A stretch of DNA of 64,000 bases from Hyphomicrobiales bacterium. GTDB taxonomy: Bacteria; Pseudomonadota; Alphaproteobacteria; Rhizobiales; Beijerinckiaceae. Location: the NCBI GenBank assembly GCA_027489955.1, contig JAIXYZ010000011.1:1-64000 (forward strand), read 5' to 3'. Positions 1-64,000 of the stretch are shown here, piece by piece. The notes below the pieces were generated by a model. It saw only the letters and a program-made list of their open reading frames with translations, searched no databases and was not told where the DNA came from. The position numbers and the translations under genes are program-made. The first letter of the stretch is position 1. Every line of letters begins with the position of its first letter.

Positions 1-180
1 CGTGAGGACTTCACCAAGGACATGGTCTCCACGCTGAAGTCCGGCGCGGACAACCTCGTCCTCGCCGACATCAACGAGGAAAGCGCCAACCTGCTCACGC
101 TGCAGACCCGTCAGCAGCTGGGCGTCCAGGCCCTCTCCCTCGCCAACCAGTCGCAGCAGTCGGTCCTCCGCCTGTTCTGA
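1..180 (+). CDS. Flagellin, C-terminal end (partial)
   Basis: This is the last 59 codons of a flagellin, the filament subunit secreted by the flagellar export apparatus; the gene begins before the window. The reading frame starts at base 1 and ends with TGA at 178-180. The visible residues are those of the flagellin C-terminal D0 helix: an amphipathic stretch with ADINEESANLL, then LQTRQQLGVQALSLANQ, and the typical ending QSVLRLF. In the family this segment pairs with the N-terminal helix to form the inner filament core. A hairpin terminator follows 24 bases after the stop. Which flagellin paralogue this is cannot be told from the fragment. Confidence 0.93.
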   Translation, partial: REDFTKDMVSTLKSGADNLVLADINEESANLLTLQTRQQLGVQALSLANQSQQSVLRLF

Positions 181-204
181 TCACGGCGATCGCATCATGC
201 AGGT

Positions 205-224
205 GGGCTCCCCTCGGGGAGCCC
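205..224 (+). terminator. Rho-independent-like terminator of flagellin gene
   Basis: An 8-bp perfect GC-rich stem (GGGCTCCC with GGGAGCCC) closes a 4-base loop and is followed by ATTTGC. The T run is short, as is common in high-GC genomes. It lies directly behind the flagellin stop. Confidence 0.7.
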
Positions 225-291
225 ATTTGCGTCGGGGCTCGCCCCGGCGGCGCATCTGGGCTAATCGGCGGAACCTGACACTGGACCCGCC

Positions 292-888
292 ATGACCGCG
301 CCCGACGACATCCATTACGGCTACCGCCCCCGGCCCACCGCGAGTCCGGTCCAGTACAGGCTCGGCGCGACCACGCTGCGCATCGACGCCGGCCGCCGCT
401 TCGATGATGTCCGGCTGTCCGGCATCGAGAGCGTGCGGATCTTCCATGCGCCCAACAGCCTCACGCGCCACGGCTACAAGACAGTCCTGCGCCTGAAGGA
501 CGGCAAGTCGGCGACCGTCTCCAATGTCACCTGGAACGGAATCGCCCGCTTCGAACGGCAGGATGCGGCCTATTCGCGGTTCGTGGCGGCCCTGTGCCAG
601 GCGGTCGCCGCGGCCAATCCGCAGGCCACGTTCACGGCCGGGCGCCCCCTGCCGCTCTGGCTTCTCTCCCTCGTTGCCGCCATCGGCCTGACGATCGGCA
701 TCGTCTGGCTCGCGGTCGTGGCGCTCCAGGCCGGCCAACGTGACGCCGCGCTCGTCATGGGCGCGATCCTCGCCCTGGCGGCCTGGCAGGTGGAGCCGCT
801 GATCCGGCTGAACCGTCCCCGGCCCTTCCGCCCCGACGATCCTCCGGCCGAGCTGCTGCCCGGCCTGCAGCCGCGCGATCAGGCCTGA
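292..888 (+). CDS. Two-helix membrane protein with PH-like N-terminal domain, function unknown
   Basis: A 198-residue protein I cannot name. Residues 1-115 are soluble and beta-rich, with alternating strands around YRLGATTLRIDAG and KTVLRLKDGKSATVSNVTW, a pattern like bacterial PH-type domains. Two hydrophobic segments follow, roughly residues 120-148 and 152-172, and then a short Pro/Arg-rich tail. It is transcribed alone, after the flagellin terminator, and its 3' end overlaps the convergent ferredoxin gene by 10 bases. The PH-like reading is by eye only. Confidence 0.75.
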   Translation: MTAPDDIHYGYRPRPTASPVQYRLGATTLRIDAGRRFDDVRLSGIESVRIFHAPNSLTRHGYKTVLRLKDGKSATVSNVTWNGIARFERQDAAYSRFVAALCQAVAAANPQATFTAGRPLPLWLLSLVAAIGLTIGIVWLAVVALQAGQRDAALVMGAILALAAWQVEPLIRLNRPRPFRPDDPPAELLPGLQPRDQA

Positions 889-1199
889 CGGGTCGGTGTG
901 TTCACCGTGAGCCCGTCGAGTTCGGGCTTGATCCGGATCTGGCAGGACAGGCGGGAGCTGGGCCGGACGTCGAAGGCGAAATCCAGCATGTCCTCCTCCA
1001 TCTGGCTCGGCGCCGGCAGGACCTTGGCCCACTCCTCCTCCACATAGACGTGGCAGGTCGCGCAGGCGCACGCGCCGCCGCATTCCGCCTCGATCCCGGG
1101 AACGCTGTTGCGGACCGCCGTCTCCATCAGGGTCGAGCCCGGCTCCGCGCTGACAGTGCGGGCCGTGCCCTGGGCATCGATGAAGGTGACGTTGATCAT
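879..1199 (-). CDS. [2Fe-2S] ferredoxin, adrenodoxin type
   Basis: A 106-residue electron-transfer protein. The cluster ligands are seen as CGGACACATC (C-x5-C-x2-C) followed by His, and a fourth Cys in SSRLSCQIRI about 35 residues later, which is the adrenodoxin/putidaredoxin spacing. These ferredoxins pass single electrons from a reductase to monooxygenases or to Fe-S and haem assembly enzymes; no such partner lies next to it. The start is the ATG at 1199 (MINVTFIDAQG), where ferredoxin homology begins; the frame is open further upstream but that part has no ferredoxin character. An Hpt gene lies 82 bases upstream on the same strand. Confidence 0.9.
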   Translation of the reverse strand: MINVTFIDAQGTARTVSAEPGSTLMETAVRNSVPGIEAECGGACACATCHVYVEEEWAKVLPAPSQMEEDMLDFAFDVRPSSRLSCQIRIKPELDGLTVNTPTRQA

Positions 1200-1281
1200 G
1201 GACCGGCTCCGCTGGGTTCGCGCCGCCTCACATAATCGTCCCGCGCGCTTCTGGCGAGAACCTCGCGCAATCGCGTGAGCG

Positions 1282-1593
1282 TCAGCCGCACGCTGCGAGG
1301 GCCGCAGCCCTTGCAGCCTGCGCGGCGGCGGCGACGGCCGCAACGAGCGCAGCGTCGAGGCGGCCGGCCGCGGCCGCTGTCTCCGCCTCGCCAGCGAGCG
1401 CAGCGAGGTCGTTCGCGCCGACGGCAAGCGATGCGCCCTTCAGCGTGTGGGCCGCCTCGCGCTGGGTCTGCGGATCGGTCGAGGCGAGCGCGTCCATCTG
1501 GCGCTCCACCTGCTCTGCGAACAGTGCGAGCAGGTCCCGGCGCAGGTCGGCATCGCCCATCGTCTGCCGGTCGAGAAAGGCAAGATCGATCAT
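1282..1593 (-). CDS. Stand-alone Hpt (histidine phosphotransfer) protein
   Basis: A 103-residue all-helical protein with the Hpt motif AHTLKGASLAVGA at about residues 49-61; the His of HTLKG is the expected phosphoacceptor. Hpt proteins shuttle phosphate between receiver domains in multistep phosphorelays. The chosen start is the ATG at 1593 (MIDLAFLDRQTMG), which leaves a normal-length Hpt domain; upstream codons in frame are Pro/Ala-rich and unlike the family. The C-terminus is extremely alanine-rich. No histidine kinase or receiver is adjacent, so it is an orphan. The next gene upstream is divergent across about 260 bases that must hold both promoters. Confidence 0.85.
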   Translation of the reverse strand: MIDLAFLDRQTMGDADLRRDLLALFAEQVERQMDALASTDPQTQREAAHTLKGASLAVGANDLAALAGEAETAAAAGRLDAALVAAVAAAAQAARAAALAACG

Positions 1594-1853
1594 CGCGTGG
1601 TCCGGACGTCCCGGCGCTTCCGCCGCGGGACGAGGTGGCGCCACAATGGTAAACAAGGCGTTAACGACGTTGCCAACTTTCAGGGTCATCGGCCGGCACG
1701 GCGGTTCCCATCGCCCGGGGCGGCCGGTAATGTCCGGGTTGGTAAATGGCCGGATCTGTCCGCCGTGCGCTCAGGAGACGCGTGCCCATGCGGGCTTGCG
1801 GAGCGCACGGGACACGCCGATCCGGCCTGTGATGCGTGAGCGTAGAGGCGGCC

Positions 1854-4800
1854 ATGGCCACGGAACCGAAGCTGAAAGACCCCTCCAAGGAGGCCCTCTC
1901 GGCCATCGAGCAGGCCCTGCTGGGAGACGGCAACGAGGCCGCAGCCCCGCCCGCGTCCGCCGATGCGCAGGACCGCCAGACCAGGCGCGCCCGCTCCGCG
2001 CCCGCCGCCGACGAGCCCCGGCTTCCCTCCGTCGACGATGCCGACCCCTTCGCGCCGCAGCCGGCACCCCGGCGCGAGGCCCGCACGCCGCCGGCGGCCG
2101 ATCCGCAATTCGTGACGCCGGACGGTCCGGTGGCCAACGACGACACCCGCTCCGTGGGCGAACTCCTGCAGGCGCTGCAGGTCCGTCCGTCCCGCCGTCC
2201 CTACCTGTTCGCGCTGGCAGCGAGCGCGATCTGGACCTTCGTCGCCGCCGCCGCGTTCGGCTCGTTCTGGGGCACCGGCGCCGGCACGCTCGCCACGCTG
2301 CAGGGGCTCGATCCCCTCCGGCTCGCCATGTTCGGCGGGGCGGTGGCAGCTCCCATCCTCTTCTTCTTCGCGATCGCCGCGCTCCACGTGCGCTCGCAGG
2401 AAATGCGCATCGTCGCCCGCGCCATGACCGGGGTCGCCGTTCGCCTCGCCCAGCCTGAGGCCATGACGGCCGATTCCGTGATGAGCCTGTCCCAGGCCAT
2501 CCGCCGCGAGGTCGCCGCCATGGGCGACGGCGTGGAACGGGCGCTGGCCCGCGCCGGCGAGCTGGAAACCCTCGTGCGCTCCGAGATCGCGACGCTCGAG
2601 CGCGCCTATTCCGACAACGAGATCCGCATCCGCGGCCTGGTGGACGAGCTCGTAACCCAGCGCGAGGCCATCGTCAGCAATGCCGAGCGCGTGCGCTCCG
2701 CCATCACCGGCGCGCACCAGAACCTGTCGGGCGAACTGGAGCAGGCCAGCCGCACCATCTCCGAATCGGTCGCCCAGGTCGGGACCCGCGTCGCCAATAC
2801 GCTGGGCGAGAAAGGTGACCAGATCACCCACGCGCTCGGCCACGCCGGCGACCGCATGATCGACGAGATCGCCGCCCGCGGCGGCGACCTGGTGGAACGT
2901 CTCTCCACCACCGGCGACGACGTCAATCGCCGACTGGCGGCGACGTCCGAAAGCGTCATCGAGACGCTCGATTCCAAGTCGCGCGACATCACTGGCTCGC
3001 TGGAGCGGACCGGCGCCATCGTCGGCGAAGGTCTCCAGCTCGGCGCCCAGCAGATCAACAAGCTCATCGCGGATACCGGCACCGGTGTCGCGGAGGCCAT
3101 TGCGACCCGCGCGCTCGAGGTCAACGAGACCCTGCGCCAGACCAGCGACGCCCTCGTGTCGACCATCACCGAGCGCGGCGATGCCGTCTCGGAGAAGCTC
3201 GGCGCGGTCGGCCGCGAGATCACCGACGTCGTCACGACGCGCGGCGACGAGCTCGCCACCCGCCTGGCGGACACGAGCGAGGCGATCCGCCAGACCGTGA
3301 CGGTCCACGGCAAGGCGCTGGAAGAGGGCATCGCCTCCTCCGCCGAGCGCGCCGCCGCCCTCGTGGAAGAGCGCACGCGCGCGGCCCGGGAAGCTTTCGA
3401 AGCGAGCGCCGCCCAGCTCAACGAGACGCTTACCCGGTCCACGTCCGACGCCACGGGCGCCATTGCCGGCACGGCGCGGGATGTGGTCATCGCGATCGCC
3501 TCGCAGAGCGGCCGGGTCAACGAGGCCCTGGCGCGCAATGCCGACACGCTGGCCCAGACGATCGACCAGCGGGCCTCGGCCCTGACCGGCGCCCTCGACG
3601 AGCGCACCTCCACCTTCGCCCAGACGATTGATGCGCGCGCCGACGGCCTGTCCCAGGCGCTCGACACGCGCGTCGCAAGACTGACCGGCACGATCGAGCA
3701 GCGCACGACCGGCCTGTCCGAGGCGCTCGACACCCGCGTCGCCGCCCTGGCCCAGACGCTGGAGGAGCGCACCACAGGCCTGTCCGACGCACTGGATTCG
3801 CGCGTCGCCACGCTGGCCCAGACGCTCGAGGAACGCACCTCGGGCCTGTCCGAGGCCCTCGACGGCCGTGTTGCCACCCTTGCCGACACGATCGAGCAGC
3901 GCACCGGGAGCCTGTCCCGCGCGCTGGACAGCCGCGTCATCGCCCTTGCCGAGACGATCGAGCAGCGTACCGACGGCCTGTCGCGAGCCCTGGAGGCTGG
4001 CGCCGCCGCCTTCGCGCAGACCATCGATTCCCGTGCCGGCGGCCTGTCCGAGGCTCTGGAGGCGCGCACTGCGGCCCTCGCCCAGACCGCCGAGGTCGGC
4101 GCCCGCATGCTTGACGAGCAGCTCGCACGCCAGCAGGACGCCATCGCCGAGGCGATCGAGCAGCGGGGCAAGGCGGTCGCGGACGCCGTCCAGCAGCAGG
4201 TCGACCGCCTCACGGCATCCGTGGACCTTGGCAGCGTCACCATCGCCCAGACCATCGACGGCCGCGCCCGCGAACTCGACGCGACCTTCACCACCTATCT
4301 CGGCCGCTTCGAGGAGACGATCGTCCATCGCGGCGGGGCTCTCGCCGACCGCATCGCCAATGATGCCGGCGCCTTCACCGATGCCGTCGCGGCGCGCCTC
4401 GACGTCGTCACCGACGTGGTCAAGGTGCAGGGCACCGCGCTCGTGGAGCGCATCGCCAGTCACGGCCAGCAGGCCGCCGCCGCCATGGAGACGCAAATCG
4501 CGGCCTTCGAACAGCGCTCGGCGCAGAAGAGCGGAGAGACTGCCGCCTCGCTGGACGGGCTCATCGCACGCATCGACCAGAATCTCGGCACCCGTGCCGA
4601 GGCCCTGGAAGAAGCGCTGGCGACGCGGACGGTGGAGATCGCCCGCGTTCTCGCCGCCGGCGGTCGCGAGGCCACGGGCGCGCTCAGCGCCAAGGCCGAC
4701 GAGATCAGCGCCGTCATCACCCAGAAGACCTCCGAACTGTCGGAGACGCTGGCGGCCAAGGCCGATCTCATCAACGAGACGCTGGGCGGCCGCGCCGTCG

Positions 4801-6770
4801 AGATCGCCGGGACGCTGGACCAGCGCGTAGCGGCCTTCGAGGACCGCGTCGTCAACCGTCTCGACACGGTCAGCTCTACGCTCGACGAGCGGGGCCGCGC
4901 CATGGACGAGGCCCTGCGCGGCCGCGTCTCGGAACTGACGACCCTGTTCGACGAGCGCTCGTCCCACGTCGTTGTCGCCCTTGCCGAGCGCGGCGAGAAG
5001 ATCGCGTCCGAGGTCGCGTCCGTCGGGGAAACCGTCGTGCGCGCCATCGAGAGCCGCGGCGGGTCCGTGGTGGACGCCCTGCGCGACCGCTCGGAGACCC
5101 TGGTCCGCACCGTGAGCGAAGCCGGCGAGAACCTGCGCCAGGCGATCGAGGGCGGCACCGCCCAGTCGATCAACGCACTCGTCGCCACCAATGACCGGCT
5201 CAAGGGCGAGCTCAGCGCCGTCCTGTCCCGTCTGGGCGATGCCAACCGCCTCATCGAGCAGATCGTCGGCCAGGCGGGGTCCAACCTCGCGGCGGTCGAG
5301 TCCGGCCTGTCCGACAAGGTCAAGGAGATCGAGACCGTCCTCACCGATGTTGCGGAGCGCACGCGCATCGCGTCGACGGAGGTCTCGCGCCAGGTGGAAA
5401 GCCTGCAGACCGTGTCCGACGTCACGCTCAAGGAGGCCGCCGCCCTGGCGAGCCGCCTCGACGAGCAGGGCTTGTCGTTCGCCGCGCGCGCCCAGTCGCA
5501 CACCGAGGCTCTCGCCAGCGCGGCGCAGACGCTCTCGGAGGTGGAAGCCCGCGTCGGCACCTCGCTCGGGGAGCGCCGCCAGGCGATGGAGGAACTCCTC
5601 GCCGCCCTGGACAACCGCACCGAGGATCTCGACTCCATCACCCGGTCATTCGCCGCCCTGGTGCAGGATTCCCTGCGCACCGTCGAGGATCGCGCCCGCC
5701 AGATCGGCTCCGTGCTCGCCGAGAGCGCGCAGGCGACGACCGGCGCGCTTGCTGAGCAGTACGAGCTGATCCGCACCACCTCCGGCAAGGAGCGGGAGCG
5801 GATGGTCTCCGCGCTGCGCACGTCCTACGAGCAGGTGGCGCAGGAAATGGCGGAATCGGTGGCCCGCGCCACGGAGCGCTTCAACGGCGCCGCCGCGGAC
5901 CTCAAGGCCATGAAGGCCGAGATCCAGCGCGAGCTGGAGGAGACGAGGGCCGAACTGCGCCGCGGCGTCATCGACCTCCCCCGCGAGACGCAGGAGAGCG
6001 CGACCACCATGCGGCGCGTCGTTGCCGAGCAGATCCGCGCCCTGAACGAACTCACCGACATCGTCACGCGTTCGGGCCGAACGCTGGACGTCTCCGATGC
6101 CCTGCCCCGCCAGCGTGCCCAGGCGAGTGGCGGCAGCCTGCCCGATCTCGGCGCCGCTCCGCGCCAGCAGCTGCAGGCGGCCGTCCAGGCCGCCGTCCAG
6201 CAGGTCCAGCCGGCCGCGCCGCAGCCGCGCCGCGAGCCTGCGGTCCGGGTCGAGCCGGCCCGCCAGGAACCTTCGCGGCAGGAAGCCCCGCGGCAGGAGA
6301 CGCCGCGCGCCGACGCCAACGGCCGCAGCGGCTGGCTGTCCGACCTGCTCACGCGGGCGGGCCGCGACGAGGACGAGGACGCCCCGGCCGAACCGCCGGC
6401 GCGCGGCGCCGGACGCACCACCGCCCACTCGCTGGAATCGCTCGATTCCATGTCGGTCGATATCGCCCGGATGATCGACCACGACGCCGCCGTCGAGCTT
6501 TGGGACCGCTACAAGCGCGGCGAGCGGAACGTCTTCACCCGCCGCCTGTACACGCTTCAGGGCCAGCAGACCTTCGACGAGATGCGCCGGAAGTATCGCC
6601 GGGACCAGGAGTTCCGCGACACGGTCGACCGCTATGTCGAGGAGTTCGAGAGGCTTCTGGCGGAAGTGTCGCGCGACGACCGGGATTCCATGGTCGCCAA
6701 GACCTACCTCACCTCGGACACCGGCAAGGTCTACACGATGCTGGCGCATGCCAGCGGCCGCTTCGACTGA
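1854..6770 (+). CDS. Giant membrane-anchored coiled-coil protein with apolipoprotein-like repeats
   Basis: A 1638-residue protein of unknown function. A Pro/Ala-rich soluble N-terminus (about 1-115) is followed by two membrane helices (about 118-145 and 155-178). Then comes a coiled coil of about 1200 residues rich in Ala, Glu, Arg, Thr, with eight 22-residue repeats at residues 566-741, a Pro/Gln/Arg-rich linker (about 1410-1520), and a compact C-terminal domain (from about 1530) with ELWDRYKRGERNVFTRRLY and KTYLTSDTGKVYTMLAHASG. Similar giant proteins are annotated as kinesin-like, apolipoprotein-like or hypothetical in Hyphomicrobiales. The ATG at 1854 follows TAGAGG by 5 bases; a GTG at 1836 is in frame but lacks a site. 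A cell-envelope, polar or septation scaffold role is inference only. Confidence 0.92.
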   Translation: MATEPKLKDPSKEALSAIEQALLGDGNEAAAPPASADAQDRQTRRARSAPAADEPRLPSVDDADPFAPQPAPRREARTPPAADPQFVTPDGPVANDDTRSVGELLQALQVRPSRRPYLFALAASAIWTFVAAAAFGSFWGTGAGTLATLQGLDPLRLAMFGGAVAAPILFFFAIAALHVRSQEMRIVARAMTGVAVRLAQPEAMTADSVMSLSQAIRREVAAMGDGVERALARAGELETLVRSEIATLERAYSDNEIRIRGLVDELVTQREAIVSNAERVRSAITGAHQNLSGELEQASRTISESVAQVGTRVANTLGEKGDQITHALGHAGDRMIDEIAARGGDLVERLSTTGDDVNRRLAATSESVIETLDSKSRDITGSLERTGAIVGEGLQLGAQQINKLIADTGTGVAEAIATRALEVNETLRQTSDALVSTITERGDAVSEKLGAVGREITDVVTTRGDELATRLADTSEAIRQTVTVHGKALEEGIASSAERAAALVEERTRAAREAFEASAAQLNETLTRSTSDATGAIAGTARDVVIAIASQSGRVNEALARNADTLAQTIDQRASALTGALDERTSTFAQTIDARADGLSQALDTRVARLTGTIEQRTTGLSEALDTRVAALAQTLEERTTGLSDALDSRVATLAQTLEERTSGLSEALDGRVATLADTIEQRTGSLSRALDSRVIALAETIEQRTDGLSRALEAGAAAFAQTIDSRAGGLSEALEARTAALAQTAEVGARMLDEQLARQQDAIAEAIEQRGKAVADAVQQQVDRLTASVDLGSVTIAQTIDGRARELDATFTTYLGRFEETIVHRGGALADRIANDAGAFTDAVAARLDVVTDVVKVQGTALVERIASHGQQAAAAMETQIAAFEQRSAQKSGETAASLDGLIARIDQNLGTRAEALEEALATRTVEIARVLAAGGREATGALSAKADEISAVITQKTSELSETLAAKADLINETLGGRAVEIAGTLDQRVAAFEDRVVNRLDTVSSTLDERGRAMDEALRGRVSELTTLFDERSSHVVVALAERGEKIASEVASVGETVVRAIESRGGSVVDALRDRSETLVRTVSEAGENLRQAIEGGTAQSINALVATNDRLKGELSAVLSRLGDANRLIEQIVGQAGSNLAAVESGLSDKVKEIETVLTDVAERTRIASTEVSRQVESLQTVSDVTLKEAAALASRLDEQGLSFAARAQSHTEALASAAQTLSEVEARVGTSLGERRQAMEELLAALDNRTEDLDSITRSFAALVQDSLRTVEDRARQIGSVLAESAQATTGALAEQYELIRTTSGKERERMVSALRTSYEQVAQEMAESVARATERFNGAAADLKAMKAEIQRELEETRAELRRGVIDLPRETQESATTMRRVVAEQIRALNELTDIVTRSGRTLDVSDALPRQRAQASGGSLPDLGAAPRQQLQAAVQAAVQQVQPAAPQPRREPAVRVEPARQEPSRQEAPRQETPRADANGRSGWLSDLLTRAGRDEDEDAPAEPPARGAGRTTAHSLESLDSMSVDIARMIDHDAAVELWDRYKRGERNVFTRRLYTLQGQQTFDEMRRKYRRDQEFRDTVDRYVEEFERLLAEVSRDDRDSMVAKTYLTSDTGKVYTMLAHASGRFD
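3549..4076 (+). repeat. Eight tandem 66-bp coding repeats (22 residues each)
   Basis: Inside the giant coiled-coil gene, eight consecutive units of exactly 22 codons follow the consensus LAQTIEQRTxGLSEALDxRV, beginning at 3549, 3615, 3681, 3747, 3813, 3879, 3945 and 4011. A ninth, degenerate unit begins at 4077. Units 4 and 5 are nearly identical. The 22-residue period is the same as that of amphipathic apolipoprotein helices. Confidence 0.9.
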
Positions 6771-6795
6771 GCACAGCCATGCTCCGGTGCGCCCG

Positions 6796-7449
6796 ATGAG
6801 TCTTCAGGATCGGCTCCGCCAGCTGAAATCGCTGGCGGGGCCGTTCGCGCCCTTCGACGTCGCTGGCGCGCCGGACGATCCAGCGGCCCTGTTCCTGACA
6901 TGGCTGGAAGAGGCCATCGCGGCCGGCATCCGCGAGCCCCACGCCATGACCCTGTCCACGGTCGATGCCGAAGGCAGGCCGGACGCCCGCATCCTGATCC
7001 TCAAGAGCGTCGACGCGCAGGGGTGGCATTTCGCCAGCACCAAGGCAGGCCCCAAGGGCCGCCAGATCGCGGCGCAGCCCCACGCCGCACTGACGTTCTA
7101 CTGGCAGCCATTCGGCCGCCAGGTGCGCCTGCGCGGGCCAGTCAGGGAACTGTCGCGGGACGTCTGCGATGCCGACTTCCGGGCACGGCCCCTCGCCGCC
7201 CGCGCCGGCGCCCTGGCCGAACGCCAGAGCGAGGTGGTCCCGCATGAAGAGGATATGGCAGCAGCACTAGCGGAACACCGCCAGCGCCTCGACAGCGATC
7301 CCTCGCTCGTGTCCCAGGCATGGACCGTCTATGCGCTCTGGCCCGCCGAGATCGAATTCTGGCAGGCGAGCACGGACCGGCAGCACGCGCGGCTGCGCTA
7401 TCGCCAGGCGGCCGGGAACGATTGGGTGCGCGAGCGGCTCTGGCCCTAA
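6796..7449 (+). CDS. pdxH: Pyridoxamine/pyridoxine 5'-phosphate oxidase family (PdxH-like)
   Basis: A 217-residue flavoprotein, the same length as Escherichia coli PdxH, which makes pyridoxal phosphate by oxidising pyridoxamine or pyridoxine phosphate with FMN and oxygen. Seen are the FMN-binding region with RILILKSVD and STKAGPKGRQIAAQ, the core strand FYWQPFGRQVRLRG, and the C-terminal dimerisation motif EIEFWQ followed by R-L-RYR and a terminal RLWP. The RMVLLK and S-RKG motifs of classical PdxH are altered, so it may be a paralogue in the PNPOx superfamily. The start is the ATG at 6796, 25 bases after the giant gene. Confidence 0.82.
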   Translation: MSLQDRLRQLKSLAGPFAPFDVAGAPDDPAALFLTWLEEAIAAGIREPHAMTLSTVDAEGRPDARILILKSVDAQGWHFASTKAGPKGRQIAAQPHAALTFYWQPFGRQVRLRGPVRELSRDVCDADFRARPLAARAGALAERQSEVVPHEEDMAAALAEHRQRLDSDPSLVSQAWTVYALWPAEIEFWQASTDRQHARLRYRQAAGNDWVRERLWP

Positions 7450-7468
7450 CCGTCGGCGACGCCTGGCG

Positions 7469-8041
7469 TCAGCCGACCCAGCGCACGATTTCCGCCAGTA
7501 CGGTCGACAGCGCCTGGTCGAGCGCCGCCGAGGCGGCCGCGCCGTCCGATGCCGAACCCGGCACCCGGGCGGTGAAGATCCGGGAGCGCGCCACGCGGCC
7601 GCTCTGGTCCTGGATCAGCTTGGCGCTGATCTCCACGACGGCTTCGCCCGTCCCGGGCCGGATCTCGAAGGCGCGGATATCGGTGTTGAGCTGGTAGTCC
7701 GAGGCGACGCGATCCCCGGGACGGCCTACGGCAGCCAGGCTGCGGGCGTTCTCGAATGTCTGGATGAGCCGCGCCTGGATCAGGCGCGGAAGCTGGTCGG
7801 CCCATTGCGCGCCGCCGACGAAGGACACCGCCCCCGTCGCGTCCTTCACGATGATCCGCTCGCTCGCCAGCGCCTGCACGGCGAGCGGCTCGGCCACGAC
7901 GAGCTGGATCGAGCGGCGCGGCGCGGTCACGTCGCGGGGTGCGGCGAGGTCGTACGTGGTGGGTGTCGGACCTGAGCACGCCGCAAGCGTCGCGGCCAGC
8001 GCGATGGCGGCCAGGTGGGGAACGCGAACTGCCTTGGGCAC
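7469..8041 (-). CDS. Mla-type ABC transport auxiliary lipoprotein (PqiC/ABC_trans_aux family)
   Basis: A 190-residue outer-membrane or periplasmic lipoprotein, last gene of an Mla-like operon. A hydrophobic signal ends in the lipobox LAAC (in ALAATLAACSG), after which comes a mature domain with ERIIVKD and QLPRLIQARLIQTFENA, typical of the auxiliary lipoproteins of MCE systems, which bind the MCE protein and help pass phospholipids between membranes. The chosen start is the GTG at 8041, with GGAG about 10 bases upstream, 31 bases after the MCE gene. An ATG at 8110 is also open but would overlap the MCE gene and puts a polar Arg/Pro extension before the signal peptide. Confidence 0.83.
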   Translation of the reverse strand: MPKAVRVPHLAAIALAATLAACSGPTPTTYDLAAPRDVTAPRRSIQLVVAEPLAVQALASERIIVKDATGAVSFVGGAQWADQLPRLIQARLIQTFENARSLAAVGRPGDRVASDYQLNTDIRAFEIRPGTGEAVVEISAKLIQDQSGRVARSRIFTARVPGSASDGAAASAALDQALSTVLAEIVRWVG

Positions 8042-8072
8042 TGGGGGGATCGCTCCGGAGGGGACCTGGCGT

Positions 8073-9398
8073 CTAGCGGCCAGTGTATTGCGGGATGGAG
8101 GGCTTGCCACCGAAAATCACCTGCTGGGGATTTCGTTCCAGACTGTTGATGATCCGGTTGAGCTGGCCCAGCGTGCGGCGCCCGTCGGCGGCGAGCGCTT
8201 CGTATTCGCGCAGGCCGGGACCGGTGAAGCGGTTGATGCCCACCGTGATCTCGGCGGTGCGCTTGTCGAGATTGTCGGCGAGCGCACGAATCGACCGGGC
8301 GGCCTCCCCCACTTCGGCGAAGGCGTTCTTGCCCTCTTGGCCGGCGGCGGAGCCGAGGAACGCCTCGGCGGCCTTCAGCACGCCGTCGATGCGGTCCGCG
8401 GACTGGTTGAGCTTGGCCGCGATGGAGGCGGCATCCTTGAGCGCGGCCTCGACATCGCCGCTGGAGCGGCCGATGGCGACGCTGAACTTCTCCGCGTTGT
8501 CCACCACGCGCGCGATCTTCTGGGCGTCGACGGCCCGGGTCAGCTCGGTGATGCCCTGAAGCGCCTCGTCGAACTTCGCAGCGGAGGTGCGCAGCTGCGT
8601 GGTGACGCTAGCGGTGTCCTTCAGGATCGTGTCGATGTTGGCACGGTTCTCGCCCAGCGTCTGCGTGAACGTCTCCACGTTCGCCACGACGTTGGACACC
8701 CGCTGCGGATCGACGGCGCGCACTAGGCCCTGGATGTCGGACGCGAGCGAATCGAGCCGCTGCGCCAGCGGGCCGATACGCTCGGCCGCCTGCCCCACGC
8801 TCGCAAGGAAGCTGGAGACGCCGGCCGAATTGTCCGACAGCGCCTGGCTGAACTGCTCGACGTTCCGCACCGTGCGGCCGAGCGAACCCTCGTTGTCCGC
8901 GATCAGCCGGTCCACACGGGCGATGACGTCCTCGGCGCGCCGCGAGATCGTGCGCACCGTCTCGAAGAGGTTCTGGAAATCCGACTGCTCGGCGAAGATG
9001 GTCGAGACCGGCTGGCCGGGCTGCGGCACGAGCGGGCCGGCCTCGGCGGCGCCGCCGACCAACGCGATCGAGGCGACGCCCGTCAGGCCCTGGTACTCGA
9101 GCCGCGCGCGCGTGTCGGCCTTCAGCGGCGTCTCGCGGTCGATCTCGATGACGGAGACGACGCGGCGGGGGTCCTCCGGCAGCAGGCGGATATCGGTGAC
9201 CTCGCCGACGCGCAGGCCGTTGAACAGCACGGATGAGCCCCGGCTGAGGCCCGACACCGAACCGGCGAAGACGACGCGGACCTGCTCTCGGCGCCCGCCG
9301 GAATCACGGCCCGCGAACCACCAGACGAACGCGAAGGCGAGCGCGATCACGGCGATCGTGAACATGCCGACCAGGGCGTAGTTGGCTCGTGTCTCCAT
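8073..9398 (-). CDS. mlaD: MlaD/MCE family lipid-transport protein
   Basis: A 441-residue inner-membrane-anchored periplasmic protein. One membrane helix (about residues 10-29) is followed by a single MCE domain (about 38-118) with the family features VFAGSVSGLSRGSSVLFNGL, VGEVTDI and GLTGVASIALVGG. A long helical region (about 130-420) of amphipathic repeats follows. In the family, MCE domains form hexameric rings that carry phospholipids between inner and outer membranes, and long helical tails like this one can form a tunnel. It sits 21 bases behind the ATPase gene in the order permease-ATPase-MCE-lipoprotein. The sequence does not say whether transport is inward or outward. Confidence 0.92.
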   Translation of the reverse strand: METRANYALVGMFTIAVIALAFAFVWWFAGRDSGGRREQVRVVFAGSVSGLSRGSSVLFNGLRVGEVTDIRLLPEDPRRVVSVIEIDRETPLKADTRARLEYQGLTGVASIALVGGAAEAGPLVPQPGQPVSTIFAEQSDFQNLFETVRTISRRAEDVIARVDRLIADNEGSLGRTVRNVEQFSQALSDNSAGVSSFLASVGQAAERIGPLAQRLDSLASDIQGLVRAVDPQRVSNVVANVETFTQTLGENRANIDTILKDTASVTTQLRTSAAKFDEALQGITELTRAVDAQKIARVVDNAEKFSVAIGRSSGDVEAALKDAASIAAKLNQSADRIDGVLKAAEAFLGSAAGQEGKNAFAEVGEAARSIRALADNLDKRTAEITVGINRFTGPGLREYEALAADGRRTLGQLNRIINSLERNPQQVIFGGKPSIPQYTGR

Positions 9399-9419
9399 CA
9401 GTCCGCCGCTCCGTTCGTC

Positions 9420-10214
9420 TCAGCCCATCACCGCGCGGGCACGTTTCCCATGGAAGTATGACCGCAGCCAGGGATGTTCGGACGCGAGCATGGTTTCGAT
9501 GGGACCCGCGGCGATGACCTTGCCGTCGCCCAGCGCAGCGACCCGGTCGCAGACCGAATGCAGGCTGTCCAGATCGTGGGTTACCATAAAGACCGTCAGG
9601 CCCAAAGTCTTCTGCAGGGTCGCGATCAGCTCGTCGAAGTCTCCCGCGCCGATCGGATCGAGGCCGGATGTCGGCTCGTCGAGGAAGACGATTTCCGGAT
9701 CCAGCGAGAGGGCGCGGGCCAGCGCGGCCCGCTTGATCATGCCGCCCGACAGGTCGGACGGCATCTTGTCGGCGGCATCGGGCTTGAGACCCACCATCTC
9801 GATCTTGAGCATGGCGAGCTCGTCCAGAAGCCGGTCGGACAGGTCCAGATATTCCCGCATCGGGACCTGCACGTTCTGCTTGACCGTCAGCGCGGAGAAC
9901 AGCGCCCCGTGCTGGAACAGCACGCCCCAACGGCGCTCGAGCCTGCGATGTTCCTCGGGCGGCAGATCGTCGAGGTTCTCGCCGAACACCTCGATCGTGC
10001 CCGCGCGCTTGGGAACGAGGCCGAGGATGGTCCGGGTGAGGACCGACTTGCCGCTGCCGGAAGGCCCGACGAAGCCCAGGATCTCGCCCCGGTACACGTC
10101 CAGGTCGAGATCCTTCATCACGGTCTTCGTGCCGAACCCGACTTCCAGCCCGCGCACGCGGATGATCGTCTCGCGGAAGTTCGGCGAAGCGGGATCGGAC
10201 GATTGCGGCGCCAT
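9420..10214 (-). CDS. mlaF: Mla-type ABC transporter ATPase
   Basis: A 264-residue ATP-binding subunit that powers the lipid transporter. All catalytic motifs are intact: Walker A GPSGSGKS, signature LSGGMIKRAALARAL, Walker B VFLDEPTSGLDP with the catalytic Glu, and the H-loop His in VFMVTHDLDS. The signature variant LSGGM and the EPTSGLDPI sequence are typical of MlaF. The start is the ATG at 10214 (MAPQSSDPAS), just behind the permease stop; the frame is open further upstream only as an alternate frame of the permease gene. It acts on the cytoplasmic face as a dimer with the permease encoded immediately upstream. Confidence 0.95.
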   Translation of the reverse strand: MAPQSSDPASPNFRETIIRVRGLEVGFGTKTVMKDLDLDVYRGEILGFVGPSGSGKSVLTRTILGLVPKRAGTIEVFGENLDDLPPEEHRRLERRWGVLFQHGALFSALTVKQNVQVPMREYLDLSDRLLDELAMLKIEMVGLKPDAADKMPSDLSGGMIKRAALARALSLDPEIVFLDEPTSGLDPIGAGDFDELIATLQKTLGLTVFMVTHDLDSLHSVCDRVAALGDGKVIAAGPIETMLASEHPWLRSYFHGKRARAVMG

Positions 10215-10228
10215 GGTCTGGTCGGTCC

Positions 10229-11368
10229 TCAATAACGGATCGCGGCGAAGAACATGGCGAAGATGCCGTCGACGACGATGACCATGAAGATGGCCTTCAC
10301 GACGGACGACGTCACCTGCCGCCCGAGCGATTCGGCCGAGCCCTGCACGGCCATGCCCTCGAGCGAGGCGATCAGGCCGATGATCAGCGCCATGAACGGC
10401 GCCTTGATCATGCCCACCATGAAGGTGGAGAACGCGATCGCCTGCTGCAGGCGCACCAGGAAGATGTCCAGGCTGATTCCGCCATAAGTCATCGTGACGA
10501 CGGCGCCGCCCAGCAGCGCCGAGATGTTCGAGATGAACGTCAGCAGCGGCAGCCCGATCAGCAGGGCCAGGATGCGCGGGACGATCAGGACCTCGACGGG
10601 GTCGAGGCCCATCACCCGCAAGGCGTCGATCTCCTCGCGCATCTTCATGGAGCCGATCTCGGCGGTGAAGGCCGAGCCGGAGCGGCCCGCCACCATGATC
10701 GATGTCAGCAGCACGCCCAGCTCGCGCAGGACGAGGATGCCGATCAGGTCGACGACGAAGGCGATGGCGCCGAATTTCTGGAGCTGGAAGATGCCCTGCT
10801 GCGCGACGATCGCGCCGACGAGGAACGAGATCAGCGCGATGATCGGCGCGCCCCTGTAGGCGATCTGCTCCAGCTGGTGGGTGACGGCCGGCACCCGGAA
10901 GCGGGGCGGGTTGAGCGCGACCTTCACCAGCGCCGAGACGATCTCGCCGAAAAAGCTCGTGCCTTGAGCAAAATCCTTGCCGACGCCCACGACCGAGCGC
11001 CCGATATCGGCGAGGAAATCGACGATCGTGCCCGGTTTCTGCGGCTGGCTGGTCTGGAAGCCGCGATAGGCCACTTCGTCGAGGAGGATGCGGTGCTCGT
11101 CGCGCGCGCCGGTGAAGTCCGCCGAAAGCCCCTTGTCGCCCAGCTCGTGCCGGGTGCGGTCCAGCACCCAGGCGCCCAGCGTGTCGAGGCGGGACACGGA
11201 CGACAGGTCCAGGATGACGCGGCCGCCCTCGGCCTGGGCCACCAGGTCCGCCATGTTCTTCTCGACCGCGGAGGCATGCGTCGCCGTCCACCGGCCGTTC
11301 AGCCGGACGCGGACGGTGCCGCCGCCGTCCTCGATCTCGCAGGTGGGTTCGGGGTCGATCTCTGGCAT
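10229..11368 (-). CDS. mlaE: STAS-domain-fused MlaE family ABC permease
   Basis: A 379-residue fusion. Residues 10-100 form a STAS domain (VRVRLNGRWTATHASAV, GGRVILDLSSVSRLDTLGA), the equivalent of the separate MlaB protein. Residues about 130-379 are the MlaE permease with some six hydrophobic segments and the family signature around LRELGVLLTSIMVAGRSG followed by AEIGSMKMREEIDALRVMG. The permease forms a dimer in the inner membrane and passes lipid to the MCE ring. It is the first gene of the operon; the chosen start is the ATG at 11368 (MPEIDPEPT), directly before STAS homology. The fusion means no separate mlaB is needed. Confidence 0.93.
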   Translation of the reverse strand: MPEIDPEPTCEIEDGGGTVRVRLNGRWTATHASAVEKNMADLVAQAEGGRVILDLSSVSRLDTLGAWVLDRTRHELGDKGLSADFTGARDEHRILLDEVAYRGFQTSQPQKPGTIVDFLADIGRSVVGVGKDFAQGTSFFGEIVSALVKVALNPPRFRVPAVTHQLEQIAYRGAPIIALISFLVGAIVAQQGIFQLQKFGAIAFVVDLIGILVLRELGVLLTSIMVAGRSGSAFTAEIGSMKMREEIDALRVMGLDPVEVLIVPRILALLIGLPLLTFISNISALLGGAVVTMTYGGISLDIFLVRLQQAIAFSTFMVGMIKAPFMALIIGLIASLEGMAVQGSAESLGRQVTSSVVKAIFMVIVVDGIFAMFFAAIRY

Positions 11369-11441
11369 GGGTCGGTGGGAGTGCTCCGGCTGTCTCTGAT
11401 ACGGGGCTGCACCGGCGAAGTCGAGCGAAGCGGCGGAGTTG

Positions 11442-12659
11442 TCAGGGATTTTCCGCCCGTGTCCGCCGGGCGGCGACGAAGGCGGCGGCAAGCGCCAGCA
11501 CCGTTCCCGCCACAGCCAGCACGGCCATGCCGCCATAGGCGCCGAAGCCGAACGCGCGGTAGGCGGGCCCGCTCGCCAGCGTCGCGACCGCCATCAGCGC
11601 GGCGTTGCTGGCGCTGAGCCACCCCTGCATCCGCGCCCGCTCGCCCGCCGTCGAGAACGCCGTCAGCAGCGCGATCGTGCCCAGATAGGTGGCGCAGAAG
11701 CTGCCCGCATGGAGCGTCTGCAGCAGGATTGTCGCGGCGGTGCCCGGCTCCGTGGCCATCGCCGTGAAGCGCAGCGTGGCGATGACGCCGCCGATGATGA
11801 GCAGGAAAGCTCCGGCGCGTACCGAGCGCACGAGGTGCCCCGCCAGGGCGAAGAGCAGGATCTCGGCGACGACCCCCAGCGCCCACAGGCCGCCGATGGC
11901 GGGTCCCGACCACCCCGCGTCTCGCCAGATCAGGCTTCCGAACGCGTAGAGCAGGGCATGGCTGCCCTGGATGAACGTGGAGGCGGCGAGCGTCAGGATG
12001 ACGACCGGGCGGGGCATGCCGCCGCGCCGGGGGGCGCTGTCGCCGTGGTCCGGCCGCCCCAGCCCGACGCCGGGATGGACCGCGACCGCCAGGACCGCCA
12101 GCAGCCCGGCGACCGCGAGGGCCGGCCCGATGATCCCGGCACCCGCCATGCCGACCAATGCGCCGATCCCCAGATTGGCGGCGAGGAACGCGATGGACGC
12201 CCACATCCGCGTGCGTCCGAAGTTCAGACGCGGATTTGCACGGCCCGCCCCGATGATCAGCAGGTCGCCGAACGGCAGGCCCGGAGCCTGGGCGAAGGCG
12301 ATGGCGACGAAGACCGCCGCCACGACCAGCCGGTCTTCGGTCAGAAGCATCGCGCCGTAGCCGGCGGCGACGGCCAGGGACATGATGAACAGGAGCCGGG
12401 CCGGATGGACGCGCAGGTCCGCGATCGTCGCCAGGACCGGGGTGAACACGATGCGGGCCACCATGGGCGCGGTCAGCAGCGCCGCGATCTCCGCCGCGTC
12501 AAAGCCGCGATGGGCCAGCCAGAGCGGGAAGAACGGCAGGTAGACGCCGTTGATGGCGCCCTGCGTCCCCATGATGGCGGCCAGCATCACCTTCATCGCC
12601 CGCGGGGAAGGCGGGCGTGGCGGCTTTCTGTCGGCGGAGGGTCCGGTTTCTTCGGCCAT
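11442..12659 (-). CDS. MFS transporter (MFS_1-like, HcaT/NupG-like)
   Basis: A roughly 405-residue inner-membrane transporter with about 12 hydrophobic segments. The N-terminus NGVYLPFFPLWLAHRGFDA is the hallmark of the MFS_1-like group that contains the E. coli 3-phenylpropionate permease HcaT; the second half carries HALLYAFGSLIWRDAGWSG. The substrate is not predictable. I place the start at ATG 12659 (MAEETG); in-frame ATGs at 12698 and 12719 are possible, and none has a strong ribosome site. It lies 73 bases upstream of the Mla operon on the same strand and diverges from the cheZ-like gene. Confidence 0.85.
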   Translation of the reverse strand: MAEETGPSADRKPPRPPSPRAMKVMLAAIMGTQGAINGVYLPFFPLWLAHRGFDAAEIAALLTAPMVARIVFTPVLATIADLRVHPARLLFIMSLAVAAGYGAMLLTEDRLVVAAVFVAIAFAQAPGLPFGDLLIIGAGRANPRLNFGRTRMWASIAFLAANLGIGALVGMAGAGIIGPALAVAGLLAVLAVAVHPGVGLGRPDHGDSAPRRGGMPRPVVILTLAASTFIQGSHALLYAFGSLIWRDAGWSGPAIGGLWALGVVAEILLFALAGHLVRSVRAGAFLLIIGGVIATLRFTAMATEPGTAATILLQTLHAGSFCATYLGTIALLTAFSTAGERARMQGWLSASNAALMAVATLASGPAYRAFGFGAYGGMAVLAVAGTVLALAAAFVAARRTRAENP

Positions 12660-12763
12660 CGTAACGGAGGATTCAGGCGCCGGGTGTAAGGATTTCATGC
12701 CGGCTCGGGTTTCCAGCATAATGACGGCCCGGCGATTCGTGTGGTGAAGGAATCCGGCGTCTG

Positions 12764-13861
12764 ATGACCCAGCACTACGCTCTCACTCCCCTCGATCCCG
12801 CCGACTACCACGCGATCGAGGCGGCCGTGATGGAGACCGCCCGCGGGCGGTGGTTCCTCGCCGAGTTCGCCAAGCGCAACCGCAACGCCGACACGGACGT
12901 GCTGCTGGGCGCCATCGACCGGCTGGAGAAGACGCTCGTCGTCAACAAGCCGAACCAGCAGTTCGAGCAGGTGCGCTTCGACCTGGAGGAGATGGCCAAG
13001 GTCATCGAGCGCACCAAGGACGAGATCGCCGCCCTGCGGCCCGACGGCGACAGCATCCGCCAGTTCGAGGAAGCCGCGATCGCCCTGGATTCCATCGTCC
13101 AGACGACGGAGAAGGCGACGTCCGACATCCTGGAGGCCGCCGAAAGCATCCAGGAGGCCGCATGGACCCTCCGCGAGCTCGGCGCCGACAGCGATCAGTG
13201 CGACATCATCGACCGGCGCGCGACCGACATCTACACCGCCTGCAGCTTCCAGGACCTCACGGCCCAGCGCACCCGCAAGGTCGTCGGCACGCTCACCTAT
13301 CTGGAAGAGCGCATCAACACGATGATCGACGTCTGGCAGGCCGGAAAGGTCGCGGAGGTCGCGCCGTTCGAGCGGCAGGCGCCGGAGCCGATCTTCAATC
13401 CGGGCCTCAGCCAGAGCGACATCGACCTCGTCGTCGAGGACGACACAGGCATGTTCGAGGCGGTCGAGGTGATCGCGGATGGGGCGCCCGGCGCTGACGA
13501 CGCCCCGGTCGCCCCGCAGGCCATGCAGGCCGACATGGACGCGACGTGGGACGAGCCGCCCGCGTCGATGCCCTCGGCCCTGCCCTCGGCCATCGATTTC
13601 GACCGGGCCTCCCTGTCCCAGCCGATCCCGTCGGCGGCGGCCATGGAGGACGATCTCGTCTTCGTCGACAATCCCGCGCCTGACGAGGCCCTGGGCACGC
13701 AGGCGCCAGCAGCCGATACGCCGCCCGATGCCGGACCCGATCCGCTTGCCGCGTTCGACGCCCAGCAGGGCGCCGCCGTGCCCCCGGCCGATCAGGGGCC
13801 CGATCCGCTGGCCGAGATCGATGCGCTCGCGCCCGAGGAGCGCCTGCGGCGTTTCACCTGA
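12764..13861 (+). CDS. cheZ: CheZ-like protein phosphatase with long acidic tail
   Basis: A 365-residue chemotaxis phosphatase homologue, which in the family dephosphorylates CheY-P to reset the flagellar motor. Residues 1-205 are helical; the CheZ catalytic signature is seen as CSFQDLTAQRTRKVV (about residues 163-177), with Asp and Gln at the positions of the E. coli catalytic pair Asp143/Gln147. The C-terminal 150 residues are low-complexity, rich in Pro, Ala and Asp, ending with DALAPEERLRRFT, which could be a CheY-binding peptide as in classical CheZ (inference). Classical CheZ is about 214 residues, so the tail is unusual. A hairpin follows the gene. Confidence 0.85.
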   Translation: MTQHYALTPLDPADYHAIEAAVMETARGRWFLAEFAKRNRNADTDVLLGAIDRLEKTLVVNKPNQQFEQVRFDLEEMAKVIERTKDEIAALRPDGDSIRQFEEAAIALDSIVQTTEKATSDILEAAESIQEAAWTLRELGADSDQCDIIDRRATDIYTACSFQDLTAQRTRKVVGTLTYLEERINTMIDVWQAGKVAEVAPFERQAPEPIFNPGLSQSDIDLVVEDDTGMFEAVEVIADGAPGADDAPVAPQAMQADMDATWDEPPASMPSALPSAIDFDRASLSQPIPSAAAMEDDLVFVDNPAPDEALGTQAPAADTPPDAGPDPLAAFDAQQGAAVPPADQGPDPLAEIDALAPEERLRRFT

Positions 13862-13870
13862 ATCGAACGT

Positions 13871-13897
13871 CAAGCCATGAACGGTGTGCATGGCTTG
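13871..13897 (+). terminator. Hairpin after the cheZ-like gene
   Basis: CAAGCCATG and CATGGCTTG form a perfect 9-bp stem with a 9-base loop, starting 10 bases after the stop and followed by CACAAAAG. It is a plausible terminator, although the trailing run is A-rich rather than T-rich on this strand. Confidence 0.5.
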
Positions 13898-13981
13898 CAC
13901 AAAAGATTGGCGTTAGACGCGACGGGACGAACGTGGTGTTCTGCGAGTCGCGGTCGTACGCCGACCGGCTGAGCCCCGCAC

Positions 13982-14905
13982 TTGCGCCCTCTCCTCGGAA
14001 TTTCCCTCAAGGTCCTGTCGGCCCTGGCGTTCACGCTGATGTCGGCCGCCATCCGCCATATGAGCACCCGCTACCCCACGGGTGAGCTGGTCTTCTTCCG
14101 CTCGGCCTTCGCGCTCGTGCCGCTGATCGTCTGGCTGGCCGCGCGCGGCGAATTTCCCTCGGCGGTCCGCACGTCCAACGTGATCGGCCATTTCAAGCGC
14201 GGCCTCATCGGCGGCTGCGGCATGTTCTGCGGCTTCCTGGCGCTGACCTACCTGCCGCTCAGCGAAGCGGTCGCCATCGGCTACGCCTCGCCGCTCTTCG
14301 TCGTCGTCTTCGCCGCCTTTCTCCTGGGCGAGACGGTCCGCGTCCATCGCTGGTGCGCCGTGCTCGTCGGCCTCGTCGGCGTGCTGATCATGCTGTCCCC
14401 GCGCCTGTCCTTCGGACTGTCCGGGACGCCGAGCGCGATGACGCTCGGCGCCATGTTCGGCCTGATGGGCGCGCTGTGCTCCGCCGGTGCGACGGTCCAG
14501 GTTCGCCGGCTCACGCATCGCGAGACGACCGGTGCCATCGTCTTCTACTTCTCGATCCTGACGACCATGTTCGGGCTCGCCACCGCACTTCTGGGATGGG
14601 TGATGCCCACCTGGCAGGATGCCGGCATCCTTATCGGCGCCGGAATCCTCGGCGGCATCGGGCAGATCCTGATGACCCAGAGCTTCCGCTACGCCGAGAC
14701 CTCGACCATCGCGCCCTTCGAGTACACGACGATGATCTGGGCCGTCCTACTCGGCTGGTTCGTGTTCGGCGAATTGCCCTCCGCCGCGGTCATGGTCGGC
14801 GGCTGCATCGTGGCCAGCGCCGGCATCTTCGTGATCTGGCGCGAGCACCGCCTGGGGCTCGAGCGCCGGCGCGCCGCCGAGGCGGCGCCGCCCCGCGTGG
14901 CATGA
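13982..14905 (+). CDS. DMT superfamily transporter (EamA family)
   Basis: A 307-residue inner-membrane protein with ten hydrophobic helices arranged as two EamA repeats (about residues 5-135 and 150-285). Typical motifs are SEAVAIGYASPLFVVVFAA and, in repeat two, FEYTTMIWAVLLGWFVFGE. Members export amino acids, metabolites or drugs; the substrate is not predictable. The start given is TTG at 13982, which precedes the first complete helix; the first ATG (14039) would cut into it. Its stop overlaps the following MFS gene by 4 bases (ATGA), so the two are co-transcribed. Confidence 0.87.
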   Translation: MRPLLGISLKVLSALAFTLMSAAIRHMSTRYPTGELVFFRSAFALVPLIVWLAARGEFPSAVRTSNVIGHFKRGLIGGCGMFCGFLALTYLPLSEAVAIGYASPLFVVVFAAFLLGETVRVHRWCAVLVGLVGVLIMLSPRLSFGLSGTPSAMTLGAMFGLMGALCSAGATVQVRRLTHRETTGAIVFYFSILTTMFGLATALLGWVMPTWQDAGILIGAGILGGIGQILMTQSFRYAETSTIAPFEYTTMIWAVLLGWFVFGELPSAAVMVGGCIVASAGIFVIWREHRLGLERRRAAEAAPPRVA

Positions 14906-16122
14906 CGCTGCCGGGCCGCCTCCCGCGCGAGGGCGGCTTCGCGCGGATCGTCATCCTCATCGGCCTGGCGCAGATCGTCACCTTCGGCATCCTGTTCTAC
15001 GCCTTCGCGCTGCTGGCTCCCCGTATCCTTGCCGAGACGGGCTGGGAGCCTGGCCTGGTCTATGGCGGCTTCTCGCTGGCCATGGTCACGGCTGGGCTGG
15101 CCGCGCCTCTCGTCGGCCACCTGATCGACCGGGACCACGGGCGCACGGTCCTGATGATCGGCCCGGTCGTCGGGGCGGCCGGCCTCCTCATCCTCGCCGC
15201 GAGCCGTACGCCCGCGGTCTATCTCGCCGGCTTCGTCGTGATCGGCGCCGGCATGGCGGGCAGCCTCTACGATCCGGCCTTCGCCACGATCGGGCGGCGC
15301 CTGGGCCTGCGCGCCCGCCGCGCGATATCCGCTGTGACGCTGCTGGGCGGCTTTGCGTCCACCGTCTTCTGGCCCCTCACCCGCGCCATGCTGGTGGACA
15401 TGGACTGGCGGAGCGTCGCCATCGTCTACGCGGCGGTCCTCGTCGCCCTTGCGGTGCCGCTGCACGGGCTCGCCTTCACCGGGCGGCCGGTGCCGCTGCC
15501 TCCGGCGCCGGACGACGCGGCGCTGCCCGTCGTCAGGCCGCTCACGCCTCCGGCGGGCTATGCGATCCTGCTGCTCTTTGCCGTCGTGGTCGCGGGGCAT
15601 GGCTTCGTCACGTCCGCCATGAGCGTCCACCTCATCCCCGTGCTCGGAGGCCTCGGGATATCCGAGGGCGATGCCGTCATCGCCGGGATGCTCATCGGCC
15701 CCGCCCAGGTCGCGGCGCGCCTGCTGGAGATGCTGGCCGGCCGGGCGCTGGCGCCGATGGCCCTCGGCTTCGTGGCGGTGTGCTCCCTGCCCTTCGCGTT
15801 CCTGCTCCTGATCGGGCTCGACGCGACGCCTGTCACCGCACTCGGCTTCGCCCTCATCTACGGCGCGTCCAACGGCTTGATCACCATCGCGCGCGGCGTC
15901 GTCCCGCTCTACCTCTTCGGCCCGTCCCGCATCGGCCGCATGCTCGGATGGATCGCCTCTCCCGCGCTGCTGGTGAAGGCGACCGCGCCGGCAGCCTTCG
16001 CCGCCCTGGTCGACCGGTCCGGCACGATGGCGGGCCTGTGGTCATCGATCGCGATAGCGGCGTTGTCGATGCTCGCCCTCGCGGCGATCGCCCTCGCGAT
16101 CGGCCGCCGCAGCCGGGCCTGA
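14902..16122 (+). CDS. MFS transporter
   Basis: A 406-residue, 12-helix major facilitator. Features include the loop 2-3 motif GHLIDRDHGRTVLMIG and a long central loop rich in Pro (about residues 195-220). The fold is like the monocarboxylate or oxalate/formate antiporter-type MFS proteins, but the substrate is unknown. The ATG at 14902 overlaps the DMT gene stop as ATGA, which fixes this start; the same frame is open upstream only as a shadow of the DMT gene. The two overlapping transporters suggest import and export linked to one pathway (inference). Confidence 0.87.
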   Translation: MTLPGRLPREGGFARIVILIGLAQIVTFGILFYAFALLAPRILAETGWEPGLVYGGFSLAMVTAGLAAPLVGHLIDRDHGRTVLMIGPVVGAAGLLILAASRTPAVYLAGFVVIGAGMAGSLYDPAFATIGRRLGLRARRAISAVTLLGGFASTVFWPLTRAMLVDMDWRSVAIVYAAVLVALAVPLHGLAFTGRPVPLPPAPDDAALPVVRPLTPPAGYAILLLFAVVVAGHGFVTSAMSVHLIPVLGGLGISEGDAVIAGMLIGPAQVAARLLEMLAGRALAPMALGFVAVCSLPFAFLLLIGLDATPVTALGFALIYGASNGLITIARGVVPLYLFGPSRIGRMLGWIASPALLVKATAPAAFAALVDRSGTMAGLWSSIAIAALSMLALAAIALAIGRRSRA

Positions 16123-16222
16123 CGGCATTCGACGCCACCCGGCGCTTGACACCCGAGCCGCGGGGTTGTTCGGCTCTTCAAACGAAATTTCCGCTGACTC
16201 AAACGCTTCGGAGCGAAGTGGC

Positions 16223-16840
16223 ATGGCCGTCGAGATGAAGGAAAAGGGGCGCGACCTGGAAAACGGGGCGCAGATCGTCTCCGGACAGCTCGGCAAGACG
16301 GTCCAGCGGCTTCGGAAGGCCTATAACCTCTCCCTGTCCGAGCTCGCCGAGCAGTCCGGCGTCGCCAAGTCCATCATCAGCCAGATCGAGCGCAACGAGA
16401 CCAATCCGACGCTCGCCACGATCTGGCGCCTGTCGCAGGCGCTCGACGTGTCGATTGAGCGCGTCCTGGCGGACAGCGACGAGGAGCCGTTCATCCAGCG
16501 CTCCTCCAAGGCCGACACGCCGCTGCTCCTGTCCGAGGACGGCCGCATGAAGCTCGCCATCATCGGCTGGATCAAGACGGTCGAGTGGCTGCAATGGTAC
16601 GACGTCGTCGCCGAGCCGGGCGCGCGCCTGGATTCCGACGCCCACCAGCGCGGTTCCGTGGAGTGCCTTTCGGTGATCGAGGGGACGTTCGAGGTCGATG
16701 TCGGCGGCGAGACCCAGGTTGCGCGGGCCGGCGAGACGCTGCGCTATCGCTGCGACCGGCCGCACACCGTGCGCTATGTCGGCGACACGCCCGGTCGCGC
16801 GACCATGGTCTGCATCCTCAAGGCCGCGGTGATGGAATAG
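16223..16840 (+). CDS. XRE-family regulator with cupin domain
   Basis: A 205-residue transcription regulator. Residues about 20-78 form an XRE helix-turn-helix (LRKAYNLSLSELAEQSGVAK then SIISQIERNETNPTLATIW). Residues about 120-200 form a small-ligand cupin (HQRGSVECLSVIEGTFEVDV, RAGETLRYRCDRPHTVRY). Proteins of this layout (PuuR/SutR-like) sense small metabolites through the cupin and usually regulate adjacent transport or catabolic genes. The ATG at 16223 is preceded by GGAG at about 9 bases, which sits in a short inverted repeat CTTCG-GAG-CGAAG that might be an operator. It follows the MFS/DMT pair by 100 bases and may control it (inference). Confidence 0.88.
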   Translation: MAVEMKEKGRDLENGAQIVSGQLGKTVQRLRKAYNLSLSELAEQSGVAKSIISQIERNETNPTLATIWRLSQALDVSIERVLADSDEEPFIQRSSKADTPLLLSEDGRMKLAIIGWIKTVEWLQWYDVVAEPGARLDSDAHQRGSVECLSVIEGTFEVDVGGETQVARAGETLRYRCDRPHTVRYVGDTPGRATMVCILKAAVME

Positions 16841-16843
16841 CGC

Positions 16844-17755
16844 TCACGGCGCCGATGGCACCGCCGGCAGGGACTTCAGGTATTCCGCCATGGCGTCGCG
16901 ATCGGCCTGAGGCAGGCGCGACGTGTTGCGGATGACCGGCGCCATGCTGCCGCCCACCGAGTCGTAGGACGGCGTGAAGCCCGTCGCCAGCAGTTCGGCG
17001 ATCTCCTCCTTCGACCACGCTCCCAGCGCATCGGGATGCTGCGTGATGTTGGGGACCTTGCCCTCCCCGTCGGGGTTCGGCCCGCCGGCAAAGCGGCGGC
17101 CGGCCTCGATCCCGCCCAGCGGATTGCGGGGGCTGTGGCATTCGGCGCAATGCGCCGGCCCTTCCACCAGATAGGCGCCGCGGTTCCAGGCGGCACTCCG
17201 GCCCGGATCGGGCGTGAAGGTCCTGCCGTCGAGGAAGGCGAGCTTCCACAGGCCGAGCCCCCTGCGGACCGAATAGGGGAAAGGCAGTTCGTGGTCGCGG
17301 ATGCGGCCCGCCACCTGCGGCAGCGTGCCGATATAGGCGAACAGGTCACGCAGGTCCGTCCCTGTCATCCGCTGGTAGGAAGCGTAGGGAAACGACGGAT
17401 AATAGTGGCGCCCGTCGGGAGACACGCCGCCGCGCATCGCCCGCTGGAACTGCGCCGCCGTCCACCCGCCGATGCCGTCGGCCGGATGGGGCGAGATGTT
17501 GGGAACGTGAAACGTGCCGAAGGGCGAGGTCAGCGCGAGGCCGCCGCCCAGGCGCAGGCGGTCGTCCTGGCCGGGCGAGGCATGGCACGAGGCGCAGCCG
17601 CCGGCATTGAAGACGATCTCGCCATTGGCGAGGTCGGGAGCCCCTGCCGGAACGGGCTCCGTCCCGGCGCGCTGGAGCGCGGGGCTCGTCAGGAGCAGGA
17701 AACCGCCGACGCCCAAAGCGCCGAGAATGGCGATGCCGGCTAGCAGACGTTTCAT
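16844..17755 (-). CDS. Di-haem cytochrome c
   Basis: A 303-residue secreted or membrane-anchored electron carrier. An N-terminal hydrophobic segment (MKRLLAGIAILGALGVGG) is followed by two CxxCH haem sites, CASCH (about residue 51) and CAECH (about residue 198), each in a class I cytochrome c domain; GGVSPDGRHYYPSFPYASY between them is typical of the cytochrome subunits of periplasmic alcohol, aldehyde or isoquinoline dehydrogenases. Those often have three haems; only two are present here. It is 68 bases downstream of the cytochrome c' gene on the same strand and 3 bases from the convergent regulator. Confidence 0.9.
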   Translation of the reverse strand: MKRLLAGIAILGALGVGGFLLLTSPALQRAGTEPVPAGAPDLANGEIVFNAGGCASCHASPGQDDRLRLGGGLALTSPFGTFHVPNISPHPADGIGGWTAAQFQRAMRGGVSPDGRHYYPSFPYASYQRMTGTDLRDLFAYIGTLPQVAGRIRDHELPFPYSVRRGLGLWKLAFLDGRTFTPDPGRSAAWNRGAYLVEGPAHCAECHSPRNPLGGIEAGRRFAGGPNPDGEGKVPNITQHPDALGAWSKEEIAELLATGFTPSYDSVGGSMAPVIRNTSRLPQADRDAMAEYLKSLPAVPSAP

Positions 17756-17823
17756 GCGCGATGGCCCCCCGTCGGTCTCGATGAGCGCAGGGAGCGTCCC
17801 GAAGGCCGTCCCTGCGCGAGGCG

Positions 17824-18276
17824 TCAACGCGAGACGCGGTAGTTCTGGTGGCAGGAGCCGCAATTCTGCGACACCTGGCCGAAGGCCGTCTTGAACGTGG
17901 CCTCGTCGGTCGTCTTGGCGGCAGCGTCCGCCGCATCCGCCCCGAACTTCGCGAAGGCGGCGCGGAAGCCGGCCATGTCTTCCCAGATCTTGGGGGACGC
18001 GGAGGTGTCGCCGCCGGTCTTCGAGGTTTCGGGATAGAGGGTCGGCATCTTGGCGGCCGCGTCCTGGAACACCTTGAAGGCCTCCTGCGCCTTGGCCAGC
18101 TCGAACGGCGCCTGCCCGCGCGCCATGCGCGTCGCCACGCCGGTGGCCGCGCCGACCGACTTCATGAGGGCCTTGCGCTCGGCGATCGGATCGGACGGGG
18201 AGGACGCGGGAGCCTGGGCGAGAACGGCGGCCGAACCGGCCGCCACAGCAAGACAAGCAAGGACAAGGCGCTTCAT
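17824..18276 (-). CDS. Cytochrome c' (class II cytochrome c)
   Basis: A 150-residue periplasmic haem protein. The signal peptide is MKRLVLACLAVAAGSAAVLA, cleaved near AQA. The mature four-helix bundle (ERKALMKSVGAATGVA, KIWEDMAGFRAAFAKFG) ends in the C-terminal haem site NCGSCHQNYRVSR, the position typical of cytochrome c' and c556. In the family these bind NO or act as electron carriers. Start is the ATG at 18276, which opens a good signal peptide. It appears to be transcribed together with the di-haem cytochrome c downstream. Confidence 0.92.
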   Translation of the reverse strand: MKRLVLACLAVAAGSAAVLAQAPASSPSDPIAERKALMKSVGAATGVATRMARGQAPFELAKAQEAFKVFQDAAAKMPTLYPETSKTGGDTSASPKIWEDMAGFRAAFAKFGADAADAAAKTTDEATFKTAFGQVSQNCGSCHQNYRVSR

Positions 18277-18378
18277 CAGGAACTCTCGGTTAACGCAGCG
18301 GGAATCCGCAGCACGCACCCAGTTAAAGCGTAGCCCCGCCGCCTTGTGCCAACCGGAAGTTGCCTTTTCACGGCATTG

Positions 18379-20676
18379 TTATGGGTTATTCCCGCTGAGC
18401 ACGGCGTGCAGCCGTCCCGGCGTCGCGGGCATGTCGATATGCCCATCGATGCCGGCGCGGTGCAGCGCGTCGGCGATGGCGTTCATCACCGCGGGACAGG
18501 CGCCGATGGCCCCCGCTTCGCCCGCCCCCTTCATGCCCAGCACGTTGGTCCGGCACGGAACGTTGCGCGTCTCGAACACGAAGCCCGGCACGTCGTCGGC
18601 GCGGGGCAGTCGGTAGTCCATGAAGGAGGCCGTCAGGAGCTGGCCCTCGTCGTCGTAGCAGGTCCATTCGTAGAGCGCCTGCCCGATGCCCTGGGCCGCG
18701 CCGCCATGGACCTGCCCGGCCAGCAGGAGCGGGTTCAGCGTCACGCCGAAATCGTCGACGATCACGTGCGAGACGATCGTGGTGGACCCGGTCTGCGGGT
18801 CGATCTCGACCTCGCAGCAATGTGTCCCGTTGGGATAGGTCGCCTCCGGCGGCTTCCATTTGTGCGTGGCGGTCAGGGTGGGATCGCCCGCATGGCCGGC
18901 CGCAATGTCGGCGAGCGTGACGGCGCGGTCCGTGCCCGCCACCCTCACCGATCCGGCGGCGAATTCCAGATCGTCCGAGGCGGCCTCCAGCCGGTCCGCG
19001 GCGAGGTCGCGGATGCGCTCGCCGAGGATGCGCGCGGCGCCCGCCACGGCCGCGCCGCCCACCGGGATGGACCGCGATCCGCCCGTGCCGTTGCCCGTGC
19101 GGACCCGGTCGGTATCGCCCTGGAACACGTCGATGCGGTCGACCGGAACGTCGAGGTGCTGCGACACCAGCTGGGCATAGGCGGTGAGGTGCCCCTGCCC
19201 GTTGCTCTGGGTGCCGACCAGGACAGTGATCCGCCCGTCCGGCGTCAGCGAGACGTCGGCCTCCTCGGGCGAACCGCCGGCGCAGGCCTCCACATAGGTG
19301 GCAAGGCCGATGCCGCGCAGGAGGCCTCGCTTGCGGGCCGCCCCGGCGCGGGCCCGGAACCCGGCCCAGTCCGCCAGCTCCATCGCCCGGCGCATCGTCG
19401 CCTCGAACTCGCCGCTGTCATAGACCCGGCCCGTCGCCGTGCGATACGGCATCTGCCTGGGCTTGATGAAGTTGCGCGCGCGGATTTTGTCGGGCGCGAT
19501 GCCCGTCTGCCGGGCGCAGGCGTCCACCAGCAGCTCGACCACATAGGCCGCCTCGGGCCGCCCGGCGCCGCGATAGGCGTCGACCGGAACGGTGTGGGAA
19601 TAGAAGCCCCGGACGCGCACGTGCACCGCCGGAATGTCGTAGCAGCCGGGCGTCATGCCGGCGCCCAGGAACGGCACGTAGGGCGCGAACTGCGACAGGT
19701 AGGCGCCCATGTCCGCCTTCAGGTCGACGCGCATCGCCAGGAACCGTCCGCGCGGGTCCAGCGCCATCTCGGCGACCACGACATTGTCGCGCCCCTGCGT
19801 ATCCCCCACGAAGTGCTCGCCCCGCTCGGCGACCCAGCGCACCGGCCTGCCCAGGCGGCGCGCGGCCACCGCGCAGAGCGGGTATTCGCGGTAGACGAAG
19901 ATCTTGGTGCCGAACCCGCCGCCCACGTCCGGCGTGACCACGCGCAGCTGGTCCGGCGGGATCTTCAGGATGTCCTCCGCCAGCGTGTCGCGCACGTCGT
20001 GGCTGCCCTGGCTGCCGAGGGTCAGCGTGTAGCGGCCCGTGCCGGCGTCGAACTCCGCTAGGCAGGCCCGCGTCTCCAGGAAATTGGCCACGAGGCGGTT
20101 GTTGACGAGAGGCAGGCGCACGACATGCGCGGCCGATGCGAAGGCGGCGTCCGTCGCGTCCCTGTCGCCGAGTTCGGCATCGTAGGCGACGTTCGTGCCC
20201 AGCTCGGGCCAGACGAGGGCGCGACCGGCCTCCCCGCCCGCGATGCCCACGGCGGCAGGCATCGGCGCGTAGGTCACGGGGATGGCCTCCGCTGCGTCCC
20301 TCGCCTCCAGGATCGTCTCGGCGACCACGAAGGCGACGGCGTCGCCGACATGGCGCACGACGTCACGTGCCAGGATCGGATAGCCCGGCAGCTTCATCCG
20401 CGACCCGTCCGCATTGCGGACCGTGCCCTGGCAGGGAATGTCGCCCAGCTCGGCCACGTCCTCGTGCGTCAGGACGGCGAGCACGCCCGGCATGGACCGC
20501 ACGGCGGAGAGGTCGCCGATGGAGAAACGGGCATGGGCGTGGGGCGAGCGCAGCACGAAGGCCTGCGCCGCGCCCGCAGCCGCCACGTCGGACGTGTACA
20601 GCCCCTGCCCGGTGATGAACCTGACGTCCTCCACCCGGCGGACCGGCTGGCCGATCCCGAACTTCATGACACCCAT
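18379..20676 (-). CDS. Molybdopterin-binding large subunit, xanthine dehydrogenase/CO dehydrogenase form II family
   Basis: A 765-residue Mo-hydroxylase catalytic subunit. It starts with the family a/b hammerhead (QPVRRVEDVRFITGQGLYTS) and has VTPDVGGGFGTKIFVYREY, the loop AYRGAGRPEAAY and the C-terminal KGAGEAGAIGACPAVMNAI with the catalytic Glu. AYRGAGR is the form II version of the CoxL loop; true CO dehydrogenases have AYxCSFR, so a purine, aldehyde or N-heterocycle substrate is more likely. The ATG at 20676 follows AGGAGG by 6 bases. No FAD or Fe-S subunit lies nearby, and the gene begins 16 bases behind the RND pump gene. Confidence 0.92.
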   Translation of the reverse strand: MGVMKFGIGQPVRRVEDVRFITGQGLYTSDVAAAGAAQAFVLRSPHAHARFSIGDLSAVRSMPGVLAVLTHEDVAELGDIPCQGTVRNADGSRMKLPGYPILARDVVRHVGDAVAFVVAETILEARDAAEAIPVTYAPMPAAVGIAGGEAGRALVWPELGTNVAYDAELGDRDATDAAFASAAHVVRLPLVNNRLVANFLETRACLAEFDAGTGRYTLTLGSQGSHDVRDTLAEDILKIPPDQLRVVTPDVGGGFGTKIFVYREYPLCAVAARRLGRPVRWVAERGEHFVGDTQGRDNVVVAEMALDPRGRFLAMRVDLKADMGAYLSQFAPYVPFLGAGMTPGCYDIPAVHVRVRGFYSHTVPVDAYRGAGRPEAAYVVELLVDACARQTGIAPDKIRARNFIKPRQMPYRTATGRVYDSGEFEATMRRAMELADWAGFRARAGAARKRGLLRGIGLATYVEACAGGSPEEADVSLTPDGRITVLVGTQSNGQGHLTAYAQLVSQHLDVPVDRIDVFQGDTDRVRTGNGTGGSRSIPVGGAAVAGAARILGERIRDLAADRLEAASDDLEFAAGSVRVAGTDRAVTLADIAAGHAGDPTLTATHKWKPPEATYPNGTHCCEVEIDPQTGSTTIVSHVIVDDFGVTLNPLLLAGQVHGGAAQGIGQALYEWTCYDDEGQLLTASFMDYRLPRADDVPGFVFETRNVPCRTNVLGMKGAGEAGAIGACPAVMNAIADALHRAGIDGHIDMPATPGRLHAVLSGNNP

Positions 20677-20692
20677 CGATAGCCTCCTGTGG

Positions 20693-23600
20693 TCAGGCGG
20701 CCGGCTCCCCGTCGGCCAGAACGGGCCTGCGCCGCCGGTCTCCGCGCATCCACATCGTCAGGTGACGGATGGCCACGTAGAAGACCGGGGTGAGGAACAG
20801 GCCGAAGACGGTCACGCCGAGCATGCCCGCGAACACCGCGGTGCCGAGCGCCTGGCGCATCTCCGCGCCGGGCCCCTGGGCGATGACCAGCGGCACGACG
20901 CCCAGGATGAACGCGAAGGCGGTCATCAGGATCGGGCGCAGGCGCAGCCGGCACGACTCGATCACCGCCTCTATCGGACTCTTGCCCATCGCCTCCTGCT
21001 GGCGCGCGAACTCCACGATGAGGATGGCGTTCTTGGCCGCCAGGCCGATGAGCACGACGAGGCCGATCTGCGTCAGGATGTTGTTGTCCTGCCCCCGCAG
21101 CATCACGCCGATCAGCGCCGACAGCACGCTCATCGGCACGATGAGCACGATGGCGAGCGGAAGCGCCCAGCTTTCGTACTGGGCCGCGAGCACCAGGAAC
21201 ACGAAGAGCACGGCGAGCGCGAAGATGAACACGGCCGTGTTCCCCGTCGCCCGCTCCTGGTAGGCGAGATCGGTCCATTCATAGGACACGCCGGGCGGGA
21301 AGCTCGACTGCGCGATCTGCTCCATCGCGGTGAGCGAGTCGCCCGAGGACCGGCCGGGCGCCGTATCGCCCTGGACAGGCACGGACGTGAACATGTTGTA
21401 GCGCTGGATCAGGTCCGGCCCGGCGACGTCCCGGATGTTCACCAGCGAGCCGAGCGGCACCAGCGCCCCGGTGGCGGACCGCACCCGCAGCTTCAGGATG
21501 TCCTCCCGCTCCAGGCGGAACTGCTGGTCCGCCTGCGCGCGCACCTGGTAGATGCGGCCGAAGGCATTGAAGTCGTTGACGTAAGACGAGCCGAGATTGA
21601 TCGACAGCGTGTCGAACACGTTCGACAGGGGCACGTCCAGGATCCGCGCCTTGGTGCGGTCGATGTCGAGATAGATCTGCGGCGTGTTGGCGCCGAAGGT
21701 TGTGAACACGCGCACCACGTTCGGGTTCTGGTTCGCCCGGCCGATCAGTTCCTGCGACACGGCCAGCAATTGAGTGACGCCGACGCCGGTCCGGTCCTGG
21801 ATCTGCATCTTGAACCCGCCCGCATTGCCGAGGCCCTGCACCGGCGGCGGCGGGATCGCGATGCTGAACGCCTCCTGGATCGACATCAGCTTGCCGATCA
21901 TCTGGCCGGCAATGGCATTGGCGGTCTGCCCCTGGGCGAGCCGCTCCTCGAACGGCTTGAGCGGGGCGAACAGGACGGACGCGTTCGGGGCCGAGGTGAA
22001 GGTCGCGCCCGAGAGGCCGCTGATCGCCACGGCGTCGGCGACGCCGGGCGTCTCCTTGATGAGCTTGGAGGCCCGCAGCGTCACCTCGTCGGTGCGGTTC
22101 AGCGAGGCGCCGTCGGGAAGCTGCACCACGGCGATGAGGTAGCCCTGGTCCTGCGCCGGGATGAAGCCGCGCGGCACCTTGTTGGCGACCAGGGCCGTCG
22201 CGCCCAGAAGCCCGCCATACATGGCCAGCATGAGCAGGAGCGGCACCTTGTGCGCCACAAGCCGGCGCACGCCGCCCGCATAGCCCTTGGCCGTGCGGTC
22301 GAAGCCGTTGTTGAAGCCGTCCGCCAGCCGGCGGCCGAACCGCGTCACCGCGTTGCCGCCCGTCCCATGGGCCGTGTGCGGCTTCAGGAGCAGCGCGCAC
22401 AGGGCAGGAGACAGGGTCAGGGAGTTGAACGCCGAGATGATGGTGGACCCGGCGATCGTGAGGGCGAACTGCTGGTAGAAGCGGCCCGAAATGCCGGGGA
22501 TGAACGCGGTCGGGATGAACACGGCCGACAGCACGAGCGCGATGGAGATGACCGGCCCGCCGACCTCGTCCATCGTCTCGTGGGCGGCATCGCGCGGCGA
22601 CATGCCGTTGGCGATGTTGCGCTCCACGTTCTCCACCACGACGATCGCGTCGTCGACGACGATGCCGATGGCGAGCACGAGGCCGAACAGGGTCAGCGTG
22701 TTCAGCGAGAAGCCGAACGCGGTCATCATCGCGAAGGTGCCGATGAGCGAGACCGGGATCGCGACGATGGGTATCAGCGCCGTGCGCCAGGACTGGAGGA
22801 AGACGATGACGACGAGGATCACGAGGATCACCGCCTCGAACAGCGTCTTGTAGACCTCGGAGACCGACGCCGCGATGAACTCGGTCGGGTTGTAGACGAT
22901 CGTGTAGTCGATCCCCTTGGGGAACGTCTGCTTGATCTCGTTCATCTTGGCGATGACGGCGTCCGACGCCGCGAGCGCGTTCGTGCCCGGCCGCTGGAAG
23001 ACGCCGATGGCGATGGCTTCCTTGCCGTTGAGATACGAGTTGGTGACGTATTCCTTGCCGCCGAGCTCGACCCGCGCCACGTCCTGGAGGCGCACCAGGC
23101 GGCCGTCCGGCGCGGACTTGACGATCACGTCGCGGAACTGCCGCACCTCGGTGAAGCGCCCTTGCGTCTGCACCGTGAGCTGGAAGGCGTTGTCCGCCGG
23201 GGCCGGCTGCTGGCCGAGCGCGCCGCCCGAGACCTGCACGTTCTGGTCGCGCAGGGCCTGCACCACGTCCGCGGCCGTCATGCCGAGGGAGGACAGCTTG
23301 TTGGGGTCCAGCCAGACGCGCAGCGAATATTCGCGCGCGCCGAAGACCTGGATGTCGCCGACACCCTCGACGCGCAGCAGTTCGTCCCGCACGCGCAGCA
23401 GCGCGTAGTTCGAGATGTAGAGCTGGTCGTAGCTCTCGTCGGGGGAGAGCATGTGCACGACCATGAGGAAGTTCGGAGAGCTCTTGCGCGTCACCACGCC
23501 GAGCCGCCGCACCTCTTCCGGCAGCCGCGGCTCGGCTGCCGACACGCGGTTCTGCACCAGCACGTTCGCCTGATCGAGATCGGTCCCGATCGCGAAGGTG

Positions 23601-23881
23601 ATCGTGAGCTGCATCGTGCCGTCGTTGGTGGAGTAGGAGGACATGTAGAGCATGCCCTCGACGCCGTTGATCTCCTGCTCGATCGGCGTCGCGACGGTCG
23701 CCGCCACGGTCTCGGCATTGGCGCCGGGATAGGAGGCCCGCACCACGATGGTCGGCGGCGCGATCTCGGGGTACTGCGCGACGGGAAGCCGCGAATACGC
23801 GATCAGGCCGAGCAGCACGACGACGATGGACAGGACCGAGGCGAAGATCGGTCGATCCACGAAGAAATGGGCGAACTTCAT
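20693..23881 (-). CDS. RND efflux pump, HAE1 family inner-membrane transporter
   Basis: A 1062-residue AcrB/MexB-type proton-driven pump. The N-terminus MKFAHFFVDRPIFASVLSIV is diagnostic of hydrophobe/amphiphile exporters. Twelve membrane helices and two large periplasmic loops are present. The proton-relay helix shows LVLAIGIVVDDAIVVVENV with the conserved Asp pair, and GISGRFYQQFALTIAGS follows. It forms a trimer and needs a periplasmic adaptor, encoded 51 bases upstream, and an outer-membrane channel that is not in this window. Substrates of the family are antibiotics, detergents and solvents; this sequence does not single one out. Confidence 0.96.
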   Translation of the reverse strand: MKFAHFFVDRPIFASVLSIVVVLLGLIAYSRLPVAQYPEIAPPTIVVRASYPGANAETVAATVATPIEQEINGVEGMLYMSSYSTNDGTMQLTITFAIGTDLDQANVLVQNRVSAAEPRLPEEVRRLGVVTRKSSPNFLMVVHMLSPDESYDQLYISNYALLRVRDELLRVEGVGDIQVFGAREYSLRVWLDPNKLSSLGMTAADVVQALRDQNVQVSGGALGQQPAPADNAFQLTVQTQGRFTEVRQFRDVIVKSAPDGRLVRLQDVARVELGGKEYVTNSYLNGKEAIAIGVFQRPGTNALAASDAVIAKMNEIKQTFPKGIDYTIVYNPTEFIAASVSEVYKTLFEAVILVILVVIVFLQSWRTALIPIVAIPVSLIGTFAMMTAFGFSLNTLTLFGLVLAIGIVVDDAIVVVENVERNIANGMSPRDAAHETMDEVGGPVISIALVLSAVFIPTAFIPGISGRFYQQFALTIAGSTIISAFNSLTLSPALCALLLKPHTAHGTGGNAVTRFGRRLADGFNNGFDRTAKGYAGGVRRLVAHKVPLLLMLAMYGGLLGATALVANKVPRGFIPAQDQGYLIAVVQLPDGASLNRTDEVTLRASKLIKETPGVADAVAISGLSGATFTSAPNASVLFAPLKPFEERLAQGQTANAIAGQMIGKLMSIQEAFSIAIPPPPVQGLGNAGGFKMQIQDRTGVGVTQLLAVSQELIGRANQNPNVVRVFTTFGANTPQIYLDIDRTKARILDVPLSNVFDTLSINLGSSYVNDFNAFGRIYQVRAQADQQFRLEREDILKLRVRSATGALVPLGSLVNIRDVAGPDLIQRYNMFTSVPVQGDTAPGRSSGDSLTAMEQIAQSSFPPGVSYEWTDLAYQERATGNTAVFIFALAVLFVFLVLAAQYESWALPLAIVLIVPMSVLSALIGVMLRGQDNNILTQIGLVVLIGLAAKNAILIVEFARQQEAMGKSPIEAVIESCRLRLRPILMTAFAFILGVVPLVIAQGPGAEMRQALGTAVFAGMLGVTVFGLFLTPVFYVAIRHLTMWMRGDRRRRPVLADGEPAA

Positions 23882-23932
23882 CTCGCTGCCTTTCCGGCCC
23901 GCGCGGACGACGCCGAAGCGCCGCCTGGCGGC

Positions 23933-25072
23933 TTATCCGCGCTTGGGCGGAAGCTCAGTCATCGTCGGCGTCACCTTGGCGCCCGGCCGCACCCGCTGCA
24001 GGCCGTTGACCACGATGGTTTCGTCCCCGGTCAGTCCCTCGCGGATCAGACGATAGCCGTCGATCCGCGGCCCCGGCCGCACGACCTTGGCCGACACCGA
24101 TCCGTCGGGCGCCACCGCCCAGACGAGGCGGCGCTCCTGGTCGGTGGCGATGGCCTCGTCCGGCACCAGCACGCCCTTGTAGGAGGGCGAGCCGGGCACG
24201 GCGATCGTGCCGAACACGCCCGGCGTTACGAACAGATCGGGATTGGGCACTGTGGCCCGGGCGCGGATCGTGCCCGAGGCCGGATCGATGCGGTTGTCGA
24301 TGAAGTCCAGCGTGCCCTTGCGCGTGGGCTGGGCCTCGCCGGTCACCGAGAGCAGCACCTCGGTCGCCGCCATGCCGCCGCGCTGGCGGCCGGCCTCGCG
24401 GGCGAGCTTCTGGTAGGCGAGATAGGCGCGCTCGTCGATGTCGAAGGTGAAATACACCGGATCGAGCGAGACGATCGTGGTCAGGAGCGTCTGGTTGGCG
24501 GTGACGAGGTTGCCTTCCGAGATGAGCTTCCGGCCGATCCGGCCGGCGATCGGCGCGCGGACCTCGGTGAACTCGTAGTTCAGCCGCGCCTCGCGCACCG
24601 CCGCCTCGGCCCTGTCGAAATCCGCCTTCGCCGTCAGGAAGTTCTGGCGGCGCTGGTCGAGGAGCTGGTCGGTGATGTTGCCGGACTGGCGGAGCTGCTC
24701 GGCGCGGGTCAGGTCGCTTTCGGCGAACGACAGCCGCGCCTGGCTGGACACGACGGCCGCCTCGGCCTGGTCGAGCGTCGCCTTGTAGGGGCGGCGGTCG
24801 ATCATGAACAGCGGATCGCCCTTGTTGACGAAGGTGCCGTCGCGGAACTGCACGCTGTCGATGAACCCGGTGACCCGGGCGCGGACCTCGACGAAGTCGA
24901 CCGCCTCGTAGCGTCCGGTGAAGCTGTCCTGCTCCACCACGTCCTTGACGATGGGCTTGGCCACCGTCACCGGCGGCGGCGGGCCGCCGGGCATCTGCGC
25001 CAGGGCCGTGCCGCTGAAAAGCAGGACGATACCGGCTGCGGCCCGGAGGACGGGGGAACACGGCGTTCGCAT
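23933..25072 (-). CDS. RND efflux periplasmic adaptor (membrane fusion protein)
   Basis: A 379-residue periplasmic adaptor with signal peptide MRTPCSPVLRAAAGIVLLFS, cleaved near ALA-QM. The lipoyl-like halves are seen around VEVRARVTGFIDSVQFRDGT and FTEVRAPIAGRIGR, separated by an alpha-helical hairpin (about residues 95-150), and followed by the beta-barrel region with GTLDFIDNRIDPASGTIRAR. It lacks a lipobox, so it is probably not acylated. It bridges the RND transporter encoded downstream and an outer-membrane factor. No regulator gene is linked on either side. Confidence 0.94.
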   Translation of the reverse strand: MRTPCSPVLRAAAGIVLLFSGTALAQMPGGPPPPVTVAKPIVKDVVEQDSFTGRYEAVDFVEVRARVTGFIDSVQFRDGTFVNKGDPLFMIDRRPYKATLDQAEAAVVSSQARLSFAESDLTRAEQLRQSGNITDQLLDQRRQNFLTAKADFDRAEAAVREARLNYEFTEVRAPIAGRIGRKLISEGNLVTANQTLLTTIVSLDPVYFTFDIDERAYLAYQKLAREAGRQRGGMAATEVLLSVTGEAQPTRKGTLDFIDNRIDPASGTIRARATVPNPDLFVTPGVFGTIAVPGSPSYKGVLVPDEAIATDQERRLVWAVAPDGSVSAKVVRPGPRIDGYRLIREGLTGDETIVVNGLQRVRPGAKVTPTMTELPPKRG

Positions 25073-25178
25073 CGGAACCTCGAAATGCAGGACCTGCCGC
25101 AGCGCAGCGGCATCTCGCCCGGGGGAGAAGTGGGGTACGGCCGGTGAACCGTCAATGTCCTTTTCGTGAAGCGGTCGA

Positions 25179-25499
25179 TCAAACGTCGTGATCGAATGGC
25201 TCTCCGGCGGACATCCAGTCCTTGAAGCCGCCGCGATAATGCTCGCGCAGCGCGAGCCCCTGCTCGTTCGCCATGTCCAGCGCGCGAACGGAGCGGACGC
25301 CGGCCGCGCAGGACATCACGATCCGGCGCTCGCCCGCCTCGGGAAGCTGGGCGACGTGGAACGTGGACAGGGGCACGTTGATGGAACCCGGGATATGGCC
25401 GGCGGCGAATTCGTGCGGTTCGCGCACGTCGACGAGAAGGATCGTGCCTTCCGCCAGGCCCGCCTTGATCGCGTCCCGCTCCAGATCGACAACTGTCAT
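25179..25499 (-). CDS. Single-domain rhodanese
   Basis: A 106-residue cytoplasmic sulfurtransferase domain. The active-site loop is CAAGVRS, with the Cys that carries persulfide and the Arg/Ser of the CxxGxRS motif; VDVREPHEFAAGHIPGSINV is the N-terminal rhodanese signature. It has no signal peptide. The gene follows the TRAP large-subunit gene by 13 bases and is the last gene of that operon, which hints that the imported organic acid may be sulfur-containing or that the pairing is incidental (inference). Confidence 0.93.
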   Translation of the reverse strand: MTVVDLERDAIKAGLAEGTILLVDVREPHEFAAGHIPGSINVPLSTFHVAQLPEAGERRIVMSCAAGVRSVRALDMANEQGLALREHYRGGFKDWMSAGEPFDHDV

Positions 25500-25512
25500 G
25501 CGCGCCCCTCTC

Positions 25513-26832
25513 TCAGTTCAGCAGGCGCACAAGATAGAGCGACAGTGACGGGAATGCGAAGACCAGGGAGAGTCGCACGAGATCGGACGCGATGAAGGGC
25601 AGCACGCCCGCATAGGTCCGCGTGATCGGAACGTCCCTGGCGATGGCCGACACCACGAAGACGTTGAGGCCGATGGGCGGCGCCGTCAGGCCGATCCCCA
25701 CCACGATCAGCACGAGGATCCCGAACCAGATCGCCAGCTCGTCGGGCAGGAGCCCGACATCCAGCGCGCTGACGATGGGGAAGAAGATCGGCAGCGTCAG
25801 CAGGATCATGGCCAGTTCGTCCATGACCGCGCCGAGGACGATGTAGAAGGCCAGAAGGCACGCGATGACCGCCATGGGCGGCAGGCCGAGATTGGCGACG
25901 AAGCCGGCGGCCGCATCCGGCATCTGCGAGCGCGCCAGGAAGGCGTCGAAGATCTCCGAGCCGAGCAGGATCAGGAAGATCATGCCGGTCGTCTCCGCGG
26001 TCTGGATCAGGCTGCCCCGGATCTCCGACCAGCCGAGCGTTCGCTGCAGCAGCCCCATGGCGAGCATGGCGATCGTGCCGACCGCGGCGGCCTCCGTCGG
26101 GGTGAAGACGCCGCCATAGATGCCGCCGATGACGATGAGCATCACGACGAAGGCCGGCCATGCCCGAAGCACGGCGCGCCGCCCCTCCCCGGGCTGCCGG
26201 CGCGCCTGAGGCGGCGCGAGGTCCGGCCGCCGCCACGCCACGATGGCGATGACCGCGCAGTAGAACGCGGCGGCCATCAGGCCCGGGATCATCGCGGCCA
26301 TGAAGAGCTTGGCGATGTTCTGCTCGGTGGAGATCGCGTAGACGACGAGGATGACCGAGGGCGGGATCAGGATGCCGAGCGTTCCCCCCACTGCCACCGT
26401 CCCGGTCGCGAAACCCGGATCGTAGCCGTCGCGCCGCAATTCCGGCAGCGCCGCGCGCCCGAACGTGGCGGTCGTCGCGACCGAGGAGCCGCAGATCGCG
26501 CCGAAGAAGGTGCAGGCCCCGATCACTGCCATGGAGAGGCCGCCGCGCCAGTGCCCGACCATGGCGCGGGCGGCGTTGAACAGCGCACCGGCTATGCCCG
26601 AGCGCTCCGCCAGCGCGCCCATCAGGATGAAGAGCGGGATGACCGACAGCGAATAGCTCGAGAACTGGTAGTAGACGTTGGTCTTCATGAAGGCCAGGAA
26701 GGGCGCCCAGCCGGACAGGTGGACGAACCCGGCCGCGCCGACGACGATCAGCGACAGGCCGACCGGCATGCGCACCGCGATGAGCAGCAGCATCGCGGCA
26801 AAGCCGTAGAGGGCCGCCTCGATCCCGGTCAT
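25513..26832 (-). CDS. dctM: TRAP transporter large membrane subunit (DctM)
   Basis: A 439-residue, about 12-helix membrane subunit that imports solutes with sodium or proton coupling. Family motifs include GALAERSGIAGALFNAARAM, CTFFGAICGSSVATTATFG and GTLGILIPPSVILVVYA. The ATG at 26832 overlaps the DctQ stop by 4 bases. It works with the small subunit and the periplasmic binding protein encoded upstream. The substrate is likely an organic acid, but nothing here defines which. Confidence 0.95.
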   Translation of the reverse strand: MTGIEAALYGFAAMLLLIAVRMPVGLSLIVVGAAGFVHLSGWAPFLAFMKTNVYYQFSSYSLSVIPLFILMGALAERSGIAGALFNAARAMVGHWRGGLSMAVIGACTFFGAICGSSVATTATFGRAALPELRRDGYDPGFATGTVAVGGTLGILIPPSVILVVYAISTEQNIAKLFMAAMIPGLMAAAFYCAVIAIVAWRRPDLAPPQARRQPGEGRRAVLRAWPAFVVMLIVIGGIYGGVFTPTEAAAVGTIAMLAMGLLQRTLGWSEIRGSLIQTAETTGMIFLILLGSEIFDAFLARSQMPDAAAGFVANLGLPPMAVIACLLAFYIVLGAVMDELAMILLTLPIFFPIVSALDVGLLPDELAIWFGILVLIVVGIGLTAPPIGLNVFVVSAIARDVPITRTYAGVLPFIASDLVRLSLVFAFPSLSLYLVRLLN

Positions 26833-27341
26833 GCGCTGCGCCTCAGGAGAACGAATGCGGTGCGGAGCGCGGTGACCGCCAGCAGCGCCAGCATCGCGCT
26901 GCCGAACCAGAAGACCGGCGCGAGCGGCAGCCCCGCGACCATGGAGGAGAGGCCGCTGCGCATCGCATCGCCCGCCCCGCCCGCCATCGCATAGGCCAGC
27001 ACGGCCATGGAAAGGGCGTACAGCAGGTCCCACGCGGCATCGACGGCTCGCACCAGGGCCGGCGGCCAGCGGGTGGAGAAGGTGTCGACCACGATGTTGC
27101 CGCGTCGCCACTGCGTGTAGGGCATGAAGGCGAAGATCGCGACGGCGACGCCGATCTGGACGAAATCGAAATCGCCCGAAATGCCGCCATAGCCAAGCTT
27201 GCGCGAGATCACGCTGACCGTGACCATCGCGGCCGTCGCGAGCGCCACGACGCCGCCCAGCATGCCGACCGTGGCGACCAGCGCGCCGAAGCGGGTGGAT
27301 TCCCGCTCCGGCGATCCGTGATCGAGCTGTGCTCCCTCCAC
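26829..27341 (-). CDS. dctQ: TRAP transporter small membrane subunit (DctQ)
   Basis: A 170-residue four-helix membrane protein of the DctQ family, pairing with DctM. VISRKLGYGG and YTQWRRGNIVVDTFSTR match the conserved first-helix end and the cytoplasmic loop R-G-I-VD. The start is a GTG at 27341, 2 bases after the stop of the binding-protein gene; a later start would lose the first helix. Its stop overlaps dctM. Confidence 0.92.
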   Translation of the reverse strand: MEGAQLDHGSPERESTRFGALVATVGMLGGVVALATAAMVTVSVISRKLGYGGISGDFDFVQIGVAVAIFAFMPYTQWRRGNIVVDTFSTRWPPALVRAVDAAWDLLYALSMAVLAYAMAGGAGDAMRSGLSSMVAGLPLAPVFWFGSAMLALLAVTALRTAFVLLRRSA

Positions 27342-27343
27342 GC

Positions 27344-28393
27344 TCAGGCCGATTCGTATTTGGCCAGCAGCGCCTTCACGCTCTCGAGCAGCTTGGCCCC
27401 GTCATGGCCCTTGTCCTTCACGGCGTTCACCCAGCCGGCGATGACCGGCTCGGTGGCCTTGCGCCAGCGCGCCGCTTCCTCGGGGGTGAGCGTGGTGATG
27501 GTGTTGCCGCGCTTCTTGACCATGTCGGAGACGACGACGGCCTGCTCGTCCCAGACCTGACCGGCCATGGACGCCGCGGCCTGGCCGGAATTCTTGTCCA
27601 GCACCGCCTTCAGGTCCGCCGGCAGGGCGGCATACTTCGCCTTGTTCATCGCGAGGATGAAGGTGGCGGTGTAGAAGGTCGGCGAACCGGGGATCTCGGT
27701 GTGGAACTTGACCAGTTCCTGCACCTTGATCGAGGGCACGACCTCCCACGGCACGACGCATCCGTCGATGACGCGCTGGGCAAGCGATTCCGGCACCTGC
27801 GGGATCGGCATGCCGATGGCGTTGACGCCGAGCGCCCGCAGCGCCTCGCCGGCCAGGCGCGTCGGGAACCGCAGTTTCAGGCCCTTCAGGTCGTCCATCG
27901 TGGAGACCTGCTTGTTGGCGTGGATGAGCCCGTGGTCGTGCGCCCAGAAGCAGATCGGGTGCACCTCCTTGAACTCGTCCTTCAGGTTGGCGTCCGCATA
28001 GTCCTGCAGCGCCTTGGAATTCGTGATCGCCTTGCGCGAGGCGGTGAAGGGCAGCTCGAACGCCTCGATCAGCGGGAAGCGGCCCGGCGTGTTGCCGGGC
28101 AGCGTCCAGACGATGTCGGCGACGCCGTCCCGGGCCTGGTCGAAGAGCTGGGGCGGCGTGCCGCCCAGCTGCATGGCCGGGAAGATGTCGATCTTGATGC
28201 GGCCGTTCGATTCGGCCTCGACCTTCCGGGCCCAGGGGGCCAGGAACTTCGAATGCCCGTTCGCCACCGGCGGCAGGAAGTGGTGCATCTTGAACGTGAA
28301 TTCGGCCGCCTGGGCGCTGCCGGAGCGCAGGATGGCGGGCATGGCGACGGCGGCGCCGGCCGCCTTGATGATCTGGCGTCTCGTGAGAGTCAT
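27344..28393 (-). CDS. dctP: TRAP transporter substrate-binding protein (DctP)
   Basis: A 349-residue periplasmic binding protein. The N-terminus MTLTRRQIIKAAGAAVAMPA has a twin-arginine-like RR motif and a hydrophobic stretch ending near GSAQA. The mature protein has the DctP core, including LKGLKLRFPTRLAGEALRAL with the conserved Arg that salt-bridges carboxylate ligands, and VVPWEVVPSIKVQELVKFH. It delivers solute to DctQM. A strong GGGAGGAG ribosome site lies upstream. The gene is first in the operon and diverges from the chemoreceptor-sensor-like gene. Confidence 0.94.
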   Translation of the reverse strand: MTLTRRQIIKAAGAAVAMPAILRSGSAQAAEFTFKMHHFLPPVANGHSKFLAPWARKVEAESNGRIKIDIFPAMQLGGTPPQLFDQARDGVADIVWTLPGNTPGRFPLIEAFELPFTASRKAITNSKALQDYADANLKDEFKEVHPICFWAHDHGLIHANKQVSTMDDLKGLKLRFPTRLAGEALRALGVNAIGMPIPQVPESLAQRVIDGCVVPWEVVPSIKVQELVKFHTEIPGSPTFYTATFILAMNKAKYAALPADLKAVLDKNSGQAAASMAGQVWDEQAVVVSDMVKKRGNTITTLTPEEAARWRKATEPVIAGWVNAVKDKGHDGAKLLESVKALLAKYESA

Positions 28394-28617
28394 GGCTGCT
28401 CCTCCCGGTTTTTTTCATTTATGGGCCTGAACCCGCCGCCCCCGCAACTGCGTGCGGTTCGGCCGGCGGGTTTCGCGCACGGCGATGCCGCGGCAATCGA
28501 TGACAAGACTGCGCCTGTCCCGCGGCCCTTGCCATGGACGGATGACGCTCCGGCTGGAACTATCTGAACATCGCTCTTGCGCATGTCCGTTCTCGCCCAA
28601 GCAACGGAATCCCCTTT

Positions 28618-28657
28618 AAGTTGCATTTAATGATCATAATGCACTCTCAAGTTGCAT
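28618..28657. promoter_or_regulatory. Repeat-rich putative operator between TRAP operon and sensor-like gene
   Basis: The 9-base sequence AAGTTGCAT occurs twice in direct orientation (28618-28626 and 28649-28657), 31 bases or about three helical turns apart. Between them, TGCATT (28622-28627) and AATGCA (28638-28643) form an inverted repeat around the palindrome ATGATCAT (28630-28637). The stretch is strongly AT-rich against its surroundings and ends just before the ribosome site GGAGGG (28661-28666). The layout suggests a regulator binding site acting on one or both divergent units. Confidence 0.5.
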
Positions 28658-28672
28658 ACTGGAGGGTGCGCC

Positions 28673-29134
28673 ATGAAGCATGTCGATCAGATCCAGGCCC
28701 TGGCCCGGCGCATCGAGGAGGCGCTGGAGCGGGGCATCGCGCAGGGACATCTGTCCGCGGAGCGCCTGCTGGCGCCCGCCTACGCCATGGGCATAGGGGA
28801 GAGGCTGGTCTGCGGCGACAGCGACGATGCGCTCCGCGCCCATGTGGGACCGCTGATGGCCGATGCGCTCGACGGCGCGAGGCCTGCCGATCTGCGCCTC
28901 ATCGACCGCTCGGGCTATGTCCCCCTCGCGCGGGAGGACGCGCCCGGACAGAGGGCGGGACGGCTGATCCGGGAACCGGTCTGGCTCAGGGCGTGCCGGA
29001 GCACGACGCCCTACCGCATCGAGGTGGAGCGCAGCGCGCTGAGCGGCGTCGGCCGGCTCACCATGCACATGTCGGCGCCGGTCTTCGTCTCCGGGCAGCA
29101 CTGGGGCTGCGTCGCCGCCGCGATGCCGCTCTGA
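28673..29134 (+). CDS. Stand-alone protein resembling the sensor segment of methyl-accepting chemotaxis proteins
   Basis: A 153-residue soluble protein without signal peptide or membrane helix. Residues 75-153 resemble the C-terminal sensory segment of many alphaproteobacterial chemoreceptors, in which a (L)IDxxGYxPTH motif is followed by N-T-PFLLQ-YRR and VSAPIFVNGRHWGG. Here these appear as LRLIDRSGYVPLA, STTPYRIEVERSA and MSAPVFVSGQHWGCVAAAM. The helical first 70 residues may mediate dimerisation. The ATG at 28673 follows GGAGGG by 6 bases. It diverges from a TRAP importer, so sensing the imported solute is a reasonable but untested guess. Confidence 0.8.
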   Translation: MKHVDQIQALARRIEEALERGIAQGHLSAERLLAPAYAMGIGERLVCGDSDDALRAHVGPLMADALDGARPADLRLIDRSGYVPLAREDAPGQRAGRLIREPVWLRACRSTTPYRIEVERSALSGVGRLTMHMSAPVFVSGQHWGCVAAAMPL

Positions 29135-29150
29135 TCCCGCGAGCGCGCGG

Positions 29151-29666
29151 TCAGGTTTCGCCCGGCAGCCGATCGCGCAGGCGCAGGAGCGCGATCCGCT
29201 CGATCTCGACGATGGCGGTCCCGAACTCCGTCTCGGGATCGTTGCCCACTCGCGCTTCGAAAGCCGCCAGGATGTCTCCCCGGCTGCGCCCCTTCACCGC
29301 CAGGACGAACGGGAAGCCAAACCGCGCCGTATAGGCCGCGTTCAGCGCCGAGAACCGCTCGCGCTCGGCATCGGTCAGCGCGTCGAGACCCGCCGATGCC
29401 TGCTCCAGCGCCGAATCCGCCGTCAGCCGGCGGGCGGCGGCCAGACGTCCGGCCAGATCGGGATGGGCGCGGATGAGCGTGAGCAGCGCGGCCCGCGGCG
29501 CGCGCGCAACCTGCGCCACCAGCGCCCGGTGCAGGCCCTCCGCGGTGTCGGCGTCCGCCGGCAGGCCCGCATCGAACGCAGCCTCGGCGATCCACGGCGA
29601 ATGCTCGAACACGTCCCCGAATGCGGCGACGAAGGCCTCCCGCGTCATCCGTGTCGGCCGGTCCAC
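29151..29666 (-). CDS. uraD: 2-oxo-4-hydroxy-4-carboxy-5-ureidoimidazoline (OHCU) decarboxylase
   Basis: A 171-residue enzyme that decarboxylates OHCU to S-allantoin, the last step from urate. Conserved motifs are GDVFEHSPWIAE with the catalytic His, HPDLAGRL, SALEQASAGLDAL and ARFGFPFVLAVKGRS. The GTG at 29666 is chosen because GGGAG lies 6 bases before it and one base separates it from the uraH stop; an ATG six codons later is also possible. It is co-transcribed with uraH and the upstream peptidase gene. A urate oxidase is not in this window. Confidence 0.93.
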   Translation of the reverse strand: MDRPTRMTREAFVAAFGDVFEHSPWIAEAAFDAGLPADADTAEGLHRALVAQVARAPRAALLTLIRAHPDLAGRLAAARRLTADSALEQASAGLDALTDAERERFSALNAAYTARFGFPFVLAVKGRSRGDILAAFEARVGNDPETEFGTAIVEIERIALLRLRDRLPGET

Positions 29667-29667
29667 G

Positions 29668-30024
29668 TCAGCTCCCGCGATAGGTGGAATAGCTCCACGG
29701 CGAGACGAGGAGCGGAACGTGATAGTGCCCGTCCGGATCGGCGATGGCGAACCGGATCGGGATCTCGTCGAGGAACGGTGGATCGGACTGCGGCAGGCCC
29801 ACGGCGGCGAAATAGTCCGCCACGCGGAACACCAGTTCGTACTGTCCCGCCCGGAACGCCTCGCCCGCCATGAGCGGTGCGTCGGTCCGCCCGTCGGCAT
29901 TTGTGGTCGCCTCCGCCACGACGGACCTCACGCCCATCGAACCGATCCGGTGCAGCACGACGCGCAGGCCGGCTGCCGGCCGGCCCTGCGCGGTATCGAG
30001 CACGTGGGTCGAGAGCCGCCCCAT
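29668..30024 (-). CDS. uraH: 5-hydroxyisourate hydrolase
   Basis: A 118-residue transthyretin-like enzyme converting 5-hydroxyisourate to OHCU. The N-terminal active-site motif [16 protein letters not shown] and the C-terminal [19 protein letters not shown] are present; the ending YRGS separates true HIU hydrolases from transthyretin. Length is normal and there is no signal peptide, so it acts in the cytoplasm. It begins 3 bases after the peptidase gene and ends one base before uraD. Confidence 0.95.
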
Positions 30025-30027
30025 GGC

Positions 30028-31425
30028 CTATTCCGCCAGGGCCGCGAGCACCCGCGCCCACGAGCGGGTGCCCTTGTGGAAGCTCGTCAGGTCATATTTC
30101 TCGTTCGGCGAATGCACGCGGTCGTCGTCCAGCCCGAAGCCGATGAGCAGCGTATCGAGGCCGAGCGTGCGCTTGAAGTCCCCGACGATGGGGATCGACC
30201 CGCCCGATCCGATGGTCACGGCCGGAACCTCCCATTCGTCCGCCAGCGCCTGCTGGGCGCGGGACAGGTCGGGCATGTCGAACGGCAGCGCGAGCGCCCG
30301 CGAGCCCTTGTACCTGATGAACTCCACGCTGCAGTCGGACGGGATGCGGGCCTTCACGAAGGCCTCGAACGCCTCCGAGATCGCCTCCGGGTCCTGGTCG
30401 CCCACGAGCCGGAAGGAGATCTTGCAGGACGCTTCGGCCGGGATGACCGTCTTGGTCCCCTCGCCCGTATAGCCGCCGATGATGCCGTTGGGATCGCAGG
30501 TCGGCCGCGACTGGATCTGCTCGATGAGCATGCGGTCGGCCTCTCCGGCAGCCTTGCCGAGCCCAACCTGCCCGAGGAAATCGGCCTCCGTCAGGTTGAG
30601 CCGCTTCCAGCTCTCCAGCACGTCGGCCGGCACGTCCGGCACCCCCTCGTAGAAGCCGGGGATCGTGACGCGCCCGTTCTCGTCATGGATCGCCGCGATG
30701 ACCTTGGCGAGCACGCGGATCGGGTTGGCGGCGGCTCCGCCGAACAGGCCCGAATGGAGGTCCCGGTCCGCGCAGCGCACCTTCACCTCGTAATAGACGA
30801 GGCCGCGCAGGGAGGCGGTGATCGCCGGGGTGCGCCGGTCCCACATGCCGGTGTCGCAGACCAGCGCCACGTCGGCCTTGAGCTCATCCCGGTTGGCGAC
30901 GACGAATTCGGGAAGGTTCTTTGACCCGTCCTCCTCCGCGCCCTCGATGAGAAGCGTGATGCCGACGGGCAGCGAGCCGGTTACCGCCTTCCATGCCCGG
31001 CAGGCCTCCAGGAACGTCATGACCTGGCCCTTGTCGTCGCAGGCGCCGCGAGCAACGATCGCCTTCCGGCCGGGCTCGATCTCGACGATGCGCGGCTCGA
31101 AGGGCGGGCTGTCCCAGAGGTTCAGCGGGTCCACCGGCTGGACGTCGTAATGTCCGTAGAAGAGAACCCTGCGGCCCCCGGCGTCGGGCGAATGGCCGAG
31201 CACCACGGGATGTCCGCCCGTCTCGCGCGTCTCCACCTTGAACCCCAGCGTGCCGGCGTCGCGGACGAGCCACTCGGCCGCATCGCGGCATGGGACGGCA
31301 TAGGCGGAATCGGTCGATATCGACTGGATGCGCAGCAGGTCGAACAGGCGGTCGAGCGAGGCATCGAGATCGGCATCGATGCGGGCCAGGACGGCGTCGA
31401 GCTGGGAATGGGGAGCCTGGGACAT
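30028..31425 (-). CDS. M20 family dipeptidase
   Basis: A 465-residue zinc peptidase. Metal ligands and catalytic residues are seen in LFYGHYDVQPVDP (His and Asp), GACDDKGQ (bridging Asp), IEGAEEDGSKNLPEF (catalytic and ligand Glu), VCDTGMWD and the C-terminal DDDRVHSPNEKYD (His). The lid/dimerisation insert is present around residues 215-330. Family members (carnosinase/DUG1-like) cleave dipeptides. It heads an operon with uraH and uraD, so a ureide-related amidohydrolase role should not be excluded, but the sequence looks like a dipeptidase. Confidence 0.88.
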   Translation of the reverse strand: MSQAPHSQLDAVLARIDADLDASLDRLFDLLRIQSISTDSAYAVPCRDAAEWLVRDAGTLGFKVETRETGGHPVVLGHSPDAGGRRVLFYGHYDVQPVDPLNLWDSPPFEPRIVEIEPGRKAIVARGACDDKGQVMTFLEACRAWKAVTGSLPVGITLLIEGAEEDGSKNLPEFVVANRDELKADVALVCDTGMWDRRTPAITASLRGLVYYEVKVRCADRDLHSGLFGGAAANPIRVLAKVIAAIHDENGRVTIPGFYEGVPDVPADVLESWKRLNLTEADFLGQVGLGKAAGEADRMLIEQIQSRPTCDPNGIIGGYTGEGTKTVIPAEASCKISFRLVGDQDPEAISEAFEAFVKARIPSDCSVEFIRYKGSRALALPFDMPDLSRAQQALADEWEVPAVTIGSGGSIPIVGDFKRTLGLDTLLIGFGLDDDRVHSPNEKYDLTSFHKGTRSWARVLAALAE

Positions 31426-31548
31426 GGGAATCGGTCTGCCTCGGGTCGTCGGGCGGGATCGGAATGCGCCGACCCTAGACCCGTCCCGCGGCCGTCGGGA
31501 AGCGCGTATTCCCGATCACCTCGCATGTTCGGATAACCACGACGCATA

Positions 31549-31575
31549 AGGAGGGCCGGATGAACCGGCCCTCCT
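31549..31575 (-). terminator. Hairpin downstream of the small secreted repeat-protein gene
   Basis: AGGAGGGCCGG (31549-31559) and CCGGCCCTCCT (31565-31575) form an 11-bp perfect stem with a 5-base loop, 43 bases past the stop of the minus-strand gene. No clear T run follows on either strand. It probably terminates or stabilises that transcript before the peptidase operon. Confidence 0.6.
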
Positions 31576-31618
31576 CGATGCATCTGCCATGTCGGGCGTG
31601 GCGTTGGACGCCGATCGA

Positions 31619-32035
31619 TCAGTTGCGGTTCAGCTCCTTGGCGGGACCGCCGGCCTCGTCACCCGAACCGCGCTGGTAGGCGGGGACTTCCGGATTGGTC
31701 ATCCGCGAGGGAGACCGCTCGTTCTGCCCGCCCGGCACGCCGCCCGGAATGGTACCGGTCGTGGTGGGGGCGCGGCCCGCATTGTTCAGCTCGTTGGCCG
31801 GACCGCCGGCGCTCTGGCCGGAACCCTTCTGGTAATCCGGGATCTGCGGGTTCTGGACATTACGCTGCGGGTTCTTGGAGTCGATCGGGCCGCCCGTCGG
31901 GGACTGGAGCTCGCTCGCCGGGCCGCCGGCACGCTGGCCGGAGCCCTTCTGGGTCTCAGGCACCTGGCTGGCCTGGGCGAATGCACCGCCGGTCATCACG
32001 GCAACCGCAGCGGCAGTCATCAGAAGACGCTTCAT
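31619..32035 (-). CDS. Small secreted protein with three QKGSG/AGGPAxEL repeats
   Basis: A 138-residue exported protein I cannot assign to a named family. A signal peptide (MKRLLMTAAAVAVMTGGAFA, cleavage near residue 20) is followed by a low-complexity mature part with no hydrophobic core and no cysteine. Three copies of a 20-residue motif, consensus (V/I)PxYQKGSGxxAGGPAxEL, occur at residues 25-44, 65-84 and 117-136, separated by Pro/Gly/Asn/Ser-rich spacers. It is probably disordered in the periplasm or outside the cell. AAGGAGGAA lies 5 bases before the ATG at 32035, an unusually strong ribosome site, suggesting abundant expression. The 193 bases upstream are AT-rich and hold no gene; they should contain the promoter. 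Confidence 0.85.
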   Translation of the reverse strand: MKRLLMTAAAVAVMTGGAFAQASQVPETQKGSGQRAGGPASELQSPTGGPIDSKNPQRNVQNPQIPDYQKGSGQSAGGPANELNNAGRAPTTTGTIPGGVPGGQNERSPSRMTNPEVPAYQRGSGDEAGGPAKELNRN

Positions 32036-32228
32036 CAGGATTCCTCCTTGTTGGCTTTTGCATGAGGCAACGGCCTCTCGCTGAACCAATGGATTCACGC
32101 TGACGATGTTCCGGACTGCGACAAGTTTACCGCATGAACTATCTGTGATCTATCGAACCGCTCCGCTAATACTATCATCACGCTTCGCTTTTACATAAGC
32201 GCAGCCGCAATTACAGCGTGCGGGCGCT

Positions 32229-33782
32229 CTAGCGGCGAAGCATGCCGCCGAGCGTGCCGCGAACGATCGCGCGGCCGACCGAGCTGCCGACGGAGCCGCC
32301 CAGCGACTTGCCGATATTGGCGGCGAGCTGACCGGCGACGCGGTTTGCCACGGTCCGCGTGACCTCGCGGGCGATGGTCTGGCCAGCGCTGAGCTTTTCG
32401 CCCCGCTTGCGGCCGACGCCGAACAGCGATCCGAGGAACCCGCCAATGCCTCCCAGGACGCCGCCCTCGGTCGCCGCAGGCTGGGCCGCCGCATCCGCGG
32501 CCTCCTGGGCGCGCTTGCGCAGGATTTCGTAGGCGGACTCCCGGTCGATGACCTCGTCATAGCGGCCGCGCAGGACGCTTCGGGCGACGATCTGGGAGCG
32601 CTCCTGGGCCGTGCAGGGCCCGACGCGCCCGCTGGGCGGGGCGATCAGGGTGCGCTCGACCATCGAGGGCGTGCCCTTGCCCTCCAGCATCGACACCAGA
32701 GCTTCGCCCACCGCGAGCTCGGTGATGGCGGTCTCGGTCTTGAAGGCGGGGTTCTGCCGGAAGGTCTCGGCCGCGGCCCGCACAGCCTTCTGGTCGCGCG
32801 GGGTGAAGGCGCGCAGGGCATGCTGCACGCGGTTGCCGAGCTGCGACAGGACCACGTCCGGCACGTCCAGCGGGTTCTGCGTCACGAAGTAGACGCCGAC
32901 GCCCTTGGAACGGATGAGCCGCACGACGCGCTCGACCGCCTCCAGCAGCGCCTTCGGGGCATCGTTGAACAGCAGATGCGCCTCGTCGAAGAAGAAGACG
33001 AGCTTGGGCTTGTCGAGGTCGCCCACCTCGGGCAGCTGCTCGAAGAGCTCGGAGAGGAGCCAGAGCAGGAAGGTCGCGTACAGGCGCGGATTGGCCATCA
33101 GCTTGTCGGCCGCCAGCACGTTGATGACGCCGCGCCCGTCGCGGTCGGTCTTCATCAGGTCGGCGATGTCCAGCGCCGGCTCGCCGAAGAAGGCTTCGCC
33201 CCGCTGGTTCTCCAGCACGAGAAGCTGCCGCTGGATCGTGCCCACGGTTGCCTTGGAGACGTTGCCATAGCTCGTCTTCACGTCGCCGGCGCTCTCCGCC
33301 AGCGATTGCAGGAAGGCGCGCAGGTCCTTCAGGTCGAGCAGGAGCAGGCCCTGGTCGTCAGCCAGCCGGAAGGCGATGTTGAGCACGCCCTCCTGCGTGT
33401 CGTTGAGGTCCATGAGCCGGGACAGGAGCAGCGGACCCATCTCGGACACGGTGGCGCGGATCGGGTGGCCCTGCTCGCCGAACAGGTCCCAGAACGCGAC
33501 CGGAAACGTGTCGGGCGTGTACTCGACGCCGATATCCTTCGCGCGCTGGACGAAGGGTGGCTTGCCGTCGCCGGGCATCGCCACGCCCGACAGGTCGCCC
33601 TTGATGTCCGCCGCGAAGACCGGGACGCCGGCATTGGAGAACCCTTCCGCCAGCACCTGCAGCGTCACGGTCTTGCCCGTGCCGGTGGCGCCGGTGACGA
33701 GGCCGTGGCGGTTCGCCAGCTTCAGCGTCAGATATTCCGGCTTGGTGCTCTTGCCGATCAGGATCGTGCCGTCATTGGCCAT
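32229..33782 (-). CDS. HerA-like P-loop ATPase (DUF853 family)
   Basis: A 517-residue FtsK/HerA superfamily ATPase. Walker A is [10 protein letters not shown] (about residues 30-39), Walker B is [13 protein letters not shown], and sensor and arginine-finger regions follow around [13 protein letters not shown] and [17 protein letters not shown]. Family proteins are hexameric DNA-translocase-like ATPases of unknown role. The C-terminal 100 residues carry a Gly-rich segment ([18 protein letters not shown]) that may be membrane-active. ATG at 33782 is chosen; an upstream ATG at 33821 adds 13 residues without family resemblance. It diverges from the Gly/Met-rich protein gene. Confidence 0.9.
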
Positions 33783-33937
33783 GTCTGGCGTCCACTGGGT
33801 TCGGGAATGGGGCGGCACCATTTAAGCTGCCCGGCGGAACGTTTCAAACGCTGTTGGCGGGGCGGGCGACGGACGGGCCGGGCTTGATTTCCATCCGTTT
33901 ATATCTGAACTATCTCGCCACCGAAATGGAGGAAGAC

Positions 33938-34306
33938 ATGGAAGAGCTGATCGGCCGCGTGACCGCGGCAACGGGCCTGGACGAAGCCACCGCCCACAAG
34001 GCCCTGGGCATCATCCTGGCCTTCCTGCAGAAGGAGGGTCCGCCCGCCGAGGTCGGCCAGCTCCTGGCTGCGATTCCCGGCGCCGAGGGCGCCGCGGCCG
34101 AGAACGCCGGCGGCGGCGGTGGCCTGATGGGCATGATGGGCGGCGGCGTGATGGCGCTCGGCGGCCAGCTCATGTCCGCGGGCGTCTCCATGGGCCAGAT
34201 GCAGACGCTGGGGCGCACCCTCTTCTCCTACGGCCGCGAGAAGGCGGGCGAGGACGTGATGGGGCCGATCGTCGGCTCGATCCCCGGCCTGTCCCAGTTC
34301 GTCTGA
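33938..34306 (+). CDS. DUF2267-like small protein with Gly/Met-rich linker
   Basis: A 122-residue protein. Residues 1-45 (MEELIGRVTAATGLDEATAH, then an EGPPAEVGQLLAAIPGAE segment) resemble the helical core of DUF2267-type proteins, whose function is unknown. A Gly/Met-rich stretch (about residues 55-85, GGGGGLMGMMGGGVMALGG) follows, then a helical end with GRTLFSYGREKAGEDVMG. GGAGG lies 6 bases before the ATG at 33938, which selects it over the in-frame ATG at 33926. A strong terminator follows. The gene stands alone. Confidence 0.82.
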   Translation: MEELIGRVTAATGLDEATAHKALGIILAFLQKEGPPAEVGQLLAAIPGAEGAAAENAGGGGGLMGMMGGGVMALGGQLMSAGVSMGQMQTLGRTLFSYGREKAGEDVMGPIVGSIPGLSQFV

Positions 34307-34334
34307 CCGGTCCATCCGATCACGAGGCGGTGAG

Positions 34335-34359
34335 CGGGCGGCCGAGAGGCCGCCCGTTT
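34335..34359 (+). terminator. Rho-independent terminator after the DUF2267-like gene
   Basis: CGGGCGGCC and GGCCGCCCG make a perfect 9-bp stem with a GAGA tetraloop, followed by TTT. It lies 29 bases behind the stop. Confidence 0.8.
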
Positions 34360-34418
34360 CGCGTTCCGCCGCATTTTCGGCCGGTTCGGCCGTCTTGTCG
34401 GGACGCTATCCCCGCCCG

Positions 34419-35216
34419 ATGATCCGTTTCCGCATGAGGCTGATGAAATTCCTCGTCCTGGGCGTCGTCGCCCTGTTCCTGCTGCCGGTCGGCCTGCACG
34501 CCGCCTGGTGGCTGAACCGCGACCTGCCGCCGACCTACACCATGGCGCGCTGGTCCAGCGCCGGCATCCTGCCGCCCGCCTCCGCCAAGCCCGAGGCCGT
34601 CGTTCACGTCTATGCCGCCCGCGTCGGCCGCTGGCGGGGCATCTTCGCCCATCATTCCTGGATCGTCGTGAAGGAGAAGGGCGCGCCCCGCTACACCCGC
34701 TACGATGTGGTGGGCTGGGGCACGCCGGTGCGCACGGACCTGCGCGATCCGGACGGGTACTGGTACGGCAACCTGCCGATGCTCGTCGGCGCGGTGGAAG
34801 GGGCCGAGGCCGAAGCGCTCATCCCGAAGATTCGCGGCGCGGTGCGCGCCTACCCGTTCTCGAACTACGGCACGTATCTCGCCTGGCCGGGGCCGAACTC
34901 CAACACCTTCGTCAACCACGTGCTGGCGGCGATCCCCGAGGCGGGCATCGCCCTGCCTCCCACCGCCGTCGGCAAGGATTTCCGCGGCAGCGGCTGGTTC
35001 GCCGGGCTCGCCCCCAGCCGCACCGGCATCCAGCTGTCCGCCCAGGGTCTGGCGGGCCTGACGCTCGCCTGGGTGGAAGGCATCGAGATCAACGTGCTCG
35101 GCCTGGTAGCGGGCATCGACCTGCGCGAGCCGGGCCTCAAGATTCCCGGCTTTGGCCGCGTCGGCATCGACATCGGGGACGGCACCGCCGCCGCGGCGCC
35201 GGGGGGTAGTCGCTGA
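34419..35216 (+). CDS. DUF3750 family protein
   Basis: A 265-residue protein with one N-terminal membrane helix (about residues 8-28) and a periplasmic-facing domain. Conserved-looking motifs are GRWRGIFAHHSWIVVKEKG, TRYDVVGWG and WPGPNSNTFVNHVLAAIPE; the His/Asn-containing motifs suggest a hydrolase-like pocket, but no activity is known for DUF3750 and I do not assign one. Start is ATG 34419; ATG 34434 is also possible. The TGA stop overlaps the ATG of the next gene by one base, so the two are co-transcribed. Confidence 0.85.
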   Translation: MIRFRMRLMKFLVLGVVALFLLPVGLHAAWWLNRDLPPTYTMARWSSAGILPPASAKPEAVVHVYAARVGRWRGIFAHHSWIVVKEKGAPRYTRYDVVGWGTPVRTDLRDPDGYWYGNLPMLVGAVEGAEAEALIPKIRGAVRAYPFSNYGTYLAWPGPNSNTFVNHVLAAIPEAGIALPPTAVGKDFRGSGWFAGLAPSRTGIQLSAQGLAGLTLAWVEGIEINVLGLVAGIDLREPGLKIPGFGRVGIDIGDGTAAAAPGGSR

Positions 35217-35869
35217 TGGCCCGTGCCGGGGGACAGCGCCGGCCGGACATCCTCGTCACCGGATTCGGCCCCTTCCCCGGCGTGCCGCGCAATCCCACGG
35301 CGCACCTGGCGCACCTCGTCGCCACCTCGCCGCGCCTCGCCCGGCTGGGCATCGCGGCGCGGGCGCTCGTGCTGACGACGTTATACCGGGCGCTGGAAAG
35401 CGAGCTGGAGCCGGCCCTCGGCCGGACGCGCCCGAGGGCGCTGCTGATGCTCGGCGTCGCGGCCCGCTCGGTCCGGCCCCGGATCGAGACGCGGGCGGTG
35501 AACCGCCGCAGCCTCCTGTATCCGGATGCGGCCGGGCGCGTGCCGCGCACGCCTGCCCTCAAGGCCGGTGCGCCCTTTGCGCTCAAGGGCCGGGACGTCT
35601 CCCCCGCCTTGCTGCGCCAGTTCCGCCGTTTCGGGCTGGACGCGGTCTGGTCCCGCGACGCCGGGCGCTACCTGTGCAATGCGGGTTATTTCACCGCCCT
35701 CGCCCACCCGGCGATGCGGGGCCGGCCGACCCTGTTCGTGCACGTGCCGATGCCGCGCAAGGCCGGCGGGTCGCGCCCGGACCGGCGGCCGACCGTGGAG
35801 GCGCTGGCCCGCGGCCTGACCGCCCTGGCGGCGGCGCTCGCAAGGCGCGGCCGCCGGACCCTGGCCTAA
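35216..35869 (+). CDS. Pyroglutamyl-peptidase I family (C15) protein
   Basis: A 217-residue cysteine peptidase homologue that in the family removes N-terminal pyroglutamate. The N-terminus ILVTGFGPFPGVPRNPT is the family signature; the catalytic Cys is in GRYLCNAGYFTAL, the His in LFVHVPMP, and the Glu is probably that of RIETRAVNRR. The region normally reading ERVAIN-DARIPDN is divergent, so substrate preference may differ. Basic residues (Arg) are frequent at the C-terminus. It overlaps DUF3750 upstream and the convergent acetyltransferase by 4 bases. Confidence 0.85.
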   Translation: MARAGGQRRPDILVTGFGPFPGVPRNPTAHLAHLVATSPRLARLGIAARALVLTTLYRALESELEPALGRTRPRALLMLGVAARSVRPRIETRAVNRRSLLYPDAAGRVPRTPALKAGAPFALKGRDVSPALLRQFRRFGLDAVWSRDAGRYLCNAGYFTALAHPAMRGRPTLFVHVPMPRKAGGSRPDRRPTVEALARGLTALAAALARRGRRTLA

Positions 35870-36357
35870 GGCAGAAGACGCTCGAAATACCGCACGCGCT
35901 TGCACCCGCCCGGCAGCAGGGCCTCGCCGACCGGCACGAAGCTAAAGGCGGCATGGAAGGCATCGGAGGCCGGATTGGGCGGATCGACGTTCACCTCGCA
36001 CACCACCCGGGGCACGGACCGCGCCGCCGCCTTGGCAAGCAGCCCCTCGTAGAGCCGCCGCGCGTGCCCGCGGCCCCGCGCCACCGGATCGACGACGATG
36101 CGGTCGACATAGACAAAGCTCGTGTAGCGCGCGCGGAACCACAGGAAGTTCGGGCTGGCATAGGCGGCGTCCTGGTCGAGCGCGATGAGCAGCGCCTCGC
36201 AATCGCCGACGATCTCGGCCGCGAAGGCATTCGCGACCAGCGCCGCGAGCGCCGCCGCGTCGAGCTCGGACAGTTCCGACGCATGCCGGTTGTTCAGCGC
36301 CAGAACGGCGGGAAGGTCCGCCGGCCCGATGGGCCGCACCGGTTGCGTCTCAGCCAT
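35866..36357 (-). CDS. GNAT family N-acetyltransferase
   Basis: A 163-residue acetyl-CoA-dependent transferase. The acetyl-CoA-binding motif is VYVDRIVVDPVARGRGHARR, in which R-G-R-G-H-A is the Q/RxxGxG/A signature. Residues after it (RVVCEVNVDPPNPASDAFHA) match the conserved Asn-containing strand and helix seen in single-domain GNATs of unknown substrate. It overlaps the upstream asparaginase gene by 8 bases and so belongs to the same operon. Confidence 0.9.
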   Translation of the reverse strand: MAETQPVRPIGPADLPAVLALNNRHASELSELDAAALAALVANAFAAEIVGDCEALLIALDQDAAYASPNFLWFRARYTSFVYVDRIVVDPVARGRGHARRLYEGLLAKAAARSVPRVVCEVNVDPPNPASDAFHAAFSFVPVGEALLPGGCKRVRYFERLLP

Positions 36358-37357
36358 GGAGCGGGGCGACCGCGCGCACGCGTCCGACCTCGATGCCGTT
36401 CCAGTTGCGCATGCCGTGGTCCATCAGCCCGGCGACGAAGGCCGCGTCGTCCGGCTCGAGCTTCAAGTAGCGCAGGATGATTGCAGCCATGGCCGCCTCC
36501 GCCGCGCGCGACCCGCCATCGTCGCACTTAATCGCGACACCGAGGCCGAGCTCCGGCAGCGTGCCGCAATAGACGCCCTCCGCGCCCGTCTTCACGAAGG
36601 CACGGGCCCCGAGCCGCCCCATCAACAGCGTGTCGAACCGGCCGGTCCCGGCGACGAAGAACGGAGCGGCGGCGACGGCGGCACGAATGCGCGCGGCCGC
36701 CTTCGCCCGCGCGGGCGGCAGGCCGTGGCCGGAGCCGAACCGCGCAAATCCCAGGGCCAGCGACGCCAGCGGCACGGCATAGGTCGGTATCGAGCAGCCG
36801 TCGACGCCGCGCAGATGGGCGTCGTGCCGGGCGCCGGTCACAGCCTCCAGGGCGCCGCGCACGTCGTGTTGGACCCGGTGGCCGGCCTGGACGTAGCCGG
36901 TGGGGTCGACGCCGGCCTCGCACGCCAGGCAGATGAAGCCCGCATGCTTGCCCGAGCAATTGTTGTGAAGGGCGGTCGGCTCTGCGCCCGTGGCGGCGAG
37001 CGCGCGGGCGGCCCTGTCGCCCATCGGCCAATGGGCGCCGCATTCCAGGCAGCCTGCATCGAGGCCCGCCTTGGCGAGCATGGAGGCAGCGGTATCCGCA
37101 TGCGCCGGCTCGCCGGAATGGGATGCGCAGGCCAGCGCGATCTCGGGATCGGTCAGGCCGAACCGTTCGGCCGCGCCGCTCTCCATCAGCGGCAGGGCCT
37201 GGATGGCTTTGACCGCCGAGCGCGGGAAGACGGGGCGGTCCACATCGCCGAGCGAGAGCAGGACGGCGCCGTCGGCATCCATGACGCAGACCGCACCGCG
37301 ATGGCGCGATTCGACGACGTCGCCGCGGGTGACCTCGACCAGAACCGGATTGTCCAT
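36350..37357 (-). CDS. L-asparaginase, Rhizobium etli type (asparaginase II family)
   Basis: A 335-residue amidohydrolase of the third asparaginase structural class, which releases ammonia from asparagine. Signatures are FPRSAVKAIQALPLMESGAA (catalytic Ser-x-x-Lys), NNCSGKHAGF with the zinc-binding Cys and catalytic Lys, and GVDGCSIPTYAVPLA with a second metal-ligand Cys. Two further motifs are DDGGSRAAEAAM and the C-terminal MRNWNGIEVG. Start ATG 37357 is preceded by a GGAGG-containing purine stretch at 8 bases. There is no signal peptide, so the enzyme is cytoplasmic. It precedes the acetyltransferase. Confidence 0.92.
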   Translation of the reverse strand: MDNPVLVEVTRGDVVESRHRGAVCVMDADGAVLLSLGDVDRPVFPRSAVKAIQALPLMESGAAERFGLTDPEIALACASHSGEPAHADTAASMLAKAGLDAGCLECGAHWPMGDRAARALAATGAEPTALHNNCSGKHAGFICLACEAGVDPTGYVQAGHRVQHDVRGALEAVTGARHDAHLRGVDGCSIPTYAVPLASLALGFARFGSGHGLPPARAKAAARIRAAVAAAPFFVAGTGRFDTLLMGRLGARAFVKTGAEGVYCGTLPELGLGVAIKCDDGGSRAAEAAMAAIILRYLKLEPDDAAFVAGLMDHGMRNWNGIEVGRVRAVAPLHG

Positions 37358-37512
37358 GGGCTGAAGCCCCCTCCTCATTGGCGACGCCGGACCTTGTGGC
37401 CGCTGGGGGCGGGCCTTGTCAAAGCGCGCCGGCGCGCAGACCGGAAGGGCCTCCCGCCGGTTGCGGCGCACGCCAGCCATTGCGACAAAGGCGGCCCGAG
37501 GAGGACGGACCG

Positions 37513-38343
37513 ATGAACGCCGATCTCGACGCGCAGTACAACAACCGCGCCCGCGTGCCCGACCATCCGGCCATCTTCGAGCGCTGGTCGAAGGCCGCCG
37601 CGGCCTATCGCGCCACGTCGCGCGCCGAGCTGGGCGTGCCCTATGGCCAGACGGTGCGCCATTACTACGACGTCTTCCCGGCCGTGGGAGACGGCCGCCA
37701 GCGCCCGCTCGTCGTGTTCATCCATGGCGGCTACTGGCGCTCGCTCGATCCGCGCATGTTCAGCCACATGGCGCGCGGCCTCAACGCCCGCGGCCACGAC
37801 GTGGCGCTCACCGGCTACGACCTGTGCCCCCAGGTTTCCATCCTGGACATCATCGCCCAGCAGCGCCGCGCCCTTGCCGCGCTGTGGCGGCGCTTCGGGC
37901 GGCGCATGGTCGTGGCGGGGCACTCGGCCGGCGGGCACCTGGCCGCCTGCATGCTCGCCACCAACTGGCCGGACTACGACCGGGACCTGCCTCCGGCGAT
38001 GGTGGGTGCGGCTTACGCGATCTCGGGCCTGTTCGACCTGTCTCCCCTCCTCGCGGTGTCGATGAACGAGGACCTGCGGCTGGACGCCGCCGGCGCGCTC
38101 GCCGCGAGCCCGCAATTCTGGGCGCCGCCGGCCGGGCTGGCGATGGACGCCGTGGTCGGCGGGGACGAGAGCGAGGCCTTCCTCGACCAGACCCGGGCCA
38201 TCGCGGATGCCTGGCGCCCCGCCGGCGTCGCCATGCGGGCAGGCGCGATCCCGGGCACGAACCATTTCACCGTGCTCGACCCGCTGGAGGACGCCTCGTC
38301 GCTGATGACGGCGCGCATCGCGCAGCTGGCGCGCGCGCTTTGA
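37513..38343 (+). CDS. Alpha/beta hydrolase, kynurenine formamidase-like
   Basis: A 276-residue serine hydrolase. The motif FIHGGYWRSLD (HGGYW) is typical of the alpha/beta-hydrolase type arylformamidases; the nucleophile elbow is VAGHSAGGHLAA, the acid is probably in GGDESEAF and the His in GTNHFTVLDPL. In that family N-formylkynurenine is cleaved in tryptophan degradation, but related members act on other amides. AGGAGG lies 8 bases before the ATG at 37513. It is followed 67 bases later by an amino-acid-type binding protein gene. Confidence 0.88.
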   Translation: MNADLDAQYNNRARVPDHPAIFERWSKAAAAYRATSRAELGVPYGQTVRHYYDVFPAVGDGRQRPLVVFIHGGYWRSLDPRMFSHMARGLNARGHDVALTGYDLCPQVSILDIIAQQRRALAALWRRFGRRMVVAGHSAGGHLAACMLATNWPDYDRDLPPAMVGAAYAISGLFDLSPLLAVSMNEDLRLDAAGALAASPQFWAPPAGLAMDAVVGGDESEAFLDQTRAIADAWRPAGVAMRAGAIPGTNHFTVLDPLEDASSLMTARIAQLARAL

Positions 38344-38410
38344 CAGGCCTTGCGGCGCCTTTAAGGTGCTCGCCCGGAAACGGTACGGCTCCCTGGAGAG
38401 GTCAAGAACG

Positions 38411-39571
38411 ATGAAGACGATGTTGCTGGCGGCGTCCGCGCTCGCGCTTGCTGCCGCCGCCCCGCTGCCCGCCCTCGCGCAGGCCAAGGTCAAGGTGGGC
38501 GTGGTCACCACCCTGTCCGGGCCCTCGGCCGCTCTGGGCCAGCACCTGCGGGACGGTTTCGCGCTCGGCGTGAAGTCCCTCGGCGGCAAGCTCGGCGGCC
38601 TCGACGCCGAGGTGATCGTGGTCGACGACGAATTGAAGCCCGACGCGGCCGTCACCAAGGTCCGCGGCCTGCTCGACCGCGACCAGGTGGACGTCGTCGT
38701 CGGCGTGATCTTCTCCAACGTGCTGATGGCCGTGCACAAGCCGGTCGTCGATTCCGGCACGCCGTTCATCGGCACCAATGCCGGCCCGTCCCCGGCCGCC
38801 GGCCGTGCCTGCAGCCCCTGGTTCTTCTCCACCGCCTACCAGAACGACCAGAACCACGAGGTGCTGGGCAAGCACGCCCAGGACACCGGCTACAAGAAGG
38901 TCGTGCTGATCGCCCCGAACTACCAGGCGGGCAAGGACGCGCTCGCCGGCTTCAAGCGCCATTACCAGGGCGAGGTCGCCGACGAGATCTACACCCCGCT
39001 CGGCCAGCTCGACTTCTCGGCCGAGCTCGCCAAGGTGGCGGCGGCCAAGCCCGATGCGGTCTTCACCTTCATGCCCGGCGGCATGGGCGTGAACCTCGTC
39101 AAGCAGTGGAAGCAGGCCGGCCTCACCGCGCCGCTCCTCTCCGCCTTCACGGTGGACGAGACCTCGCTCCCCGCCGCCGGCGATGCGGCCGTCGGCCTGC
39201 TGACTGGCGCTCAGTGGGCGCCTGGCCTCGACAACGCGGCCTCCAAGGCCTTCGTCTCCGCGTTCGAGAAGGAATTCTCCTACGTGCCGGCAATGTACGC
39301 CGCCAACGCCTACGACGCCGCGCTCCTGCTCGACAGCGCGATCAAGGCGGCGGGCGGAACCGACAAGGCCAAGCTCCGCGACGCGATCAAGGCCGCGAAG
39401 TTCCAGTCCGTGCGCGGCGATTTCGCCTTCAACACCAACCAGTTCCCCATCCAGGACTTCTTCCTGGCGCAGGTGGAGAAGCGCTCCGACGGGAAGTTCC
39501 AGACCAGGCCCGTGAAGACCGTCTTCTCCAAGTACGGCGATGCCTACGCCAAGGACTGCGCGATGAAGTGA
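38411..39571 (+). CDS. ABC transporter substrate-binding protein, branched-chain amino acid (LivK) type
   Basis: A 386-residue periplasmic type I binding protein. Signal peptide MKTMLLAASALALAAAAPLP ends near ALAQA; the mature part starts KVKVGVVTTLSGPSAALGQH and shows DAEVIVVDDELKPDAAVTKV, the ordinary LivK/aliphatic amide-binding fold. Ligands in the family include amino acids, aromatic acids and amides. No permease or ATPase genes are adjacent, so it must use components encoded elsewhere. GGAGAGG is upstream of the ATG at 38411. A strong hairpin follows its stop. Confidence 0.92.
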   Translation: MKTMLLAASALALAAAAPLPALAQAKVKVGVVTTLSGPSAALGQHLRDGFALGVKSLGGKLGGLDAEVIVVDDELKPDAAVTKVRGLLDRDQVDVVVGVIFSNVLMAVHKPVVDSGTPFIGTNAGPSPAAGRACSPWFFSTAYQNDQNHEVLGKHAQDTGYKKVVLIAPNYQAGKDALAGFKRHYQGEVADEIYTPLGQLDFSAELAKVAAAKPDAVFTFMPGGMGVNLVKQWKQAGLTAPLLSAFTVDETSLPAAGDAAVGLLTGAQWAPGLDNAASKAFVSAFEKEFSYVPAMYAANAYDAALLLDSAIKAAGGTDKAKLRDAIKAAKFQSVRGDFAFNTNQFPIQDFFLAQVEKRSDGKFQTRPVKTVFSKYGDAYAKDCAMK

Positions 39572-39578
39572 CGTTTAT

Positions 39579-39608
39579 CCGGCGCGGGGTCGCCCGATCC
39601 CGCGCCGG
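39579..39608 (+). terminator. Hairpin between binding-protein gene and RAM-domain gene
   Basis: CCGGCGCGGG and CCCGCGCCGG form a perfect 10-bp stem with a 10-base loop, 7 bases behind the stop. No T run follows, so it could be a 3' stabilising structure or partial terminator rather than a full terminator. Confidence 0.55.
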
Positions 39609-39635
39609 TCCCTTCCGCTGGAGACCGCCACGCCC

Positions 39636-39872
39636 GTGCAGACCTTCTTCGTCCAGATCAAATGCCGTCTCGGCAAGACCTACGCGGTGGCGAGCGAACT
39701 CGCCGACCGGGAGATCGCGTCGGAAATCTATTCCACCGCCGGCGACTTCGACATCCTCGCCAAGTTCCACGTGGACGCCGACGTCGACATCGGCCGCTTC
39801 GTCGGCGAGCACGTCCAGACGATCCCCGAGATCGCGGACACGCGGACGATCATTACGTTCAAGGCGTTTTAA
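39636..39872 (+). CDS. Stand-alone Lrp/AsnC ligand-binding (RAM) domain protein
   Basis: A 78-residue protein consisting only of the RAM effector domain of Lrp/AsnC regulators, without any DNA-binding domain. MQTFFVQIKCRLGKTYAVAS, GDFDILAKFHVDADVDIGRF and the ending TRTIITFKAF follow the beta-alpha-beta-beta-alpha-beta pattern. Such single-domain proteins form dimers or octamers that bind amino acids; some modulate full-length Lrp proteins. The start is the GTG at 39636, with GGAG about 13 bases upstream. It lies behind an amino-acid-type binding protein gene. The 3' end abuts an AT-rich islet. Confidence 0.9.
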   Translation: MQTFFVQIKCRLGKTYAVASELADREIASEIYSTAGDFDILAKFHVDADVDIGRFVGEHVQTIPEIADTRTIITFKAF

Positions 39873-39972
39873 TGCATTTATTATCAATAACTTAGTGAAT
39901 GGTTCTGTGGTTGCAGCGACATATTTGATCGACACTTAGCTCGCCAATGGGTTGTGTCGTGGAGCCATGCGT

Positions 39973-40212
39973 ATGGGCGAGATCATAGCCGGACTGCTGG
40001 TCGTTATCGTCGGCGGCTATATCCTGCTGATGTTCGGAAACATCGTGATCCAGAGTTTCTGGGACAAGCGGGTGCGCGACGATCTGCTGAGCGATCCGCA
40101 TCTTAGGAACCCTACGCTCTTCCACAAGCTAGCTTTCGCCGGGCTCGCAGCGCTGCTGCTGGTGTTCGCCGGTTGGTTGGTGCTGCGTGGTCTGAGCGTG
40201 ATGATCTCATAA
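39973..40212 (+). CDS. Small two-helix membrane protein, unknown function
   Basis: A 79-residue protein with two hydrophobic helices: about residues 4-28 (AGLLVVIVGGYILLMFG) and about 54-76 (LAFAGLAALLLVFAGWLVL), separated by a charged loop FWDKRVRDDLLSDPHLRNP. I do not recognise a family. GGAG at 39961-39964 is 8 bases before the ATG at 39973, which is preferred over the ATG at 39967. Codon use is less GC-rich than neighbouring genes, and a textbook terminator follows 3 bases after the stop, which argues that it is a real gene. It may have been acquired together with the islet. Confidence 0.7.
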   Translation: MGEIIAGLLVVIVGGYILLMFGNIVIQSFWDKRVRDDLLSDPHLRNPTLFHKLAFAGLAALLLVFAGWLVLRGLSVMIS

Positions 40213-40215
40213 TGA

Positions 40216-40239
40216 AAAGCCCCGCCTAAGCGGGGCTTT
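40216..40239 (+). terminator. Strong bidirectional-looking terminator
   Basis: AAAGCCCCGC and GCGGGGCTTT form a perfect 10-bp stem with the tetraloop CTAA, preceded by A and followed by TTT-C. It ends the small membrane protein gene and, because both flanks carry A/T runs, could also act on transcripts from argE on the other strand. Confidence 0.9.
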
Positions 40240-40393
40240 CTCGTGCCGGGCCCACCGCATCTTGAACGCAGTTGCCCGGCCTCGCCATCAATCCCACAGC
40301 GGCAGTTGATATCGACCGGCATTTAGTAGCCGTCAAACATTGATTTCATTGCCAAATTTGGTTCAATAAATACGTTCAAGGTGTTCTCGCCGC

Positions 40394-41551
40394 TCACCCC
40401 CTGCACCGCTCCACCAGCCGCCCGATGAAGGCGTCGCAGGCGGCGAGTTCCGAGGCCGCGATATACTCGTCCGGCTTGTGCGCCTGCTCGATGCGCCCCG
40501 GGCCGACGATGACGGTCGGCACGCCGGCCTGCTGGAACAGCCCGGCTTCGGTGCCGTAGGCCACCTTGCAATGGCTGTTGCGGCCGGCGAGCCCCTTGGC
40601 CAGCGTCACGATGGGAGCGTCCTCCGCCGTGTCGAGGCCCGGGAACCCCGCATAGATGGCGATGTCGAAGCCGGATTCAGGATCGACCGCCTGCATGGCG
40701 GGCTCCAGCACCTCGCGGGCATGGCGCACGATCCGCGCGACGGCCGCATCGGCATCGTCGGCGCCCACCACCCTCACCTCGAAGACGATCGAGGCTTCGT
40801 GGGGCACGATGTTCAGGGCCGTGCCGCCGTGGAACGTGCCCACATGCGCGGTGGAATGGGGCACGTCGTAAAGTTCGTCCCGGGCGCCCCCGGCCGCGAA
40901 TTCCAGGCCCAGCGCCTGGACCTCGACCACGAGCCGCGCCAGCCATTCGACCGCGTTGACGCCCTGCGGGGCCAGCGAGGAATGGCACGCCTTGCCGCGC
41001 GCGGTCACCCGCACGCTGCGCTTGCCCTTGTGGCCCGTCGCGACCTCCATGGCCGTCGGCTCCCCGACGAAGCAGCCGAGCGGCAGCGGCAGGTCCTGGC
41101 CCAGACGCGCGATCATGCCGCGCACGCCCACGCAGCCGACCTCTTCGTCGTAGGAGAAGGCAAGATGCAAAGGCGTCGCCAGCGGGGCCGCCAGCATGTC
41201 GGGCAAGGCGGCCAGGCAGCAGGCGAGAAAACCCTTCATGTCGCATGAGCCGCGGCCGTAGAGCCGGCCGTCCCGGGCGGTGAGCGTGAAGGGATCGGTG
41301 TTCCAGGCCTGGCCCTCCACGGGCACCACGTCGGTATGGCCCGACAGGACATAGCCGCCGCGGTCGGCGGGGCCGACGGTCGCCCAGAGATTGGCCTTGG
41401 CGCCGGTGGAATCGTAGACCCGCTCGGACCGGACGCCGTGCCGGTCGAGATAGGCCTCGACCCAGGCGATCAGGTCGAGATTCGACCGGGCGCTCGTCGT
41501 GTCGAAAGCGACGAGGGCCGCCAGGATCTCGGCGGAGGACAGGCGCGACAT
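40394..41551 (-). CDS. argE: Acetylornithine deacetylase (M20 family)
   Basis: A 385-residue metallohydrolase that removes acetyl from N-acetylornithine in arginine synthesis. Metal and catalytic residues are seen as SGHTDVVPVEGQ (His, Asp), RGSCDMKGFLACCLAAL (bridging Asp), FSYDEEVGCVG (Glu-Glu), GEPTAMEVATGHKG (Glu) and the late QAHKPDEYIA (His). The dimerisation domain (KRSVRVTARGKACHSSLAPQ) is intact. Related amidases in the family deacetylate other amino acids. The gene is 18 bases downstream of a LysR gene on the same strand and is probably co-transcribed with it. Confidence 0.92.
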   Translation of the reverse strand: MSRLSSAEILAALVAFDTTSARSNLDLIAWVEAYLDRHGVRSERVYDSTGAKANLWATVGPADRGGYVLSGHTDVVPVEGQAWNTDPFTLTARDGRLYGRGSCDMKGFLACCLAALPDMLAAPLATPLHLAFSYDEEVGCVGVRGMIARLGQDLPLPLGCFVGEPTAMEVATGHKGKRSVRVTARGKACHSSLAPQGVNAVEWLARLVVEVQALGLEFAAGGARDELYDVPHSTAHVGTFHGGTALNIVPHEASIVFEVRVVGADDADAAVARIVRHAREVLEPAMQAVDPESGFDIAIYAGFPGLDTAEDAPIVTLAKGLAGRNSHCKVAYGTEAGLFQQAGVPTVIVGPGRIEQAHKPDEYIAASELAACDAFIGRLVERCRG

Positions 41552-41569
41552 GGGTGGCTCCGGGGAAGA

Positions 41570-42526
41570 CTAGCGCAAGGGATGCGTGAAGGGATCGTCG
41601 GGCTGGTTCGCCCGCACGAAATCGGCAAATTGCTGCGCCGCCGGCGAGCCGGTGCCCGTCGACGGCATGAGATAGGTGGTCTCGAAGGGAATGGTCGGGC
41701 GGAACGGGCGGAACAGGAGCTCGTCCCCGACCTCGAAGGCGAGCGGGAACGGGTTGACGATGGTCACCCCCACCTGCCGCTTTACGAGTTCCACGACGAA
41801 GGCCGAGGTGGTGCCCTCGGCCACGATGTTGGGCTGCACGCCCGCATTGGCGAAGGCGCGCTCCAGCCGGGCGCGGGACGAGAACCGGCGCGTCAGGAAG
41901 ACGACCGGCTCCTCGGCCAGGTCGTTGGCGCTGACGAAGGGCTTGTCGGCGAGCGGATGCCCCGGCCACAGCACCGCATGGGCCGAGCAGCGCCGGATCG
42001 TCTGCGCCACGATGCCGGGATGGGCGGCCGGCTCGTCGACGAAGCCCAGATCGGCGGCGCCGTCGGCCACCGCGGCGCTGACGTCGCTCGATTTCCCGAT
42101 CTCCACCTGCAGCCGCACGTTCGGCTCGATCAGCCGGAACCGGGCGATGAGGTCCGCCAGGAAGAAATGCGCGATGGTCGGCGGCGCCGCGACCCGCAGC
42201 AGGCTGCCGGCGCGGATCGTATCGGGCCAGCCGTCCAGCCGGTCCAGCACGGTGAAGATCGGCGCGGCCTCGCGGTCGAGCGCGAAGGCATCCGCGGTGG
42301 GCACCAGCCTCCCGCCATCGCGCAGGAACAGCTCCCGCCCCAGCCGCGCCTCCAGCGAGCCGATGGCCCGGGAGACCGCCGGTTGCGAAATGCCAAGCCG
42401 GTGTGCCGCCGCCGTCGTCTTGCGCGTCGATATGACGGCATGCAGCACTTCCAGCTCGCGCAGGCTCGGTCTCGACCGGCCCTCGTCCTCGTTATCACCC
42501 GTCCGCATATCTTTATGCAAAACCAT
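41570..42526 (-). CDS. LysR family transcriptional regulator
   Basis: A 318-residue regulator. The N-terminal winged helix-turn-helix is at about residues 22-82 (LRELEVLHAVISTRKTTAAA, LGISQPAVSRAIGSLEARLG), followed by a periplasmic-binding-like effector domain from about 105, with DLGFVDEPAAHPGIVAQ and VTIVNPFPLAFE. It lies upstream of argE and diverges from the peptide importer operon across 185 bases. LysR proteins usually control the divergent gene, so the importer is a likely target (inference). ATG 42526 is given; ATG 42508 is also possible. Confidence 0.92.
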   Translation of the reverse strand: MVLHKDMRTGDNEDEGRSRPSLRELEVLHAVISTRKTTAAAHRLGISQPAVSRAIGSLEARLGRELFLRDGGRLVPTADAFALDREAAPIFTVLDRLDGWPDTIRAGSLLRVAAPPTIAHFFLADLIARFRLIEPNVRLQVEIGKSSDVSAAVADGAADLGFVDEPAAHPGIVAQTIRRCSAHAVLWPGHPLADKPFVSANDLAEEPVVFLTRRFSSRARLERAFANAGVQPNIVAEGTTSAFVVELVKRQVGVTIVNPFPLAFEVGDELLFRPFRPTIPFETTYLMPSTGTGSPAAQQFADFVRANQPDDPFTHPLR

Positions 42527-42711
42527 TATTCATTTCTCGGATGACAATACGCTAGAGGCATACTAGCTTCAAGTCACCAACGATCAAGAGCCGATCGCCG
42601 TCGGGGGTGGCGAGAAGGCCGAAAGGGTCGGGGTCGCGGCAAGCGCCTCGTCACACAATCGGGAACTAGACAAAGCGGCTCCAAGAGCCCTGAAAGCTGG
42701 AGGCAGATTTG

Positions 42712-44319
42712 ATGAAACGTACGCTGACCATGGCGGCCCTCATGGTGCCCGCCCTGCTGGCCGGGACGGCCCAGGCGCAGAATCTCCGGATCGGACTGTC
42801 GTCCGAGCCGACCTCGATGGACCCCCACTTCCACAATGTCGGCCCCAACAACTTCATGCGCCGGCACATCTTCCAGGGTCTGCTGACCACGGACGAGACG
42901 CAGAAGATCGTGGGCGAGCTGGCCGAGGCCGTGGCGCCGATCAACGACACGACCTGGGAGTTCAAGCTCCGCAAGGGCGTCAAGTTCTCCGACGGCTCCG
43001 ACTTCACCGCCACCGACGTGGTCTACAGCCTCTGCCGCGTGCCCAAGGTCGAAGGCTCGCCCTCGTCCTTCACGGTGTTCACGCGCGGCATCGAGAAGAT
43101 CGAGACGCCGGACGCCCACACCGTCCGCTTCGTCACCGCGACGCCGAACCCGCTCCTGCCGAACAACATGACGACGATCGGTATCCTGTCGTCGAAGAAG
43201 TTCGGCGGCCAGAACGTCAAGTACAACCCGGCCGGCTGCGAGAACCTCGGCGACTTGCCGAAGTCCACCGACTTCAACGATCCCACCAAGGCGATCGGCA
43301 CCGGCCCCTACGTCCTGACCGAGTACACCCGCGGCTCGCAGATCGTGCTGACGCGCAACGCCAACTACCAGGGCCAGAAGGCGCCGTGGGAGCGCGTGAC
43401 CTGGCGTCCGATCACCTCGGCCGGCCCGCGCGTCGCGGCCCTGCTCGCCGGTGACGTCGACCTGATCGAGAACCCGCAGATCGAAGACCTGCCGCGCATC
43501 AAGCAGGCCGGCTTCAAGATCGCGCAGCAGCTGTCGAACCGCATCATCTACGTGCACCTCGACACCCATGCGGCCGCGGACTGGAAGACGCCCGGCATCA
43601 AGGGCACCGACAAGAACCCGCTGCTCGACAAGCGCGTCCGCGAGGCGCTCTCCAAGGCGATCAACCGCCAGGCCATCGCCGAGCGCATCATGGGCGGCGT
43701 CGCCCAGCCCGCCGGCGACCTCCTGCCCTGGCCGCTCTTCGGCACCTCGCGCGACACCAAGCCGACGGCCTTCGATCCCGACGGCGCCAAGAAGCTGCTC
43801 GCCGATGCCGGCTATCCGAACGGGTTCGAGATCGTTCTCGGCACCCCGAACGACCGCTACATCAACGACGGCAAGATCTCCGAGGCCATCGCCCAGATGT
43901 GGACCCGCATCGGCGTGAAGACCTCGGTGGACGCGATGACCGCCTCCACCTTCTTCACCCGGCGCAACAAGTATGACTTCTCGGCCTATCTCGCGGGCTG
44001 GGGCGCGGACTCGGGCGAGCTCGGCAATTCGCTGAACGCCCTGGTGGCGACGCCCGACGCCAAGACCGGCGCCGGCCACACCAACCGCGGCCGCTACACC
44101 AACAAGGATGTCGATGCGGCCCTCATCGAGGCCCTGCGCACGATCGACGACAAGAAGCGCGAGGCCCTGCTGCAGAAGGCTTCCAAGATCGCGATGGACG
44201 ACGTGGCGCTGATCCCGCTCCACTTCGAGATCACGACCTGGGCCTTCAAGAACAACCTCGACTACAAGGCGCGTGTCGACCAGTACACGATCGCCACCGA
44301 CGTCACCGCGGCCAAGTAA
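42712..44319 (+). CDS. ABC peptide/opine importer substrate-binding protein (SBP_bac_5)
   Basis: A 535-residue periplasmic binding protein of the DppA/OppA family. The signal peptide MKRTLTMAALMVPALLAGTA ends near AQA; LRIGLSSEPTSMDPHFHNVG is the typical mature start, and KLRKGVKFSDGSDFTATDVV is the family signature. AGGAGG-type site GGAGG (42699-42703) precedes the ATG at 42712 by 8 bases. It is the first gene of a complete five-gene importer. The ligand could be di- or oligopeptides, opines or glycosides; the sequence alone does not decide. A large hairpin lies between this gene and the first permease. Confidence 0.94.
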   Translation: MKRTLTMAALMVPALLAGTAQAQNLRIGLSSEPTSMDPHFHNVGPNNFMRRHIFQGLLTTDETQKIVGELAEAVAPINDTTWEFKLRKGVKFSDGSDFTATDVVYSLCRVPKVEGSPSSFTVFTRGIEKIETPDAHTVRFVTATPNPLLPNNMTTIGILSSKKFGGQNVKYNPAGCENLGDLPKSTDFNDPTKAIGTGPYVLTEYTRGSQIVLTRNANYQGQKAPWERVTWRPITSAGPRVAALLAGDVDLIENPQIEDLPRIKQAGFKIAQQLSNRIIYVHLDTHAAADWKTPGIKGTDKNPLLDKRVREALSKAINRQAIAERIMGGVAQPAGDLLPWPLFGTSRDTKPTAFDPDGAKKLLADAGYPNGFEIVLGTPNDRYINDGKISEAIAQMWTRIGVKTSVDAMTASTFFTRRNKYDFSAYLAGWGADSGELGNSLNALVATPDAKTGAGHTNRGRYTNKDVDAALIEALRTIDDKKREALLQKASKIAMDDVALIPLHFEITTWAFKNNLDYKARVDQYTIATDVTAAK

Positions 44320-44338
44320 CCGGTCGCGGCTCCAGCGG

Positions 44339-44372
44339 ACCGGCGGCGCGCTTCTCCCGGCGCGCCGCCGGT
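44339..44372 (+). promoter_or_regulatory. 13-bp GC hairpin between binding protein and permease genes
   Basis: ACCGGCGGCGCGC (44339-44351) and GCGCGCCGCCGGT (44360-44372) pair perfectly around an 8-base loop, 20 bases behind the binding-protein stop. No T run follows. In ABC importer operons such intercistronic structures protect the 5' mRNA and partly terminate, giving more binding protein than permease. The rest of the 190-base gap holds no gene. Confidence 0.7.
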
Positions 44373-44509
44373 TCCACCGCAAGGCGCGTGCGGGCTGGCA
44401 GGGCCGGCCCGATGGCGGAGCGCCGCAGTCCATGCAAGGATCGGATCCGTGGGTCCGCGGGCACGCAGATGCCGGCGGGAACGATCCGTAACGCCAAGGC
44501 AAAAAGCCT

Positions 44510-45487
44510 ATGCTCGTCTATCTCATCCGCCGCATCGCCCAGGCGATGCTGGTCATCGCGGTCATGGCAACGCTCGTCTTCTTCGCGGTCTATGCCATCG
44601 GCAACCCGATCGACGTGCTCGCCAGCCCGCAGGCCGACCAGATCGAGCTGGCCGCGATCAGCCAGCGGCTGGGCCTCGACCGCCCCCTGTGGGAGCAGTT
44701 CGGCATCTTCGTCTGGAACGCGCTGCGCGGTGATCTGGGCACCTCGTTCGTCTATGCCGAGCCGGCCGCAAAGCTGATCCTCCAGCGGCTCCCGGCGACC
44801 TTCGAGCTGGCCTTCACGGCGCTCGCCATCGCCGTGTTCGTGGGCATTCCGCTCGGCGTCTATGCCGGCCTCAACCCGGACTCCCTCGGCGGCCGGTCGA
44901 TCATGGGCGGCTCGATCCTCGGCTTCTCCCTGCCGAACTTCTGGCAGGGCCTGATGCTCATCCTGATCTTCGCCGTCATCCTGGGCTGGTTCCCGGCCGG
45001 CGGGCGCGGCCAGACCGCGACCGTCCTCGGCATCGAGAGCGCGCTGTTCACCCTGGACGGGTTGAAGCACCTGATCCTGCCCGCGATGAACCTGGCGCTC
45101 TTCAAGATGGCGCTCGTCATCCGCCTGGCCCGCGCCGGCACCCGCGAGGTCGCGCTGCAGGACTATGTCCGCTTCGCCCGCGCCAAGGGCCTCTCGCGCA
45201 GCCGCATCGTCGGCGTGCACATCCTCAAGAACATTCTGATCCCGGTCGTCACGATCCTGGGCCTCGAGCTCGGCTCGATGATCGCCTTCGCCGTCGTGAC
45301 CGAGACCGTGTTCGCCTATCCGGGCATGGGCAAGCTCCTGATCGACTCCATCGGCCGCCTCGATCGCCCGATCGTCGTCGCCTACCTCATGATGACCGTG
45401 GTGATCTTCGTCGTGATCAACCTGGTCGTGGACATCATCTACGCCGCGATCGATCCGCGCGTGCGTCTCTCGGAGGTCAAGGGATGA
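44510..45487 (+). CDS. ABC peptide importer permease (DppB type)
   Basis: A 325-residue permease with six membrane helices and a periplasmic loop. MLVYLIRRIAQAMLVIAVMA is the usual start; the ATPase-coupling EAA loop is seen in YVRFARAKGLSRSRIVGVHI. It pairs with the DppC-type permease encoded next, whose ATG overlaps its stop by 4 bases. The ORF frame begins exactly at this ATG. Confidence 0.95.
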   Translation: MLVYLIRRIAQAMLVIAVMATLVFFAVYAIGNPIDVLASPQADQIELAAISQRLGLDRPLWEQFGIFVWNALRGDLGTSFVYAEPAAKLILQRLPATFELAFTALAIAVFVGIPLGVYAGLNPDSLGGRSIMGGSILGFSLPNFWQGLMLILIFAVILGWFPAGGRGQTATVLGIESALFTLDGLKHLILPAMNLALFKMALVIRLARAGTREVALQDYVRFARAKGLSRSRIVGVHILKNILIPVVTILGLELGSMIAFAVVTETVFAYPGMGKLLIDSIGRLDRPIVVAYLMMTVVIFVVINLVVDIIYAAIDPRVRLSEVKG

Positions 45488-46416
45488 CCGACGCCACCGC
45501 CAACGCCACGCTGTCCCCGCCTCCGCCCGCGCTCGATGCCGGCGAGGCGCTGTGGAAGCGCCATGCGCTGAACTTCCTCAAGAGCCCGGCCGCCGTCATC
45601 GGCCTCGCCATCCTGGTGTTCATGATCGTGCTCGCGGTCGCCGCGCCGTGGCTGACGCCGCAGAACCCGTACGATCTCGCCCAGCTCGACATCATGGACG
45701 GCACGCTGCCGCCCGGCTCGGTCAACTCCACGACCGGCTACACCTACTGGCTCGGCACCGACGACCAGGGCCGCGACATGCTCTCCGGCATCATCTACGG
45801 CCTGCGCATCTCGCTCAGCGTCGGTGTCATCGCGACGCTGGTGGCGCTGACCATCGGCACCTCGCTCGGCGTCGCCGCGGCCTATGCGGGCGGGCGGTTC
45901 GACACGATCCTGATGCGCGTCGTCGACCTCCAGCTCTCGTTCCCAGGCATCCTGGTGGCGCTCGTCCTGCTCGCCGCCTTCGGCCGCGGCGTGGACAAGG
46001 TCATCCTGTCGCTCGTCATCGTGCAATGGGCCTATTACGCCCGCACCGTGCGCGGCTCGGCGCTGGTGGAGCGGCGGCGGGAATATATCGAGGCGGCGCG
46101 CTGCCTCGCGCTTCCCCGCAGCCGCGTCATCTTCCGCCATCTCCTGCCGAACTGCCTGCCTCCGCTGATCGTGGTGGCCACCGTCCAGGTCGCGCACGCG
46201 ATCGCGCTGGAGGCCACGCTCTCCTTCCTGGGCGTCGGCGTTCCGGTCACCGAGCCTTCCCTCGGCATGCTGATCTCCAAGGGCTACCACTACCTGCTGT
46301 CCGGCAAGTACTGGATCGCCACCTTCCCCGGCATCGCGCTCGTCATCGCCATCATCGCCATCAACCTGGTGGGCGACCGGCTGCGCGACGTCCTCAATCC
46401 GCGCCTGTCCCACTGA
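45484..46416 (+). CDS. ABC peptide importer permease (DppC type)
   Basis: A 310-residue permease. A soluble N-terminal segment with WKRHALNFLKSPAAVIGLAI leads to six helices; the EAA loop is EYIEAARCLALPRSRVIFRH and the region LEATLSFLGVGVPVTEPSLG near the C-terminus is a DppC hallmark. It forms a heterodimer with the upstream permease and receives the ATPases encoded downstream. It starts inside the dppB-like stop codon. Confidence 0.95.
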   Translation: MTDATANATLSPPPPALDAGEALWKRHALNFLKSPAAVIGLAILVFMIVLAVAAPWLTPQNPYDLAQLDIMDGTLPPGSVNSTTGYTYWLGTDDQGRDMLSGIIYGLRISLSVGVIATLVALTIGTSLGVAAAYAGGRFDTILMRVVDLQLSFPGILVALVLLAAFGRGVDKVILSLVIVQWAYYARTVRGSALVERRREYIEAARCLALPRSRVIFRHLLPNCLPPLIVVATVQVAHAIALEATLSFLGVGVPVTEPSLGMLISKGYHYLLSGKYWIATFPGIALVIAIIAINLVGDRLRDVLNPRLSH

Positions 46417-46427
46417 AGAGCGACGCG

Positions 46428-47417
46428 ATGAGCCACCCCGTTCTCGAGGTGAAGAACCTCTCCGTCTCCTTCGGCTCCCGCGAGGGCGCGCTGACGGCGG
46501 TCAACGACATCTCCTTCCACGTGGATCGCGGCGAGGTGCTCGGCCTCGTGGGCGAATCCGGCTCCGGCAAGTCCGTCACGGGCCTGGCCATCCTGGGCCT
46601 GATCGACGCGCCCGGCCGCATAGGCGCCAACTCGTCGATCCGGCTGGACGGGCAGGAACTCGTCGGCATGCCCGAGCACGAACTGCGGCGCCTGCGCGGC
46701 CGCAAGCTGGCGATGATCTTCCAGGACCCGATGACCACGCTGAATCCGGTCCTGCGCATCGACACGCAGATGATCGAGGCGGTCACCGCCCATGAGAACG
46801 TCTCCGAGCGCGCGGCCCGTGCCCGGGCGCGCGAGGCGCTGCAGCGGGTGGGCATCCCCTCGCCCGACGAGCGTCTCCTGGCCTATCCGCACCAGTTCTC
46901 CGGCGGCATGCGCCAGCGCGTGGCCATCGCCATCGCGCTCCTCCACCGCCCTGCCCTGCTGGTGGCGGACGAGCCGACCACGGCGCTGGACGTCACGATC
47001 CAGGCGCAGATCATCTCCGAGGTCCAGGAACTCGCCTCCCAGACCGGGACGGCGATGGTATGGGTGACGCACGACCTCTCGGTCGTCGCCGGCCTCGCCG
47101 ACCGCGTGGCCGTCATGTATGCGGGCCGCATCGTCGAGCAGGGCTCGGTCGTCGACGTGCTCGAGCGGCCGCTCCACCCTTACGCCCACGGGCTCATCGG
47201 CTCGGTGCCCAGCCGCAACAAGCGCGGAAGCCCCCTCGCCCAGATCCCCGGCATGACGCCCTCCCTGGGGCGCCTGCCCCCCGGCTGCGCCTTCCATCCG
47301 CGCTGCCCGCGGGCCACCGACATCTGCCGCGGCGAATGGCCCGAGGCGACCGCCTATCCCGGCGGCCGCACCGCCCGCTGCTATCATCCGCATCTGGAGA
47401 ACGAGGTCGCCGCGTGA
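46428..47417 (+). CDS. ABC peptide importer ATPase (DppD type)
   Basis: A 329-residue ATPase with all motifs intact: Walker A GESGSGKSVT, signature FSGGMRQRVAIAIAL, Walker B LLVADEPTTALDVT, and the H-loop VTHDLSVVA. The C-terminal oligopeptide extension has PPGCAFHPRCPRATDIC, whose four Cys resemble the Fe-S-binding pattern of Dpp ATPases. The start is ATG 46428 (MSHPVLEVKNLSVSFG), 11 bases after the permease stop. It pairs with the DppF-type ATPase. Confidence 0.95.
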   Translation: MSHPVLEVKNLSVSFGSREGALTAVNDISFHVDRGEVLGLVGESGSGKSVTGLAILGLIDAPGRIGANSSIRLDGQELVGMPEHELRRLRGRKLAMIFQDPMTTLNPVLRIDTQMIEAVTAHENVSERAARARAREALQRVGIPSPDERLLAYPHQFSGGMRQRVAIAIALLHRPALLVADEPTTALDVTIQAQIISEVQELASQTGTAMVWVTHDLSVVAGLADRVAVMYAGRIVEQGSVVDVLERPLHPYAHGLIGSVPSRNKRGSPLAQIPGMTPSLGRLPPGCAFHPRCPRATDICRGEWPEATAYPGGRTARCYHPHLENEVAA

Positions 47418-48421
47418 CGACGCCCGAACCGATTGTCGCGCTGGAGGACGTCTCCAAGCGCTTCGTGAAGCCGCTGGACACCGCCGAGAAGATCGGCCGC
47501 ATCTTCGGCGCCAACGTCAAGGAAGAGGTCGTCCGCGCCGTGGACGACGTGTCGCTCCAGATCGCGGAGGGCGAGGTCGTCGGCCTCGTCGGCGAGTCCG
47601 GCTGCGGCAAGTCCACGCTAGGCCGCGTCATCGCCGGCACGATGAACCCGTCAGAAGGGGCCGTGCGCTATCGCGGCGTCATCGTGGAAGGCATGAACGC
47701 CCAGGACCGGCGGCGCGCGGACCTTGCGATCCAGATGATCTTCCAGGATCCCATGGCCTCGCTGAACCCGCGCATGCGGATTGCCGAGATCATCGGGGAG
47801 GCGCCGGTCGTGCACGGGCTGGTCTCGCGGCGCGACGCGGAGGCGTACGTCGCCGAAACGATGCAGCGCGTCGGGCTCGATCCGTCCACGCGCAAGCGCT
47901 ACCCGCACCAGTTCTCCGGCGGCCAGAGGGCGCGCATCGGCATCGCGCGCGCGCTGGCGGTCAAGCCGGAAGTGCTGGTCTGCGACGAGTCCACGGCGGC
48001 CCTCGACGTGTCGATCCAGGCGCAGGTCATCAACCTGTTCATGCGCCTGCGCGAGGATCTGCGGCTGACCTACGTGTTCGTCAGCCACGATCTGGGTGTC
48101 GTCGAGCACATCTCGGACCGGGTGGCGGTCATGTATCTGGGCCGCATCGTCGAGCTGGCGCCGACAGACAGCCTCTTCTCCGGGCCGAACCATCCCTACA
48201 CCCAGGCGCTGCTCGCCGAGGTGCCGCGGCTCGAAGCGCGCAAGAAGAAGTTCTCGGCGCTGAAGGGCGAGATCCCGACGCCGCTCAATCCGCCTTCGGG
48301 CTGCCATTTCCATCCGCGCTGCCCCTTCGCCTTCGACCGCTGCAAGGTCGAGCGGCCGATGCTGAAGGAGGTCGCGCCGCGCTGGTCGGCCGCCTGCCAC
48401 CTCAACGACAAGGCGGCCTGA
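47414..48421 (+). CDS. ABC peptide importer ATPase (DppF type)
   Basis: A 335-residue ATPase. Walker A GESGCGKSTL, signature FSGGQRARIGIARAL, Walker B VCDESTAALDVS with catalytic Glu, and FVSHDLGVVEH are intact; NPPSGCHFHPRCPFAFDRC is the C-terminal Cys-rich motif. The start is a GTG at 47414 that overlaps the dppD-like stop as GTGA; no ATG is available before the Walker region at a sensible place. Its stop overlaps the ATG of the methyltransferase gene. Confidence 0.95.
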   Translation: MTTPEPIVALEDVSKRFVKPLDTAEKIGRIFGANVKEEVVRAVDDVSLQIAEGEVVGLVGESGCGKSTLGRVIAGTMNPSEGAVRYRGVIVEGMNAQDRRRADLAIQMIFQDPMASLNPRMRIAEIIGEAPVVHGLVSRRDAEAYVAETMQRVGLDPSTRKRYPHQFSGGQRARIGIARALAVKPEVLVCDESTAALDVSIQAQVINLFMRLREDLRLTYVFVSHDLGVVEHISDRVAVMYLGRIVELAPTDSLFSGPNHPYTQALLAEVPRLEARKKKFSALKGEIPTPLNPPSGCHFHPRCPFAFDRCKVERPMLKEVAPRWSAACHLNDKAA

Positions 48422-49167
48422 TGGCCCATCCCGCCTTGCGCCGCGTCGCCATGCGCGGCGCGGTGCTCCACGTCGCCGACGACCAGCCGACCTTCTGGGA
48501 CAGGGTGGCGCGCGACGCGTGGGAACCGGAAACGCTCGACTGGATGGCGCGCGTGCTGTCGCCCGGCGCGACGTTCTTCGATCTCGGCGCCTGGGTCGGA
48601 CCCACAGCGCTCCATGCGGCCGCGCTGGGCGCGGACGTCGTCGCGGTCGAGGCCGATCCGGCGGCGCTCGACCAGCTGTCGCGCAACCTCGCGGCCAATC
48701 CCGGCCTCGCGGCCCGCATCGCGGTCGTCCCCCGCGCCCTGTCGCGGGATGGGGAGCCGGTGCGCATGGGCGCGCGCCGCAAGCCCGGCGATTCCATGTC
48801 GAGCGCCCTCCTGGCGGATGGCGGCACCGGCTGGGAGGCCGAGGGCATCTCGCCTGCCGCCCTGTTCGACAGGCCCGTCGCCGGCCACGCCGTGGTGAAG
48901 CTGGACATCGAGGGCGGCGAGTTCGACCTGCTCCCTGCTCTCGTTCCCGCCCTGCCCCAGCCGGTCCGGGTGCTGCGCGTGTCGTTCCACCCCGCGCTTT
49001 ACGTTCGTGCGCGCGGGCTCGATGCCGGGGGCTTCGCGGAGGCGGTTGCCCGGGCGGTCGCGCCGCTCGCGGGCTGGCGCTGCGACCGGCCGGGCGATGT
49101 CGCCGAAGGCCTTGCGGCCGAGATCGCGATGGATTCGGTGGACCGGGTCTTCACGCGGCCGGACTGA
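48421..49167 (+). CDS. FkbM family methyltransferase
   Basis: A 248-residue S-adenosylmethionine-dependent methyltransferase. The SAM-binding motif I is FFDLGAWVGPTALHAAALGA, motif II VVAVEADPAALDQL, and the family signature VVKLDIEGGEFDLL lies at about residues 158-171. FkbM proteins O-methylate sugars or polyketides. It begins one base inside the stop of the importer ATPase gene, so it is co-transcribed with the importer, which is an odd pairing. Its 3' end overlaps the convergent cyclase gene by 17 bases. Confidence 0.9.
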   Translation: MAHPALRRVAMRGAVLHVADDQPTFWDRVARDAWEPETLDWMARVLSPGATFFDLGAWVGPTALHAAALGADVVAVEADPAALDQLSRNLAANPGLAARIAVVPRALSRDGEPVRMGARRKPGDSMSSALLADGGTGWEAEGISPAALFDRPVAGHAVVKLDIEGGEFDLLPALVPALPQPVRVLRVSFHPALYVRARGLDAGGFAEAVARAVAPLAGWRCDRPGDVAEGLAAEIAMDSVDRVFTRPD

Positions 49168-50854
49168 GCGCGGCCTCGACCGCATCGAGCGACCGGAAGA
49201 CGTGGACGGTCACCCGCTCGGCGCGGCCGCGCACGTCCGCATCGCGGCATTCGTCGGCGGCCAGCGACAGGCCCGACGCCGCGATGACCGCGTCCGACAC
49301 GACGAGCGTCGACCCGTATTCCTTGTTCAGGCTTTCCAGCCGGCTCGCGATGTTGACCGTGTCGCCGAGGGCGGTGAGCGCCGCGCGCCCGTCGACGGAC
49401 GTCGCGCCGACCCGGCCCAGGATCGCCTGGCCCTGGTGGATGCCGATGCCGATGCGCAGCCGCTCGGGCAGCGTGGCGGCGAATTCGGCATTGATGGCCT
49501 CGATGGCGCCCACCATGTCCCGCGCCGCCGCCAGCGCATCCCGCGCGCCCGCCCCGACGGCGGGATCGACGCCGAACAGGGCCATGATGCCGTCGCCCAT
49601 GAACTTGTCGACCGTGCCGCCGCGGTCGCGGATGGCCTGCGCCATCGCCTCCAGGTAGCGGTTCAGGATGAACACCGTGTCGTAGGGATAGAGCTTCTCC
49701 GACAGCGTGGTGAAGCCCCGCAGGTCCGCGAACATCACGGTGATGCGCCGCTCCGTGCCCCAGCGATACGCATCGCTGCCGGCGTTTGCCGGGACCTGCG
49801 CCACCGGCACGAGCGGACGCACGAGGAGATCTACGGCGGGCCTGATCTGGCAGGCGAGCCGCACGCCCTCCGGCGCGCCGATCCGGGCCAGGGCCGCCGC
49901 CTCCACCGGACCCGGCGGATCGAGCGCGGCGGCACCGTCGAGAACCTGAACGCGGCAGGTGGAGCACCGGCCACGGCCGCCGCAGACCGAGGCATGGGGT
50001 ATGCCGTTCGCCCGGGCGACGTCCAGCAGCGTCGCCCCAGGCCTCGCCTTCACCGTCCGGCCGCCGGCATAGGCGACGACGATCCCCGAGGACAGGCGCC
50101 GCAGGACAAGGCGCGCACCGACTGCGACGATGGCCGAAACGGCCAGCGCGGCGAAGGCGAGCGTGATCCCGTCGAGATAGACGTAGCTGGCCGCCACCAT
50201 CGTGTCCGTCAGCGCCGAAGGCCCGGCCGGGCGCGCAGCGACCATGCGCGCCGCGCTCGTCCAGCCGGCGATGGACAGCGCCGGGATCAGCACCGCAAGC
50301 CCCAGCAGCCACGGCGCGAAGGTCCGGTAGCGCGGCATGAGCTTCAGCCAGTGATGCAGGCCGATCATGGCATGCACCCACACCACGATGAGCAGCATGG
50401 ACTGGCTGAAGGCGAGGCTGGGCCAGAGCAGGCGCAGGACGTTGGAATAGCTGTAGTCGAACCCGTGCCACGTGCCGATGATGCGGGTGCCGACCACATG
50501 GCCCGCCAGCCAGAGCGGGATGGACAGGCCGAGCGCGATCTGCGCCGCCTCCCAGACCGGCATGCGCCAGGTGGAGCGCCGCGCCACCGCCCACAGACCC
50601 AGCCCGATATGGACGGCGAACGCCGCGTAGAGGACCAGGCCCGCCGGCGTGTTCCAGAACGCCGTCCGCCAGCCCTGGACAATCTCCATCGCCTCCACGG
50701 AGATCAGGCCGAGCGCATGGTTGGCGAAATGGGTGAGCGCGAAGGCAAAGAGCACGAGCCCGCTGGCCAGCCGCCACCGATGGCTGCTGCGCCAGGCCGC
50801 CGGAACCCGCGGAAGGCGGCGGCGCGCGCGCGATCCGGCCGCCGGGGCGCTCAC
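49151..50854 (-). CDS. Membrane class III adenylate cyclase with cytochrome-b-like anchor and [2Fe-2S] domain (CyaC-like)
   Basis: A 567-residue fusion of three modules. Residues about 25-265 hold six membrane helices with helix-embedded histidines (THFANHALG, VHIGLG, AGHVVG, WVHAMIGLHHW), like quinone-reactive b-type anchors. Residues about 270-345 are a plant-type ferredoxin domain (Cys 291, 297, 300 and 335; CGGRGRCSTC). Residues about 368-550 are a class IIIb cyclase with both metal Asp (MFADLRGFT, FMGDGIMALFG), the purine-site Lys and Thr, and the NxxxR pair in GDTVNIASRLE. The architecture matches Sinorhizobium CyaC, known as a redox-regulated cyclase with a di-haem membrane anchor. It starts with GTG overlapping the upstream cyclase stop and is the last gene of the operon. 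Confidence 0.93.
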   Translation of the reverse strand: MSAPAAGSRARRRLPRVPAAWRSSHRWRLASGLVLFAFALTHFANHALGLISVEAMEIVQGWRTAFWNTPAGLVLYAAFAVHIGLGLWAVARRSTWRMPVWEAAQIALGLSIPLWLAGHVVGTRIIGTWHGFDYSYSNVLRLLWPSLAFSQSMLLIVVWVHAMIGLHHWLKLMPRYRTFAPWLLGLAVLIPALSIAGWTSAARMVAARPAGPSALTDTMVAASYVYLDGITLAFAALAVSAIVAVGARLVLRRLSSGIVVAYAGGRTVKARPGATLLDVARANGIPHASVCGGRGRCSTCRVQVLDGAAALDPPGPVEAAALARIGAPEGVRLACQIRPAVDLLVRPLVPVAQVPANAGSDAYRWGTERRITVMFADLRGFTTLSEKLYPYDTVFILNRYLEAMAQAIRDRGGTVDKFMGDGIMALFGVDPAVGAGARDALAAARDMVGAIEAINAEFAATLPERLRIGIGIHQGQAILGRVGATSVDGRAALTALGDTVNIASRLESLNKEYGSTLVVSDAVIAASGLSLAADECRDADVRGRAERVTVHVFRSLDAVEAALSPAA

Positions 50855-52230
50855 GCCTCGGCCCTGAAGATCAGCACGATCGGGTCCGCCACCCCGTCGA
50901 TCCCCCGCGCCGGGGCGACCTTGAAGCTGCCGTCGTCCTCAAAGCCCTGTTCGCGGGCAAGGTCGAAGGTCGCCTGGTCCGTGACCAGGCAGGCCATCAG
51001 CGCCTTGTTCTGCTTCTCGATCTTGACCGCCAGGTTGACCGGCTCGCCGATGACGGTGAATTCCAGCCGGTCGTCGTCGCCGACCGTGCCGAACAGGACA
51101 GGTCCCGCCGTGACAGCGATGCCGATCCGCAATTCCTCGCCGTATTTGCGCTGCGCCTTCGCCTTCACGCGCTCGGCCGCCTTGGCGAGCGCGATTCCTG
51201 CCCGCATCGCGTCTGCCGCCGGCGCATGCGTCTCGCGCGTGCAGCCGAAGGTCGCCAGGATGCCGTCGCCCAGGAATTTGTCGATCGCCCCGCCCTCGCG
51301 CGCGATCACCTCGCCCATCTTCTGCTGGTAGTCGATCAGCATGCGCATCACGTCGCCCGGCGCCCGCCGTCCGGCCAGCCCCGTGAAGCCGCGGATGTCC
51401 GTGACGATGATGCCCGCCTGCCGCACCTCCCCCTGCCCAGCCTCCAGCATCTCCTCGCCCGAGGCGATGCGCTCGGCGATCTCGGGCGGGAAGAAGCGCG
51501 ACAGGTCCTCCCGCGCCGTGCGGCCGACCGCCGCCGCCACGAGCTGCCGGCGCGCCCGGCGGACCGCGAAGGTCAGCGCCAGGGTGACCAGGATGATCGC
51601 GACGACCTTCTCCACCTCCGCGCCGATCAGGATCGCGTTGGACGTCAGGTACGCCGTGAAATCGCGGGTGACGAGCTCGGGATGCTCGTTGAGGGCGTAG
51701 GCCGCCATGCCGACCCAGCCGGCAGCGGCCACGAACCCGGCCAGCAGGATGGAGGACGGCTCCAGCCGCATCGCCCGCACCGCGATCAGCATGAACACGA
51801 ACAGGAAGGTCGGCGCCTTCAGGTAGAAGGCCGAGGGCTGGCCATATTGCAGGTGGAAGCTCCAGATCAGCCCGTAGAACAGGCCGAAATCCGCCAGGAT
51901 GAACGCGACGACGGCGGCCGTGGTCATGGCGCCGCGATAGGCCACGGCGAGCCGCAGCACGCTGACAAGGATGAGCGAGGCCACCGCCACCGGGACAGGC
52001 CTCAGCTCCGTCATGCCGTCCAGCGCCTTGGGCGAGAGGGCGTAGAGCAGCCCAAGGAAGCCGACGATGGCCAGCATGAACCATGCGGCCCTGAGGTCCG
52101 CGGCACGGGTCTCGGCCTCCACCAGGCGGCGTACGCGCGGCGGCAATTCGTCCACCGGGCGATGCGGCGCGGACAGGACCGGCTCGTCGTCGTCCAGGTC
52201 GGGAACCGGGCCGGCGGGTTCGGCCGTCAT
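50851..52230 (-). CDS. Membrane-anchored class III nucleotide cyclase with altered catalytic Arg
   Basis: A 459-residue protein. An acidic cytoplasmic N-terminus (1-45) is followed by about six membrane helices (about 48-220), then a linker with ARRQLVAAAVGRTAREDLSR, and a cyclase domain (about 270-445). Metal-binding Asp are present in IIVTDIRGFTGLAG and IDKFLGDGILATFG, and the class IIIb Thr in FTVIGEPVN. The transition-state Arg of NxxxR is replaced by Lys (VNLAVKIE), so activity may be low or the protein may be a partner of the second cyclase. It overlaps that gene by 4 bases and lies 52 bases behind the cNMP-binding gene. Confidence 0.92.
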   Translation of the reverse strand: MTAEPAGPVPDLDDDEPVLSAPHRPVDELPPRVRRLVEAETRAADLRAAWFMLAIVGFLGLLYALSPKALDGMTELRPVPVAVASLILVSVLRLAVAYRGAMTTAAVVAFILADFGLFYGLIWSFHLQYGQPSAFYLKAPTFLFVFMLIAVRAMRLEPSSILLAGFVAAAGWVGMAAYALNEHPELVTRDFTAYLTSNAILIGAEVEKVVAIILVTLALTFAVRRARRQLVAAAVGRTAREDLSRFFPPEIAERIASGEEMLEAGQGEVRQAGIIVTDIRGFTGLAGRRAPGDVMRMLIDYQQKMGEVIAREGGAIDKFLGDGILATFGCTRETHAPAADAMRAGIALAKAAERVKAKAQRKYGEELRIGIAVTAGPVLFGTVGDDDRLEFTVIGEPVNLAVKIEKQNKALMACLVTDQATFDLAREQGFEDDGSFKVAPARGIDGVADPIVLIFRAEA

Positions 52231-52282
52231 GGCAGGCGCTCCCGGCGGGCCGCCTTGGCTTCGGACACGGTCCGCGGGCCGG

Positions 52283-52726
52283 TCAGGCGGACAGCTCCGC
52301 CAGCTTGGCGTTTGTGCGCTCCAGCCGCTTGGCGAGCTCGCGCATCACCGCCACCGACATCTGCGGGAACTGGCCCAACAGCTCCAGGAAAACCCGCTTG
52401 TCGATGCGCAGCGCCGTGACGTCGCCATCGGCGACGATGCTGGCAGAGCGCGGCGAGTCCGACAGAATGCCCATTTCGCCCAGGAGGTCGTTGGACGAGA
52501 ACTGCGCCACCTGCAGCGGCCCGTTCGGCGTCTGGATCACGACGTTGGCCTTGCCCTGGAGCAGCACATAGGCGGCGTCGGAGGGATCGCCCTGGGCGAA
52601 GAAATGCTGGCCGGAGGAAAACATCACGCGCTCGGAGGTGAAGGCGAGCAGCTTGAGCCTCGCGGGATCGATTTCCCTGAACATCGGCACCTGCCGGAGC
52701 GCCTGGACTTCCGTTTCGAGCGTCAT
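52283..52726 (-). CDS. Stand-alone cyclic nucleotide-binding domain protein
   Basis: A 147-residue protein made of a single CRP-type cNMP-binding domain; the DNA-binding domain of CRP/FNR regulators is absent. The phosphate-binding cassette is GEMGILSDSPRSASIV, keeping the Glu, Arg and Ser that contact ribose and phosphate, so cAMP or cGMP binding is likely. A C-terminal helix (VMRELAKRLERTNAKLAEL) would dimerise or contact a partner. Its ATG overlaps the stop of the ABC-like gene (ATGA), making translational coupling and physical partnership with that protein plausible (inference). Confidence 0.93.
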   Translation of the reverse strand: MTLETEVQALRQVPMFREIDPARLKLLAFTSERVMFSSGQHFFAQGDPSDAAYVLLQGKANVVIQTPNGPLQVAQFSSNDLLGEMGILSDSPRSASIVADGDVTALRIDKRVFLELLGQFPQMSVAVMRELAKRLERTNAKLAELSA

Positions 52727-55398
52727 TGGGCTGCCACCTCCTGAACCGTCCGGTCGCGGCGTCCCGGTCGATCCTCGACCGTTGCATCCGTACCGTCGAA
52801 CTTTATCACCATATCGAACGTGTCCGCGGCGCTCTCGCGCACGACCGCAATGAGCGAGGCCTGCGGACGCATCTCCACGATCCGCTTGAGCACCTTGGCG
52901 CCCTCCGCCTCGCCCAGCGCGGTCGTGGCGCCGTCGATCACCAGCAGTTCCGGGCGCCGCACCACGCAGCGCGCCAGGTTGACCTTGATGCGTTGCGCCG
53001 CGCTGAGCAACCGGCCCGATGGGCCGACCCGGTATCCAAGGCCGATGCGCTCCACCGCTTCCTTGAGGTCCAGTTCCGCCACGACCTCCATGATCTCGTG
53101 CATCACCTTGCGCTCGGCGTCCGCGACCCCATGCGCGATGCGGCCGAAGAGCAGGTTGTCCTTCAGCGAGACCGCGAGGTTCAGGGCCGCCGGATCGTGG
53201 AAGGCGACGGGGCCGTCCTCGCCGGACAATTCGCGGAAGCGGGCGCGCGCCTGCAGGAGGCGCTCCTCCAGTTTCGCATCGATCAGGCCGAGGCGATGGC
53301 GGGGCTCCACATAGGCCAGCGTCAGCCCGATCAGCCGCGCCTTCTCGCTGGCCTTGAGCGAGCGCTCGCCCTTGGAGGCGATGCGCCGCACGAGCGCGTC
53401 GAATTCGGGGATGTCGTCGGCCGCGATGAAGGAGAACTGGTCGAAGAGCGGATGGCCGGGCGGTAGGTCGCGGAAGATCTCGGTCATTTCCTGCGCGATG
53501 CGAAGGCCGATGGAGACGAGGTCCCCCGTCAGGTCGGTGTCGTCCAGCGCATCGCGGAAGGTCTGGTCCTCCATGAGGGCCGCCGGGCTCGCCGTGCCGC
53601 TGCGCGGGGCGCCGAACAGGATGTTCTCCGCCACGGTCGCCTGCCGGGTGAAGCGCTCCGGATCGAACGTCTCCAGCAGCCGGCCCTTCTCCATGCCCTC
53701 GAACCGCTCCTCCAGCTTGCGGCGGGCGAGGATGAAGCGCTCGATGTCCTCCTCGGGCGTCGCGGCGTCGATATAGCCGAGCAGGCCGAGCTGGTAGAGG
53801 TCACCCCGCATGCCGACGATCTCCAGCGCCTCGATGAGCCGGGCGTCGAGGTCGTGCGGCCCGGTGGCCTCGACCCACTCGTAATCCAGCCAGTCGAGCG
53901 TGGGGTCGTCCTCCGGGTTTCCCGTGCGCCGGGCCTCCAGCACGCGGCGCCGGTCCGCCTCCGCCTGCGAGCCCGGCTGCGGCGCCCGCCGCAGGCCGTA
54001 GACGAGGTTGTCGCGCACGGTGCCGGGAAACAGGACGGGGTCGGTGCCCGCATAGGCGATGTGCCGGCCGGCCGTGGCGTCGGTCATGCGCACCAGGTCC
54101 GTCTCGCCGAACAGGATGCGGCCGCCGAAGCCCAGCACCCGCCTGGACAGCGTCCTGGCAAGCACGCTCGGCGCCGGGCCGTCGCCGATCAGCGCCATTT
54201 GCACCGGCAGGTCCGTCTTGAGCGACAGGCCCTCGATGAGCACGCCATGGGCGTCGTAGACGTGCAGGTTCTCGATGACGAGCGGCCCCTCCAGCGGGCC
54301 TTCCACCACGGCGGACGGGTCCTGGATCTCCAGCGGGATCAGCGATTCCGGCGAGAACTGCTCCAGCACCTGCTCGTACTTCACCTGCACGTCCAGGCGC
54401 TGCTGGTCCCAGTCGATCAGTTCCTTGAGCGGCGGCGGCAGGTCCTTGTAGGCGGCGATGACCGCCACGAGCTGGCCGATATCCAGCCGGCCCTGGAGCG
54501 CGAGATAGCCGCCGATGGCGTAGAACAGGAACGGCGTGATCTGGGCCAGCAGGTTGTTCAGGAACTTCACCATGAACTTCCACTTGTAGATGCGGAAGCG
54601 CAGGTCGAAGAGGTAGTGGAGGCGGTGGCCGATCTCGGCCCGCTCCCAGCGGGTGGCGTTGTGGACGTGGACCGCCTCCATGCCGTCCACGATCTCGGCG
54701 ACCCGGCCGGCCAGCTGGCGCGAGGCGAGCTGGCGCTGCCGCCCCAGGCGGATCTGGACCCGCCGCAGCCGCGGGATGACCGCGAACTGGACGGCCACGA
54801 TCGAGCCCGCGATGAGCCCGAGCCACACGTTCTGGACCATGATGAAGGTCATGGCCGTGAGCGCCTGCGTCCCCAGGAAGAGCGGCTGCACGAACGCGTC
54901 GCCGATGAAGCCGCCGATGGGCTCCACCTCGTCCTTGATCATGGTCGCCGTCTCGGACGGCTTCACGCGCTTGAGCGTATCCGGCGTGAACCGCAGCGCG
55001 ATCGAGACGAGGTCGAAGCGCATCCGCCGGAGCATGCGCTCGCCGAGCGCGCCCTTGGCGACGTTGATCCAGTACTTGAAGGCGCCGTTGACCAGCACGA
55101 GCGCGAGGAAGAGGCCGGACAGCGCGAACAGGAACCCGACCCGCTCGAATTCGATGCCCTCGAACAGGACGACCTTGGCGCCGCCCAGGAAGGACGGCAG
55201 CGAGAAGCCGAAATCCAGGGCGCGCGCCGTCTGGTTGCCGTTCTTGAAGGCCCCGCCGGAGATCGCCTCGTTGACGATCCGCTTGGGCAGTTCCAGCGAC
55301 CAGAAATAGAAGGGCAGCTGCGCGATCACGACCGCGAAGATCACGAGCTGATCGCGCCGCGAATGCGTCCAGATATATCGGAAGAGGCTCTTGTCCAT
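52723..55398 (-). CDS. ABC-exporter-like membrane protein with degenerate, expanded nucleotide-binding domain
   Basis: An 891-residue protein. Residues about 10-330 form an ABC exporter-type six-helix domain (ALGERMLRRMRFDLVSIALR, ELIDWDQQRLDVQVKYEQVL after it). The ATPase domain runs from about 385 to 880, more than twice normal size. Walker A is replaced by LIGDGPAPSVLA (no Gly-Lys-Ser), the Q-loop Gln is lost (YAGTDPVLFPG), the signature is LSAAQ, the catalytic Glu is Gly (LLVIDGATTAL) and the H-loop His is missing (AVVRESAADTFD). The post-Q-loop motif occurs three times: NLVYGL (about 463), NILFGA (about 589), NLLFGR (about 746). It cannot be an ordinary ATPase. The start is ATG 55398 (MDKSLFRYI); the long upstream open frame is non-coding. 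Confidence 0.92.
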   Translation of the reverse strand: MDKSLFRYIWTHSRRDQLVIFAVVIAQLPFYFWSLELPKRIVNEAISGGAFKNGNQTARALDFGFSLPSFLGGAKVVLFEGIEFERVGFLFALSGLFLALVLVNGAFKYWINVAKGALGERMLRRMRFDLVSIALRFTPDTLKRVKPSETATMIKDEVEPIGGFIGDAFVQPLFLGTQALTAMTFIMVQNVWLGLIAGSIVAVQFAVIPRLRRVQIRLGRQRQLASRQLAGRVAEIVDGMEAVHVHNATRWERAEIGHRLHYLFDLRFRIYKWKFMVKFLNNLLAQITPFLFYAIGGYLALQGRLDIGQLVAVIAAYKDLPPPLKELIDWDQQRLDVQVKYEQVLEQFSPESLIPLEIQDPSAVVEGPLEGPLVIENLHVYDAHGVLIEGLSLKTDLPVQMALIGDGPAPSVLARTLSRRVLGFGGRILFGETDLVRMTDATAGRHIAYAGTDPVLFPGTVRDNLVYGLRRAPQPGSQAEADRRRVLEARRTGNPEDDPTLDWLDYEWVEATGPHDLDARLIEALEIVGMRGDLYQLGLLGYIDAATPEEDIERFILARRKLEERFEGMEKGRLLETFDPERFTRQATVAENILFGAPRSGTASPAALMEDQTFRDALDDTDLTGDLVSIGLRIAQEMTEIFRDLPPGHPLFDQFSFIAADDIPEFDALVRRIASKGERSLKASEKARLIGLTLAYVEPRHRLGLIDAKLEERLLQARARFRELSGEDGPVAFHDPAALNLAVSLKDNLLFGRIAHGVADAERKVMHEIMEVVAELDLKEAVERIGLGYRVGPSGRLLSAAQRIKVNLARCVVRRPELLVIDGATTALGEAEGAKVLKRIVEMRPQASLIAVVRESAADTFDMVIKFDGTDATVEDRPGRRDRTVQEVAAQ

Positions 55399-55410
55399 CC
55401 GCCGCCCGTG

Positions 55411-55428
55411 CCCGGCTCGAGGGCCGGG
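55411..55428 (-). promoter_or_regulatory. Small hairpin in the leader of the ABC-like operon
   Basis: CCCGGC and GCCGGG pair around a 6-base loop, 13 to 30 bases before the ATG at 55398, where the ribosome site would be. It could limit translation of the first gene, but 6-bp GC stems are common in this genome. The remaining 195 bases of the divergent gap show no clear promoter to my eye. Confidence 0.3.
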
Positions 55429-55623
55429 ATTGCCTTTCCGGCACCATGCGTCGCCACCGCCCGGGCCGCAAGCGCGGGCATCGACTTGCCCAATGGGAAG
55501 CGCAGCGCGAAAGCGTGATCGCCGGCGCGGCCGTTTCCGGGCCCGCGCGGACATGGGCCATGGACCGAAGGCCCCGCTTGCGTCTAGTATGGGGGCGGTC
55601 GCTGGGGTGGCGTGGGAGGCCGC

Positions 55624-56880
55624 ATGTTGGACCGCATGTCGGGGCAGCCCGCGCAGCGAGCTGCTCGCCCACGCGCCGGATCGCGCGTTCTGATCTACAG
55701 CCACGATACGTTCGGTCTCGGTCATCTGCGCCGGTCGCGCGCGATCGCGAACGCGCTCGTGGCCTCGGAGCCGGACACGTCCGTCGTCATCATCTCCGGC
55801 TCGCCGGTGATCGGCAATTTCGAGTTCGGCTCGGGCGTGGACTACGTGCGCGTCCCGGGCGTCACCAAACTGCCCAACGGCGACTACACCAGCCTCAACC
55901 TCAATCTCGACATCGACGACGCCACCTCCCTGCGCGAGGCGCTGATCCGGGAGACGGCGGAGCGGTTCGACCCCGACATCTTCATCGTCGACAAGGAGCC
56001 CACCGGCTTCCGCGGGGAGATCATGCCGGCCCTGTCGCTCCTCTCGGGACGCGGGGCGAGGCTCGTCCTGGGCGTCCGCGACGTGATGGACGATCCGGCG
56101 CTGCTCGTCCCCGAATGGGAGCGCAAGGGCGCGCTCGCCGCGCTGGAGGAGTTCTACGACGAGATCTGGGTCTACGGGCTCAAGGACATCTACGAGCCGC
56201 TTTCCGCCCTGCCTCTGTCCGACGCCGCCCTCTCCCGGCTGCGCTATACCGGCTATCTCCACCGCGAGATGCCGCAGGAATCCGGGCTGGCGCGCTATCC
56301 CAAGATCACCCGCGGCCCGTTCATCCTCGTGACGACCGGCGGCGGCGGGGACGGCGAGGACCTGATCGACTGGGTCATTTCCGCGTACGAGGCCGACCCG
56401 ACGCTGGAAATCCCCGCCTTGATCTGTTTCGGGCCGTTCCTCGGCCGGGACGCGCGGCGCCAGCTCATGGAGCGCGTCCAGCGCCACCCGAAGCTCGACG
56501 CCATCGCCTTCGACAACAAGATCGAGGTCCTGATCCGCAAGGCGGTCGGGGTGGTCGCCATGGGCGGCTACAACACGTTTTGCGAGGTCCTGTCCTTCGA
56601 CCAGCGGGCGCTCATCGTCCCGCGCTCGACGCCGCGGCTGGAGCAGACGATCCGCGCCCGGCATGCGGAGAAGCTCGGCCTCGTCACCGCGCTCGCCGAC
56701 ACGCAGATGGGCGATCCCATGCTGATGGCGCGCCATCTCCATGCCCTGCCGGGGCAGAAGCGCCCTTCGGAGGTCATGGTGCCCGGCCTGCTGGACGGAC
56801 TGACGGTGCTGCAGGAGCGCTTCGGGCGGCTGGCGGCCATGCCGCGCATGCCGACCCATGTCAGCGCGGCCGCGGAATAG
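55624..56880 (+). CDS. GT28/MurG-like GT-B glycosyltransferase
   Basis: A 418-residue cytoplasmic glycosyltransferase. The N-terminal half starts RVLIYSHDTFGLGHLRRSRA, with the Gly-His loop of GT-B enzymes that act on processive or lipid-linked sugars; the C-terminal half has VTTGGGGDGEDLIDW and MGGYNTFCEVLSFDQRALIV, the nucleotide-sugar pocket motif. Related proteins are annotated as predicted glycosyltransferases with unknown acceptor. GGGAGG lies 5 bases before the ATG at 55624. It is first of five co-directional genes for glycan synthesis and diverges from the ABC-like/cyclase operon. It is paralogous to the fourth gene. Confidence 0.87.
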   Translation: MLDRMSGQPAQRAARPRAGSRVLIYSHDTFGLGHLRRSRAIANALVASEPDTSVVIISGSPVIGNFEFGSGVDYVRVPGVTKLPNGDYTSLNLNLDIDDATSLREALIRETAERFDPDIFIVDKEPTGFRGEIMPALSLLSGRGARLVLGVRDVMDDPALLVPEWERKGALAALEEFYDEIWVYGLKDIYEPLSALPLSDAALSRLRYTGYLHREMPQESGLARYPKITRGPFILVTTGGGGDGEDLIDWVISAYEADPTLEIPALICFGPFLGRDARRQLMERVQRHPKLDAIAFDNKIEVLIRKAVGVVAMGGYNTFCEVLSFDQRALIVPRSTPRLEQTIRARHAEKLGLVTALADTQMGDPMLMARHLHALPGQKRPSEVMVPGLLDGLTVLQERFGRLAAMPRMPTHVSAAAE

Positions 56881-56902
56881 CCGGGCTGCCCGCAAGACCT
56901 CC

Positions 56903-58159
56903 ATGACCGAACCTTCCGCACGCCGGGCCGCGCGCCTCGCCATCGTCGTCAAGGGCTATCCCCGCCTGTCGGAGACCTTCATCGCCCAGGAGATCCTGGC
57001 GCTGGAGCGGCGCGGCATCGGCATCGAGATCTGGTCGCTGCGCCAGCCGACCGACCGCGCGGTCCATCCAATGCACCGGGACATCGCCGCCCGGCGCGTC
57101 TACCTGCCGGAATATCTCTATCAGGCGCCGCTGCGGGTCCTGCTGGGCGCCGCCTCGGCCCTGCGGCGTCCCGGCTTCAAGGCGCTGATGCGCACGTTCT
57201 GGCGGGACTTGCGGCGCGATCGGACGGCGAGCCGCGGCCGCCGCCTCGGCCAGGCCTTCGTCATGGCGCGGGAACTGCCCGACAGCATCCGCCATCTTCA
57301 CGTCCATTACCTGCACACGCCGTGCTCGGTCGCCCGCTATGCCGCGATCCTGACGGGGCGCGACTACACCGTCTCGGCCCATGCCAAGGACATCTGGACC
57401 AGCCCGGACTGGGAGATCGCGGAAAAGCTCGCGGCGAGCCGCTGGTGCGTCACCTGCACGAAGGCCGGCCATGAGCGTCTTGCCGCGCTCGCCCCGGAGG
57501 GCGAGCGGGTGTCGCTCGTCTATCACGGGCTCGACCTCTCCCGTTTCCCTCCGCCGCCGGAGGCGCGCCCCGCCCGCGACGGCTCCGATCCCGCAGACCC
57601 GGTGCGGATCATCTCCGTCGGTCGCGCCGTCGCGAAGAAGGGCTATGACGACCTGGTCGATGCCCTCGCCGCCCTGCCCCCCGACCTCGCCTGGAGCTTC
57701 GTCCATATCGGCGGCGGCGAACTGCTCGGCGCGCTCAAGGCGAAGGCGAAGGCCGCGGGGATCGACCATCGCACGACCTTCATGGGCCCCAAGCCCCAGC
57801 CCGACATCGTCACCATGCTGCGGGAGGCCGATCTCTTCGTCCTGCCGTCCAAGGAGGCCCGAAGCGGCGATCGCGACGGCCTGCCCAACGTCATCATGGA
57901 GGCCGCCAGCCAGGCCCTGGCGATCGTCTCCACCGATTTCGCGGGCATCCCGGAATTCGTGCGCCATGACCGGGAAGGCGTTCTCGTCCCGCCCGGCGAC
58001 TGGGAGGCGCTGGCCAATGCCATCAATCTGGCCGCCCGGGAGCCCGAGCGGCGCCAGGCGCTCGGCGCCGCCGCCTTCGCCCGCCTGCGCGCCGATTTTT
58101 CCATGAATGCCGGGATTGACGTCCTCGAGGCGCGCCTGCGCAGCCTGACGGGCGAATGA
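56903..58159 (+). CDS. GT4 family glycosyltransferase
   Basis: A 418-residue GT-B glycosyltransferase. VVKGYPRLSETFIAQEILAL is the start typical of exopolysaccharide GT4 enzymes; SAHAKDIWTSPDWEIAEKL resembles the acceptor side, and the C-terminal half shows ISVGRAVAKKGYDDLVDALA and the E-x7-E motif in EARSGDRDGLPNVIMEAASQ. The sugar donor is not predictable. It begins 22 bases after the GT28-like gene and one base separates its stop from the next ATG. Confidence 0.92.
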   Translation: MTEPSARRAARLAIVVKGYPRLSETFIAQEILALERRGIGIEIWSLRQPTDRAVHPMHRDIAARRVYLPEYLYQAPLRVLLGAASALRRPGFKALMRTFWRDLRRDRTASRGRRLGQAFVMARELPDSIRHLHVHYLHTPCSVARYAAILTGRDYTVSAHAKDIWTSPDWEIAEKLAASRWCVTCTKAGHERLAALAPEGERVSLVYHGLDLSRFPPPPEARPARDGSDPADPVRIISVGRAVAKKGYDDLVDALAALPPDLAWSFVHIGGGELLGALKAKAKAAGIDHRTTFMGPKPQPDIVTMLREADLFVLPSKEARSGDRDGLPNVIMEAASQALAIVSTDFAGIPEFVRHDREGVLVPPGDWEALANAINLAAREPERRQALGAAAFARLRADFSMNAGIDVLEARLRSLTGE

Positions 58160-58160
58160 C

Positions 58161-59285
58161 ATGGCGCGGGCCGCCATCCCCATCGCCTTCCACGCCCCGC
58201 TGAAGAGCCCCCGCTCGCCCGTGCCCTCGGGCGACCGCACCATGGCGCGCAACCTGATGGCCGCCTTGCGCCGCGCAGGGTTCCAGCCTGAACTCGCGAC
58301 GGACCTGACGACCCGGGAGCCGAACGGCGACGCCGATGCCCAGGCCGCCATCGCCGCCGCGGCCGCGCGCGAAACCGATGCCATCCTGGCCCGCTTCGCC
58401 CGCACGCCGGAGACCCGGCCCGCGGCGTGGTTCACCTACCATTGCTACTACAAGGCGCCGGACCTGATCGGCCCCGCCATCGCCCGGGCGCTCGCCATTC
58501 CCTACGCCGTGGCCGAGGGCTCCCGGGCCGCCAAACGCGCCTTTGGCCCCTGGGCCCTTTTCCACGCTGCGGCGGAGACGGCGCTGGACGCGGCCGACAT
58601 CCTGTTCGCGATGACCGCCCGCGACCGTCCGGCCCTGGACGCGGTTCGCCCGCCCCGGCAGCGGATCGTCGATCTCCCGCCCTTTCTCGATGTCGCCGGC
58701 TGGCCCGAACCGCCGCCGCGCACGCCAGCCGGTCCGCTCCGGCTTCTCGCCGTCGGCATGATGCGAGAGGGCGACAAGCTCGCCTCCTACGATCTCCTGG
58801 CGCAGGCGCTCGCCCTGTGCCCGGACCTCGACTGGCGGCTCGCCATCGTCGGCGACGGACCGGCGGCCGAGCACGTGCGCGCCCGTTTCCAGCCGTTCGG
58901 ACCGCGCGTGACCTTCCATGGCCGGATCGAGGATCGCGCAGCCCTGGCCGCGGCCTACGCCGACGCCGATCTTCTCGTGTGGCCCGCCGTGAACGAAGCC
59001 TACGGCATGGTCTTCCTGGAGGCGCAGCTCATGGGCTGTGCCGTCCTCGCCGGGAACGAGGGTGGCGTCGCCAGCGTCGTCGCCGACGGGCTGGCGGGAC
59101 GGCTCGTCGCGCCGCGCGACCCGGTCCTGTTCGCCGCCGCCCTGCGTGCCTTAGCGGACGACCGGGACGGGCTGCGGGACCTGGGCGCCACCGCGCGTCG
59201 CATCGTGCTGGAGCGCCATGGGATGGACGCCGCCGCGGCCACGCTCGATGCGGCGCTGCGGCCGCTGGTGGAGGCGGCGCGATGA
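58161..59285 (+). CDS. GT4-like glycosyltransferase
   Basis: A 374-residue GT-B enzyme. The N-terminus AFHAPLKSPRSPVPSGDRTM, with its conserved SGDR-type loop, and the middle YHCYYKAPDLIGP mark a distinct subgroup; the donor half has GDGPAAEHVRARF, and NEAYGMVFLEAQLMGCAVLA carries the E-x7-E motif. It follows the previous gene with one base between and overlaps the next gene by 4 bases, so all are translated from one message. Substrates are unknown. Confidence 0.9.
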   Translation: MARAAIPIAFHAPLKSPRSPVPSGDRTMARNLMAALRRAGFQPELATDLTTREPNGDADAQAAIAAAAARETDAILARFARTPETRPAAWFTYHCYYKAPDLIGPAIARALAIPYAVAEGSRAAKRAFGPWALFHAAAETALDAADILFAMTARDRPALDAVRPPRQRIVDLPPFLDVAGWPEPPPRTPAGPLRLLAVGMMREGDKLASYDLLAQALALCPDLDWRLAIVGDGPAAEHVRARFQPFGPRVTFHGRIEDRAALAAAYADADLLVWPAVNEAYGMVFLEAQLMGCAVLAGNEGGVASVVADGLAGRLVAPRDPVLFAAALRALADDRDGLRDLGATARRIVLERHGMDAAAATLDAALRPLVEAAR

Positions 59286-60433
59286 GCCTGAACGTGCTCA
59301 TCCACGTCACGCATCTTCTGGGCGTCGGGCATCTGGCCCGCGCCGCCGCCATCGCCCGCGCGCTCGCGGCGGCCGGGCACCGGGTCGTGCTGGCGAGTGG
59401 CGGCATGCCGGCGCCGCTGGTGCGCACCGGAGGCGCGCAGCTTTTGCAACTCCCTCCCGTGCGCAGCGACGGGATCGATTTCTCGACGCTGCTCGACAAG
59501 ACCGGCGCGCCGGCCGGTCCCGGCCTGTTCGCCGCCCGGGAGCGGGCGCTGGCGAGCGCCATCGAGAGCCTCCAGCCCGATGTCGTTCTCACCGAGCTCT
59601 ATCCGTTCGGCCGCCGCATGCTGCGGGCCGAGATCGAGGCGATGATCGACCTCGCCCTGGCCCTGCCACGTCCGCCGCTCGTGCTGAGCTCGGTCCGCGA
59701 CATCCTCGTCAGTCCCGAGGACCCCGCGAAGATCGCGCGCTGCAGCGCCGCCCTTGGCCGCTTTGACGCGGTACTCGTCCACTCCGATCCGCGCGTCGTG
59801 CCGCTGGAGGCGTCCTGGCCCGTGGACGCGGTGGTGCGGAGCAGGCTGCGCTACACCGGCTATGTGGACGAGGCGCAGGACGTGTCGCCCCTCGCCGCGC
59901 TCCCCGACGGCGCGGACGACAGGCAGGGCATCCTCGTGTCCGGCGGCGGCGGGCCGGCGTCGCTCCCGCTCTACCGTGCTGCCCTCGATGCGGCATCCCG
60001 CCTGCCCGGCAGGCCTTGGCGCATCCTTGTCGGTGGCGGCGTGCCGGAAGCCGAGTTCGCGGCGTTGCGGGCCGGCGCGCCGGCCCATGCGAGCGTCGAG
60101 CGCGCGCGGCCCGATTTCCGCGCGCTGCTGGCGCAGGCCGCGCTCGCCGTCAGCCAGGCGGGGTACAACACCGTCATGGACCTCGTTGCCGCCCGCACGC
60201 CCGCGATCCTCGTGCCGTTCGAGGCCGGACGGGAAACCGAGCAGCGCCAGCGCGCCGAGCTGCTGGCGCGCCACGGGCTGGCAAGCGTGCTGCCCGAGGC
60301 AGAGCTCTCCGGCGAGGCGCTGGCGCGGCTCGCCGGGGTTATGGCGGAGGCGCGCCCGCCGGCCTTCGCGCTCGACCGCAACGGCCTCGCCGCCACCGTG
60401 AAGCTGATCGAATCCATGGCGGCGGGCCGATGA
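59282..60433 (+). CDS. GT28/MurG-like glycosyltransferase, second paralogue
   Basis: A 383-residue GT-B enzyme of the same group as the first gene of the cluster. Matching motifs are LIHVTHLLGVGHLARAAAIA (Gly-His loop), ILVSGGGGPASLPLY and SQAGYNTVMDLVAARTPAIL; RSRLRYTGYVDEAQD corresponds to SRLRYTGYLHREMPQ in the first paralogue. The pairing suggests two similar transfer steps in one pathway. The ATG at 59282 overlaps the upstream stop; its own stop overlaps the deacetylase-like gene. Confidence 0.9.
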   Translation: MSLNVLIHVTHLLGVGHLARAAAIARALAAAGHRVVLASGGMPAPLVRTGGAQLLQLPPVRSDGIDFSTLLDKTGAPAGPGLFAARERALASAIESLQPDVVLTELYPFGRRMLRAEIEAMIDLALALPRPPLVLSSVRDILVSPEDPAKIARCSAALGRFDAVLVHSDPRVVPLEASWPVDAVVRSRLRYTGYVDEAQDVSPLAALPDGADDRQGILVSGGGGPASLPLYRAALDAASRLPGRPWRILVGGGVPEAEFAALRAGAPAHASVERARPDFRALLAQAALAVSQAGYNTVMDLVAARTPAILVPFEAGRETEQRQRAELLARHGLASVLPEAELSGEALARLAGVMAEARPPAFALDRNGLAATVKLIESMAAGR

Positions 60434-61176
60434 CGCCGTGGTCCCGGCTGGAGCGCGCCGTCGCCGCGGCGATCGCGGACGGGCTGCCGCTCACCACCTG
60501 GTGGCGCGACGACGACGCGGTCGCGCCCGGCCCGGCGCTCGACCGGCTGCTCGCTTTGTCCGAAGCGCTGGCCGCCCCGGTCGCGCTGGCGGTCATCCCT
60601 GCACACGCAGAGAGCGCGCTCGCGCAGCGGCTCGCCGGCACCGGCACGGCGGTCCTCGTCCACGGCCTTGCGCATGCCAATCACGAGCCGCCGGGCCAGA
60701 AGACCGCCGAGTTCGGCCCCGCCCGACCGGCCGAAATCGCCCTGGCGGATGCGGCCTCCGGCCTGTCGCGGCTACGCGCGCTGCTTGAAGGGCGCGTCCT
60801 GCCCGTCTTCGTGCCGCCCTGGAACCGCCTCGCTCCGGCCGTGGCGGAGGGGCTGGCAGGGCTCGGCTATCGGGGACTGTCGGTGTCGGGGGACGGTCCC
60901 GCGCCTTCCGGTCTCCTGCGCCACGATGCCGGGATCGATCCCATCGCGTGGCGAGGTTCGCGCAGCGCCGTCGATGCCGGGGATCTGGTGGCGCGGACAC
61001 TGGCGGCCATCGAGGCCCGCAGGAGAGGCGCGGTGGCGCCGGACCGAGCGATCGGGCTGCTCTCCCACCACCTCGTCCACGACGAGGCGGTGTGGTCGGC
61101 CTGCCGCGACTGGCTGTCCGCCATGGCCTCGGGAGGCGCCGTGGCGACACATGCGGAAATGCTCTTCGAAGCTTAA
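60430..61176 (+). CDS. Polysaccharide deacetylase-like protein
   Basis: A 248-residue protein resembling the NodB-homology deacetylases that remove acetyl or formyl groups from glycans. TTWWRDDDAVAPGPALDRLL supplies the Asp-Asp metal/catalytic motif, VLVHGLAHANHEPPG the His-x-x-x-His type metal site and LPVFVPPWNRLAPAV the Pro-Trp-Asn-Arg groove motif. There is no signal peptide, so it would act in the cytoplasm, before export, which is unusual for the family. It is the last gene of the five-gene glycan operon, overlapping the GT gene by 4 bases. Confidence 0.88.
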   Translation: MTPWSRLERAVAAAIADGLPLTTWWRDDDAVAPGPALDRLLALSEALAAPVALAVIPAHAESALAQRLAGTGTAVLVHGLAHANHEPPGQKTAEFGPARPAEIALADAASGLSRLRALLEGRVLPVFVPPWNRLAPAVAEGLAGLGYRGLSVSGDGPAPSGLLRHDAGIDPIAWRGSRSAVDAGDLVARTLAAIEARRRGAVAPDRAIGLLSHHLVHDEAVWSACRDWLSAMASGGAVATHAEMLFEA

Positions 61177-61329
61177 CGGCGGGCTAACCACTTCGCCGAG
61201 AATCCGGGGCAAACGGGCCTGCCGCGCCCGCCACCGGCCGGTTGCGTAAATTCGTATTGATCGCGGCAACGGCACATTGAGCGCGGCCACGCCAACTGGC
61301 GCGGTTCAGCCGGGATACCAGGCCGCCCC

Positions 61330-62988
61330 ATGCGTCATCTCGTCGTGAGACATTTCATTGCCCTGTGCCAGGACCGGCGCGGGACCATCGCAGCCACCTT
61401 CGCCGCCGCCGTGATCCCTACGGTCCTCGCCGTGGGTTCGGCGATCGACTACACGCGCGCCGCCACCCTGAAGACGAAGCTGCAGGCCGCCACCGACGCG
61501 GCCGCGCTCGCCGTCGGCGGAACCATCGGCGAGAAGACCGACGGCGAGATCCGCGCCCGCGCCACCACCGAGTTCCTGGCGCACATGGCCGGCCAGGGCG
61601 AAGGCGCCAAGCTGGACGACATCCAGCCCATCGTCGTGAGCGAGGGTCGCACCAAGCTGACGCTCAACACGCAGGTGACTTACACGCCGCGCATGATCCG
61701 GATCCCGGGCATGGAGTCGGTGGTGCTCAAGGCCCAGTCCCAGACGCTCGTGTCGAACCTCGACTACGAGATCGCCCTCGTGTTCGACAATTCCGGCTCG
61801 ATGGCGGACTCGGCCGGCGGCAAGACAAAGATGAAGGCGGCCCAGGACGCGGCCAAGCGCCTGATCGACATCATGTACAGCAACGAGAATTCCTCGCGGC
61901 GCACCAAGATGGCGCTGGTGCCCTTCACGCTGTCGGTGAATGTCGGCAAGCATCCCAACGGGTCCAGCTACGCCAACGCCGCCTGGATGGACACGGCCGG
62001 CCAGTCGCCGATCCACTGGGGCAACAATTTCAACCGCACCGGCAGCGCCTGGCAGCCGGGATCGCGCTTCGACCTCTTCAACGAGTTGAACGTGGAATGG
62101 GCCGGCTGCCTGGAGGCCCGTCCCGGCGCCTACGGCGTCAACGACACCCAGGCCAGCCCGTCGGACCCGGCTTCGCTCTTCGTGCCGATGTTCGCCCCCG
62201 ACGAGCCGGGCAATAAGGACGCGACCAGCTATTACGTGAACACCGGGACGAGTTCGGGTTCGGGCACGCGCTACACCTACGACAACTCGTATCTGAGCGA
62301 CCTGGGCGGCGCGTGCACCAATCCGGCAACGGCCTCGACCGACGTGACGAAGCGCCAGGCGCAGATCTGCAAGTACAAGATCAACCGCACGAAGTCGCTG
62401 CGCACCGACAACGGCGCCACCCGCGGGCCCAACCGCAATTGCGACGCCAAGCCGCTGCTGCGCATGACGGACGATCCCGTGAAGCTGAAGGCCGCCGTCG
62501 ACGCCATGGTGGCCGCGGGCAACACCAACCTGGTCGAAGGCTTCGCCTGGGGCTGGCGCACCCTCTCGCCGAACAACCCGTTCGCCGACGGCAAGCCCTA
62601 TTCCGACGTTCGCAACCGCAAGATCATCATCCTGCTGACCGACGGCCAGAACGCCTGGAACTCGGCGAGCAACCACAACAAGTCGATCTGGTCGCCCTTC
62701 GGCTTCTATCCGGACAAGCGGCTGAGCAACGTCAACGTCACCTCGTCCGGCCAGGCCGCGGACGAGATGGACAAGCGCACGCTGGAATCCTGCACGCTCG
62801 CCAAGGAAGCCGGCGTCAAGGTCTACACGGTGGGCTTCAGCGTGAAGTCCGGCGACGTGGACAAGGTGCTTCTGGAGAAATGCGCGACATCCCCGAGCAT
62901 GGCCTACATCGCCTCCAACGCGTCGCAGATCCAGACGGTGTTCGAGGAGATCGCCGCGTCCATCGGCACGCTGCGCCTGACCCACTAA
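61330..62988 (+). CDS. TadG-like pilus assembly protein with von Willebrand A domain
   Basis: A 552-residue envelope protein. The N-terminal TadE/G-like pseudopilin segment RRGTIAATFAAAVIPTVLAV plus SAIDYTRAATLKTKLQAATDA anchors it in the inner membrane. A vWA domain starts near residue 150: the metal-ion site DNSGS is in ALVFDNSGSMADSAGG, and KIIILLTDGQNAWNS supplies the second MIDAS Asp. A long insert (about residues 215-360) interrupts the domain. In Tad systems such proteins help Flp pilus assembly or surface attachment. No other tad genes are nearby. It lies 153 bases behind the glycan operon; that gap shows no clear terminator. Confidence 0.9.
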   Translation: MRHLVVRHFIALCQDRRGTIAATFAAAVIPTVLAVGSAIDYTRAATLKTKLQAATDAAALAVGGTIGEKTDGEIRARATTEFLAHMAGQGEGAKLDDIQPIVVSEGRTKLTLNTQVTYTPRMIRIPGMESVVLKAQSQTLVSNLDYEIALVFDNSGSMADSAGGKTKMKAAQDAAKRLIDIMYSNENSSRRTKMALVPFTLSVNVGKHPNGSSYANAAWMDTAGQSPIHWGNNFNRTGSAWQPGSRFDLFNELNVEWAGCLEARPGAYGVNDTQASPSDPASLFVPMFAPDEPGNKDATSYYVNTGTSSGSGTRYTYDNSYLSDLGGACTNPATASTDVTKRQAQICKYKINRTKSLRTDNGATRGPNRNCDAKPLLRMTDDPVKLKAAVDAMVAAGNTNLVEGFAWGWRTLSPNNPFADGKPYSDVRNRKIIILLTDGQNAWNSASNHNKSIWSPFGFYPDKRLSNVNVTSSGQAADEMDKRTLESCTLAKEAGVKVYTVGFSVKSGDVDKVLLEKCATSPSMAYIASNASQIQTVFEEIAASIGTLRLTH

Positions 62989-62998
62989 AAGGCCTGCG

Positions 62999-63514
62999 TC
63001 AGCGGCTGGTCGGCTCCGACTCGGGGGCGGGACCGGCGGTCCGCCCGGCGATCAGCCAGTAGACCGTCCCGGCCACGACGCCGGTGAGGAAGAGGATCGC
63101 GGTGAGCCGCAATTCGGCCGGGTCCATGCCCCGCAGCCCCGCGCCGCTGGAGATGCCGAGCCGCGTGCGCGCGACCCAGGGTACGAGGGCGGTGACCAAC
63201 CCTGTGACGCCGGCATAATAGACGTAGGAGCGCACGCGGAAGACCTCCCCCGCGATGCCGGCGCACAGGACCGGCGCGACGAGCACGGCAAGGCTGGCCC
63301 GCCAGAGCGACCAGGCCACCGGCAGGGCGGCGTCGGGCACGGCATCCATCCAGACCGCATCGGCGAAGAGCTGGGCGAGCGCCTCGATCAGGGCCAGCGC
63401 CAGTTCCCGCCCCGCCGGCTCCATCAGCCCGGCGACGAACAGGAACATGGCCGCCGCAGGGATCGCGAAGGCGAAGGCGAGCGGCAGCAGGATGAGGACG
63501 CGCAGGACGATCAT
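62999..63514 (-). CDS. Multi-helix membrane protein of unknown function, coupled to rlmN
   Basis: A 171-residue integral membrane protein with about five hydrophobic segments: [20 protein letters not shown], then segments near residues 50-90 ([20 protein letters not shown]), 95-115 and 135-155 ([19 protein letters not shown]). No motif known to me suggests an activity. Its ATG at 63514 overlaps the stop of rlmN (ATGA), so translation is coupled to that gene. The 3' end is 10 bases from the convergent TadG-like gene. Confidence 0.82.
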
Positions 63515-64000
63515 GCGGAGCCGGCCGGAGCGTCGGCATCGCTCACCGCGAGCCGCGCCCTGGCCCGCAGCTTCTCGGTCTCGCTCTTGAGCTGGCCGCA
63601 GGCGGCCAGGATGTCCCGCCCGCGCGGCGTGCGGATGGGCGAGGCATAGCCCGCATTGAAGACGATATCCGAGAAGCGCTCGATCCGGTCCCAATCCGAG
63701 CACTCGTAGACCGTGCCCGGCCAGGGATTGAACGGAATGAGGTTGATCTTGGCCGGGATGCCCCGCAGCAGGCGCACGAGCTCGCGCGCGTCGGCGTCGC
63801 TGTCGTTCACGTCCTTGAGCATCACGTATTCGAAGGTGATGCGCTTGGCGTTCGACACGCCCGGATAGGTGCGGCACGCCTCGAGCAGGTCGGCGATGGG
63901 ATAGCGCTTGTTGAGCGGCACCAGCCTGTCGCGCAACTCGTCCCGCACGGCGTGGAGCGAGATCGCCAGCATAGAGCCGATCTCGTCGCCGGCGCGCCCG
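63511..64000 (-). CDS. rlmN: Dual-specificity RNA methyltransferase RlmN, C-terminal part (partial)
   Basis: The last 162 codons of a radical-SAM enzyme that methylates C2 of A2503 in 23S rRNA and of A37 in some tRNAs. The gene continues past the window end, so the radical-SAM CxxxCxxC cluster motif is outside. Seen are [70 protein letters not shown] and the ending [14 protein letters not shown], whose Cys is the methyl-carrying catalytic residue. It overlaps the small membrane protein gene downstream by 4 bases. Confidence 0.95.

Follow-up and report, generated by a model that had tools for sequence, protein, structure and literature searches.

What becomes of an ABC exporter once the residues with which it would hydrolyse ATP are gone? 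The question is raised by a pseudo-ABC exporter gene (start ATG 55398, stop 52723) in the window, i.e., the whole 64,000-nucleotide stretch of Hyphomicrobiales bacterium DNA analysed here (contig JAIXYZ010000011.1, positions 1 to 64,000). For the route from an ATP-driven pump to a transporter or channel that works without ATP, we found one precedent, SbmA. In the family to which the gene belongs, near-complete motif sets, partial losses, an apparently repurposed NBD tied to a sensor of second-messenger type, and membrane-only forms are found together, and because these forms coexist in living genomes, it becomes testable which step came first and how gating works.

The protein resembles type IV ABC exporters (MsbA, Sav1866, TM287/288, the ComA NBD) in its exporter-type membrane domain, its single NBD fold and its Pfam profile, i.e., ABC_membrane (3.4e-13) plus part of ABC_tran, and fold matches of its predicted model extend across residues 1-883. 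The membrane domain is the best-conserved part of the family, with a mean of 67% identity to the window protein in 51 named relatives taken from the best 80 of 587. The window protein differs from these exporters in its lost catalytic residues, in an insert of about 255 residues built from post-Q-loop repeats, and in its cyclic-nucleotide-binding (CNB) partner. The initial annotation had the Walker A Lys, the Q-loop Gln, the catalytic Glu and the H-loop His all replaced, and we confirmed the four replacements, three by alignment and the His by eye. Aligned with members that keep the Walker A Lys, the window protein has Pro at this position, its glycine pattern is broken, and GxxGxGK[ST] is absent. 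At the H-loop His the window protein has a gap in this alignment, and by eye VVRES corresponds to ALHRA in the others, hence His to Arg; the residues of an active ABC ATPase (catalytic Glu, Q-loop Gln and, by eye, H-loop His) are missing together. The wording that every catalytic motif is lost was slightly overstated because the Walker B Asp is retained.

Table 1. Features of the pseudo-ABC exporter locus, in window coordinates
Feature	Coordinates	Strand	Basis
Pseudo-ABC exporter, 891 aa	52723..55398	-	Pfam ABC_membrane 3.4e-13; ABC_tran 1.1e-06, last part only
Type IV exporter membrane domain, residues 1-350	54349..55398	-	model and conservation
NBD fold, N-terminal half, residues 363-470	53989..54312	-	model; profile match to four canonical exporters
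Walker A position, residues 402-415, ALIGDGPAPSVLAR, Lys lost	54154..54195	-	alignment
Q-loop position, residues 447-459, Gln to Thr	54022..54060	-	alignment with members keeping Gln
Motif copy 1, TVRDNLVYG, residues 460-468	53995..54021	-	pattern match
Insert (repeat 1 tail and repeat 2), residues 471-724, predicted mostly helical	53227..53988	-	model and repeats
Motif copy 2, TVAENILFG, residues 588-596; Asn identical in 190/190 rows	53611..53637	-	pattern match
Repeat 3 and C-terminal NBD-fold half, residues 725-880	52759..53226	-	model
Motif copy 3, SLKDNLLFG, residues 744-752; Gly identical in 190/190 rows	53143..53169	-	pattern match
Walker B and D-loop position, residues 816-829, Asp kept, catalytic Glu to Gly	52912..52953	-	alignment
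H-loop position, residues 848-856, SLIAVVRES, His lost	52831..52857	-	by eye
CNB partner, 147 aa, only CNB in Pfam (3.3e-19), cassette GEMGILSDSPRSAS	52283..52726	-	Pfam and sequence
Class III adenylate/guanylate cyclase, 459 aa	50851..52230	-	Pfam
Ferredoxin-type (Fer2) and class III cyclase protein, 567 aa	49151..50854	-	Pfam
Glycosyltransferase 28-like gene, divergent	55612..56880	+	weak Pfam match, at cut-off
Glycosyltransferase, group 1 type	56858..58159	+	Pfam
Glycosyltransferase, group 1 type	58161..59285	+	
Second glycosyltransferase 28-like gene, start approximate	59285..60433	+	

The post-Q-loop motif (T/S)(V/L)xxN(L/I)x(F/Y)G indeed occurs three times, starting at residues 460, 588 and 744 (earlier placed near 463, 589 and 746); shuffled copies of the window protein hold a mean of 0.0002 matches, and 0/20000 of them hold two. 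Between the post-Q-loop Gly and the signature the window protein has 328 residues, whereas LSGG follows this Gly at 39, 44 and 39 residues in three canonical exporters that the genome also encodes. Internal repeats, as had been proposed, are supported by profile-profile comparison over 92 non-redundant members: the scores of 41.0 (91%) for R1-R2, 43.6 (94%) for R1-R3 and 85.5 (98.5%) for R2-R3 exceed the highest values of both the shuffled-column controls (17.4, 15.1 and 17.2, respectively; 40 shuffles each) and the reversed-profile controls (19.9, 18.9 and 12.9). In their second halves the repeats match each other weakly (T1-T2 69%, T1-T2b 82%, T1-T3 80%, T2-T3 4%, T2b-T3 1%), so that the repeat is firm only across the motif and the helices directly after it. 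Repeat 2 compared with the four canonical exporters by profile gives 38%.

AlphaFold predicts for the window protein (pLDDT 82.9, pTM 0.76) a single ordinary NBD fold bearing a confident insert of about 255 residues, and the NBD of the model superposes on 3vx4_A over 223/239 residues at 2.5 Å (Z 25.0). A wholly new NBD fold, also considered, is ruled out by this model. The picture of an expanded domain thereby stands in part: the predicted insert is confident and built from repeats, whereas the domain as modelled is not wholly rebuilt. Modelled alone, the insert (pLDDT 84.0, pTM 0.65) has a best Foldseek match against the PDB of E 1.1, with none at E ≤ 0.001, which is no proof of a new fold.

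Is the loss peculiar to this gene? Residues were counted in 190 rows, i.e., 196 aligned rows minus six of a paralogue group, in an alignment that took in proteins of at least 780 aa and left out shorter ones; the sampling favours close relatives, and two genes or more are entered in duplicate (L158/L201, L166/L203). Lys is kept in 41 rows, Gln in 16, Glu in 32 and His in 18; 135 rows keep none of the four, and which residues survive differs between members. The catalytic loss is therefore common to a conserved family rather than a local decay. Orthologues with intact Walker motifs, which would have pointed to such decay, were found in part: all four residues are kept in 2/190 rows and GK followed by S or T in 4/190 (three genes). 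Lys, Glu and His are kept together in 10/190 rows, and some members may therefore have retained ATP hydrolysis. The long spacer is common to every aligned member, and since it measures 332-336 residues in these ten rows too, the expansion is independent of the catalytic losses.

These counts bear on the first alternative, that the NBD binds ATP at its degenerate site without hydrolysing it and serves as an ATP- or energy-gated switch with the CNB as a second input. Sulfonylurea receptors and CFTR are ABC-exporter folds that serve gating or regulation with ATP binding kept, and the window-protein model matches SUR2 and KATP chains, among others, in fold; unlike the window family, those proteins have no CNB subunit and no repeat insert. 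The predicted NBD fold is ordinary, the Walker B Asp is kept in 100/190 rows as well as in the window protein, and in the closest pair (88% identical; dN/dS 0.157 overall and 0.063 in the membrane domain) the last part of the NBD is strongly constrained at 0.084. A non-canonical nucleotide site could still bind ATP. On the other hand, the Walker A Lys is lost in 149/190 rows, the glycine pattern of the window protein is broken, and the N-terminal half is the fastest-evolving part of the NBD in that pair (0.34). We regard this reading as unlikely.

The conserved companion of the exporter gene is a CNB gene; in the window its product combines a CNB match with a phosphate-binding cassette, and its start overlaps the exporter stop (ATGA). 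Neighbours were tabulated for 80 named loci, the best of 587 relatives (A1, 52/80; A2, 45/80), minus those with too little flank; in this set a CNB gene adjoins in 71/78 loci with room, and its match begins at the ABC stop in 49 of the 71. By profile, 142 of 158 assessable members have a CNB domain (137 separate, five fused) and none was found near the other 16. Among 39 more diverse members the CNB is separate in 28, fused in ten and missing in one, and the 28 separate ones share the strand of the ABC gene, their CNB domain beginning between -76 and +176 bases relative to its end; the two sets overlap (L193, L201 and L203 are the genes L164, L158 and L166), hence their counts must not be summed. 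A strict cassette GE...R[ST]A is present in 120 of the 142 CNB domains and absent in 22, including all five fused ones of that set. The initial annotation was silent on the CNB gene, its fusions and the membrane-only relatives, from which our functional argument is mostly drawn.

A regulatory role for the NBD-like domain, raised at the outset, is supported at the sequence level by this partner or fusion. A known system with such coupling is HetC, in which an exporter-linked CNB domain is required for function and binds ppGpp (PMC10986499); HetC has its CNB at the N-terminus, a peptidase domain and an ATPase with an essential catalytic residue. The window family shares the coupling of a CNB domain to an exporter, but its CNB is separate or C-terminal, its ATPase motifs are lost, and the window protein is not of the one-chain HetC type. 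Two cyclase genes follow the CNB gene in the window; such adjacency is rare (8/71 and 8/68 named loci, from the best 80 of 587 relatives), and this rarity, together with the ppGpp binding reported for HetC (PMC10986499), makes the ligand uncertain.

The conserved CNB partner also weighs against a second alternative, in which the protein would be one degenerate subunit of a heterodimer and the other subunit would provide the ATPase activity (compare TM287/288 and TAP). Exporters that have a single degenerate site are described (PMC7756269), and canonical exporters are encoded in the same genome; but a canonical half-exporter was not found among the neighbours scanned, although a partner might be encoded elsewhere, and the paralogue nearest to the gene in this genome is likewise degenerate. 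We consider a heterodimer improbable.

Our preferred reading, to which we give about an even chance from sequence and predicted structure, is that in this protein, a homologue of type IV ABC exporters, the NBD would no longer hydrolyse ATP and would now act as a regulatory relay between the CNB subunit and the membrane domain. We infer the ATP independence, gating, ligand and substrate. Briefly, a cyclic nucleotide, here perhaps the product of the adjacent cyclases, would bind the CNB subunit, which would dock onto the NBD-like platform; a conformational change might then run via the coupling loops and open or close the membrane domain, after which substrate, perhaps a glycan for export, would move passively or along a gradient, as in the NBD-less, proton-driven SbmA. 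A function as a channel is possible.

In shorter relatives, which lack both NBD and CNB, the membrane domain stands alone and its coupling loops are altered. At 11 membrane-only loci no CNB was found, and in nine of them an ABC-ATPase profile scan gave no ATPase ORF; the remaining matches are an annotated importer ATPase (L270) and a 1011-aa ORF that is UvrA-like by eye (L273). In loop and tree tests with 38 hand-picked full-length rows, the two coupling loops measure exactly 31 and 41 residues in 38/38 full-length members and 24-31 and 28-40 residues in the 11 short ones, the membrane-only P0002 being near normal (31 and 40), while three control segments are equal in length across all 49. All 11 retained genomes with a short ORF also have a full-length copy, so short and long forms may work together; G578 has the short form only, and the short ORFs G773, G375 and G336 were set aside as possible contig ends. 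In two trees, both quick searches, P0002 falls among the full-length rows inside a starred branch (99 in each tree), in the first next to its genome's own full-length copy (94). The other ten lie within the full-length rows in the first tree, and five shift to the midpoint root in the second. An AU test did not reject the full-length members as one side of the tree (p 0.234); given this value and the shifted rows, repeated NBD loss is not established.

SbmA/BacA (SLiPT) has an ABC-exporter-like membrane domain that works ATP-free, with NBD and coupling helices proposed to have been lost from an ABC ancestor (PMC13316013). To that extent the membrane-only relatives, with no NBD and altered coupling loops, are alike. 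The window protein differs, retaining an NBD-like domain and, in the model, coupling loops. The SbmA_BacA Pfam profile matches neither the window protein (E 0.1) nor P0002-P0004 (E 0.001), and no SbmA chain is among the 10 PDB matches of P0003 in a sequence search. More tentatively, and with somewhat less than even confidence, the family may comprise cyclic-nucleotide-gated, ATP-independent transporters or channels in which the ATPase was rebuilt as a gating platform read by the CNB, preserving several steps from ATP-driven pump to NBD-free membrane protein independently of SbmA. No description of a pseudo-ABC exporter/CNB family was among the matches listed by our literature search. Alphaproteobacterial genes annotated as 'ABC transporter ATP-binding protein', including one in Sinorhizobium meliloti, may accordingly encode proteins that do not hydrolyse ATP, and a neighbouring 'Crp/Fnr family transcriptional regulator' may be a subunit of a membrane protein, not a transcription factor.

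The divergent glycosyltransferase genes suggest, by gene context, a glycan or glycolipid as the substrate; among named loci with room (from the best 80 of 587 relatives) they are present in 56/75, 54/71 and 46/65, and the cluster is absent in 19/75, 12 of these being Methylobacterium. A polysaccharide lyase adjoins the Ancylobacter copy. The 56/75 loci with a linked glycosyltransferase 28-like gene would also fit a scaffold for these enzymes that has no transport function, a reading we hold to be very improbable: the gene is missing from those 19 loci, conservation is highest in the membrane domain, and one membrane-domain-only relative sits in a copper cluster where 19 kb carry no glycosyltransferase annotation. 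Local decay or a pseudogene, which the missing catalytic residues alone might suggest, is rejected by internal stops in no match of one family scan and one match of a second, by the dN/dS of the closest pair, by a second motif that fits a relaxed pattern in 185/190 rows, and by a wide distribution (69/199 sampled genomes of the order, 96/289 of the class). Against the preferred reading, ABC importer genes with working-type ATPases lie within a few kb in the window (44510-48421), in Ancylobacter and in S. meliloti.

We propose that the NBD-like (nucleotide-binding) domain of the pseudo-ABC exporter would serve as a non-hydrolysing relay linking a cyclic-nucleotide-binding (CNB) subunit to the membrane domain. 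The losses, the partner, the fusions and the constant loops behind this reading are seen in the sequence and the fold is predicted, while its ligand, gating, energy source and substrate are what we infer. Pfam matched ABC_membrane at residues 90-314 of the window protein and ABC_tran, its last part only, at 775-825. Alignment with motif-keeping relatives places Pro at the Walker A Lys, Thr at the Q-loop Gln and Gly at the catalytic Glu, and by eye the H-loop His is Arg; the initial annotation, which had every catalytic motif lost, is thus right for these four residues but not for the Walker B Asp, which is retained. The same losses are common among relatives (135 of 190 aligned rows, which lean to close relatives, lack all of Lys, Gln, Glu and His), although Lys, Glu and His are kept in 10/190 rows and two rows, L093 and L126, are intact with Gln as well.

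Coordinates of the exporter gene, its CNB partner and other genes discussed (L-numbers are loci of relatives)
Feature	Position	Strand	Remark
Pseudo-ABC exporter ORF	52723-55398	minus	891 residues
CNB partner gene	52283-52726		overlaps ABC stop codon; 147 aa; CNB the only Pfam domain
Cyclase gene with Fer2 domain	49151-50854	minus	
Importer genes, window	44510-48421	plus	
Importer genes, L112	12005-15800		
Importer genes, L271	1-4340		
Divergent paralogue, L210	4748-7291		window genome, contig 12
Cytochrome P450 gene, L116	9699-11168		Methylobacterium member
Methyltransf_17 gene, L093	10199-10687		
Methyltransf_17 gene, L098	10267-10758		

The motif (T/S)(V/L)xxN(L/I)x(F/Y)G is indeed present three times, starting at residues 460, 588 and 744, and a chance pattern was excluded. 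Copy 2 is the best kept, since a relaxed pattern matched it in 185/190 rows, versus 157 for copy 1 and 166 for copy 3. The first motif lies 328 residues from the signature in the window protein and 290-407 among aligned members (proteins of 780 aa or more); three canonical exporters from the window genome reach LSGG after 39-44 residues. The internal duplications proposed earlier were supported by profiles of the three segments, built from 92 non-redundant members, which match one another at 41.0, 43.6 and 85.5 (column-shuffled controls ≤ 17.4, reversed ≤ 19.9). Against four canonical exporters, repeat 3 matched strongly and repeat 1 over the Q-loop part (96%), but repeat 2 only weakly (38%); the first NBD half of the family also matches these exporters strongly in profile comparison.

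An AlphaFold model of the window protein (53 sequences; pLDDT 82.9, pTM 0.76) does not bear out a wholly rebuilt domain. The predicted NBD part aligned with a ComA NBD over 223/239 residues at 2.5 Å, and this alignment spans window residues 367 to 880, which points to a single NBD fold with an insert within it. Modelled alone, the insert is mostly helical (pLDDT 84.0), and Foldseek with the insert alone gave no match of note. Two low-confidence breaks in the modelled membrane domain, residues 167-176 and 321-325, stand beside invariant residues and are possibly hinges or gates.

A CNB equivalent was found in 71/78 named loci with room (from the best 80 of 587), and the match begins at the ABC stop in 49/71. 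By profile search, 137 of 158 assessable members have a separate CNB, five a fused one and 16 none; in a set of 39 diverse members, slightly overlapping the first and not to be summed with it, the downstream DNA gave 28 separate, 10 C-terminally fused and one without. All 28 separate genes share the ABC strand, and the start of the domain falls between -76 and +176 bases relative to the ABC end. The strict cassette GE...R[ST]A occurs in 120/142 CNB domains, the 22 without it including all five fused of that set, and was seen in four of the ten fused domains of the diverse set (L196, L201, L204, L205). Fused CNB domains were found in 15 rows (14 genes); in a quick tree, L204 and L205 adjoin L094 near the query clade and the other fused rows included there fall within one distant clade, and therefore fusion may have occurred twice.

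The 16 members without CNB are six Methylobacterium members, L091, five of the divergent paralogue group, and L126, L132, L136 and L138. These last four are among the ten rows with Lys, Glu and His retained, and the other six of those ten have CNB; a tie between CNB absence and the retained residues is only suggestive. Profile search found no CNB near five L210-like proteins (L159-L162, L167) in genomes of the window's taxonomic family; L210 itself encodes a paralogue that has diverged from the window protein and likewise lacks catalytic residues. In one Methylobacterium member a cytochrome P450 gene stands where the CNB gene would be, and in two distant members a Methyltransf_17 gene follows the CNB gene.

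Genes of ~320-435 residues carry the family membrane domain without an NBD in sampled genomes G166, G304, G578 and others, and on Roseobacter-group plasmids. Some lie in copper-resistance clusters (L270 by annotation, L208 by Pfam, L277 by eye), with a Phaeobacter plasmid and G304 among the carriers. At 11 membrane-only loci, profile search found no CNB, and nine had no ORF matching an ABC-ATPase profile, the exceptions being an importer ATPase ~8 kb off in L270 and a UvrA-like ORF in L273. The coupling loops are exactly 31 and 41 residues in 38/38 hand-picked full-length members and 24-31 and 28-40 in membrane-only ones, the mildest change (31 and 40) being in P0002; three control segments are equal in length across all 49 rows. 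Loop identity to the full-length consensus is 0.15 and 0.09 in membrane-only versus 0.61 and 0.53 in full-length rows, and for two membrane stretches 0.47 and 0.45 versus 0.76 and 0.73. Such loop changes are as predicted from loss of NBD contact, and suggest, by comparison of sequences, a membrane domain that is still influenced by the NBD-like domain where the protein is full-length. Among 55 positions at least 95% conserved in the 38 full-length rows, 46 remain in four or more of five members of the longer membrane-only group and 27 in four or more of five members of the shorter one. The shorter group (L272-L276) is ~30% identical to the membrane-only relative P0003, and its neighbours vary. 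A full-length copy is also present in 11/11 short-ORF genomes not set aside, which counts against independence of the short forms; G578 has the short form only.

Relatives at E ≤ 1e-60 occur in 69/199 genomes of the order sample and 96/289 of the class sample. At E ≤ 1e-40, 26/299 phylum-sample genomes match, 25 from the window organism's class and the other being G578 with its membrane-only form. The membrane domain has a mean identity to the query of 67%, against 37-46% for the other regions (51 of the best 80 of 587 named relatives). The closest pair has an overall dN/dS of 0.157 (membrane domain 0.063, first NBD half 0.34, insert 0.218, last part 0.084).

Exporter fold, CNB domain and loss of the NBD all have known precedents taken singly; in the literature searched, we did not find their combination, a repeat-built NBD or the series of intermediates described. 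SbmA (PMC13316013) demonstrates that a membrane domain of this type can run on the proton gradient without NBD or coupling helices, and HetC (PMC10986499) that exporter function can need a CNB domain, with ppGpp bound in vitro and the ATPase essential. By the tests made, the window protein falls outside both.

The opposite strand of the window carries four genes of glycosyltransferase type, and the Pfam match of the first sits right at the cut-off. Among the best 80 of 587 named loci, those with room hold equivalents of genes 1-3 in 56/75, 54/71 and 46/65 cases, 12 of the 19 lacking the first being Methylobacterium, and the window's two cyclases recur in only 8/71 and 8/68. One of these neighbours, a cyclase with a Fer2 ferredoxin domain (Pfam) and a membrane-bound-looking N-terminus (by eye), is perhaps a redox-linked cyclase beside the CNB gene. 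In Ancylobacter (L112) a polysaccharide lyase precedes the ABC gene, and CNB and Fer2-cyclase genes follow (cyclase Pfam match below the cut-off). In Sinorhizobium meliloti the family gene carries the annotation 'ABC transporter ATP-binding protein' and precedes a 'Crp/Fnr family transcriptional regulator'; a glycosyltransferase and methyltransferases are encoded close by. In three lineages, oligopeptide-type or so-annotated ABC importer genes lie a few kilobases from a family member, possibly by chance.
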